A stretch of DNA of 37,045 nucleotides, taken from NCBI GenBank assembly GCA_024407875.1, contig JAKSVT010000019.1:1-37045 (forward strand). The letters are read 5' to 3'. The position numbers were made by a program, and so were the translations under genes. The notes below the pieces were generated by a model. That model saw nothing but the letters and a program-made list of their open reading frames with translations, searched no databases and was not told where the DNA came from. This stretch comes from Alphaproteobacteria bacterium (GTDB lineage Bacteria; Pseudomonadota; Alphaproteobacteria; CAAGCB01; CAG-977). Positions within the stretch are counted from its first letter, which is position 1. Every line of letters starts with the position of its first letter. Shown piece by piece: positions 1 to 37,045 of the stretch.

Positions 1-71
1 TTATACAAATAAAAGTTAGTCAAGGCGAAAGATATATCTCTGAAATTGCTTTAAGGGGGAGAGATTATTAG
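1..71 (+). CDS. 3' end of an unidentified gene
   Basis: An open frame runs in from the left edge (frame starting at base 3) for 22 codons and stops at TAG 69-71. The readable C-terminus includes KVSQGERYISEIALRGRDY. Composition and codon use look like the rest of the window, but the piece is too short to assign to a family. It could be chance reading. It is reported because whatever gene lies left of the leader-peptide array may belong to the same locus. Confidence 0.35.
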   Translation, partial: IQIKVSQGERYISEIALRGRDY

Positions 72-114
72 ATTATGGTATTCCTCATTTGTTGTTTTTT
101 GTAGTTATAAACAA

Positions 115-150
115 AGCTTATATAACAATTCTAAAAGAATTGCTTAAGCT
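115..150. terminator. Inverted repeat, possible terminator
   Basis: The inner stem CAATTCT/AGAATTG (loop AAA) is enclosed by AGCTTA/TAAGCT. It sits between the left-edge gene end and peptide copy A. No good U-run follows on either strand, so a terminator role is only possible. Confidence 0.3.
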
Positions 151-170
151 AAAAATTTTAATATTCAAAA

Positions 171-380
171 TTAAATCTTATCGTAATTTCCACAAGGAAT
201 AAACCTTGGATTCTTGTCTCCCTAAATTACACCATCTGCGTTTTCGCAAATATCTTTATAAACATCTGGATCTAATGTTATATTTTCTCCTGCTGAAATA
301 GCTTTTAAATCATCATCTTTTAATTCAACGAGTTCGTTTTCTTTTGTTTTTTCGATAGTATTTTTTTCTGTTTTTTCCAT
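171..380 (-). pseudogene. Leader-peptide paralogue A, interrupted by an in-frame TAG
   Basis: This copy starts at ATG 378-380 after the SD TTGGAG. It encodes a 52-residue peptide ending at TAG 222-224. The leader reads MEKTEKNTIEKTKENELVELKDDDLKAISAG (31 residues), matching the other copies, and then gives ENITLDPDVYKDICENADGVI. If the TAG is read through, the same frame continues GDKNPRFIPCGNYDKI to a TAA at 171-173. That gives a total of about 69 residues, the size of the intact paralogues, so the TAG looks like a nonsense mutation in a once longer peptide. TAG is a normal stop elsewhere here, for example in the ATP-grasp gene. Alternatively the 52-residue form is the real product. Only the leader is related to known signals; the tail is unrecognised. 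Confidence 0.6.
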
Positions 381-390
381 GGCTGTTCTC

Positions 391-466
391 CAATTTTGAA
401 TTTACTCAATTTGGGGTGTTACTAATTCGCTTCACTTGTTATAAATATGTTGTCGTTAAACACATT
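391..466. repeat. 76-bp direct repeat, copy 1 (tail of peptide B plus spacer)
   Basis: These 76 bases are identical to 4457-4532. On the minus strand the repeat covers the last codons of peptide B (FNDNIFITSEAN and stop), the spacer, and the region just upstream of the SD of copy A. The second copy has the same position relative to peptide G and stub H. Perfect identity points to recent duplication or gene conversion. Confidence 0.95.
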
Positions 467-619
467 TGTGTCTGCCCCCAAAACCTTTCCCTCGATAATT
501 GGACGTACATGGATGTCCTGTTCCCCTGAACCAACTGTAATTGTTGACATATCTTTTAATTCAACAATTTCGTTTTCTTTTGTTTCTTGTTCAGTAGCTA
601 ATTTATTTTCTTTTTCCAT
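422..619 (-). CDS. Leader peptide paralogue B (double-glycine-type leader, variable tail)
   Basis: This 65-residue ORF starts at an ATG with SD TTGGAGAAAAGCC before it. Residues 1-30 form the shared leader (MEKENKLATEQETKENEIV, then ELKD-MSTITVG). This copy lacks the two acidic residues found before the M in copy C (LKDEDM becomes LKDM). The pattern ELx4Lx2(I/V)xAG resembles leaders cleaved and exported by C39-peptidase ABC transporters. That is motif-level knowledge, and here VG replaces GG. The tail SGEQDIHVRPIIEGKVLG... has no Cys and is unlike most siblings, but its last 14 residues (NVFNDNIFITSEAN) are identical to those of copy G. The function of the mature part is unknown. Confidence 0.65.
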   Translation of the reverse strand: MEKENKLATEQETKENEIVELKDMSTITVGSGEQDIHVRPIIEGKVLGADTNVFNDNIFITSEAN

Positions 620-704
620 GGCTTTTCTCCAATTTTGTATTCACTCATTTTTAGGTGTCCCTAAAACAAATTTCGTTTACTACCTCGCCCTGCTGGGGTT
701 TTTG

Positions 705-893
705 TCATATCCCTGAAATATGGAACCAACTGGTCCATTTTGATTCAGAGTTTTTGTCATACCCATTATTGTGGGGTTCTAAAACTTGATCCTTTGAACC
801 AGCTGTAATTGTTGACATATCTTCGTCTTTTAATTCAACGATTTCGTTTTCTTTAGTTTCTTGTCCTGCTTTTAATTTATTTTCTTTTTCCAT
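705..893 (-). CDS. Leader peptide paralogue C (double-glycine-type leader, variable tail)
   Basis: This is a 62-residue ORF with leader MEKENKLKAGQETKENEIV + ELKDEDMSTITAG, the cleanest match in the array to the double-glycine signal consensus. The tail SKDQVLEPHNNGYDKNSES + KWTSWFHISGI is rich in Asn, Asp and Trp and has no Cys. The DNA for PHNNGYDKN is part of a 26-bp element also found at 3331-3356 and 3398-3420, so this tail shares a building block with copy E. The upstream DNA (AAGAGAACAATC before ATG) is weaker as an SD than in other copies. It is the first minus-strand gene left of the AbiE insertion. Confidence 0.65.
   Translation of the reverse strand: MEKENKLKAGQETKENEIVELKDEDMSTITAGSKDQVLEPHNNGYDKNSESKWTSWFHISGI
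751..776. repeat. 26-bp tail-module repeat, copy 1
   Basis: TTTTTGTCATACCCATTATT followed by GTGGGG. On the minus strand it encodes PHNNGYDKN inside peptide C. Related copies are at 3331-3356 and 3398-3420. Confidence 0.8.
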
Positions 894-958
894 GATTGTT
901 CTCTTAAAAGATGTTCCTTATATTAAGGGTAACGGATAAAACAAAAAATGGTTACAAA

Positions 959-1022
959 AATTTCGATTTTTTAAGCCCCTAGACAATTACTAGGGGCTTA
1001 CTTAATTATTTATTTTACATGG
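959..1022. repeat. 64-bp direct repeat left of abiE, with internal palindrome
   Basis: It matches 2791-2854 with a single mismatch over 64 bases. It contains the palindrome AAGCCCCTAG-ACAATTA-CTAGGGGCTT. The T-run lies 5' of the hairpin on the plus strand, and neither strand has Ts after it, so it is not a standard intrinsic terminator. The two copies bracket the AbiE pair and look like boundaries of a transferred cassette. Confidence 0.9.
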
Positions 1023-1089
1023 TTATGTTAAACAACACTATGTCTTTCTGATCGAAAGAATTACATCTCCTATTATTTTTATATTTAAA

Positions 1090-1119
1090 TTTTAGAAAAA
1101 ATATGTTATATTTCTAAAA
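1090..1119. promoter_or_regulatory. Inverted-repeat operator of the abiE operon
   Basis: TTTTAGAAA (1090-1098) and TTTCTAAAA (1111-1119) form a perfect 9-bp inverted repeat with a 12-bp AT spacer (TATGTTATA) that can serve as a -10. It ends 15 bases before the start of the antitoxin gene. AbiEi proteins are known to repress their own operon by binding inverted repeats there, so this is the probable operator. Confidence 0.6.
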
Positions 1120-1134
1120 GAAAGGTGATTGTAA

Positions 1135-1755
1135 ATGGCTAATTCTATAAAACATAAAATTTTAGAAATTATTTATTTAAAAGGAAATAATTATATATTT
1201 TCTGCCACTGATTTTAATTTAGAATACAATCGTGCTGAAATTGATGTTGCTTTATCTACCTTAGAAAAAGAAGGGAAAATAAGACGTCTGACACGTGGAA
1301 TATATGATTACCCTAAATATAATTCATTATTAGAATGTTATGTTGCTCCTGACTTAAACAAAGTAGCTTACGCCATTGCGAATAAATATAATTGGAATAT
1401 ATGTCCAAATGGTGAAACGGCTTGTAATTACCTTGGGTTATCAACACAGATGCCGGGTAATTATATTTTTATTTCCAATGGACCAAATAAAAAAATACAA
1501 ATCGGAAATAGAATTCTAGAATTTAAACATTCAACAACAAGAGAAACCAATATACGCTGCAAAAATGCTTTACTTGTTATTCAAGCAATAAAATCTATTG
1601 GTAGGAATCAAATGACTGAAGAAATTATTTATAAATTATCTTCAAAATTTATGCCATCTGAGTGGAAAACTATTAAAATTAGCGCTAAAAAGGTTACCTA
1701 CTGGATATATGATATTATTTGCTTTATTGCTGACGAGGTTTGTTTGAATGGATAA
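1135..1755 (+). CDS. abiEi: AbiEi-type antitoxin / transcriptional repressor (DUF6088-like)
   Basis: This 206-residue protein starts at ATG after the SD AAAGGTGA. The N-terminal 60 residues look like a winged helix (EIDVALSTLEKEGKIRRLTRGIYDYP), the DNA-binding domain typical of AbiEi/DUF6088 antitoxins. The C-terminal part is the antitoxin domain. In type IV AbiE systems the antitoxin represses the operon and counteracts the AbiEii nucleotidyltransferase without a stable toxin-antitoxin complex (family knowledge). It overlaps the toxin gene by 8 bp, which implies translational coupling. The pair sits on the plus strand inside an otherwise minus-strand peptide array. Confidence 0.8.
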   Translation: MANSIKHKILEIIYLKGNNYIFSATDFNLEYNRAEIDVALSTLEKEGKIRRLTRGIYDYPKYNSLLECYVAPDLNKVAYAIANKYNWNICPNGETACNYLGLSTQMPGNYIFISNGPNKKIQIGNRILEFKHSTTRETNIRCKNALLVIQAIKSIGRNQMTEEIIYKLSSKFMPSEWKTIKISAKKVTYWIYDIICFIADEVCLNG

Positions 1756-2737
1756 GATTACTAAACTGAATATTGACGAAAGAAAAGAAGTATTTAACCA
1801 ATCTTCAGAATTATTAAATATACAGGATTTTATTATTGAAAAAGATTTTTGGGTATGTTGGATTTTGGAAAAACTTTTTTCCAATATGGAATTATCTCAA
1901 ATTTTGTGTTTTAAAGGAGGAACTTCTTTATCTAAAAGTTTTAATTTAATTAACCGTTTTTCAGAAGATATTGATTTAATCTTATCTCAAAATGTAATTT
2001 TAGAAGATGGGGAACAATTAAAACAGGCATCAAAAAACAAGCAAACCAAATTTAATAAAATCTTTGAAGAACGTGCTGAAAAATATATTTCTACAATATT
2101 AAAAGAAAAAATATCTAATGTTATAAAACCAATATGTTCTGTAAAGTCAGATGATACCGATAAACACACTTTATTAGTCGAATATCCCACTTCAACAAAC
2201 AAATATAGTTATGTTCAACCAATTATCAAATTGGAAATTGGTCCATTAGCCTTATGGAATCCTAATGAAACATACGAAATAAATTCATTTGTTGGACAAG
2301 CTTTTCCGAAACTATGCTTATCTAAGCCTACAATTCCAACAATTAAACCTGAACGTTCTTTTTGGGAAAAGATTACAATTTTACATCATGAAAGTAATCG
2401 TCCTGAAACTTCACCTCTTCCACCTAGATATTCTAGACACTATTATGATGTTTTTATGTTAGGACATTCAAAAGTTAAAGAAATAGCCTTTAATTCACTT
2501 AACCTTCTTGATGAAGTTGTAAATTTCAAGATGACTTATTATCCAAGACCTTGGGCAAAATATGAGGAAGCAAAACCCGGGTCAATCAAATTATTACCAC
2601 CAAAGCATAACGAAAAAAATTTAATTGAAGATTATGATAAAATGAAAACGATGTTTTATCCTGGTTCTAAAATTCCATTATGGAATGAAATTGTAAAATA
2701 TCTATGTGAATTAGAACAAGAAATTAATGAATTATAA
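1748..2737 (+). CDS. abiEii: AbiEii/AbiGii nucleotidyltransferase toxin
   Basis: This 329-residue protein has the hallmarks of the AbiEii/AbiGii family. KGGTSLSK with RFSEDIDLIL (about residues 57-79) gives the GS...DxD nucleotidyltransferase metal-binding motif, and ERSFWEKITILHHE (about 203-216) the Lys motif. SRHYYDVFML (about 227-236) is the later conserved segment. Toxins of this family transfer nucleotides to RNA acceptors, inhibit growth and can cause phage abortive infection. The acceptor here is unknown. The gene starts inside the antitoxin gene and ends 53 bp before the right 64-bp repeat. All key residues are present, so it should be active. Confidence 0.88.
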   Translation: MDKITKLNIDERKEVFNQSSELLNIQDFIIEKDFWVCWILEKLFSNMELSQILCFKGGTSLSKSFNLINRFSEDIDLILSQNVILEDGEQLKQASKNKQTKFNKIFEERAEKYISTILKEKISNVIKPICSVKSDDTDKHTLLVEYPTSTNKYSYVQPIIKLEIGPLALWNPNETYEINSFVGQAFPKLCLSKPTIPTIKPERSFWEKITILHHESNRPETSPLPPRYSRHYYDVFMLGHSKVKEIAFNSLNLLDEVVNFKMTYYPRPWAKYEEAKPGSIKLLPPKHNEKNLIEDYDKMKTMFYPGSKIPLWNEIVKYLCELEQEINEL

Positions 2738-2790
2738 CTGTTAAATTCTTTTCAAAAAGCTCTTATACGTTCTTCTTTGATCGGTTAGTT

Positions 2791-2854
2791 AATTTCGATT
2801 TTTTAAGCCCCTAGACAATTACTAGGGGCTTACTTAAATATTTATTTTACATGG
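2791..2854. repeat. 64-bp direct repeat right of abiE
   Basis: This is the second copy of the repeat at 959-1022, with one mismatch. It carries the same AAGCCCCTAG/CTAGGGGCTT palindrome. On the minus strand it includes the last codons (ATG TAA) of the gene remnant at 2847-3020. Confidence 0.9.
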
Positions 2855-3020
2855 CTATTCCTTCTGTTTGTTCATGCTTTTTTTCTTGTTCTTTACTTAA
2901 ATCCATCTTTGTAATTGTTGCAGCTTTATTAACAGCTTCACTTAATGTTGGTAAATCTTTAGAATATTTAAAATTTGATAAAATTCTTCGCTCGTCTATC
3001 GAGCCTTTTTTAAAAGAAGT
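2847..3020 (-). pseudogene. C-terminal remnant of an unidentified gene
   Basis: A minus-strand frame is open from a TGA at 3021-3023 to TAA 2847-2849. It reads, in part, DERRILSNFKYSKDLPTL and SEAVNKAATITKMDLSKEQE, then KKHEQTEGIAM. The charged, helix-like composition looks like real protein, but there is no ATG until the M 20 codons from the end and no SD. It is probably the tail of a gene truncated when the peptide array or AbiE cassette rearranged. The family is not recognised. The overlapping plus-strand frame (2851-3066) has no SD and looks like its shadow. Confidence 0.35.
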
Positions 3021-3077
3021 TCAAAAAATTTTAAAAGTTCAAAAACAAACGATGACAAATAAATAAGGCTTATATCC

Positions 3078-3252
3078 TTAATGTAAATCGGAAGGGTCGA
3101 TAGTGGGAGGAGTAGCTTGGTAGGTTTTCCCGCCAATAACGAAAGTCATTGTTACTTTTCCTGCAGGAACAGTTGCTAAATCATCGTCTTTTAATTCAAC
3201 GATTTCATTTTCTTTTGTTTCTTTGATAGTATTTTTTTTCTGTTTTTTCCAT
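3078..3252 (-). pseudogene. Leader-peptide paralogue D, frameshifted at an A8 tract
   Basis: The start ATG (3250-3252) has SD TTGGAG, as in the intact copies. After ATGGAAAAAACAG the gene has eight A residues where copy A has seven. The strict frame therefore ends after 15 codons at TGA. Dropping one A restores TIKETKENEIVELKDDDL + ATVPAG and a tail KVTMTFVIGGKTYQATPPTI + DPSDLH, ending in TAA 3078-3080. The remaining frame is intact, which fits either a recent frameshift or a slippage-prone switch. Long A tracts are known sites of both polymerase and replication slippage. Confidence 0.6.
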
Positions 3253-3330
3253 GGTAGTTCTCCAATTATGAATTTACCAATTTTTGTGTGTCCCTAATAC
3301 TTTGGATAGCAACTTATTTTACCGGCGGAT

Positions 3331-3356
3331 TTTTTGTCACACCCATTATTGTGGGT
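3331..3356. repeat. 26-bp tail-module repeat, copy 2
   Basis: TTTTTGTCACACCCATTATT followed by GTGGGT. It marks the end of copy E: the stop codon of its frame lies inside the element. Confidence 0.8.
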
Positions 3357-3511
3357 CCCTTAATATACCGGGATAAGAAAAAATCAGTGATGTTTTGTTT
3401 TTGTCCCACCCATTATTGGGTGTTCCTGAACCAGCTGTAATTGTTTCTAAATCATCATCTTTTAATTCAACGAGTTCGTTTTCTTTTGTTATCTGTAGTG
3501 CTATTGAATTA
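3346..3511 (-). pseudogene. Leader-peptide paralogue E, start missing
   Basis: The frame directly following peptide F on the minus strand gives ITKENELVELKDDDLETITAG (the leader from its middle on), then SGTPNNGWDKNKTSLIFSYP + GILRDPQ, stopping at TAA 3346-3348. The first half of the leader and its SD and ATG are absent, and no start codon precedes the match in this frame. The upstream sequence is the end of peptide F. It is probably a recombination product. Translation by reinitiation after F cannot be excluded but has no obvious start. The tail begins and ends with copies of the 26-bp module. Confidence 0.5.
3398..3420. repeat. Tail-module repeat, copy 3 (shortened)
   Basis: TTTTTGTCCCACCCATTATT followed by GGG. 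It encodes PNNGWDKN at the beginning of the tail of copy E and is related to 751-776 and 3331-3356. Confidence 0.75.
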
Positions 3512-3688
3512 TTAAGGACAACCCTTAATATACATAACGCATGCTGTATTCCCTTTAAATACAGATTTCTTAATTTCTATTTCAATGTCATTATAACCTG
3601 CTGAAACATTTTTCAAATCTTCGTCTTTTAATTCAACAATTTCGTTTTCTTTTGTTTCTTGTTCTGTTTTTAATTTTTTTCTTGACAT
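3512..3688 (-). CDS. Leader peptide paralogue F (altered N-terminus)
   Basis: The 58-residue form starts at ATG 3686-3688 (MSRKKLKTEQETKENEIV, then ELKDEDLKNVSAG). A longer frame reaches back to 3712 but neither ATG has a good SD. The usual TTGGAG...CCATGG start region seen in A, B, D and G is absent, so the 5' end was probably exchanged. The leader otherwise matches and ends in AG. The tail YNDIEIEIKKSVFKGNTACV + MYIKGCP has two Cys and two Lys-rich stretches. Expression is uncertain because of the missing SD. Product function is unknown. Confidence 0.55.
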   Translation of the reverse strand: MSRKKLKTEQETKENEIVELKDEDLKNVSAGYNDIEIEIKKSVFKGNTACVMYIKGCP

Positions 3689-3774
3689 AGAGGGATGAGT
3701 ATATCTTATCATAAAAAAGATTATATGTCTCTGTATTAATCAAATTTTAACAACTATACTTAAGGAATATATTT

Positions 3775-4362
3775 ATGAAAAAAATATTTATAGCTTTTAT
3801 AGCTTTATTTTTAAGCACTCAAATTGCTAATGCAAAAGATTATTCAATGAAAGAAACGTCAAATTTTGAGGGGCGTTATTTTTCTATGGGTTATGTTTTT
3901 GGAAAAACAATTGCTAAAGAAGATGGTGACAAAAATACAGTTTATGAACCTTCTTTCAAATTAGCTGTTGGTACTTCATTGTCATCTTCAGAAAGTGATT
4001 TGGGAAAATTGCGAGTTGCTGCTGATTGGACATATCGTTCTTTTGAAATGAAAGAGTTCGATATAGATGTTTTACTTAATACATTTGGTGCAAATGCATA
4101 TTATGATTTTAATACAGGAACAAATTTTACGCCTTATGTTAACGCAATGTTTGGAGTTTCTTATGCTCATTTAAAATTAGGTGATGACGAAAGTAAAACA
4201 AAAATAAATTTTGCATATGGTGTGGGGCTTGGCATTTCTTATAAAATCAATGATAAAACTGACATTGATTTTGGATACAGATATAGTGAAATGGCAGGAA
4301 AAGTTGCAGGTTTTGAAATTAGTAATAAGGATGTATTGTTAAGTTTGCGCTTACAATTTTAA
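3775..4362 (+). CDS. Small outer-membrane beta-barrel protein
   Basis: This 195-residue protein has a classical signal peptide (MKKIFIAFIALFLSTQIANA, cleavage after ANA). Alternating amphipathic strands follow, such as FEGRYFSMGYVFGK, KLAVGTSLSSS, TPYVNAMFGVSYAHLKL and DIDFGYRYSEM. It ends LRLQF with the terminal aromatic that marks outer-membrane barrels. Size fits an eight-stranded OmpA/Omp25-like surface barrel. The SD AAGGAA lies before the ATG. It stands alone on the plus strand between peptide copies F and H. It could be an unrelated surface antigen or a receptor or immunity-type partner of the peptides; the sequence does not decide. Confidence 0.75.
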   Translation: MKKIFIAFIALFLSTQIANAKDYSMKETSNFEGRYFSMGYVFGKTIAKEDGDKNTVYEPSFKLAVGTSLSSSESDLGKLRVAADWTYRSFEMKEFDIDVLLNTFGANAYYDFNTGTNFTPYVNAMFGVSYAHLKLGDDESKTKINFAYGVGLGISYKINDKTDIDFGYRYSEMAGKVAGFEISNKDVLLSLRLQF

Positions 4363-4377
4363 ATTAAAAAATAGAGT

Positions 4378-4408
4378 AGAGGGAATTTGATTTCTCAAAT
4401 TTTCCTCT
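4378..4408 (+). terminator. Hairpin after the beta-barrel gene
   Basis: AGAGGGAATTTGA / TCAAATTTTCCTCT with a TTTC loop lies 15 bases after the barrel stop. The arms pair almost fully. There is no strong U-run, so termination is likely but unproven. Confidence 0.5.
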
Positions 4409-4418
4409 CTCACCACTA

Positions 4419-4456
4419 AGGTTGTTAATTTATTTCCTTTTTCCTTGGTTATTCTT
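4419..4456 (-). pseudogene. Leader-peptide stub H
   Basis: On the minus strand ACCAAGGAAAAAGGAAATAA and the next bases match the first codons of the intact copies (ACCATGGAAAAAGAAAATAA), but ATG has become AAG and the SD GGAG has become GAAG. Homology ends after about ten codons, next to the barrel gene's hairpin. It is a dead leader fragment marking a rearrangement junction. Confidence 0.55.
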
Positions 4457-4532
4457 CAATTTTGAATTTACTCAATTTGGGGTGTTACTAATTCGCTTCA
4501 CTTGTTATAAATATGTTGTCGTTAAACACATT
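4457..4532. repeat. 76-bp direct repeat, copy 2 (tail of peptide G plus spacer)
   Basis: Identical to 391-466. It covers the last codons of peptide G and the spacer to stub H, so the junction B-A is duplicated as G-H. Confidence 0.95.
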
Positions 4533-4706
4533 GCTAAACTCAGGTATACCTTTTAAACCAAGTTCTACGCAACGTCTACAATGGAGTTTTTCTAAATCCT
4601 GATCATCTGAACCCACTGTAATTGTAGACAAATTTTCATCTTTTAATTCAACGATTTCGGTATCTTTTGTTTCTTGTTTGGTAGTTAATTTATTTTCTTT
4701 TTCCAT
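4488..4706 (-). CDS. Leader peptide paralogue G (double-glycine-type leader, variable tail)
   Basis: This 72-residue ORF is the longest and the first of the array in its reading direction. It has SD TTGGAG before ATGG. The leader is MEKENKLTTKQETKDTEIV + ELKDENLSTITVG. The tail SDDQDLEKLHCRRCVELGLK + GIPEFSNVFNDNIFITSEAN contains a CRRC pair, which could form a disulfide or bind metal. Its last 13 residues and the spacer behind are identical to copy B. A promoter for the array should lie in the AT-rich 270 bp to the right, which is shared divergently with trpB. Function is unknown. Confidence 0.65.
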   Translation of the reverse strand: MEKENKLTTKQETKDTEIVELKDENLSTITVGSDDQDLEKLHCRRCVELGLKGIPEFSNVFNDNIFITSEAN

Positions 4707-4925
4707 GGTAGTTCTCCAATAAAAACTCTTCTATAACAGTAAAACGTTTGAAACAGAATTTGGTTACAAACTTTAGAAAAATTTAGTTTACAAAACAAAT
4801 TTAAAGACATCTTTACATTTAACGTAATCTAAATAAAAATTTGTTTTCCAATAGATATGTTTTTTTTATGTAAACAAATATTCAGCTTTGTTGTTTTATA
4901 TAAGTTTAAAGAAGATAAGCATTTA

Positions 4926-4954
4926 TTGACATATTACAAAAAAAATTATATCAA
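4926..4954 (+). promoter_or_regulatory. Sigma-70 promoter of trpB
   Basis: TTGACA (4926-4931), a 17-bp spacer, then TATCAA (4949-4954), 24 bases before the trpB ATG. The -35 is a perfect consensus and the -10 is moderate. The rest of the 4707-4978 gap is AT-rich with no further recognisable feature. Confidence 0.6.
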
Positions 4955-4978
4955 TCATACAAAATAGAGAGGCTGAAA

Positions 4979-6343
4979 ATGACTGATATTCCATATAAAA
5001 TTTATTTAAGTGAAAGTGATTTGCCAAAATATTGGTATAATGTTAGAGCTGATATGAAGAATAAACCAGCTCCACTATTGAATCCTCAAACACATAAACC
5101 TTGTACAGAAGAAGAACTTTCCAAAATTTTTTGTAGTGAGTTAGCAAAACAAGAATTAAATGAAACAGATCGTTTTATCGAAATTCCAACTGAAGTTCGT
5201 GATTTCTATAAAATGTATCGTCCAGCTCCATTAACAAGAGCATATTGCCTTGAAAAAAAATTAGGTACACCTGCTAAAATTTATTATAAATTCGAAGGTA
5301 ATAATACATCAGGTAGTCATAAGTTAAATTCAGCTATAGCTCAAGCATATTATGCTAAAAAGCAAGGATTGAAAGGGGTAACAACGGAAACTGGAGCCGG
5401 CCAATGGGGTACAGCGATGGCCATGGCTTGTGCATATCTTGATTTGGATTGTATTGTATATCAAGTTAGGTGCTCTTATGAGCAAAAACCTCATCGTAGA
5501 GAAGTCATTAGAACTTATGGTGCAAGAGCAATTCCTTCACCAAGTATGGAAACTGAAGTGGGACGTAAAATTAATGCAGAATTTCCTGGTTGTACAGGTA
5601 GTTTAGGTTGTGCCATTAGTGAAGCTGTTGAAACTGCTACTAAAAAACCAGGATACCGATATGTTCTAGGATCTGTTCTTAGCCAAGTTTTATTGCATCA
5701 AACGATTATTGGGTTAGAAGCAAAAGCTGCTATGGATAAATACGGTATTAAACCAGATGTTATTATTGGGTGTGCTGGTGGTGGATCTAACTTAGGTGGT
5801 TTGATTAGCCCATTTATGGGAGAAAAATTGCGTGGCGAAGCTGATTATGAGTTTATAGCAGTTGAACCTGCAAGTTGCCCATCTTTGACACGTGGAATAT
5901 ATGCTTATGATTATTGTGATACAGGATGTGTTTGTCCATTACAAAAAATGTATACATTAGGATCTAGCTTTATGCCAAGTGCAAATCATTCAGGTGGTTT
6001 ACGTTATCATGGTATGAGTTCTATTTTAAGTCAATTATATGACGATGGATTAATGCAAGCTCGTTCTGTTAGTCAAACAGATGTATTTGCTGCAGCTGAA
6101 TTGTTCTGCCGAGCAGAAGGTACTTTGCCAGCTCCTGAAAGTAGTCATGCTATTAAAGTTGCTATAGACGAAGCTTTAAAGTGTAAAGAAACTGGTGAAG
6201 CAAAAACTATTTTGTTTGGTCTAACTGGGACAGGATATTTTGATATGAAAGCTTATGCTGCATTTAATGATGGAACAATGAGCGATTATATTCCAACAGA
6301 TGAAGAAATTCAAAAATCTATTGCCAAGATTCCTCAGATTTAA
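4979..6343 (+). CDS. trpB: Tryptophan synthase beta chain-like PLP enzyme (TrpB2 type)
   Basis: The 454-residue length and the N-terminal extension (SESDLPKYWYNVRADM...) are those of the TrpB2 subgroup rather than the roughly 400-residue TrpB1. The PLP lysine is K115 in NNTSGSHKLNSA. The Gly-rich phosphate loop is GCAGGGSNLGG, and GLTGTGYFDM is near the C-terminus. The enzyme condenses indole with serine to give tryptophan. No trpA or other trp gene is nearby, so it may work on free indole taken up or released by other enzymes, as proposed for TrpB2 proteins. The serine transporter gene sstT follows 183 bp downstream and could supply the co-substrate. The start is supported by SD AGAGAGG. Confidence 0.9.
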   Translation: MTDIPYKIYLSESDLPKYWYNVRADMKNKPAPLLNPQTHKPCTEEELSKIFCSELAKQELNETDRFIEIPTEVRDFYKMYRPAPLTRAYCLEKKLGTPAKIYYKFEGNNTSGSHKLNSAIAQAYYAKKQGLKGVTTETGAGQWGTAMAMACAYLDLDCIVYQVRCSYEQKPHRREVIRTYGARAIPSPSMETEVGRKINAEFPGCTGSLGCAISEAVETATKKPGYRYVLGSVLSQVLLHQTIIGLEAKAAMDKYGIKPDVIIGCAGGGSNLGGLISPFMGEKLRGEADYEFIAVEPASCPSLTRGIYAYDYCDTGCVCPLQKMYTLGSSFMPSANHSGGLRYHGMSSILSQLYDDGLMQARSVSQTDVFAAAELFCRAEGTLPAPESSHAIKVAIDEALKCKETGEAKTILFGLTGTGYFDMKAYAAFNDGTMSDYIPTDEEIQKSIAKIPQI

Positions 6344-6406
6344 AAACGTATTTAATTAGATTTTCAAAAATAATTAATTCTAATTGAGAACGAAGGTACC
6401 TATAAA

Positions 6407-6443
6407 GAGCTTTTTTATAATTGTTACAAAATTTGAAAAGCTC
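6407..6443 (+). terminator. Possible terminator after trpB
   Basis: GAGCTTTT (6407-6414) pairs with AAAAGCTC (6436-6443) around a 21-base loop and is followed by AATTGTTGGTTTTT. The large loop makes the call tentative. Confidence 0.4.
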
Positions 6444-6526
6444 AATTGTTGGTTTTTCAAAAAAATGATTGTTCAATTTTTCAATTTATATATATTGTTA
6501 TATTAAAATATTTATAGGATTTTATT

Positions 6527-7753
6527 ATGAAAAAATTTTTTGAATTTTGGGATCATACAAGTTTAGTTTTTCGTATTGCTATTGGCGTAGTATTGGGAGT
6601 TTGTTTTGCTCTTTATATTCCTCAATTAAAGTTTGTTTCTGCCTTTGGAAAAATATTTGTTGGGCTTTTAAAATCTATAGCTCCAGTTCTTGTGTTCGTT
6701 TTAGTTATTAGCTCTTTAACTAACGCAAAAGGTAAGATAGGTAAACGTTTCCGTATTGTAATTTGTTTATATATGGCAAGCACATTTTTAGCGGCATTAT
6801 TAGCAGTTGTTGCTTGTAGATTATTTCCTATTACAATTAAATTGGTAAATGTTTCTAGTACTTCTAATCCACCAAGCGGAATAAGTGTGGTATTAACAAA
6901 TATATTAACAGGAATAGCAACAAATCCAATTGTTGCAATTATGAATTCAAGTTATTTAGCAATTCTTTTTTGGGCGGTTGTTTTTGGATTAGCATTAAAA
7001 AGCTTAGCTTCTAGTTCAACATGTCAAATTTTTACAGATGTTTCTAGTGCAGTTTCAAAAGTAGTATCTTGGATAATTCAATTGGCTCCTTTGGGTATAA
7101 TGGGATTAGTTTTTGATGCTGTATTAGATAATGGATTATCAATTTTTTCGGATTATGGAAAACTTTTGGCTGTATTGGTAGGTACAATGATTTTAATGGC
7201 TTTGGTTATAGATCCATTAATAGAATTTATTGTTTTAAGAAAAAATCCATATCCATTGGTATTTAAATGTTTGTCAGAAAGTGGTTTAACAGCTTTCTTT
7301 ACACGTAGTTCTGCAGCAAATATTCCTGTAAATATTAAACTTTGTGAGGAATTAGGCTTGGATAAAGACTTTTATTCTGTGTCTATTCCATTAGGTGCAA
7401 CTATTAATATGGATGGGGCTGCTATTACAATTACTGTTATGGCTTTAACTATGGCAACGACATTAGGAATTCAAGTTGATTTTTGTTCAGCTTTAATATT
7501 AAGTTTGTTGGCTACAGTTGGAGCCTGTGGCGCTGCGGGTGTTGCAGGAGGATCAATACTTCTTATTCCTATGGCTTGTTCATTATTTGGAATAAGTGAA
7601 GATTTGGCTATGCAAGCAGTCGCTGTAGGATTTATTATTGGGGTTGTTCAAGATTCTTGTGAAACAGCGATTAATTCAGCTGGTGATGTAATGTTTACAG
7701 CAGCTGCTGATTATTACGAAAAAAGTAAATTGAAAGAAATAGAAAATTTATAA
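6527..7753 (+). CDS. sstT: Serine/threonine:Na+ symporter SstT
   Basis: This 408-residue integral membrane protein of the dicarboxylate/amino acid:cation symporter family begins with the SstT-type N-terminus (FWDHTSLVFRIAIGVVLGV). About eight membrane helices and re-entrant regions are present. TAFFTRSSAANIPVN is the serine-rich hairpin motif. GATINMDGAAI and GVVQDSCETAINSAGD are the substrate- and sodium-binding segments of the C-terminal half. Full length for the family. It imports serine and threonine with sodium. The SD is AGGA, 11 bases before the ATG. It probably has its own promoter in the AT-rich 180 bp upstream. The functional link to TrpB via serine is inference from proximity. Confidence 0.92.
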   Translation: MKKFFEFWDHTSLVFRIAIGVVLGVCFALYIPQLKFVSAFGKIFVGLLKSIAPVLVFVLVISSLTNAKGKIGKRFRIVICLYMASTFLAALLAVVACRLFPITIKLVNVSSTSNPPSGISVVLTNILTGIATNPIVAIMNSSYLAILFWAVVFGLALKSLASSSTCQIFTDVSSAVSKVVSWIIQLAPLGIMGLVFDAVLDNGLSIFSDYGKLLAVLVGTMILMALVIDPLIEFIVLRKNPYPLVFKCLSESGLTAFFTRSSAANIPVNIKLCEELGLDKDFYSVSIPLGATINMDGAAITITVMALTMATTLGIQVDFCSALILSLLATVGACGAAGVAGGSILLIPMACSLFGISEDLAMQAVAVGFIIGVVQDSCETAINSAGDVMFTAAADYYEKSKLKEIENL

Positions 7754-7815
7754 TTTTCTAAGCTTAGCTTATACAAAATATTCTCAATTAAGGTTAAAAT
7801 TTTGGCAAAAAAAAG

Positions 7816-8619
7816 ATGAAAAAATATGCACTTGAACATAGAACTATGTATCATTACTCTAAACCTGTTGTTGAGAGTACTCATACAATTCATTTAATGC
7901 CAAGAAATGAACCTGGACAAGTTTGGAAAAATTTTCAAATAGAAATTTATCCTCAACCGAGTGAACAAAAAATTGTCGAAGATCAATTTAATAATACTGT
8001 TCTATTAATTAAAGAAAAAACATCTCATACAGATTTTTCTGTTTTGGTAAAAAGTATAATTAGTGTTGATAATAAAAATAATCCAACAATAGATAATAAT
8101 GATATTTGGCTTCAAAAATCTTCATTAGTTTCTTGGAATGATGATGTTATAAAATTTGCAAAAGAAATATTTAAGCCATATCGCCCAAGATTAGATGCTG
8201 TTATGGATTTAATTCATAAGATTAAGACAGAATTTACATATGCTCCAAATTCTACAATTATAGGAACAAGTGTAGGTGATATCTTGGAACGTAAGTGTGG
8301 AGTTTGTCAGGATTTTGCACATTTTATGATTGCTTGTTGTAGATGTATGGGAATTCCAGCTCAGTATGTAAGTGGATATTTAAATACAGGTTCAGGATCT
8401 GTAGGAACGGGAGCAACACATGCTTGGGTTAGTGTTTATATTCCAGATAGAGGATTTATAGATTTTGATCCAACTAATGATTGTGTAGTTAATGATGACT
8501 ATATTGTTTTATGTCGTGGTAGAGATTATAATGACATAAGTCCTATTAGTGGATTGTTGACAGGTGGAGGCCAACAAACAATGCATGTCGTGGTACAAGT
8601 AGATGAAATTAAAGAATAA
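7816..8619 (+). CDS. Transglutaminase-like cysteine peptidase with bacterial N-terminal domain
   Basis: This 267-residue protein has an N-terminal beta domain (residues 1-80, EHRTMYHYSKPVVESTHTIH), followed by a transglutaminase-like fold. The catalytic Cys is in RKCGVCQDFAHFM, the His in THAWVSVYIP and the Asp in DFDPTND. There is no signal peptide, so it acts in the cytoplasm. It heads a three-gene operon with a permuted ATP-grasp and an alpha-E protein, a neighbourhood conserved in many bacteria and proposed to make or modify peptides or amide bonds. The substrate is unknown. The ATG has no clear SD (an A-run precedes it), so its start is less certain than those of the next genes. Confidence 0.85.
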   Translation: MKKYALEHRTMYHYSKPVVESTHTIHLMPRNEPGQVWKNFQIEIYPQPSEQKIVEDQFNNTVLLIKEKTSHTDFSVLVKSIISVDNKNNPTIDNNDIWLQKSSLVSWNDDVIKFAKEIFKPYRPRLDAVMDLIHKIKTEFTYAPNSTIIGTSVGDILERKCGVCQDFAHFMIACCRCMGIPAQYVSGYLNTGSGSVGTGATHAWVSVYIPDRGFIDFDPTNDCVVNDDYIVLCRGRDYNDISPISGLLTGGGQQTMHVVVQVDEIKE

Positions 8620-8635
8620 AATCTAGGAGATTTTT

Positions 8636-10099
8636 ATGAATATATTAAATTATGATCCACAAGATTTTTATGATGAATTATTTATAGAACAAGGTAAAGT
8701 TCGTTCTTGTGCAAAAGCTTTAATAAGTACAATTACAAAAATGCCTGATGGTGAATTGCAAAGAAGACAAAAGGCTGCTGAAGCTTCTTTTATGGATACT
8801 GGTATTACTTTTGCTGTATACGGAAATAAAGAAAGTACAGAAAAGATTATTCCTTTTGATGTAATTCCTAGAATTGTAGATGCTAAATCTTGGGAACCTT
8901 TAGAAAAAGGTTTGCAACAAAGAACGTATGCAATGAATTGCTTTTTAAATGATATTTATGGTGAACAAAAAATATTGAAAGATAAAGTAATTCCAGAGCA
9001 ATTAGTAAAAACATGTATAGCTTATAGAAAAGAATGTGATGGATTAAAACCACCTAGATCTATTTGGGCTCATATTACAGGTACTGATTTGGTTCGTGAT
9101 AAAGATGGGACTTTTTATGTTTTAGAAGATAATATGCGTTGCCCTAGTGGAGTTTCATATGTGCTACAAAATAGACGCGTATTAAAACAAACTTTTCCAC
9201 AAGTTTTCTCAAAGTGTGCTATTCGTTCAGTTGATGCTTATCCAACTAAATTAAGAGAAATGCTCAAATATTTAGCTCCGGATAATATTGATGAACCTAA
9301 TGTCGTTGTGTTAACACCAGGTATTTATAATTCAGCTTACTATGAGCATTCATTTTTAGCTCAACAAATGGGCGTTGATTTGGTTTGTGGAAATGACTTA
9401 GTTGTTCAAGATAATAAGGTCTATGAGAAAACAACAAAAGGCTTAAAACAAGTGCATGTAATTTACAGAAGAATAGATGATGATTTTCTTGATCCGAAAG
9501 TATTTAGAGCAGATTCTGTTTTAGGTGTTCCTGGAATTTTTGATGCTTATAAATCTGGAAATGTCGCTTTAGCTAATGCTCCAGGTTGTGGTGTAGCTGA
9601 TGATAAGGCTATTTATTCTTACGTTCCAAAAATTATTAAATATTATTTGGATGAAGATAATATTATTCCAAATGTACCAACTTATGTTTGTGATAATGAA
9701 AAAGACAAAAAATACGTTATTGAAAATATAGCCAAAATGGTTGTTAAAGCTGTAGGTGAGTCTGGTGGATATGGGATGCTTGTAGGACCGCAAGCTTCTA
9801 AAAATGATTTGGAAGAATTTAAAAATAGAATTAATTCAAATCCACGTAATTATATTGCACAACCATTGATTTCTTTAAGTAGAGTTCCAACTTTAGTTGA
9901 AGGAAATTTTGAGGGAAGACACGTCGATTTAAGACCTTATATTATTCAAGGCAAAGAAATTTATGTTTTACCAGGAGGATTGACTAGAGTTGCGTTAAAG
10001 AGAGGTTCTTATGTAGTTAACTCTTCACAAGGTGGAGGGGCTAAAGATACATGGGTAATGTCAAAACAAAAAAATGAAGGAGAAGACAATGTTAAGTAG
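8636..10099 (+). CDS. Circularly permuted ATP-grasp protein (DUF404/DUF407 type)
   Basis: This 487-residue protein has features of the circularly permuted ATP-grasp type 2 family. GITFAVYGN is near the N-terminus and RSIWAHITGTDLVRD with FYVLEDNMRCPSGVSYVLQN lies in the first half. VVKAVGESGGYGMLVGP and PYIIQGKEIYVLPGGLTRVA are in the second. ATP-grasp enzymes join a carboxylate to an amine via an acyl phosphate, so a peptide or amide ligase is expected; the real product is unknown. SD AGGAG stands before the ATG, 16 bp after the transglutaminase-like gene. Its end overlaps the alpha-E gene by 11 bp. Confidence 0.88.
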   Translation: MNILNYDPQDFYDELFIEQGKVRSCAKALISTITKMPDGELQRRQKAAEASFMDTGITFAVYGNKESTEKIIPFDVIPRIVDAKSWEPLEKGLQQRTYAMNCFLNDIYGEQKILKDKVIPEQLVKTCIAYRKECDGLKPPRSIWAHITGTDLVRDKDGTFYVLEDNMRCPSGVSYVLQNRRVLKQTFPQVFSKCAIRSVDAYPTKLREMLKYLAPDNIDEPNVVVLTPGIYNSAYYEHSFLAQQMGVDLVCGNDLVVQDNKVYEKTTKGLKQVHVIYRRIDDDFLDPKVFRADSVLGVPGIFDAYKSGNVALANAPGCGVADDKAIYSYVPKIIKYYLDEDNIIPNVPTYVCDNEKDKKYVIENIAKMVVKAVGESGGYGMLVGPQASKNDLEEFKNRINSNPRNYIAQPLISLSRVPTLVEGNFEGRHVDLRPYIIQGKEIYVLPGGLTRVALKRGSYVVNSSQGGGAKDTWVMSKQKNEGEDNVK

Positions 10100-11024
10100 A
10101 GTTGCAGATTCTTTGTTTTGGATTTCTCGTTATATTGAACGTGCTGAAAACATTGCTCGTGAAATTGATGCTAATATCAATTTAATGCTTGATTTACCTG
10201 ACGAAGAAAGAAACTGGGATCCATTAATTCAAACGGTTGGTAGTAACGATGAATTCTATGAAAAGTTTGGCGAAGCTACTATTGAAAATGTTATGGATTT
10301 TTTGGTGTTAGATGAAGAAAATCCAAATAGTGTTATTTCTTGTATAGCAAAGGCTAGAGAAAATGCACGTTGTGTTAGAGAAATTATTACTCTTGAAATG
10401 TGGCTTCATATTAATAAATTTTATCATAGACTAAGAGACAAGGCTATTAAGGATGAATTATTAAATAATCCTCATGATTTTTGCACTGAAATTAAAATAT
10501 TTTGCCAATTATATGTAGGTATTCAAGAAGGTTCTATGAGCCATAATGAAGGTTGGAATTTCTCTTGGTTGGGAAGATTGTTGGAACGTATTGATCAAAC
10601 TTCAAGATTATTAGATGTTAAATACTATATTTTGTTGCCTAATGTAAGTATGGTTGGAATGTCTTTAGATATTGTTCAATGGAATGCTGTATTAAAAAGT
10701 GTAAGTGCTTTTGAAATGTTTAAAAAGACATATTCAAATGTTACTCCTCAAAATGTTGCTCAGTTTTTGATTTTAAATAAAGAATTTCCTCGTTCTTTTA
10801 TTTATTGCTTGGAGCATGCAGAAAAAGCTTTAAAGAGAATTACCAAAGATAAAGAACTAATTGGTCAAAAATCATTAAGATTAATAGGAAAACTTCGCTC
10901 TAAATTAGAGTTTTCTACAATTTCTGAAATTATTCAATCTGGACTTCATGAAACTATAGATGAAATTCAAATAGCTTTAATGGAAATTGATGAAACAATT
11001 AGAAAAGAATTTTTTAGCTTTTAA
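10089..11024 (+). CDS. Alpha-E domain protein (DUF403)
   Basis: This 311-residue, almost entirely helical protein starts MLSRVADSLFWISRYIERAE, the signature N-terminus of the alpha-E family. An upstream in-frame ATG at 10074 exists, but the strong SD GAAGGAGA lies just before ATG 10089, which also gives the usual family start. ENARCVREIITLEMW and NFSWLGRLLERIDQTSRLLD are further conserved helices. It is coupled translationally to the ATP-grasp gene and is the third member of the operon. Its role is thought to be as a helical partner of the ligase; no catalytic residues are known. Confidence 0.88.
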   Translation: MLSRVADSLFWISRYIERAENIAREIDANINLMLDLPDEERNWDPLIQTVGSNDEFYEKFGEATIENVMDFLVLDEENPNSVISCIAKARENARCVREIITLEMWLHINKFYHRLRDKAIKDELLNNPHDFCTEIKIFCQLYVGIQEGSMSHNEGWNFSWLGRLLERIDQTSRLLDVKYYILLPNVSMVGMSLDIVQWNAVLKSVSAFEMFKKTYSNVTPQNVAQFLILNKEFPRSFIYCLEHAEKALKRITKDKELIGQKSLRLIGKLRSKLEFSTISEIIQSGLHETIDEIQIALMEIDETIRKEFFSF

Positions 11025-11028
11025 AATA

Positions 11029-11049
11029 AAAGAGGCTTAAAGCCTCTTT
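11029..11049. terminator. Bidirectional terminator between alpha-E and glycosyltransferase genes
   Basis: AAAGAGGCTT-A-AAGCCTCTTT is a near-perfect hairpin between two convergent genes. A-rich and T-rich flanks on both sides suit termination in both directions. Confidence 0.75.
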
Positions 11050-11056
11050 CGTTCTA

Positions 11057-12202
11057 TTAGTTTAAATTTAATATGCTCTTATAAACGTCAATTGTTTTTT
11101 TGCACATTTTTTCTTTTGAAAAATCTTTTCTTACGCTTTCAACAGCAGCTATAGACATTTTTTTCTTTTCTTCTTCACTCATATCAAAGATTTTATCTAA
11201 AGCTTTAGCTAACGCTTCCTCATCACCAACAGGGACTAAGAAACCTGTTTCACCATCTTTTACAGTTTCTGTTGCTCCACCGTGATTAGAAGCAATAACC
11301 ATTTTACCCATAGCTTGAGCTTCTGGAACCACACGACCAAAAGCTTCAGGATCTGTTGATGCTGAAATAACGATGTCTGATAACATATATGCAACATCCA
11401 TTTCTGAACAATGATCAACAATTTGGCAAACTGATTCTAAATGAAGCTTTTTAATCTTTTTAAGCATTTCATTTAAATATCCTTTGCGACCTTGATCTGA
11501 CCCTACAAATAAGCATCTAAAATTTTTATGTTTCATTTTTGCAAGGGCATTTAATAAAACTAATTGTCCTTTCCAACGTGTTAAACGTCCTGGAAGCATA
11601 ATAATAGGCAAATCATCAGGAAGGTTCCATTTTTGAGATAAAGCAATTAATCTTTCTTGTGATATTTTCTTTATATCAAATTTATCAATATCAACGCCTC
11701 TGTGAATAACTTCAATTTTATTTTCATCAACTTCATAATTTGACAAAATATGTTGTTTAATAAAATTTGAAACAGCAATGGTTTTTACACCAGAAGTCAT
11801 AACAGCATTATATTTTCTTTTTAGTTTTATTGGACCAATATTGTAGGCGCCATGGAATGTTGTAACTAAAGGAATGCCGGCTTCTTCTGCTGCCCATTTT
11901 GCTGACCAAGCAGGAGCTCTTGATCTTGCATGTATAATATCTACATTTTTTTCTTTAATTATTTTAACAAGTTCCTTAGCATTTTTTCTCATTTTGAAGT
12001 AGTTCTTAGAGAAAACAGGTAAAGTAATATGTTCTGTTTTGTGTCTTGCCAATTCATGAACTAAGCGGCCACCACCTGAAACAACAATGGAAATCCAGCC
12101 TTCTTTATTTAAAGCGTCTGCCATTTCAATTGTGCCTCTTTCAACACCACCTTGATCTAATCTTGGCAATATTTGAAGAATAACGGGTTTACCATTTAAC
12201 AT
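11057..12202 (-). CDS. Family 4 glycosyltransferase (GT-B fold)
   Basis: This 381-residue retaining glycosyltransferase starts KPVILQILPRLDQGGVERGT, the N-terminal Rossmann domain with the Gly-rich acceptor loop. PGRLTRWKGQLVLLNALAK opens the C-terminal domain. DPEAFGRVVPEAQAMG carries the E-x7-E sugar-nucleotide motif, followed by ASNHGGATETV. Such enzymes usually act in LPS core, O-antigen or other surface glycan synthesis at the inner face of the cytoplasmic membrane. Donor and acceptor cannot be told. It is the last gene of a minus-strand block with the lipoprotein and GST genes. SD AAGGA precedes the ATG. Confidence 0.88.
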   Translation of the reverse strand: MLNGKPVILQILPRLDQGGVERGTIEMADALNKEGWISIVVSGGGRLVHELARHKTEHITLPVFSKNYFKMRKNAKELVKIIKEKNVDIIHARSRAPAWSAKWAAEEAGIPLVTTFHGAYNIGPIKLKRKYNAVMTSGVKTIAVSNFIKQHILSNYEVDENKIEVIHRGVDIDKFDIKKISQERLIALSQKWNLPDDLPIIMLPGRLTRWKGQLVLLNALAKMKHKNFRCLFVGSDQGRKGYLNEMLKKIKKLHLESVCQIVDHCSEMDVAYMLSDIVISASTDPEAFGRVVPEAQAMGKMVIASNHGGATETVKDGETGFLVPVGDEEALAKALDKIFDMSEEEKKKMSIAAVESVRKDFSKEKMCKKTIDVYKSILNLN

Positions 12203-12235
12203 ATCTATTAATCCTTAATTTTAAATTCTAATTAT

Positions 12236-12613
12236 TTATCTAGCAACATATGTAGGTCTACGTTCTTTATAACCGGCTTTTTTCATACATCTACTATACC
12301 AATAATTGCTTTGCCATTTTGATGGATATTTGTTGTTGACAAATATTGCCATAGATCCTTTATACGGAGTGAAGTTAGCCCAAATACCACCATCTTTCAA
12401 GTTTAATTTTAAATTTAATTTTTCAGGGGAGGTTGATAGAGGATTGTATGCTGTAAATGGCCAAAAATCAGCTCGTTTCAAACATATATTATGATCTCTT
12501 ACAAATTGTTCTCCTCCAACTGTTGGATTTTCCCAATAATAAAAATGGCTACTAGAACATGCTGATAGGGATAATATAAAAGATGATAATAAAATAATTT
12601 TCGTTATTTTCAT
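12236..12613 (-). CDS. Small lipoprotein
   Basis: This 125-residue protein has a lipoprotein signal (MKITKIILLSSFILSLSACS). The lipobox LSAC makes Cys19 the likely acylated residue. The mature part (HFYYWENPTVGGEQFVRDHN, two further Cys, WYSRCMKKAGYKERR near the end) is recognisable in general style as an alphaproteobacterial envelope lipoprotein, but the family is not identified. SD AAGGA lies upstream. It is transcribed between the GST and glycosyltransferase genes, with a 10-bp gap to the former and 33 bp to the latter, so the three are likely co-transcribed. Confidence 0.75.
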   Translation of the reverse strand: MKITKIILLSSFILSLSACSSSHFYYWENPTVGGEQFVRDHNICLKRADFWPFTAYNPLSTSPEKLNLKLNLKDGGIWANFTPYKGSMAIFVNNKYPSKWQSNYWYSRCMKKAGYKERRPTYVAR

Positions 12614-12623
12614 TGTAATATCC

Positions 12624-13322
12624 TTAGAAATCTAAGTTTGCATATGTTGAAGAAGGTTTTCTTATAGGTAATTTATCTAATAAAATTGATTTAAAAGATG
12701 GTCTTGATTTTAATCTTTGGTACCAATTTTTTAATTCTGGAAAATTTGGAGTTAAATCTTTTGCATACCAAGGGATATGACCTAAATAATCTAATATTGA
12801 AATTTGAGCTCCGGCACTTATATCTGCCATAGTAATATTTTCACCGGCTAACCAATGACGATTGTTTAATAAGCTTTCTATATAAAGTAAATAATTTTTT
12901 AAATTAGTTGTTGCTGCTCTAATAGCTTGAGTGTTTATATTTGATGCAGAATTGCCATTTAATGGCTTATATATTTTTTCTATGAATATTAATTTTGTTA
13001 TATTGTCATAGAAATTACGATCAAACAAATCACAAAGTCTTCTTACTTCAGCTCTGTCAAAAGATTCTGTACCTATAATTGATGCAGAACAAGATGTTGT
13101 TTCATATAAAAATTCAACAATAGGGTAATGCCCACAAATATATTTACCAATTGGATCAAATAATACAGGTACTTCTCCTGTAGGATTAATGTTTGTTCTG
13201 AATTCTACAGGCAAATTCCATGGCTCTACGCTTTTCATTTCAGCTTCAATGCCAATTTCAGATAAAGCTATTCTAACTTTACGCGAAAAAGGACAAAATG
13301 GATAATGAATTAACGTGAACAT
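12624..13322 (-). CDS. Glutathione S-transferase family protein
   Basis: This 232-residue protein has an N-terminal thioredoxin-like domain beginning FTLIHYPFCPFSRKVRIALS. The CPFS motif suggests an omega/beta-like active-site Cys. NPTGEVPVLFDPIG supplies the cis-Pro of the glutathione site. The C-terminal helical domain includes LAGENITMADISAGAQISIL, the usual N-capping box. An in-frame TTG lies four codons upstream (13334), but the SD GGAG falls between it and ATG 13320-13322, so the ATG is the start. It begins the minus-strand GST-lipoprotein-glycosyltransferase block. The substrate is unknown. Confidence 0.87.
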   Translation of the reverse strand: MFTLIHYPFCPFSRKVRIALSEIGIEAEMKSVEPWNLPVEFRTNINPTGEVPVLFDPIGKYICGHYPIVEFLYETTSCSASIIGTESFDRAEVRRLCDLFDRNFYDNITKLIFIEKIYKPLNGNSASNINTQAIRAATTNLKNYLLYIESLLNNRHWLAGENITMADISAGAQISILDYLGHIPWYAKDLTPNFPELKNWYQRLKSRPSFKSILLDKLPIRKPSSTYANLDF

Positions 13323-13453
13323 TTGTTTCTCCAAAAGACAAATATTTTCTCAATTTTTTAAATTATAATCTTAAAAGGTTTATAGGATGTAAATTTTATG
13401 AATGAAATTTCATTTATAGAAAGAGTTTTTTTGTTTAAAAATATTAAAAAATA

Positions 13454-13482
13454 TTGACGTTAAATATACTTAACATTATAAG
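13454..13482 (+). promoter_or_regulatory. Promoter of tRNA-Leu (and RNase D gene)
   Basis: TTGACG (13454-13459), a 17-bp spacer and TATAAG (13477-13482) end 10 bases before the tRNA 5' end. Confidence 0.7.
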
Positions 13483-13492
13483 TAACCTGAAT

Positions 13493-13579
13493 GCCCAAAT
13501 GGCGAAATTGGTAGACGCGATAGCTTCAGGTGCTATTATTCTAACGAGTATGGAGGTTCGAGTCCTCTTTTGGGCACCA
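13493..13579 (+). tRNA. tRNA-Leu (anticodon CAG)
   Basis: This is an 87-base cloverleaf with encoded CCA. The acceptor stem is GCCCAAA/TTTGGGC. The D arm contains TTGGTAGACGC. The anticodon stem ATAGC/GCTAT encloses loop TTCAGGT, giving anticodon CAG. A long variable arm typical of tRNA-Leu follows, and the T arm reads GAGGTTCGAGTCCTC. It lies just upstream of the RNase D-type gene, which probably shares its transcript. Confidence 0.95.
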
Positions 13580-13648
13580 AATAAGTATGGCATTTTGCTC
13601 TATTTAGTTGTTTTTTTAGATTTTATAGAATTCAAAGAGCTGGTTAAA

Positions 13649-14263
13649 ATGGGACAAATTTATTTTTATGAAAATGATTTACCTGATAATGTAAAATTCG
13701 AAAATTCCGTTGCTGTTGATACAGAAACTATGGGATTAGAAATTAAAAGAGATAGATTGTGCTTGGTACAATTAAGCTCAGGTGATGGAAATTGTCATAT
13801 AGTTCGCTTGAAAAAGGGAATGTATAATGCTCCTAATTTGAAGGCTTTGTTTGAAGACAAATCTGTTTTAAAAATATTCCAATATGCACGTTTTGATGTT
13901 GCTGCAATTTACTATTATTTAGGCGCTGTTTGTGCACCAGTTTATTGTACAAAAATTGCATCAAAAATTGCAAGAACTAATGCCCCAAGTCATAGTTTGA
14001 AGTCTTTATGTGAACAATTGTTAAATGTTGAACTAATAAAAGAACAACAATGTTCAGATTGGGGTGCAGAAACATTAACTCAAGAACAATTAACATATGC
14101 AGCAAATGACGTTTTATATTTACATCAATTAAAAGAAAAATTAGATGCATTGTTAGAAAGAGAAGGAAGAACAGAATACGCGAAGCATTGTTTTGATTTT
14201 CTTCCTTATGTTGGAAAAATGGAAGTTGCGGGTTTTAACCCAGAATTTGTATTTACTCATTGA
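13649..14263 (+). CDS. RNase D-type 3'-5' exonuclease (DEDD family)
   Basis: This 204-residue protein starts MGQIYFYENDLPDN. A longer in-frame reading would run back through the tRNA and is rejected. The DEDDy residues are visible: D24 and E26 in VAVDTETMGL, D83 in YARFDVAAIYY, and Y150 with D154 in TYAANDVLYLH. It has only the exonuclease domain without HRDC repeats, as in the short alphaproteobacterial ribonuclease D proteins. It trims 3' ends of tRNA or other stable RNAs. It opens the conserved block kdsD-lptC-lptA-lptB-rpoN. Confidence 0.88.
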   Translation: MGQIYFYENDLPDNVKFENSVAVDTETMGLEIKRDRLCLVQLSSGDGNCHIVRLKKGMYNAPNLKALFEDKSVLKIFQYARFDVAAIYYYLGAVCAPVYCTKIASKIARTNAPSHSLKSLCEQLLNVELIKEQQCSDWGAETLTQEQLTYAANDVLYLHQLKEKLDALLEREGRTEYAKHCFDFLPYVGKMEVAGFNPEFVFTH

Positions 14264-14285
14264 TAAATGATTTAGAGGAAATATC

Positions 14286-15254
14286 ATGGATTTCGATATT
14301 GAAAAAATTATAGATACAGCTAGAGATGTTTTAAGACAAGAAGCTGATGCTTTACAATTGTTGGCAGAAAAACAAGATGATTCATTTGCACGAGCTGTAA
14401 AATTAATTTTCGAAACAAAGGGCCGCGTTATAGTGACTGGAATGGGTAAAAGCGGACATGTCGGACATAAGATTGCTGCTTCAATGTCATCTTTAGGAAC
14501 TACAGCATATTTCGTTCATCCAGGTGAAGCAAGCCATGGCGATTTAGGAATGATTGAGCCTGTTGATATTATCATAGCTTTATCCAATTCAGGAGAAGCT
14601 CCTGAATTAGGAGATATTATTGCTTTTTGTAGAAGATTTGATGTTAAATTGATAGCAATGACAGGAAATCGTAATAGTACTTTAGCTAAAAATGCAAACG
14701 TAGTTTTATGTATTCCTGAAATTGAGGAAGCTTGTCCTTTTGGTATGGCTCCTACAACATCTACAACATTAATGATGGCTTGGGGTGATGCTTTGGCTGT
14801 AGCTTTGTTAAAGTTACATAATTTTTCAAAAGAACAATATAAAATGCGTCATCCTGGCGGAAAGCTCGGCAAAATGATGTTGAATGTTTCCGATTTATTC
14901 CATACAGATATGCCTTTAATTGATGAAGATACATTGATGCCACAAGCTCTAGAAGTTATGACTGTAAAAGGCTTTGGTTGCGTCGGCATCGTAAATGGAG
15001 AAGGCGAATTAGTTGGTATGTTTACTGATGGTGATTTACGCCGTAGTATTTGTCCAGGATTTATTTCTAAGAAAATTAAAGATGTAATGGTTTTGAATCC
15101 AAAAACAACAACAAAAGATACCCCAGCTTTAGAAGCTCTTCGTATTATGAATACTACAGGAAAAGGTATCACAGCTTTGTTTGCTGTAGATGAAAATAAA
15201 AAGCCTGTTGGTTTGCTTCATATGCATGACTGTTTGCGCGCAGGTATGGCGTAG
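14286..15254 (+). CDS. kdsD: Arabinose-5-phosphate isomerase (KpsF/GutQ/KdsD)
   Basis: This 322-residue enzyme has an SIS sugar-isomerase domain (GRVIVTGMGKSGHVGHKIAA, then VHPGEASHGDLGMI and ALSNSGEAPEL). Two CBS domains follow in the C-terminal third (from about residue 205, with VNGEGELVGMFTDGDLRRSI). It converts ribulose 5-phosphate to arabinose 5-phosphate, the first step of Kdo synthesis for LPS. This agrees with the lpt genes directly downstream. SD AGAGGAA, start ATG 14286, 22 bp after the exonuclease gene. Full length for the family. Confidence 0.93.
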   Translation: MDFDIEKIIDTARDVLRQEADALQLLAEKQDDSFARAVKLIFETKGRVIVTGMGKSGHVGHKIAASMSSLGTTAYFVHPGEASHGDLGMIEPVDIIIALSNSGEAPELGDIIAFCRRFDVKLIAMTGNRNSTLAKNANVVLCIPEIEEACPFGMAPTTSTTLMMAWGDALAVALLKLHNFSKEQYKMRHPGGKLGKMMLNVSDLFHTDMPLIDEDTLMPQALEVMTVKGFGCVGIVNGEGELVGMFTDGDLRRSICPGFISKKIKDVMVLNPKTTTKDTPALEALRIMNTTGKGITALFAVDENKKPVGLLHMHDCLRAGMA

Positions 15255-15271
15255 TTTGTAGAGATTTGCCA

Positions 15272-15994
15272 ATGGAACAAAATAATAAAGATGAAAAAGT
15301 TATAGATATTTCTTTGGCGTTTGGAAAAAATAAGCCTATTAATCAAAGTGGTTCTCCAAATAGTTGGCAAAGAAAGCAAAAAAGAAAGATGCGTCGTCAT
15401 ACGAGATTAGTTTTCTTGTTGAAGGCTGCTTTTCCTTGTGCTGCTGCTATACTAGTTGGATTGGTTGTATTGTGGCCGCAACTAAATATTAAACAAGATG
15501 AAGCTTTCAATTTAATATCTTCTGAAAGTAAAGATAAAATTTTTGATGAACAAGTAATGGTTAATCCTAAATTTTTTACAATAGATGAAAAAGGCGAACC
15601 TATTAATATTGAAGCTGCAGATGCAAGAGAATTGCCTGATAAAAAAACAAGAAATATTCTTTTAAGAAAAGTTAAAAGCAATTTCTTGATGAAATCAGAT
15701 AGATTTTTTATGATGGATGCAAATAGAGCTATTTATGTTCAAGAAGAAGATATTATAGATTTGTTGGATAGTGTAAATTTATACTCAGAAGATGGATATG
15801 AATTACAAACTACAAATTTAAAAATAAATTTAGCTAATAAAAATGTTCAAGGTAAAGAAAGAGTTTTTATGAGAGGACCATTCGGTACAGCTGTTTCTCA
15901 AGGGATTCAAGTTGAAGAAAATGGATTAAAAGTTCAATTAACAGGAAAGACAAGGGTTGTTTTTATGCCAGGAGCATTAGAGAATGATAAATAA
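15272..15994 (+). CDS. lptC: LPS export protein LptC
   Basis: This 240-residue protein has a basic N-terminus (RKQKRKMRRHTRLVFL), one membrane anchor (LLKAAFPCAAAILVGLVVLW) and a periplasmic beta-jellyroll region. It is the usual LptC architecture in an lptC-lptA-lptB order. It hands LPS from the LptB2FG extractor to LptA. An in-frame TTG at 15266 precedes the chosen ATG by two codons; the ATG is preferred, though the SD is weak (GTAGAG). The gene overlaps lptA by 11 bp. Confidence 0.85.
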   Translation: MEQNNKDEKVIDISLAFGKNKPINQSGSPNSWQRKQKRKMRRHTRLVFLLKAAFPCAAAILVGLVVLWPQLNIKQDEAFNLISSESKDKIFDEQVMVNPKFFTIDEKGEPINIEAADARELPDKKTRNILLRKVKSNFLMKSDRFFMMDANRAIYVQEEDIIDLLDSVNLYSEDGYELQTTNLKINLANKNVQGKERVFMRGPFGTAVSQGIQVEENGLKVQLTGKTRVVFMPGALENDK

Positions 15995-16958
15995 AATTGA
16001 AAGATATATTTTAGCATCCTTTTTAATACTTATATATGTTTTAGTTTCAAATACAGAAGCTAATGCGATGTCTTTTACAGGAACATCTTCAAAGAACCAG
16101 GAAATTGTATTAATTAGTGATGGTGGATTGGAATGGAATAGTCCTAAACAAACACTTACAGCTATTGAAAATGCAATGGTTATAAGAGGGGATACCACTT
16201 TAAGAGCTGATAGAATAGTTGCTTTTTATCAAGAAAAAGAAAATAAAAAAACAGAGATATTAAGAATTAGAGCTTATGGTAATGTTATTATAACAACATC
16301 TAAGCAAATGGCTAAGGCTGATACAGCTGTTTATGAAATTGCAGATTCTGTTGTTGTTTTAAAAGGATCTCCTGTTACTTTGATGACTGGTGATGATGAT
16401 AAAATTTTAGCTAAGACTAAAGAAGAACAAAGTAAAATAGATAATAAAGTTAAAAACAAACAAAAGAAAATAGATGAAGATTCTAAATCAAATAGTGTAA
16501 CTGCTGAAATAGTTGAGTTTTGGCAAGATGAACAAATGGTTATTGCAAGAAATAATGTTATAGCAACTTCTGCTGATAAAACTTTGGAAGCAGATACTGT
16601 TTATGCATATTTTATAAAGAATCCAAAAGGTGATTTAGAAATTGATCATTTTATTGCAGAAAATAATGTTGTTGTATCTACATTAACAGAAAAAATTGAA
16701 GGCGATGTTGGTGAATATAATGTTAAGACAGAATTGGCTTCAATCAAAGGAAATGTAAAGATTTCACAAGGCGAAAATTATATTATTGGTGATGAAGCTA
16801 AAATAAATATGAAAACAAGTGTGAGCCGTTTGTTAACGAATGCTCAAACATTTGGTGGTAAAAAACAACAAGTACATGGAGTTTTTGTTCCTAAGCAAAA
16901 AGAATTACCTAAAAAAAATAATGAAAATTCAAAAGGTAACGTTGATGGAACAAAATAA
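15984..16958 (+). CDS. lptA: LPS transport periplasmic protein LptA
   Basis: This 324-residue protein has a signal peptide (IERYILASFLILIYVLVSNT then EANA, cleavage after ANA). Repeated OstA-type beta segments follow: LRADRIVAFYQE, ARNNVIATSADKTLEADTVY and EGDVGEYNVKTELASIKGN. It is longer than the roughly 185-residue E. coli LptA because of a Lys-rich charged linker (about residues 138-168) and a second OstA segment. That is common in Alphaproteobacteria. It forms the periplasmic LPS bridge between LptC and the outer-membrane LptD. Its start lies inside lptC, implying coupling. Confidence 0.87.
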   Translation: MINKIERYILASFLILIYVLVSNTEANAMSFTGTSSKNQEIVLISDGGLEWNSPKQTLTAIENAMVIRGDTTLRADRIVAFYQEKENKKTEILRIRAYGNVIITTSKQMAKADTAVYEIADSVVVLKGSPVTLMTGDDDKILAKTKEEQSKIDNKVKNKQKKIDEDSKSNSVTAEIVEFWQDEQMVIARNNVIATSADKTLEADTVYAYFIKNPKGDLEIDHFIAENNVVVSTLTEKIEGDVGEYNVKTELASIKGNVKISQGENYIIGDEAKINMKTSVSRLLTNAQTFGGKKQQVHGVFVPKQKELPKKNNENSKGNVDGTK

Positions 16959-17009
16959 CTGGACAAAAGGTAAAAAAAATATTAAAAACGTTTGAGAAAG
17001 GTTTTTAAA

Positions 17010-17804
17010 TTGACTGAAGAGACTAAGGTAGAAAATACAAATGCAGAAAATGTTGAAGGACCAAAGTTGGTTCATTCAGCACAAATGGGTTTGTATGCTT
17101 TAAATTTATCTAAGTCTTATAAATGTCGTCCTGTTTTAAGAAATGTTTCTTTTAATGTTAATAGAGGTGAAGCTGTAGGTCTGTTAGGACCTAATGGTGC
17201 TGGTAAAACAACATCCTTCTACTGTATTACAGGTTTAATTAATCCAGATTCTGGTTCAATTGTTATTGATGGTATTGATGCTACAAATTTACCAATGTAC
17301 CGTCGTTCTAGGTTAGGTGTTGGTTATTTGCCTCAAGAGGCGTCAATTTTCCGTAGTTTAAGTGTTGAAAATAACATTAGAGCTATATTAGAAATTGTTG
17401 AACCTGATATTGCAAAAAGAGAAGAAACATTAGAAAATTTATTAAATGAATTTTCTGTTGAACATTTAAGAAGAGCTCCAGCTATCGCATTATCAGGCGG
17501 TGAAAGACGCCGTGTTGAAATTGCTCGTGCTCTAGCTTCTAATCCTTCTTTCATTTTATTGGATGAACCTTTGGCAGGTATTGATCCTATTTCTGTAGGT
17601 GAGATTCGTGATTTGGTTTCTCACTTGAAGCATCGTGGTCTTGGAGTTTTAATTACAGATCATAATGTTCGTGAAACTTTAGATATTATTGATAGAGCAT
17701 ATATTTTACATGATGGCGTAGTATTAATGGAAGGCGATCCTAAAGAAGTCGTTGATAATAAAGATGTTCGTCGTGTATATTTAGGCGAAAAGTTTGCTCT
17801 ATAA
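17010..17804 (+). CDS. lptB: LPS export ABC transporter ATP-binding protein LptB (TTG start)
   Basis: The 264-residue ATPase has Walker A ([15 protein letters not shown]), the Q-loop ([11 protein letters not shown]), signature ([16 protein letters not shown]), Walker B ([13 protein letters not shown]) and the H-loop ([12 protein letters not shown]). This is the typical LptB set. No ATG exists at the 5' end. TTG at 17010 has GAAAGG nine bases upstream and is the best start; a TTG at 16992 is possible. An N-terminal tail of about 25 residues before the ABC domain ([20 protein letters not shown]) is longer than usual. It drives LPS extraction with LptF/LptG, which are not in this window. Confidence 0.9.
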
Positions 17805-17816
17805 TTATAGGGGGCG

Positions 17817-19352
17817 ATGATATCGTATAAAAATATGCCCTCGGAATATAAACCACATTATCCTAATTTAGAACTAAAACCAGGTACATCGTTGACCATG
17901 ACGCCAATGATGCAGCAGGCTGTTAATTTGCTTGCTATGACAGCTGTTGAGTTAAACGATGAGATTAATTCAGAAATTGAAAAAAATCCTTTTTTAGAAA
18001 AAGAAAGTGATTTTGAAAATGGTTCAGATGAAGTTTCTAGTAAATTAAACGGTATGGATAAGATTGATGAATTTGATGGTAGATCTGAACAGAAAAATTT
18101 ATTAGATAATATTGATGATAAAGATTATGTAGAACACCAAGATAGCGAAGAAGATGCTTTCTACGAACAATCAAATTTTAAAGATTCTTATAGAGAAAAC
18201 GATTTTTCTGTAGATACGTGGTCTGGTGTAGGCTCTAGTAATTATAATGATGAAGATTTTGATTTAATAGATAATTGTTTAGCTCCAAAAGAATCTTTAT
18301 ATGAATTTGTTGAAAGACAGATTAGAAATAGATTTAAAGAAAAAGAAGATTTGGATTTAGCTTTTTCTGTTTATGATGAATTAGATGAAAATGGGTATGT
18401 ATATTCAGAATTAACTCCTGATCAAGAAATGATTTTGCCTTATTTGCAAAAGTTTGAACCTGTTGGAATATTTTCTAGAAATTTATCTGAATGCATAAAA
18501 CTTCAACTTAAATCTAAGAAACAATTTGATAGAAGTGTTGAAATTATTTTAGATAATTTAAACTTAGTTGCTCAAAAAGAGTATGTTAAATTAGCAAAAA
18601 CAGCAGGGATATCTCAGGAAGTTTTAGCTGAAAAAATAAAACTTATTAAAAAATGTTACCCCCGCCCAGCTGATGGATATGATGCTGGAAATGTTGAACT
18701 GGCAAGTGTTGTAGTGCCAGATGTTTTTGTTAGAAAAACAAAAAATGGTGAATTTGTTGTTGAACTAAATCAATCTACTTTGCCTCATGTTTTAGTAAAT
18801 CAAAATTATGCTTCAGAAGTTTTAAGTATATCAAAGGATAAGACTGTTAAAAAGTTTGTTTCTGAGAATATGAGTAAAGCAAACTTCCTTATTCAGGCAT
18901 TACATCAAAGAGCAAAGTCAATTTTATCTATTGCTACTCAAATTGTTGAAGACCAAAAGGAATTTTTTGAAAAGGGAAAACAGGCTTTAAAGCCAATGAT
19001 TATGAAAGATGTGGCTGAAAAGGTCGAATTGTCTGAAAGTACTATTAGTAGAATTGTTAATGGTAAGTATTTAATGTGTTCTTTTGGAACATTTGAATTA
19101 AAATTTTTCTTTACAAATGGCTTAAGTTCAAATCAAACAGGTGAATTATGTTCAGTTGTAGCAATTAAAGAAAAAATTGCTGATTTGATTAATAAAGAAA
19201 GTGTTGAACATATATTGTCTGATGACAATATTGTATCAATATTAGAAAAAGATGGCATAAGTATAGCAAGAAGAACGGTAGCTAAGTACAGAGAAGCTAT
19301 GAATATACCAACTTCTGCCGTAAGAAAACGTGATAAAAGATTAAAAATATAA
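17817..19352 (+). CDS. rpoN: RNA polymerase sigma-54 factor
   Basis: This 511-residue protein has three regions. Region I is LELKPGTSLTMTPMMQQAVN with EIEKNPFLE. A long acidic stretch (about residues 60-155) follows. The core-binding and DNA-binding regions include MKDVAEKVELSESTISRIVN, and the RpoN box is ARRTVAKYRE near the C-terminus. It directs polymerase to -24/-12 promoters with an enhancer-binding ATPase. The gene follows lptB by 12 bp. A G-run (GGGGGC) lies just before ATG 17817, so spacing is tight. An ATG at 17832 is an alternative start. Confidence 0.93.
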   Translation: MISYKNMPSEYKPHYPNLELKPGTSLTMTPMMQQAVNLLAMTAVELNDEINSEIEKNPFLEKESDFENGSDEVSSKLNGMDKIDEFDGRSEQKNLLDNIDDKDYVEHQDSEEDAFYEQSNFKDSYRENDFSVDTWSGVGSSNYNDEDFDLIDNCLAPKESLYEFVERQIRNRFKEKEDLDLAFSVYDELDENGYVYSELTPDQEMILPYLQKFEPVGIFSRNLSECIKLQLKSKKQFDRSVEIILDNLNLVAQKEYVKLAKTAGISQEVLAEKIKLIKKCYPRPADGYDAGNVELASVVVPDVFVRKTKNGEFVVELNQSTLPHVLVNQNYASEVLSISKDKTVKKFVSENMSKANFLIQALHQRAKSILSIATQIVEDQKEFFEKGKQALKPMIMKDVAEKVELSESTISRIVNGKYLMCSFGTFELKFFFTNGLSSNQTGELCSVVAIKEKIADLINKESVEHILSDDNIVSILEKDGISIARRTVAKYREAMNIPTSAVRKRDKRLKI

Positions 19353-19371
19353 TTTAAGAATAAATCAATTC

Positions 19372-19400
19372 TTGACTTAGATTATTAATAAGGATAATTA
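19372..19400 (+). promoter_or_regulatory. Promoter of hpf
   Basis: TTGACT (19372-19377), 17-bp spacer, TAATTA (19395-19400), shortly after the rpoN stop. It allows hpf and ptsN to be expressed apart from rpoN. Confidence 0.6.
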
Positions 19401-19419
19401 TATCACATAATAAAGTAAT

Positions 19420-19437
19420 CAAGAGAGAAGTCTCTTG
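19420..19437 (+). promoter_or_regulatory. 5'-leader hairpin of hpf
   Basis: CAAGAGA-GAAG-TCTCTTG forms a perfect 7-bp stem in the hpf leader, about 40 bases before its ATG and behind its promoter. Role unknown. It may stabilise the mRNA or affect translation. Confidence 0.4.
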
Positions 19438-19477
19438 TTTGCGAGGTTTAACTTTTAATTATAAAGAAGAGATTAAT

Positions 19478-20032
19478 ATGGAAATAGCAATTACAGGTAA
19501 ACAAATTGATATTGGAAGTAGCTTACGTTCATATGTTGAAGAACATATCGAAGCAGCAGTTAAGAAATTTTTTGAAAATCCTTTATCAGCTTCAATTTCT
19601 TTTTCTAAAGTTGGCGGTGGCTTAATCCGTTCAGATATTTCTGTTCATCCAATTAGTGGCGTTTCTATTCAAGGTAGTGCAGAAACAGGTGATGCGTATG
19701 CTTCATTTGATGGTGCTTGTGAACGTATTTCTAAACAAATGCAACGCTACAAAAAACGTTTAACAAATCATAAATTTGATACAGAACCTGTAAATGTTGC
19801 TGTTATCGAACCTGAAGTTGCTGAAGATTCATTACCTTCAGAAGAAGCAGCTCCTGTTGTTATTGCTGAAATGCAAACAGAATTACCATTATGCACAGTT
19901 AGTGGTGCTGTAATGCGCATGGACTTAGCTGATGTTCCAGCTTTAATGTTCCGTAATATTGCTCATGGTGGTTTAAATATGGTATACCGCCGTTCAGATG
20001 GTAATATTGGTTGGATTGATCCACAACAATAA
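19478..20032 (+). CDS. hpf: Ribosome hibernation-promoting factor, long form
   Basis: The 184-residue product from ATG 19478 (MEIAITGKQIDIGSSLRSYV) has the N-terminal beta-alpha-beta ribosome-binding domain. A Glu/Ala-rich linker (about 110-130) and a C-terminal dimerisation domain (ALMFRNIAHGGLNMVYRRSD) follow. This makes it the long HPF that forms 100S ribosome dimers by itself. The longer frame starting at TTG 19439 adds 13 residues that do not fit the family and overlap the leader hairpin, so it is rejected. Location between rpoN and ptsN is conserved. Confidence 0.9.
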   Translation: MEIAITGKQIDIGSSLRSYVEEHIEAAVKKFFENPLSASISFSKVGGGLIRSDISVHPISGVSIQGSAETGDAYASFDGACERISKQMQRYKKRLTNHKFDTEPVNVAVIEPEVAEDSLPSEEAAPVVIAEMQTELPLCTVSGAVMRMDLADVPALMFRNIAHGGLNMVYRRSDGNIGWIDPQQ

Positions 20033-20057
20033 TTTGAATTAAAAACTTATAATATAT

Positions 20058-20086
20058 TTGCCTCTCTAGTTGTATTAGAGAGGCAA
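20058..20086. terminator. Strong hairpin between hpf and ptsN
   Basis: TTGCCTCTCTA-GTTGTAT-TAGAGAGGCAA has an 11-bp perfect stem and a 7-base loop. No U-run follows on the plus strand. It could be a partial terminator or an mRNA processing or stability element that sets ptsN level relative to hpf. Confidence 0.55.
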
Positions 20087-20110
20087 GTATTGAATTTAAA
20101 AGTTAAAACT

Positions 20111-20560
20111 ATGAAATTATCTGAAGTCATAACATTAAATCAAATAATTCCAACATTAAAAATTTCTGGTAAAAAACAAATTTTAGCAGAGATATCTAGA
20201 ATTGCTGCAGAACAAATAGGTGTTAATGCTGATGATGTATTACAAGCTTTGTTAGATAGAGAAAAACAAGCAGGAACAGGCATTGGTTTTGGTGTTGCTA
20301 TACCACATGGTTGTGTAGAAGGAATTAACAAAGTTCATGTATATTTTGCAAGACTTGTTAATAAAGTGGACTTTAAGGCTCATGATGGAATTGATGCTGA
20401 TTTAATTTTTGTTATTTTGACATCTCATAAAAATAATGGAGAATATTTGACAACGCTAGCCTCTTTGTCTAGACTGATAAGTAATGAAAGAATAAGAACT
20501 CAGTTGCGAGGTGCTGAAAGTGCAGAGGCAATCTTAGCTACTATAACGGAGTTCGAATAG
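20111..20560 (+). CDS. ptsN: Nitrogen-regulatory PTS enzyme IIA (PtsN)
   Basis: This 149-residue EIIA-Ntr domain has its phospho-acceptor His66 in FGVAIPHGCV. The frame extends upstream to a TTG at 20090, but MKLSEVITLN is the family start. The SD is poor (AAAAGTTAAAACT). PtsN receives phosphate from the PtsP/NPr chain and regulates potassium and nitrogen functions by protein contact. It closes the rpoN-hpf-ptsN block and lies 17 bp before the STAS-kinase gene, with which it probably forms an operon. Confidence 0.9.
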   Translation: MKLSEVITLNQIIPTLKISGKKQILAEISRIAAEQIGVNADDVLQALLDREKQAGTGIGFGVAIPHGCVEGINKVHVYFARLVNKVDFKAHDGIDADLIFVILTSHKNNGEYLTTLASLSRLISNERIRTQLRGAESAEAILATITEFE

Positions 20561-20577
20561 AATTAGGAGACAATGAT

Positions 20578-21777
20578 ATGATTAAATCTGAATTTAAAGA
20601 TGCTAAATTATATTTTTTATTGTGTAATAAGATTGATAGTGCTAATTCAGATGAGGTCAATAAAGAAATCCTAGATATCGTTGAAAAATATCCTGTAGAA
20701 AAATTTTCTGATTTAAACGTAATTATAGATTGTAATGATTTAAACTATATTTCTTCTAGTGGTTTAAGAATAGTTCTATCTTTAAAAAAGAAATATAAGA
20801 ATCTTGAGTGTATAAATTTATCTAATTCTGTTTATGAAATTTTTGAAACAACAGGCTTCAATGAAATAATTAAAATTTCAAAGAAAAGAAAAAATATTGA
20901 TGTTTCAAATTGTCAAGCAATTGGACAGGGGGCAACAGGTGTTGTTTATAAATTAGATAATGATACAGCTATTAAAGTTTTTAGAAAAGATGTTAGTGAA
21001 GAAGTTGTTTTAAAAGAACGTATGTATGCTAAAAAGGCTTTCTTGTGTGGCATTCCTACAGCAATCAGTTATGATATCGTAAATTGTGGAGATGCTTTAG
21101 GTGCTATATATGAAATGATTAATGCTGAAAGCTTGTCTGTAAATTTTGAAAAGCATCCTGAAAAATTTGATTATTTTATTAAATTATATGTAGACTTGTT
21201 AAAACAAATGTCTTCATCTGAAGTTGAAGACGATGCTTTTCCTAATGAAAAAGAATTTTTCTGTAAACATATTTTAACAATACCTTATTTAAAAGAAGAT
21301 GTAGTAAAACATATTACAGATATTATTAATGCAGTACCTGATAAAAAATCATTTGTTCATTTAGATTGTATGACAAAAAATATTTTAATTAAAGATAATG
21401 AGCTCTTAATGATTGATATGGGTGATGTTGGATATGGTCACAGCGTATTCAATTTTGCTTCAATTAAATGTGCTGTTTTTGATCTTGATACTTTTGAGCT
21501 AATTAAAGCTCCTTATGAAAAAATAGTTGGTATGAAGTATGAAACAGGCAAAAAAGTATGGGATGCGTTATTGAATGCTTATTTTATCGATTTAGATGAA
21601 CAAACTAAAAAAGAAGTTATAAATACTATTAATGTTTATTCAAGAATTAGATTTTTAGGATTGATTGGTATTCAAATTCCTTATGATCGATTTGATCAAG
21701 CAGATTTAAAAAATGCTTTAGAAATGGTATCAAATGAATTAATGCAGGTTGATGTAAATAAACTTAAATTTTTTTAA
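20578..21777 (+). CDS. STAS domain fused to an aminoglycoside-phosphotransferase-like kinase
   Basis: This is a 399-residue two-domain protein. Residues 1-105 are a STAS anti-anti-sigma-like domain (LNVIIDCNDLNYISSSGLRI, with the Ser cluster at 59-61 where SpoIIAA-type proteins are phosphorylated). Residues 115-390 are a small-kinase fold: Gly loop IGQGATGVVYKL, Lys133 in AIKVF, catalytic loop FVHLDCMTKNILI (H261, D263, N268) and metal site MIDMGDVG (D280). A cytoplasmic protein is expected. The combination suggests that a protein or small-molecule kinase is tied to a regulatory switch. The target is unknown. SD AGGAG; directly behind ptsN. All kinase residues are present, so it is probably active. 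Confidence 0.75.
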   Translation: MIKSEFKDAKLYFLLCNKIDSANSDEVNKEILDIVEKYPVEKFSDLNVIIDCNDLNYISSSGLRIVLSLKKKYKNLECINLSNSVYEIFETTGFNEIIKISKKRKNIDVSNCQAIGQGATGVVYKLDNDTAIKVFRKDVSEEVVLKERMYAKKAFLCGIPTAISYDIVNCGDALGAIYEMINAESLSVNFEKHPEKFDYFIKLYVDLLKQMSSSEVEDDAFPNEKEFFCKHILTIPYLKEDVVKHITDIINAVPDKKSFVHLDCMTKNILIKDNELLMIDMGDVGYGHSVFNFASIKCAVFDLDTFELIKAPYEKIVGMKYETGKKVWDALLNAYFIDLDEQTKKEVINTINVYSRIRFLGLIGIQIPYDRFDQADLKNALEMVSNELMQVDVNKLKFF

Positions 21778-21778
21778 T

Positions 21779-23395
21779 TTAGGATAGTTTTTTTATTATT
21801 GCATCAGCACATCTTACGCCATCCATTGCTGCAGACATAATTCCTCCTGCATATCCGGCACCTTCGCCACAAGGGTATAGCCCGTTTGTATTTATTGAAC
21901 ATAAGGTAATAGGATCTCTTATTATTCTAACAGGAGATGAAGATCTTGTTTCTGGAGCTATTAAAATGGAATCGTTTCCTGTAAAGCCTGGAAATTTTTC
22001 GTTCATTTCTTTTAAACCCAATTTTAAAGATTCAACAATTTGCTTTGGTAAAACAGATCTTAAGTCAGCAAAAGTTGTTCCTGGTAAATAACTAGGTTTG
22101 ACGGAAGATAGATTACTTGTTTCTTTATTAACTAAAAAATCAATTGTTTTTTGAATTGGAGCAAAAGAAGATTTGCCTCCTGAAACAAATGCAGCTTTTT
22201 CAATTTTTCTTTGGAATTCAACACCTGCTAAGACATTATTAGATTCAAAATCTTGAGGTCCAACTTCAACTAATATAGCACTGTTTGCATTTTTATTGTT
22301 TCGTGCATAATAACTCATACCATTTGTTACAACAGTATCTTTTTCTGAGGCTGCAGCAACAACATGTCCTCCTGGACACATACAAAAAGTATAAACACCA
22401 CGTTTAATATTATTATATTCAATATGCGTTGCTAATTTATAATCAGCAGCTTTTAAAATAGCAGGAGAGACTTCCATACCAAATTGCTTTTTGTTTATAA
22501 AAGATTGTAAATGTTCTATTCTAACGCCAACAGCAAAAGGTTTTTGTTCCATACTAATACCACAGTTTTTTAGCATCTCAAATGTATCTCTTGAACTGTG
22601 ACCTATTGCAAGAATGACATTGTTTGCTGATATTTCTGATATGTTGTTATTTTTGTCTTTTACTTGAATAGCAATGATTTGGTCGTTTTTTGTTATAATC
22701 TTATTTAGTGTTGTTTCAAATTTATATTCACCGCCTAGAGATATTATTTTTTCTCTGATGTTTTTAACCATTGTTCTTAATTTGTCTGAACCAATGTGAG
22801 GTTTGCCTAAGAACATAATTTCACTAGGAGCTCCAGCTTCAATAAATTCTTTTAAGACGTATTTTGTTATTTCATCTTTTTTTACACCAGTTGTCAGTTT
22901 TCCGTCAGAAAAGGTTCCCGCTCCGCCTTCTCCGAATTGAACGTTAGATTGAGGATTAAGTTTGCCTGTTTTCCAGTATGTTTCAACATCATTTAACCTA
23001 TCAAAAACAGGTTTCCCTCTCTCAATTAAAATAGGCTTTAGGCCTGATGAAGCAAGAACTAATCCTGCTAACATACCAGCTGGTCCTGTTCCAATTATAA
23101 TAGGCCTATCGTGTATAGATGTTTTGTTTGAAAGTATTAAAGGCTTATAAAACTTTGTTTCTGGTACAATTTCGACATTTTTATATTTCGAATGTTTTAT
23201 ATAAATATTTTCATCGTCATTTATTTTTGCATCTAAAATGTACTCAAATATAAGTGAATGTTTAGATCTTGCATCAACAGATCTTTTAACTAACTCAACA
23301 CTTACAATATTTTGTAATCCTGTTGTTTTCTTTGCAATATCTAATAAATTAGTTTTGTTATTAATAGACAATCTAATCCCTGATATACGTATCAT
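21779..23395 (-). CDS. FAD-dependent oxidoreductase (COG2509-like)
   Basis: This 538-residue flavoprotein has an N-terminal domain of about 90 residues before the dinucleotide-binding loop RPIIIGTGPAGMLAGLVLAS. The FAD-binding region GEGGAGTFSDGKLTTG follows, with GHSSRDTFEML and SPVRIIRDPITLCSINTNGL then YPCGEGAGYAGGIMSAAMDG at the C-terminus. This matches the family of uncharacterised FAD-dependent dehydrogenases common in gut bacteria. The substrate is not known. Its ATG lies 1 bp after the marC stop, so the two are translationally coupled. It converges with the STAS-kinase gene with almost no gap and no visible hairpin. Confidence 0.87.
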   Translation of the reverse strand: MIRISGIRLSINNKTNLLDIAKKTTGLQNIVSVELVKRSVDARSKHSLIFEYILDAKINDDENIYIKHSKYKNVEIVPETKFYKPLILSNKTSIHDRPIIIGTGPAGMLAGLVLASSGLKPILIERGKPVFDRLNDVETYWKTGKLNPQSNVQFGEGGAGTFSDGKLTTGVKKDEITKYVLKEFIEAGAPSEIMFLGKPHIGSDKLRTMVKNIREKIISLGGEYKFETTLNKIITKNDQIIAIQVKDKNNNISEISANNVILAIGHSSRDTFEMLKNCGISMEQKPFAVGVRIEHLQSFINKKQFGMEVSPAILKAADYKLATHIEYNNIKRGVYTFCMCPGGHVVAAASEKDTVVTNGMSYYARNNKNANSAILVEVGPQDFESNNVLAGVEFQRKIEKAAFVSGGKSSFAPIQKTIDFLVNKETSNLSSVKPSYLPGTTFADLRSVLPKQIVESLKLGLKEMNEKFPGFTGNDSILIAPETRSSSPVRIIRDPITLCSINTNGLYPCGEGAGYAGGIMSAAMDGVRCADAIIKKLS

Positions 23396-23396
23396 T

Positions 23397-24020
23397 TTAG
23401 ATTAAGGCCTTAATACCATCAATAACAAATTGTGAAGCCAATGCCCCTAAAACTATACCTAAAATTTTGGATATAACATTGTTAATTGTTTGACCAAAAA
23501 GACGAGCAAATAAATCACATAATCTAAATAAAATATAGCTCAATATTAAAATAGCTATTAGAGCTATAATTATAGAACATTGTTCTATAGGTTTACCTCT
23601 TGCTTCAGACATCATCAAAATGATAGAAGCTATCGTTCCAGGACCTGCAATTAAAGGTACAGCTAGTGGAAAAACAGCGACATCAACGCCACCATATAAT
23701 TGATCTTTGCCATCATCAGCATGAGGTTTTTCAATGTTTGTAAAGATCATTTGTAATCCAACTATAAATAACATAATACCACCAGCAATTCTAAATGCTG
23801 GTAGTGATATTTGTAGAGAATTCAAAAAAGCTTCGCCAGCAAAAGCAAAAAAGATTAATACGATAAAACCAATAAGTACAGAACGTTTTGCAACTTCTGC
23901 ACGGTATCCTTGACGAGGGCTGTTTGTTAACGACATAAATATAGGCATGTTACCAATTGGATCAATAACAACAAACAGCATTGTACACATTTTTAATAGT
24001 GTAATTACAAAATTATCCAT
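23397..24020 (-). CDS. MarC family membrane protein
   Basis: This 207-residue protein has six predicted membrane helices. TMLFVVIDPIGNMPIFMSLT at the N-terminus is the MarC signature. VAVFPLAVPLIAGPGTIASI repeats the PLAxPxIAGPG pattern. It sits in the inner membrane. The function of the family remains unclear despite the historical multiple-antibiotic-resistance name. It is first gene of a two-gene unit with the FAD oxidoreductase. SD TAGGA. Confidence 0.88.
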   Translation of the reverse strand: MDNFVITLLKMCTMLFVVIDPIGNMPIFMSLTNSPRQGYRAEVAKRSVLIGFIVLIFFAFAGEAFLNSLQISLPAFRIAGGIMLFIVGLQMIFTNIEKPHADDGKDQLYGGVDVAVFPLAVPLIAGPGTIASIILMMSEARGKPIEQCSIIIALIAILILSYILFRLCDLFARLFGQTINNVISKILGIVLGALASQFVIDGIKALI

Positions 24021-24121
24021 ATCTTTAAAATCCTAAATTTTTTCTGTGTTTTTTGCTATCTTAACAGAAAAAAAAACTAAAAGAAATATGTTTTAAAAAT
24101 AAATTTTCACAAGAGAAAAAT

Positions 24122-24403
24122 TTAATTATAGCCTTTATAAACAGCTTTTTTTACAGAGATGTTTCTTTTTAAATTTCGTTCTGTTTTTGAAATGTTGTTT
24201 AAGATATTATTTTTCATTTCTTCTAAGCCAGAAGTATCTTTTCCGTTTGCTCTTAAATTTTCTATTTCAGTATCTATTTTTCTTAAAGTGTCTAGTTGCT
24301 TTTGAGAAATTTTATATTCATTTCCATTGTGATTTGTATAAGTTTGTGAATAACTTGGAAAACTAATTAGTAGTGAAAATAAAAATAGTAGAACTCTTTT
24401 CAT
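24122..24403 (-). CDS. Small secreted protein of unknown family
   Basis: This 93-residue protein has a signal peptide (MKRVLLFLFSLLISFPSYSQ) and then a charged helical region (QLDTLRKIDTEIENLRANGK and EEMKNNILNNISKTERNLKR) that may form a short coiled coil. It is likely periplasmic. No Cys and no known motif. It is separated from marC by about 100 AT-rich bases and reads in the same direction; it reads away from lepA across the gap 24404-24583. Confidence 0.6.
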   Translation of the reverse strand: MKRVLLFLFSLLISFPSYSQTYTNHNGNEYKISQKQLDTLRKIDTEIENLRANGKDTSGLEEMKNNILNNISKTERNLKRNISVKKAVYKGYN

Positions 24404-24514
24404 ATAAGAACGCCTTGTTTAAAGATTCTATATGAATATATTACTCTTTTTTAGGTTAAATAGAATAAAAATCTATAATTTCTAAATTATTAACATAATG
24501 AGTGCTTTTTTTGT

Positions 24515-24542
24515 TTGAATATGAATATGTTTTGTATATATT
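24515..24542 (+). promoter_or_regulatory. Promoter of lepA
   Basis: TTGAAT (24515-24520), 16-bp spacer, TATATT (24537-24542), about 40 bases before the lepA start. Confidence 0.55.
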
Positions 24543-24583
24543 TTAAAAAGTTAAATAAATAGAGTAATTAAAGAGCAAATAAA

Positions 24584-26386
24584 ATGACAGATTTATCGCA
24601 TATTAGAAACTTTTCAATTGTTGCACATATTGATCATGGTAAGTCAACGTTAGCAGATAGATTGATTCAAACATGCGGTGGTTTGACTGAAAGAGAAATG
24701 ACAGAACAGGTTCTTGATTCAATGGATCTTGAAAAAGAACGTGGCATTACAATTAAAGCTCAAACAGTTAGATTAAATTATAAATCTGATGATGGAAAAG
24801 AATATCAATTGAATTTAATTGATACTCCGGGGCATGTGGACTTTACCTATGAAGTTAGTCGCTCTTTAGCTGCTTGTGAAGGTTCTTTATTAGTCGTTGA
24901 TGCTTCTCAAGGTGTTGAAGCTCAAACTTTGGCTAATGTTTATAAAGCATTAGATTGTAATCATGAAATTGTTCCTGTTGTGAATAAGGTTGATTTACCT
25001 GCTGCTGATCCAGAAAGAGTAAAACAACAAATAGAAGATGTTATTGGTATTGATACATCAAATGCTGTTGAAACTTCTGCCAAAACAGGTTTAGGTATTC
25101 ATGAGGTTTTAGAAAGTATTGTAAAATATTTGCCTTGTCCAGAAGGTGAGAAAGATGATCCTTTAAAGGCAATGCTTGTTGATTCTTGGTATGATCCTTA
25201 TTTAGGGGTTGTTATTTTAGTACGTGTAAAAGATGGCGTTCTAAAAAAAGGAATGAAAATTCGTATGATGGCCAACGGCACAATTCATGAAGTTGAAAAA
25301 GTTGGTATTTTTACTCCTAAAATGAAGGACGTTGATTGTTTAACAGCCGGAGAATTAGGCTTTATTACAGCAGGTATTAAAACTGTTGGAGATACAAAAG
25401 TTGGTGATACTATTACAGATGACAAACGTCCAGCTTTAGAACCTTTGCCAGGATTTAAACCAAGCGTCCCTGTAGTTTTTTGTTCCATGTTTCCATTGGA
25501 TACAAGCTATTATGAAAATTTAAGAGAAGCTTTAGGTAAATTGCAATTAAATGATGCAAGCTTTGATTTCGTTCCTGAAAAGTCAGCAGCTTTGGGCCAA
25601 GGATTTAGGTGTGGCTTTTTGGGCTTGCTTCATATGGAGATTATTGAAGAAAGATTAGAAAGAGAATTTAATTTAGAATTAATTACAACAGCACCTTCTG
25701 TAAGCTATAAAATGCACTTAACTGATGGTTCAGATTTGGAGTTACATAATCCTGCAGATTTTCCAGAATTAACAAAAATTCAATCAATTGAAGAACCTTG
25801 GGTTAAAGCTTCAATTCTAGTTCCTGATGATTATTTGGGAGCTGTATTGCAATTGTGTACAGAAAGAAGAGGCGTTCAAAAAGATCTAACATATGTAGGC
25901 AATAGAGCTATGTTGGTTTATGATTTGCCATTAAATGAAATTGTTTTTGATTTTTATGATAGATTGAAATCTATAACAAGTGGTTATGCTAGTTTTGATT
26001 ATGAAGTTTCTAGCTATCAAGTGGGTGATTTAGTTAAGGTAACCATTATGGTAAATGGTGAAGTTGTAGATGCTTTATCATTCTTAGCTCATAGATCTCA
26101 ATCAGAAAGAAGAGGACGTCAAATTTGTGAAAGATTAAAAGATTTGATTCCTCGTCACCAATTTAAGATTCCTATCCAAGCTGCAATTGGTGGAAAGATA
26201 ATTGCTCGTGAAGATATTTCTGCATATAGAAAAGATGTTACAGCAAAATGTTATGGTGGTGATATTACACGTAAACGTAAGTTGTTAGAAAAGCAAAAAG
26301 AAGGCAAAAAACGTATGCGTCAGTTCGGTAAAGTAGAAATTCCACAATCAGCATTTATTTCAGCTTTGAAAATTGGTGATGAATAA
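24584..26386 (+). CDS. lepA: Elongation factor 4 (LepA)
   Basis: This 600-residue translational GTPase has G1 (AHIDHGKST), G2/G3 region ([24 protein letters not shown]) and G4 ([13 protein letters not shown]). The LepA-specific C-terminal domain ([20 protein letters not shown], then [20 protein letters not shown]) is complete. EF4 acts on stalled or mis-translocated ribosomes and in 30S assembly. Full length and well conserved. SD AAAGAG before ATG 24584. A small hairpin TCGCTT/AAGCGA follows the stop at 26388-26406. Confidence 0.97.
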
Positions 26387-26441
26387 TTCGCTTGATTTTT
26401 AAGCGATAAAGCGTTAATTACTATATTGCTTTTGAACGTAT

Positions 26442-26515
26442 TGGGAAATAGTTTAATGGTAGAACAGCGGACTCTGACTCCGTTAGTCTAGGTTCGAATC
26501 CTAGTCTCCCAACCA
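26442..26515 (+). tRNA. tRNA-Gln (anticodon CTG)
   Basis: This is a 74-base cloverleaf with encoded CCA. The acceptor is TGGGAAA/TCTCCCA (one mispair at the sixth position). D arm AGTTTAATGGTAGAAC; anticodon stem GCGGA/TCCGT with loop CTCTGAC gives CTG; T arm CTAGGTTCGAATCCTAG. The following 270 bases (26516-26785) are AT-rich with no gene. Confidence 0.93.
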
Positions 26516-26785
26516 TAAATAAGTTATTGGTTTAAAAGAAAAATCTATTTTTTTGTGTTGGTTTTTAATTAAAAATACTCTTGGGTCATATAAATTAACA
26601 AGAGACTAAGTAATTTTATAATTAATCTAAAATAAATATTTTATTGTTTAATTAAAAAAATTTAAATGAAAAATTTGCATTTTTTTGTGAGAGTGAATCC
26701 TTTTTTTGTGGAAAATGCCTATTTGCGGGAAGAATTTTGATTAAAAAGTCAATAAAATTATTCGAATGAACATCAATTATTTGTT

Positions 26786-26814
26786 TTGACCTTTTTCATA
26801 TTTAAGGGTAATTT
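26786..26814 (+). promoter_or_regulatory. Promoter of HU gene
   Basis: TTGACC (26786-26791), 17-bp spacer, TAATTT (26809-26814), about 35 bases before the HU start. Confidence 0.65.
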
Positions 26815-26848
26815 TTACTTATCGTTTTAAAAAAATGGAGTGTATGAA

Positions 26849-27121
26849 ATGAATAAAACAGAATTAGTAGATTCAATTGCAAAATTGTCAGGCTTAACAA
26901 AAGTTGATAGTACAAAGGCATTGGATGCAACATTGGAAGCTATTGTAAAATCATTAAAGAAAAATGATGAAGTACGTTTAGTAGGATTTGGAACATTTGC
27001 TGTATCATCACGTAAAGCAACAACAGGTCGCAATCCACGTACAGGTAAAGAAATCAAAATTGCTGCATGCAAAGCACCAAAGTTTAAAGCTGGCAAGACA
27101 TTGAAAGATGCTTTGAACTAA
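26849..27121 (+). CDS. hup: DNA-binding protein HU
   Basis: This 90-residue HU/IHF-family protein (MNKTELVDSIAKLSGLTKVD) has the DNA-arm region RKATTGRNPRTGKEIKI and C-terminus KAPKFKAGKTLKDALN. The frame extends three codons upstream to a GTG, but the SD ATGGAG correctly spaces ATG 26849. HU bends and compacts DNA and assists recombination and replication. It could aid the integrase of the neighbouring element. It has its own promoter and terminator. Confidence 0.95.
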   Translation: MNKTELVDSIAKLSGLTKVDSTKALDATLEAIVKSLKKNDEVRLVGFGTFAVSSRKATTGRNPRTGKEIKIAACKAPKFKAGKTLKDALN

Positions 27122-27152
27122 TTTTTGTTTAGCTTTAATTAGTAATATCTTT

Positions 27153-27196
27153 AAAGAGACTTATGTAAAAACAAGATTTTTAGTAAGTCTCTTTTT
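27153..27196 (+). terminator. Intrinsic terminator of HU gene
   Basis: AAAGAGACTTA and TAAGTCTCTTT pair around about 20 AT-rich bases and run into a T tract, 32 bases after the HU stop. Confidence 0.8.
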
Positions 27197-27401
27197 TTGT
27201 CGATGATTTTTGAAAAAATATTGAAATTTTTTTTATGCTTTAAGTTGATAAGTCGTTCAATATAATTAATCTTTTCTAGTACTAAAATTTTTTGACAAAG
27301 ATTAAATTAAACGTTATGCAGTTATAATTTCTAAATAAGAATATTCAATAAAGTAAGCTAGGAAAAAAAGAGTACAGACTTTTTTGTGATTAAAAATAAA
27401 A

Positions 27402-27425
27402 AAATCCGCAGAAAACTGCGGATTT
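27402..27425 (-). terminator. Intrinsic terminator of the split tRNA-Lys
   Basis: On the minus strand AAATCCGCAG-TTTT-CTGCGGATTT is followed by a T-run, four bases after the tRNA CCA end. It is the terminator of the original tRNA gene. Confidence 0.85.
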
Positions 27426-27428
27426 AGA

Positions 27429-27473
27429 TGGTGAGCGTGCCGGGATTCGAACCCGGGGCCACTTGATTAAAAG
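27429..27473 (-). other. tRNA-Lys(UUU) 3' fragment: attachment site at the left end of the integrative element
   Basis: The minus strand reads CTTTTAATCAAGTGG, then CCCGGGTTCGAATCCCGG, then CACGCTCACCA. This is the 3' half of a tRNA-Lys from anticodon loop (CTTTTAA, anticodon UUU) through T arm to CCA. The 5' half (expected to begin GAGCGTG) is absent; unrelated element DNA follows instead. Tyrosine recombinases commonly integrate in tRNA 3' halves, and an integrase gene starts 255 bp away. The crossover is therefore near the anticodon arm. An intact copy should exist at the other element end. By chance or design GCCACTT/AAGTGGC makes a new 7-bp hairpin at the junction. Confidence 0.85.
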
Positions 27474-27545
27474 TGGCTTCAAATAGGCTCTTTTATAGGG
27501 AAATAGATGTTCATTTTTATTCCTTTTTTTTACTTTTGAGCGCAG

Positions 27546-27568
27546 AAATTCAAGCTTTTCTTGAATTT
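27546..27568. repeat. Hairpin beside attachment site; inverted partner beyond the integrase
   Basis: AAATTCAAG-CTTTT-CTTGAATTT is a perfect 9-bp stem. Part of it, AATTCAAGCTTTT (27547-27559), recurs inverted at 29015-29027 on the other side of the integrase gene. It may be an integrase or excisionase binding site. Confidence 0.5.
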
Positions 27569-27637
27569 GTGTAGAAAAGTATGGTTTATGAATTTATTCA
27601 AATAATACTAGATTTTCCCTTTGGCTGGTACGCCATA

Positions 27638-27795
27638 GGTAAGCCAGAAAGATTTTTTGAATTAAAAAAATGGTAAGCCAGAAAAAACAGACTAAGTTAT
27701 TGAAAAATAAAAGAAAGGATGAACAAAAATGAAAAAAACAAGTGAAAAAATGCTTTCAAAAGTAAGCAAAAATATAAAAAATGAGGTAAGCCAGA
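27638..27795. repeat. Direct repeats GGTAAGCCAGA, possible arm-type sites
   Basis: GGTAAGCCAGAAA occurs at 27638-27650 and 27672-27684 (34 bp apart), and GGTAAGCCAGA at 27785-27795 inside the first codons of the integrase gene. Spaced short direct repeats between a tRNA attachment site and its integrase gene are typical of arm-type sites bound by the integrase N-terminus. Confidence 0.6.
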
Positions 27796-28961
27796 GCAAA
27801 AAAAATAAAGAATTTCTTTTTACTGATATTTTAATTTCAGAGCTTCCTTTTAAGGATAAAAGATACGAGGTAACTGACAGAAAATGCCCATATTTGAAGT
27901 GTAGAGTAGGATCAACAACAAAAAGTTATGTGGTAGTAAAAAAGAACCTGGGAGCCCCTCTTTATGTGACGATAGGTAAAACAAATGAAATTCCTATTGA
28001 GTTAGCTCGTAAAAGAGCTTTTGATTTATTGAATAAACTTTCTATGGGAATAAATCCTAATGTAGAAAAACATAAAATTAGAAATGAAATGACTTTTAAA
28101 GAGCTTTATGAAGATTTTATGAATAAATATGCTTCTGTACATGTTTCTAAATCAACATATAAAAATGAAGAAAGTGTCCATAGAAGATTCTTTTATGTTT
28201 TCGATAATAAACAAATATCTCAAATATCACCAAGAGAAGTTACTCTTGTTTTTAATAAGATTTATAATGAATGTGGTAAATATGTTGCTAATAGAGCTCT
28301 AACATATTTTAAACAATTGTATAATAAAGCTATTGAATGGGGTTGGGAAGGATTTAATCCTGGTAGAGGACTTAAAAAATTTAAAGAAGAAGCAAGAGAT
28401 AGATTTTTATTGCCTGAAGAATTTGGTGCTTTTTTTAAATCCTTAGAGAAAGAAACTAATCCTATATTTAGAACTTTCTTTTATGCTTTGCTTTATACTG
28501 GTCAAAGAAAATCTAATGTTCTTGAAATGAGATGGGAGAATATAGATTTTGTTTCTAATATTTGGTATATACCTAAAACAAAAAATGGTACATCAATGAG
28601 AGTTCCGTTAGTAAGTCAGTTAGTTGATGAGTTAAAAAAAATTCAGGGAATGTTTCATAATTCTCCTTGGGTATTTCCTATGAATGATGATCCAAGTAGA
28701 CATTTGGTAAATCCTAAAAAACATTGGAAAGCTTTACTACAAAGAGCAAAATTAAAAGATTTACGTATTCATGACTTAAGAAGAACAATGGGTAGTTATG
28801 AATGTATGAATGGTGTTAATTTATCTGTTGTTTCAAAAACTCTAAATCATAAAACATTACAAGCAACACAAGTATATGCACGTGTAGATACTTCTGTTGT
28901 TCTTGATGCTATGCAATTAACTGTTGATAAATATCAAGAGTTTATGAACATTAAAAAGTAA
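27729..28961 (+). CDS. Tyrosine recombinase / integrase (P4-like)
   Basis: This 410-residue protein has an N-terminal arm-binding DUF4102-like domain (LYVTIGKTNEIPIELARKRA), a core-binding domain (about 110-210) and a catalytic domain. The visible catalytic residues are Arg near 258 in TGQRKSNVLEMRW, HDLRR near 347-351, His near 372 in TLNHK and the Tyr nucleophile near 383 in VYARVD. All are present, so it is probably active. It should catalyse integration at and excision from the tRNA-Lys site. SD AAAGGA before ATG 27729. The third arm repeat lies within its 5' end, so binding could repress its expression. Confidence 0.92.
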   Translation: MKKTSEKMLSKVSKNIKNEVSQSKKNKEFLFTDILISELPFKDKRYEVTDRKCPYLKCRVGSTTKSYVVVKKNLGAPLYVTIGKTNEIPIELARKRAFDLLNKLSMGINPNVEKHKIRNEMTFKELYEDFMNKYASVHVSKSTYKNEESVHRRFFYVFDNKQISQISPREVTLVFNKIYNECGKYVANRALTYFKQLYNKAIEWGWEGFNPGRGLKKFKEEARDRFLLPEEFGAFFKSLEKETNPIFRTFFYALLYTGQRKSNVLEMRWENIDFVSNIWYIPKTKNGTSMRVPLVSQLVDELKKIQGMFHNSPWVFPMNDDPSRHLVNPKKHWKALLQRAKLKDLRIHDLRRTMGSYECMNGVNLSVVSKTLNHKTLQATQVYARVDTSVVLDAMQLTVDKYQEFMNIKK

Positions 28962-28973
28962 TTTTTATACTCC

Positions 28974-29096
28974 TATATAGGGAAAGTCAGGAAAATCGGA
29001 AAATCGTAGCACTCAAAAGCTTGAATTTTCTTGGTTTGAGCTGATTTCCCTATATTGGGAAATTCGTGGAAAGTCGGGAAAGTCGTAAAAATTAAT
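28974..29096. repeat. Repeat-rich region behind the integrase
   Basis: Units of the type GGGAAAGTC and GGAAAATCG occur repeatedly (CTATATAGGGAAAGTC, GGAAAGTCGGGAAAGTCG). The palindrome ATTTCCC-TATATT-GGGAAAT and a CTCAAA...TTTGAG pair surround the inverted AATTCAAGCTTTT copy. It may combine a terminator with further recombination protein sites. Confidence 0.5.
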
Positions 29097-29169
29097 TTTT
29101 AATTGAATTAATAATTAAAACTTGAAAATAAGTATTCTATGGAATACCATAAAAGGGAGAAATGTAAAA

Positions 29170-29472
29170 ATGTTTACAATTTTGCAAACACAAGTTTTTA
29201 CAAAATGGTTAGAAAATTTAAACGATAAAAAAGCAGTTCTTATCATAGCTGAACGTTTAGAAAGGGTGAGATATGAAAATTTCGGTAATGTCCGTTCTGT
29301 TGGAGAAGGAGTATCAGAGCTTAAAATAAATTATGGACCAGGTTATCGCGTTTATTTTTACCAAAAAGATAAAATAATTGTTGTTGTATTATGCGGTGGA
29401 GACAAAAGTTCTCAACAGAAAGATATCGAAAAGGCAAAGGAGTTAAAAAGATGTTTACAGAAGAGGAATTAA
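29170..29472 (+). CDS. RelE/HigB-type toxin
   Basis: This 100-residue protein (MFTILQTQVFTKWLENLNDK) has the RelE/ParE-superfamily order: a helical hairpin, then RLERVRYENFGNVRSVGEGV, then SELKINYGPGYRVYFYQKDK and IIVVVLCGGDKSSQQKDIEK. It matches the addiction-module subgroup close to HigB. ATG 29170 is preferred over the upstream start at 29122 because it gives the family N-terminus and has GGGAGA upstream. Such toxins cleave mRNA on ribosomes. The toxin-before-antitoxin order and 22-bp overlap with the next gene are typical of HigBA. Confidence 0.85.
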   Translation: MFTILQTQVFTKWLENLNDKKAVLIIAERLERVRYENFGNVRSVGEGVSELKINYGPGYRVYFYQKDKIIVVVLCGGDKSSQQKDIEKAKELKRCLQKRN

Positions 29473-29759
29473 AATTAACTAAGTTTGATGCAGCAGACTA
29501 TATAAAAAATGAACAAGATGCTTATAATTATCTTGCAGCTGCATTAGAAGAAAATGATCCAGCAGCGGTTATAGCAGCTTTAGATGTTATTTCTAGAGCA
29601 GTTGGAATAAAGAAGCTTTCAGAGAAAATAGGCGTTGCAGAAAAAAGCTTATATAAGTCTTTTAATGGAAAAACTAAACCTCAGTTTGATACTGTCTTTA
29701 ATGTTGTAAAGGCATTAGGATTTAAAATGCAATTAGTTCCTATAACAGTAAAAGTTTAA
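29451..29759 (+). CDS. HigA-like HTH antitoxin
   Basis: This 102-residue protein starts at ATG 29451 (MFTEEELKLTKFDAADYIKN) behind SD AAGGAG inside the toxin gene. The C-terminal half has an XRE-like helix-turn-helix (KKLSEKIGVAEKSLYKSFNG). The protein fits the addiction-module antitoxin family found with this RelE-like toxin. It should neutralise the toxin and repress the pair's promoter. The pair likely stabilises the integrated element. Confidence 0.88.
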   Translation: MFTEEELKLTKFDAADYIKNEQDAYNYLAAALEENDPAAVIAALDVISRAVGIKKLSEKIGVAEKSLYKSFNGKTKPQFDTVFNVVKALGFKMQLVPITVKV

Positions 29760-29765
29760 AAATAT

Positions 29766-29789
29766 AAAGCCACTTTAATTAGTGGCTTT
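29766..29789 (+). terminator. Terminator of the toxin-antitoxin pair
   Basis: AAAGCCACT-TTAATT-AGTGGCTTT, followed by ATTAAAAG, begins 7 bases after the antitoxin stop. The stem resembles the junction hairpin GCCACTT/AAGTGGC at the attachment site. Confidence 0.75.
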
Positions 29790-29815
29790 ATTAAAAGAAA
29801 TGACGAAATAAGCGA

Positions 29816-30376
29816 TTATAAGCTCATTCCTTGTTCTTGTTTTTTCTCATTTTTTAAAGAATTTTCATTATTAAAAGAAGCTGTGTTTCCTAAATCATTT
29901 AAGGTAAGATCAGATTTTTTATTGTTGTTTTTAGAAATTTGATCAAATCTCTCTTTGGTATATCCAGCAACTTCCATTAAGGCATTAATATCTTTGCCTT
30001 GGTGAATTAATTTTTGAACAAATTCTGGACTATCAAGCTTGTTTCGAGCTTTCATCCACTCCGCACGGTCGATTTCATCTTGTGTCATTTCTTTAGTGTT
30101 TTTAAACTGTTGATATGCATTATCAATACGAACACTAAATCCATCTCTACCGTCAATTCGATCAAACTTTACCCATAATGCATCTTCTTTACAATATACG
30201 GATTTTACGCGAACATCTAAAATTTCATACCCCTTAAATTTTTGAACTTCACCGAATTCACCTTCAAAAATAGGACGACGAATAGGACCTTCTTGACCTG
30301 CTAAAATGTTTTTTGTTGCTGGAATTTTTTCAAATTGTTCATCTGTAATAGCAGATGTTTTGTTTTCTGTTGCCAT
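29816..30376 (-). CDS. Element-borne protein of unknown function
   Basis: The 186-residue product from ATG 30376 (MATENKTSAITDEQFEKIPA) has SD AAGG upstream; a longer frame to 30451 lacks support. The middle, FKGYEILDVRVKSVYCKEDA then LWVKFDRIDGRDGFSVRIDN, looks like a compact beta domain. The C-terminal third is helical and ends in a polar tail. No family recognised. It is the only minus-strand gene at this side of the T4SS genes and reads toward the toxin-antitoxin pair. A regulatory or accessory conjugation role is possible but only by location. Confidence 0.6.
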   Translation of the reverse strand: MATENKTSAITDEQFEKIPATKNILAGQEGPIRRPIFEGEFGEVQKFKGYEILDVRVKSVYCKEDALWVKFDRIDGRDGFSVRIDNAYQQFKNTKEMTQDEIDRAEWMKARNKLDSPEFVQKLIHQGKDINALMEVAGYTKERFDQISKNNNKKSDLTLNDLGNTASFNNENSLKNEKKQEQGMSL

Positions 30377-30451
30377 TTTTAATAGCCTTTTTTTAATTGA
30401 ATTTTGTTTTTTTATCTCATATCTAAACAAACTCAATAATAAGACGTGCAA

Positions 30452-30720
30452 AGAAAAGTCTCGCAGTGCTAAAAAGCAATAATTATTTTAATTGTAAAAT
30501 TTATACGTGTCAACATAAAAATATAAATAAAATCAATATGTTATCTAAAATATACTGTTATTATTTGATGTTATTTAAAATTACTAAAAATAAGTTATTG
30601 TTATTTATTAACATATTGAATCTATTAATAAAAATATTGATTTTATAAAAATAAAGGTTATATTGATGATGTGGTATTAATCACGTCAACAATTTTCATT
30701 GTTGATCTATTAAAAATTTA
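30452..30720. promoter_or_regulatory. Divergent intergenic region with hairpin before virB2
   Basis: About 270 very AT-rich bases without credible genes. They must hold the promoters for the minus-strand gene and for the virB operon. TCAACAAT-TTTC-ATTGTTGA (30686-30705) is a perfect 8-bp hairpin 15 bases before the virB2 frame and may be an operator or a leader structure. Confidence 0.45.
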
Positions 30721-30732
30721 ATGGATTATACA

Positions 30733-31071
30733 ATGAAAAAAGAATGTTTTTTCAAAAAAACATACGTGAAGAATGCTATAAAAATATTTGTAATAGCATC
30801 TTTTATCACGTTTATGTTTACGGCGATTGCTAATGCAGCAATGCCACTAGGGACTGAAAATCCTTTTACAACAGCTCAAACAGCAATTCAGTCTTTAATA
30901 GAAAACGCAATAACACTTGGCAAATGGCTAGCAATGGCAAGTATGGTCGTATGTGCTTTATGCGCTTTCACCGGAAGATTTAATAAAGATCATTGCATTA
31001 AGTTAGCTTTAATTATGGCAGCTTTTTCTGGTCTTGGATGGATTATAGATTTGTTTATGGGAAATAACTAA
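30733..31071 (+). CDS. virB2: VirB2/TrbC-type conjugative pilin
   Basis: This 112-residue protein (from ATG 30733; an ATG at 30721 adds four residues and neither has a good SD) has a long signal peptide ending TAIANA. Mature pilin has two hydrophobic helices (LAMASMVVCALCAFTG and CIKLALIMAAFSGLGWIIDL) with a short polar loop containing RFNKDH. This is the TrbC/VirB2 pilin layout. It would polymerise into the type IV secretion pilus. Its stop is directly adjacent to the virB3 ATG. Confidence 0.8.
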   Translation: MKKECFFKKTYVKNAIKIFVIASFITFMFTAIANAAMPLGTENPFTTAQTAIQSLIENAITLGKWLAMASMVVCALCAFTGRFNKDHCIKLALIMAAFSGLGWIIDLFMGNN

Positions 31072-31389
31072 ATGGCATCTATAATTTATCATAGCGTATT
31101 AAAGCCTCAAAAGATGTTGTTTGTTGCAACATATTTACTTTATGCAGAAGCTTTATGCTTAACTTTGATAACTGTTATTACAGGTTCTCCTGTAATGACA
31201 GTTGTTATTGCTGTTTTAGCTCATATCTTTTGCATTAACTTAACTAATAAAGAGCCTCATATTAATAACATTATTAGAAATAGAATTTCTTATTTTATGG
31301 AATGTCTAGGTTGCAAAGAAGTCGGGGCTCCTCATTTTAAAACGCCTACTATTTATAAAGATAATGTGAGATTTTATTATGAACTTTGA
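31072..31389 (+). CDS. virB3: VirB3-like inner-membrane T4SS protein
   Basis: This 105-residue protein starts with SIIYHSVLKPQKMLFVATYL then two adjacent membrane helices (about residues 17-55) and a cytoplasmic tail. The size, the position between VirB2 and VirB4 and the helix pattern fit VirB3. It begins right at the virB2 stop and overlaps virB4 by 11 bp. VirB3 anchors the VirB4 ATPase complex. Confidence 0.78.
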   Translation: MASIIYHSVLKPQKMLFVATYLLYAEALCLTLITVITGSPVMTVVIAVLAHIFCINLTNKEPHINNIIRNRISYFMECLGCKEVGAPHFKTPTIYKDNVRFYYEL

Positions 31390-33676
31390 ATTTTTACTCC
31401 CAATCATTGGCGGTTTTTCTGCTTATGGATTAACTAAAGCATTACTTCCTAAAGAAAATAAAAAAGAAAATTTAGTATCAGTTATGGATGAAATTCCTAT
31501 AACAGATATTAAAAATGAACTTGTTTATACACAAACAAATCAAATCTTTAAAGTTATTAGATTACAAGGACAATCTGTTGCGGGTAAAAAAGCTAGTGAA
31601 CTAGAAAAAGCGTTTATTAGTAGAAGTTTGTTTTTTAGAAATATATCAGAAAACAAAGTTCAATTAAGAATAGTAAGTACAAAACATATTCATCCTGTAA
31701 TTAAAAAACGCCAAAATGAAAATGCTGTTTTAAATGAGTTAGTTAATAGATGGGAAAATAAATTAGATAAAAGTTTTAAAACAAAGCATTTTATTATTGT
31801 ATCAGGAACTAATGAAGGTGAAATTGATGCTGTTATAAAAGAAGCTTTTATAAACTTATCTGAGTTAAATCCAAATGTATTAAGTGGATTAGAATTATTA
31901 AAGTTTTTAAGCTCTATTTATAACTATAAAGAATTTGAAATTAATAATGTTAATGAAATAGCACAATCACGAATTGAAATTGATAATAAAGGCATAATTA
32001 CAGAACAATATGCAGGATCAGAAAAGTTTAAAATTGTATTTGGCATTAAAGATATTGGAGATAGTGTAAATTCTAAAATTATTGATAGCTTATTATCTTT
32101 ACCTTATGAAATGACATTATCTGTACATCTTTTACCAATAAATAAAACTCAAGCGATTTCAAATTTAGATAAAAGAATAATGCAATTAAACTTAGGCAAG
32201 AAAGAAATTAACTTATCAACTAATGAAGAAATCAAAGAACTTAAAGAACAAGTAGAAAACAATAAACTATCTTTAATAGAAACAGAATTTACTATTTTAA
32301 TTACGCTTGATAATGAAGTGCAAATTGAACAAGCTGCTTTAGATGTTTATTCTGTATTAGGAAAAAGCAATATTAGGCCTGTTTTAGAAGAACGTTTATC
32401 TATGCCTAAGTTTTGGGGTCAATGCCCAGGAAGAGATGCTTTTAATAGAGAACTATTATTAACAAGCAATAATCTAGCAGATTTATGCCCTTTAAATAAA
32501 GCTGAAACAGGACTTAATAAATGCGATTGGGGTAATTTACCCGTATGTTATTTTCCAAGTGTTCCATCTGGAAATCCTTTTGGATTTACGTTTCATGCAA
32601 CAAGTGAAGATCAAGCGCCTCCGCATTGTTGCGTGTTTGCCCCAACAGGATCAGGTAAAACTGTTTTAATATTGCATTTAGTATCACAAGCATTAGCAGC
32701 TTATCCTGATTTATCTGTATTTATGTTGGATCGTGATAATGGCGTTACATGTTTTACAGAACTTTTAGGCGGTGTTTATCATCAAATATCACAAGAAGGA
32801 AATATTAGTTTAAATCCTTTTGATTGTGATATTGAAGATGAGACTAATTTAAATATGTTTTTGCAAATATTGACTAATGCAGAAACAGAACAAGAAAAAT
32901 CAGATATTAGATTGTTTGTAGAAGAAATTTTAAAACAGCCAATAACAAATAGAAGAATGGATGTTTATTATAATGAACTTGTTCCAAATGGAGTATTTAA
33001 AGATAAGCTTAAAAAATGGGTTTATGGAAATACTTTAAATGCAAAATTATTTAATGGATCAAGAGATACATTAAATGTTGGTAATAACAGATTAAATGTA
33101 TTTGGATTAGATAATATAAAAGATGATCCTAATGCTGCAGCTGCTTTATTCTTTTATTTATTTAAGAAAATTGAAAAGAATGCAAAGACAGGAAAACCAA
33201 GTTTATTAATTGTAGATGAAGCTCCAACTTTGTTGTCAAGTCCAGCTCTAAAAGCTGAAATTGAAAAGCTATTAAAAACTGCTCGTAAGCAGAGAATGGC
33301 AATATTTATGGCGTTTCAAGGAACCAATGATCTTAAACAATTAAATATAAAAGAAACAATACTTACTAACTGTCATACTAGATTTTTTTATGATGGCTGT
33401 GCAGGAACTTTAGATGAAATTGATGGATTTAATTTAACCGAGAGCGAAACAGAGTTTGTTTTAACAAGAGGTGCCAAAATTGAAGGTGCAAAAAGGCCAA
33501 TATTAATGCAACGCCAAGGTGTAAATGTATTTTTAGATACAGATATGAGCTGTTTAGGCAATTACATTAATGCCTTTAAAGGTGGAGCTAAGACTGTTCA
33601 CTTTATGGAATATGCAAAGAAAAATTCTGATAACCCGTATGAATATTATTTAAAACACTTAGGAGAAAATAGATGA
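31379..33676 (+). CDS. virB4: VirB4-type T4SS ATPase
   Basis: This 765-residue ATPase has an N-terminal membrane segment (FLLPIIGGFSAYGLTKALL) and Walker A near residue 420 (FAPTGSGKTVLIL). Walker B is near 608 (LLIVDEAPTLL), with downstream FMAFQGTNDLKQL. It powers pilus assembly and substrate transfer in conjugation. Its N-terminal hydrophobic segment is longer than in many VirB4 proteins. Its stop overlaps the start of the next gene (ATGA). This proves the element encodes a T4SS, though virB5-virB11, coupling protein and relaxase are not in view. Confidence 0.92.
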   Translation: MNFEFLLPIIGGFSAYGLTKALLPKENKKENLVSVMDEIPITDIKNELVYTQTNQIFKVIRLQGQSVAGKKASELEKAFISRSLFFRNISENKVQLRIVSTKHIHPVIKKRQNENAVLNELVNRWENKLDKSFKTKHFIIVSGTNEGEIDAVIKEAFINLSELNPNVLSGLELLKFLSSIYNYKEFEINNVNEIAQSRIEIDNKGIITEQYAGSEKFKIVFGIKDIGDSVNSKIIDSLLSLPYEMTLSVHLLPINKTQAISNLDKRIMQLNLGKKEINLSTNEEIKELKEQVENNKLSLIETEFTILITLDNEVQIEQAALDVYSVLGKSNIRPVLEERLSMPKFWGQCPGRDAFNRELLLTSNNLADLCPLNKAETGLNKCDWGNLPVCYFPSVPSGNPFGFTFHATSEDQAPPHCCVFAPTGSGKTVLILHLVSQALAAYPDLSVFMLDRDNGVTCFTELLGGVYHQISQEGNISLNPFDCDIEDETNLNMFLQILTNAETEQEKSDIRLFVEEILKQPITNRRMDVYYNELVPNGVFKDKLKKWVYGNTLNAKLFNGSRDTLNVGNNRLNVFGLDNIKDDPNAAAALFFYLFKKIEKNAKTGKPSLLIVDEAPTLLSSPALKAEIEKLLKTARKQRMAIFMAFQGTNDLKQLNIKETILTNCHTRFFYDGCAGTLDEIDGFNLTESETEFVLTRGAKIEGAKRPILMQRQGVNVFLDTDMSCLGNYINAFKGGAKTVHFMEYAKKNSDNPYEYYLKHLGENR

Positions 33677-33960
33677 CAAAGAATGAATTAATAGACTTAT
33701 TAAGATTAGGTGTACAAATTGATGAAGAAAAACAAAAAAATAGTGCATTTATAACGAAAGATGATTTAGCATCTTGGGATTATGTAATTAATACATTATT
33801 CCCACTAATTAAAGATTATAGGACAAGAAAGATCGTTTGGTTAAGATTAAAAGGAACACCTTGGAAGAATATTTCTAGTGAAGCTAAAGTATCTGAAAGA
33901 AGAAGCTATGGATTGTTTCAAGAAGGAATAAATTTAATTCATAAATCTTTAAATTTATGA
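33673..33960 (+). CDS. Small HTH protein (DUF6362-like)
   Basis: This 95-residue protein's C-terminal half, RTRKIVWLRLKGTPWKNISS + EAKVSERRSYGLFQEG, resembles the sigma-like helix-turn-helix DUF6362 proteins of alphaproteobacterial phages and plasmids. It shares an ATGA overlap with virB4, so it is translated with the T4SS genes. It may regulate transfer. It is the last gene before the Fic insertion; the T4SS operon seems to be interrupted here, since no virB5 follows. Confidence 0.65.
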   Translation: MTKNELIDLLRLGVQIDEEKQKNSAFITKDDLASWDYVINTLFPLIKDYRTRKIVWLRLKGTPWKNISSEAKVSERRSYGLFQEGINLIHKSLNL

Positions 33961-34006
33961 TTTTTTGCTGATTTTAAACAAAAAAAGCTTACAGCGTAAT
34001 TAATTC

Positions 34007-34050
34007 ATCTGGTAATTTTGGTTGACTTATCTGGGAATATCTGGTAATAT
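34007..34050 (+). promoter_or_regulatory. Promoter and three-iteron operator of the Fic gene
   Basis: ATCTGGTAAT (34007-34016), ATCTGGGAAT (34029-34038) and ATCTGGTAAT (34039-34048) form three direct iterons. A sigma-70 promoter overlaps them: TTGACT (34022-34027), 17-bp spacer made of the iterons, TAATAT (34045-34050). A protein binding the iterons would block the promoter. The Fic protein's own C-terminal winged helix is the obvious candidate. Confidence 0.7.
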
Positions 34051-34074
34051 TCAGTAAAATTGGAAGGAGGCAAT

Positions 34075-35139
34075 ATGCCAAGAATAAAAGATATTGTTAT
34101 CACACCAGATATGTTAAATAAAATTGCTGAAATTGAACAATTTATTGGTTCATGGAGTGCAGATTTATCTAAATTGACACCGGATGAATTAAAAGTTATG
34201 AAGCGGGTTGCAACGATTGAGTCTGTCGGTTCTTCTAATCGTATTGAGGGCAATAAAATGTCCGATGCTCAAATTGAGGAGCTATTTAGCCATATCAATA
34301 AAAAATCTTTTAAATCGCGTGATGAGGAAGAAGTCGCAGGGTATTCAGATTTAATTAACACGATATTTGAGAATTACAATGACATTCCTCTAACGGAAAA
34401 TTATATTAAGCAGTTACATCAGATTCTTTTGAAATATTCTTCTAAAGATGAACGTCATCGCGGTGAATACAAAAAGGACAGTAATCGTGTAGCAGCTTAT
34501 GATGCAACCGGAAAAGAAATCGGAACTATTTTTGAAACAGCATCTCCTTTTGATACACCACTCTTGATGAGCGAGTTAATTAAATGGACAAACGATACTT
34601 TTGAGGATCGGTTCTTGCACCCCATTATTACGATTGGGGTATTTATCGTTCATTTCTTGTCGATACATCCATTTACAGATGGTAACGGTCGTATGTCACG
34701 CGCTTTGACTGTACTGTTGATGCTGAAAAACAAATACAGCTATATGCCGTATACTTCTATGGAATCAATTATCGAAGCAAGTAAAGATGCATATTATCGG
34801 GCTTTACGGGGAACACAAAAAACGATATGGAGTGATAAGGTTGATTATGAACCTTGGTTAACGTTCTTTGTCACATCACTTCAAAAGCAAAAGCGTGCAT
34901 TGGAAGATAAAATTAAAAACATCAAAAAGGTTGATACGGATAAATTGTCCCTAACTGCACGCGAAATAATGAGCCTGTTTACTGGCAATGCAGAATTGAG
35001 TATCTCTGAAATGGTTAAAAAAATAGGTAAAAATGCAGAAACAGTTCGTAAATCTGTACAAAGTCTAGTGAAGAAAGGATATTTGACCAAATTAGGAACA
35101 ACACGCGGTGTTTCATATATAAGAAATAGCGAAGAATAG
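34075..35139 (+). CDS. fic: Class II Fic family protein (AMP transferase) with winged-helix C-terminus
   Basis: This 354-residue protein starts at ATG 34075 behind SD GGAGG. The inhibitory motif SSNRIEGN (S-x3-E-G) stands before the Fic core, the class II arrangement. The catalytic motif is HPFTDGNGRMSR (the last G of the common HPFxDGNGRxGR is S). An N-terminal DUF4172/Fic_N-like helical region and a C-terminal winged helix (LSISEMVKKIGKNAETVRKS) flank the core. It should transfer AMP to hydroxyls of target proteins once the inhibitory helix is released. Its DNA looks less AT-rich than neighbouring element genes, which suggests separate acquisition. Confidence 0.9.
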   Translation: MPRIKDIVITPDMLNKIAEIEQFIGSWSADLSKLTPDELKVMKRVATIESVGSSNRIEGNKMSDAQIEELFSHINKKSFKSRDEEEVAGYSDLINTIFENYNDIPLTENYIKQLHQILLKYSSKDERHRGEYKKDSNRVAAYDATGKEIGTIFETASPFDTPLLMSELIKWTNDTFEDRFLHPIITIGVFIVHFLSIHPFTDGNGRMSRALTVLLMLKNKYSYMPYTSMESIIEASKDAYYRALRGTQKTIWSDKVDYEPWLTFFVTSLQKQKRALEDKIKNIKKVDTDKLSLTAREIMSLFTGNAELSISEMVKKIGKNAETVRKSVQSLVKKGYLTKLGTTRGVSYIRNSEE

Positions 35140-35148
35140 TTCTTGTGT

Positions 35149-35190
35149 ATCTGGTAACAGATAAATAACTATCTGGGAATATCTGGTAAT
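35149..35190 (+). promoter_or_regulatory. Second copy of the Fic iteron operator
   Basis: ATCTGGTAAC (35149-35158), ATCTGGGAAT (35171-35180) and ATCTGGTAAT (35181-35190) have the same spacing (22 and 10 bases) as upstream of fic; 22 bases are identical. The -35 is lost (AATAACT in place of TTGACT). It probably was the promoter of a second fic gene now reduced to a remnant. Confidence 0.7.
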
Positions 35191-35214
35191 AAACAACTTC
35201 AAGATACTTAATCT

Positions 35215-35241
35215 AAGGTAATCACAAATCGTGACTACCTT
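35215..35241. terminator. Hairpin after fic
   Basis: AAGGTAaTCAC-AAATC-GTGAcTACCTT pairs with one internal mismatch. ATAAAG follows, no U-run. It is a possible terminator or further operator. Confidence 0.4.
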
Positions 35242-35371
35242 ATAAAGAATTAATTACGAAGTCTAGAAGCTAAGAAAATCAAGGGAAAGAAGATTTAACG
35301 AAAATTTAATCTACAAAACAAACAGCGGATTTCTGCGATTTTAATATTTTAATCGAACAAAAACCTAAAAA

Positions 35372-35641
35372 TCACTACAAAAACGTCATTTAGAAGATAA
35401 GATAAAAAAGGCAACTGATACTATAAGATACAACAAAACAGAACAGAGTGTTATAGATTTGTTTGATACAAAATCTAATTGGTCAGTTTTAGAGTTAGCT
35501 GAAACATTAGGTAAAAACAGTGAGACAGTTAAAAAGAATGTTCAACACCTTGTAAAGAAAGGTGTTCTGGACAAGCAAGGCTCAACCAAAGGAACATATT
35601 ATGTTTTGAAAAAGCAATATAATGTGGCAAAGAGAATTTAA
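35372..35641 (+). pseudogene. C-terminal remnant of a second Fic protein
   Basis: The frame from 35372 reads SLQKRHLEDKIKKATDTIRY, aligned with SLQKQKRALEDKIKNIKK of the intact Fic. It continues LELAETLGKNSETVKKNVQH + LVKKGVLDKQGSTKGTYYVL, clearly homologous to the intact protein's winged helix (ISEMVKKIGKNAETVRKSVQ). No start codon or Fic core precedes it; a TAA lies just upstream. A TTG at 35459 could start a 60-residue winged-helix protein, but there is no SD. It may still act as a DNA-binding competitor if expressed. Confidence 0.7.
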
Positions 35642-35670
35642 TCACAACAATTTTAAAATCCAGCCGATAT

Positions 35671-35958
35671 TTATTTTTTCATATTCCGAACAGTTTCAAT
35701 TTCAGAATTGATTTCATCTAAAGTCATTTCTGTTATGCCATTTTTTTCAGCAAGTTGACGCATTTGATAAAAAGCATTCATTGATTTTGTTATCGTATCA
35801 TTGGCACTAATTTCAAAAGGTATTTTTCTTTCACGAACAACAGCTTTAGCAAAAATATTAAAGGCTGTAGATAGTGAAAACCCAAATTCATGACAAAGTT
35901 GTTCAAAATTTTGTTTTAATTGTTCATCCATTCGAATGCTAAAAGTTGATTGAGCCAT
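35671..35958 (-). CDS. RelB/DinJ family antitoxin, without toxin
   Basis: This 95-residue protein starts MAQSTFSIRMDEQLKQNFEQ, the ribbon-helix-helix of DinJ/RelB antitoxins, followed by FGFSLSTAFNIFAKAVVRER and a C-terminal toxin-binding helix (ITEMTLDEINSEIETVRNM). A YafQ/RelE toxin gene normally follows directly. Here the next downstream DNA on the minus strand is the Fic remnant, so the toxin has been lost. SD GGAG and a strong promoter precede it. It may act as an anti-addiction module against a chromosomal toxin. Confidence 0.87.
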   Translation of the reverse strand: MAQSTFSIRMDEQLKQNFEQLCHEFGFSLSTAFNIFAKAVVRERKIPFEISANDTITKSMNAFYQMRQLAEKNGITEMTLDEINSEIETVRNMKK

Positions 35959-35978
35959 TTTTTTTCTCCTTTTTTATA

Positions 35979-36006
35979 ATTATATAATAAATGAACATAA
36001 TTGCAA
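35979..36006 (-). promoter_or_regulatory. Promoter of the relB-like gene
   Basis: On the minus strand TTGCAA (36001-36006), 16-bp spacer, TATAAT (35979-35984, perfect -10), about 20 bases before the ATG. Confidence 0.75.
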
Positions 36007-36419
36007 CTAAAATGGTATTGGAATAAATTACGTTATAAACTTTTTTTGTTCAAAATCTGCTAAAGTTCATAAAAAAAATGCAAAAAATCATCTCAAAAAT
36101 TTCATTTTTTGATAAATTTTGACCTAAAAATTTGATTTTTAACGTTTCATTTTGATTATTTTTCCAAATAGATACAGTACCCCCGTATAAATATTCACTA
36201 GGAGTCACTTCATATCATCAAGCTACAGCTTTAAATGTTGTTTTTTGCTTATCTTAGAGCCTAATTTTAGCTTTGATTTGCATAACAATAAAAGAAGTTA
36301 GTAAAAACATTTCTTTTACGTAATTTTTTTGTTTTTGTTTTTAATTATGACACGTTTTGTCGTTTTGCTTAGTTATTTTTTAATTATGAAATTAAAAGTT
36401 CGTAATTGGAGAATGAATT
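36007..36419. other. Gene-free AT-rich spacer
   Basis: About 410 bases with T-rich runs and no credible ORF or RNA gene. Its right end holds SD TTGGAG for the gene at 36420. Nothing else was recognised. Confidence 0.5.
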
Positions 36420-36683
36420 ATGATGGTTAGTCCCGAGAATTATATTAAAGAACATAAAGATGAAAATTTTGAGCAATTGATAAAAACCAAAAATGATTTA
36501 TTAGGTGAAATTAGCAATTTAGAAAAGTTGGTTTTATCTAAAGATCATGATAATCCAGAATGGGATGTTTGTCCTAGTCCTGATGTCAAATATCAAATTA
36601 GCTTAGAATATTTATCAAAGCTTTGTTTGTGCATGATGGAGAAAAATAAGAATAGGGTATTTAATGAATATATGGAAAATTAG
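36420..36683 (+). CDS. Hypothetical 87-residue protein
   Basis: It begins MMVSPENYIKEHKDENFEQL behind SD TTGGAGAATGAATT. It is acidic and helical throughout (LLGEISNLEKLVLSKDHDNP, SLEYLSKLCLCMMEKNKNRV) with three Cys. No family recognised. A second gene with the same kind of SD follows after 25 bases, so they form a two-gene unit. Likely accessory cargo of the element. Confidence 0.55.
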   Translation: MMVSPENYIKEHKDENFEQLIKTKNDLLGEISNLEKLVLSKDHDNPEWDVCPSPDVKYQISLEYLSKLCLCMMEKNKNRVFNEYMEN

Positions 36684-36708
36684 TATATAAATTTGTAATG
36701 GAGAAAAT

Positions 36709-37029
36709 ATGAATATGGAACTTGAAAACGATAGTACTGATGATTTGGAATTGAAATTTGAAAATGAATTCCTAAGACAATTAGTGTTTGATAGTAATAA
36801 ACAAAATGAATATATCGTTGATGAAATAAGATATACTTGTTTATCGTATCTTCCTGTATCGAATTGGGCATATTCATATAAAAGAACAGAAGACGGCATA
36901 AAATATGTGTATGAAGCTGGAGCCTCTGGATGTTTAGAATTTTTTCCGAGTGATGCTTATGTAAAATTTATAATTGAAAAAAATAAAATATTTTCAGGAC
37001 GGTTTAGCATAGTTGAGACTCAAGAATAA
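36709..37029 (+). CDS. Hypothetical 106-residue protein
   Basis: SD AATGGAG precedes ATG 36709. The N-terminus is acidic (MNMELENDSTDDLELKFENE). The C-terminal half, VSNWAYSYKRTEDGIKYVYE + AGASGCLEFFPSDAYVKFII, looks like a small beta-rich domain. No recognised family. It follows the 87-residue gene in probable operon. The 16 bases to the window end hold nothing readable. Confidence 0.55.
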   Translation: MNMELENDSTDDLELKFENEFLRQLVFDSNKQNEYIVDEIRYTCLSYLPVSNWAYSYKRTEDGIKYVYEAGASGCLEFFPSDAYVKFIIEKNKIFSGRFSIVETQE

Positions 37030-37045
37030 CCGGGAAAGCGGTTTT

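Follow-up and report, generated by a model that had tools for sequence, protein, structure and literature searches.

Peptide D is one of several small peptide genes in the window, that is, the whole stretch of 37,045 nucleotides analysed here. It begins with an intact ribosome-binding site and start codon, passes through a run of eight A's and then meets a stop codon, while a longer frame lies open behind the run. The locus raises the question of whether the extra A marks a gene that has been lost, a gene that is switched on and off, a gene whose product is rescued during expression, or an error in the sequence. The evidence presented below indicates that D is probably a recently inactivated copy, a pseudogene produced by a slipped-strand event in a lineage-restricted family of small secreted peptides evolving by birth and death.

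Structure of the peptide D gene

On the (-) strand, the start codon of D can be read directly as the ATG at 3252-3250, which is preceded by a good ribosome-binding site (AATTGGAGAACTACCATGG) and followed by GAAAAAAAA, the segment containing the A8 tract (Table 1). The initial codons are ATG GAA AAA ACA GAA AAA AAA TAC, and the frame as started from this ATG reads MEKTEKKYYQRNKRK and then TGA, meaning that the 5' frame harbours a homopolymer whose change in length breaks it. With the one added A, translation runs for only 15 codons and yields neither leader nor core. The broken frame and its early TGA had been pointed out in a preliminary description made from the sequence, which placed the tract at codons 5-8; the eight A's actually occupy codons 5-7. 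The same description held that the frame behind the tract is open with leader and tail kept, and this is borne out: KKNTIKETKENEIVELKDDDLATVPAG joined to KVTMTFVIGGKTYQATPPTIDPSDLH continues uninterrupted to the TAA at 3080-3078, encoding the rest of the family leader and a core of 26 residues.

No ATG, GTG or TTG usable as a leader start was found in the body frame, in or before the D leader, and the body carries no second disabling change. The D core scores against the core of an intact copy of the same genome (G000:C12:74444) at a level reached by 2 of 1000 shuffles. D is alone in the family in having a proline before the AG motif, a position taken by S, T, V, I, A or D in the other copies, which can be regarded as a faint sign of relaxed constraint.

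Table 1. Position of the peptide D elements, of the neighbouring copies and of the exporter locus (window coordinates, except for the exporter)
Feature	Position	Strand	Description
Peptide D gene	3078..3252	(-)	SD and ATG intact; leader frame broken; body frame open to TAA
A8 tract of D	3232..3239	(-)	Frameshift site; A7 in nine in-frame relatives
Premature TGA of D	3205..3207	(-)	After 15 codons; read directly
Remaining D leader	3159..3231	(-)	NTIKETKENEIVELKDDDLATVPAG; out of frame with the ATG
D core and stop	3078..3158	(-)	KVTMTFVIGGKTYQATPPTIDPSDLH; resembles the core of the intact copy at G000:C12:74444 onward
Copy A	222..380	(-)	In frame; A7 at 361-367; nearest relative of the D leader
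Copy B	422..619	(-)	In frame; leader shorter
Copy C	705..893	(-)	In frame; heads the C-B-A array; preceded by a promoter-like box
Copy E	3340..3513	(-)	Leader 5' end and start codon lost
Copy F	3512..3688	(-)	Frame open; 5' end altered; without family promoter box or clear ribosome-binding site
Copy G	4488..4706	(-)	In frame
Exporter locus	G000:C18:17325-25759 (L078:8325-16759)		HlyD, C39 ABC, second ABC, substrate-binding-like protein, TolC

Neighbouring copies and arrays

The copies around D form two arrays in contrasting condition, F-E-D being damaged throughout whereas C-B-A is intact and preceded by a promoter-like box. This box, CCGTTAYAC..TATAA, is conserved about 30-40 bases before the ATG of array-head copies (for example at about 935-919 of the window) and is absent before array-internal copies, as well as before F. 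Between the two arrays lies an AbiEi-like (DUF6088)/AbiEii type IV toxin-antitoxin pair (1135-2737), flanked by 68-base direct repeats (959-1026 and 2791-2858) that are 97% identical and carry a terminator-like hairpin. The pair may have been inserted or duplicated into what was one older peptide array.

Two further repeats were observed in the peptide genes of the window. Copies B and G share a 104-base stretch, 92% identical (363-466 and 4429-4532), that spans the core end (NVFNDNIFITSEAN) and the DNA behind it, which points to a recent duplication or to recombination among the copies. In addition, a 33-base repeat (CCCATTATTGTGGG...) occurs at 751-783, 3331-3363 and 3398-3430, inside and behind the cores of C and E, and the matching residues, HNNG(C/Y)DKN or similar, are present in cores elsewhere (L057, L065, L073). 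Such an element may be a mobile micro-repeat from which new cores are built.

The peptide family and its losses

An iterated profile run over the fetched regions, comprising 870 kb of the window's genome (540 kb in the case of the tract counts) and, from a sister species, 519 kb, gave a total of 61 copies. Of these, 31 belong to the window's genome (G000) and 30 to the sister genome (G003), a horse-faeces Alphaproteobacteria MAG of the record series JAKSVU, with one doubtful copy (L066:1975) and two truncated at contig ends. A single-sequence search found the leader 30 times in the 1.77 Mb of G000. No match to the leader family was found in the two other genomes of the genus (G001 and G002, the congeners without peptides) or in 57 further relatives; viral contigs contained no relatives of the family either. 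Among the genomes searched, the family is confined to two species of one genus. Pfam and NCBIfam offer no model or family for the peptides, and no leader match exceeded the cut-offs.

Each copy encodes a leader of about 32 residues (MEKENKL..EQETKENEIVELKDEDLSTITAG) followed by a variable core. The leaders end in AG, VG or GG motifs, as is found in GG-type leaders, and the cores behind them are hypervariable, reaching up to 64 residues. In seven of the 61 copies a usable in-frame start is missing, a condition reached by at least four routes: slips in the tract (three copies), 5' truncation (two copies), loss of the start codon and another 1-nt loss. Slippage in this tract does not account, then, for four of the seven. 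One pair of copies, L057:10642-10820 and L057:11484-11653, has identical cores (INGLPTITITAQPSGLCDDSHNCSYP), with the start codon of the second lost (GTA). The family would be renewed by duplication, core shuffling and decay, and losses probably persist because the copies are many and individually dispensable. With a broken frame, no alternative start and other copies decaying around it, D has the features of a pseudogene in a multicopy family.

Recurrent slippage at the A-tract

The tract belongs to leaders of the MEKTEKNTI or MEKTEKKTI type, in which Lys-, Asn- and Glu-rich codons written with A create a run of seven A's after a G; other leader subtypes are without it. It is present in 12 copies, nine of which, distributed over both genomes, have A7 and are all in frame; copy A is one of them, as the preliminary description had it. 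The remaining three are broken, namely D (A8) and two copies of the sister genome, one in G003:C37 (L072:6043, A8) and one in G003:C42 (L065:8064, A6). In a tree of upstream and leader DNA the three fall on separate branches, which implies at least three indels at one seven-base site. Slipped-strand replication would have inserted one A in D, and the run would have slipped separately in the two sister-species copies.

The same tree places D beside copy A, which is in frame, as its sister (support 0.97), on a branch that does not exceed the branch of A in length. Together with the preservation of leader, core, ribosome-binding site and stop, this favours recent inactivation; the preliminary description had likewise argued against old decay. 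No ortholog of the D core with which tract lengths could be compared was found in the sister species, in the genus search or in viral contigs.

The genome background was used to judge how exceptional these breaks are. The genome has 31% GC, and the coding strands of 374 intact genes in 540 kb sampled from it contain 294 A7 and 55 A8 runs, so that an A8 run is in itself nothing unusual, while coding runs of nine or more A's are depleted (5 observed versus about 60 expected). Breaks affect three of the 12 tracts in the family versus none of 129 tracts of A>=7 in genes conserved between the two genomes, the latter being a control conditioned on intact genes (Fisher p=0.0005). Moreover, tblastn comparisons across species (73 and 75 genes) revealed neither split genes nor homopolymer frameshifts. 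The tract accordingly looks like a genuine hotspot of indels in copies that are presumably dispensable. A mismatch-repair defect could be ruled out as the cause of the slippage, since each of the four genomes of the genus has full-length mutS and mutL genes.

A candidate exporter

Each of the two genomes with peptides encodes one C39-peptidase ABC exporter (in G000:C18 and G003:C47), and none was found in the two congeners without peptides. At the G000 locus, the C39 ABC gene is accompanied by genes for a TolC protein, for an NHLP-type HlyD and for a further ABC protein, which is of the TIGR03797 type. The score of the HlyD exceeds the NCBIfam cut-off; the ABC proteins match NHLP models best, yet below their cut-offs. 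The leader would most likely be removed and the core exported by this single NHLP-type exporter with its HlyD and TolC partners, which apparently serves some 30 scattered orphan precursors. LanC-like, YcaO and SPASM modification enzymes were found in none of the four genomes of the genus, and the likely product is a set of exported peptides devoid of the corresponding modifications. Inactivation of small peptide genes by slippage at A-runs is an ordinary event in AT-rich genomes. The family is the more unusual object here: each genome combines some 30 scattered precursors, whose leader is conserved and whose cores are hypervariable, with a single exporter.

Switching, rescue and sequence error as alternatives

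The alternative that survives best regards the A7/A8/A6 tract as a contingency switch, in which slipped-strand mispairing turns single exported peptides ON or OFF in subpopulations; it is judged unlikely. Three of the 12 tract copies are OFF at exactly this spot, in both directions and independently, and a contingency locus would also yield such a recurrence of A6 and A8 at one tract. Codons 5-7 are, in addition, the most effective position for a switch. The loss of D cannot be told apart from a recent OFF state, there being no second disabling change and only a short branch. A back-slip could restore the frame, and the present state is in this sense reversible by mutation; there is no sign that this is used as a switch.

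Against the switch stand the intact MutS and MutL and the finding that all nine in-frame copies have A7, a run of ordinary length in this genome and not an expanded one; other genes often contain A7 and A8 runs, which are stable there. The other leader subtypes of the family are without the tract, and the other broken copies are either more damaged or broken in its absence: L072:6043, for example, has additionally lost its ATG. Both other members of the array of D, E and F, show 5' damage. Finally, the comparison is one of paralogues, with one genome per species, and contains no ON/OFF pair of a single locus. What remains of the slippage-based phase variation suggested in the preliminary description is a recurrent slip site (A8, A8 and A6 in 12 copies of two species), and regulated switching finds no support. 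It is rather improbable that one exporter for about 30 peptides, combined with an A7 contingency tract in one leader subtype, allows subpopulations or strains each to secrete a different subset through independent slippage in single copies.

Transcriptional slippage, also put forward in the preliminary description, or +1 ribosomal frameshifting on the A8 could give some in-frame product, with D expressed at a low level, a reading with very little probability. It would fit an AT-rich genome and a run of eight A's, and rescue by slippage has been reported for poly(A) genes with frameshifts in Blochmannia and Buchnera (reviewed in PMC3017870). However, D requires that one A be deleted from A8, and deletion slippage by E. 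coli RNA polymerase was not detectable on any poly(A) run that was assayed, its insertion slippage on poly(A) occurring only from A8 up (PMC6260861). In Buchnera, a transcriptome-wide analysis provided no case of a transcription indel restoring a frame (PMC5574713). Furthermore, the many intact genes with an in-frame A8 show that slippage on such a run cannot be strong, and D is unlikely to be rescued to any useful extent. Ribosomal frameshifting by -1 leads to the wrong frame, D needing +1 or -2, or one A fewer.

An assembly or sequencing error is the least probable source of the extra A, for even though the genome is a fragmented draft (47 contigs, 97% complete), probably metagenome-derived, and homopolymers are error-prone on some platforms, the unbroken A-runs of conserved genes, the cross-species comparisons free of homopolymer frameshifts and the 55 in-frame A8 runs in intact genes make an artefact very unlikely. 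Slipped-strand inactivation of a copy that would be dispensable, with the A8 presumably fixed, is retained as the probable explanation of D.

Comparison with known systems

The predicted export machinery resembles that of NHLP/NHLM bacteriocins (TIGR03794, TIGR03796, TIGR03797), homologues of all three components and a TolC being present in G000. It departs from it in ABC subunits that remain below the equivalog cut-offs and in leaders to which no leader model of NCBIfam/Pfam, NHLP and Nif11 included, gives a match. Modified RiPPs differ in turn by their LanC-like, YcaO or SPASM enzymes, none of which was found in the four genomes of the genus.

With respect to the frameshift itself, the poly(A) genes that carry frameshifts in Buchnera and Blochmannia share with D an AT-rich genome, a single indel in an A-run and an otherwise intact frame, but most of them are conserved and single-copy, and their tracts are often longer, whereas D is one of about 31 spare copies (PMC3017870). 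Switching by 5' poly(A) tracts has its precedent in swrA of Bacillus subtilis and inlA of Listeria, where an A-run of similar length in the first codons suffers a one-base change that, as in D, leads to a stop after few codons (PMC2831843). In these single-copy genes switching was measured, at 1e-4 to 1e-5 for A8/A9 in swrA and at 5.5e-7 for A6 to A7 in inlA (PMC2831843), while D is known from the comparison of paralogues.

The closest parallel in terms of product is the nap island of Neisseria, whose small peptides NapR and NapC are bacteriocin-like, carry a GG-type leader, have an exporter of the C39 type and are probably switched by poly-G and poly-T tracts (PMC11798529). The Nap tracts (poly-G of 6-12, poly-T of 8/9) are polymorphic across thousands of isolates (PMC11798529), in contrast to the fixed-looking A7, A8 and A6 found here among paralogues of one genome per species. 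Should the tract prove polymorphic in populations, the homopolymer switching of GG-leader peptides suggested for Nap would extend to a large repertoire of gut peptides that share one exporter.
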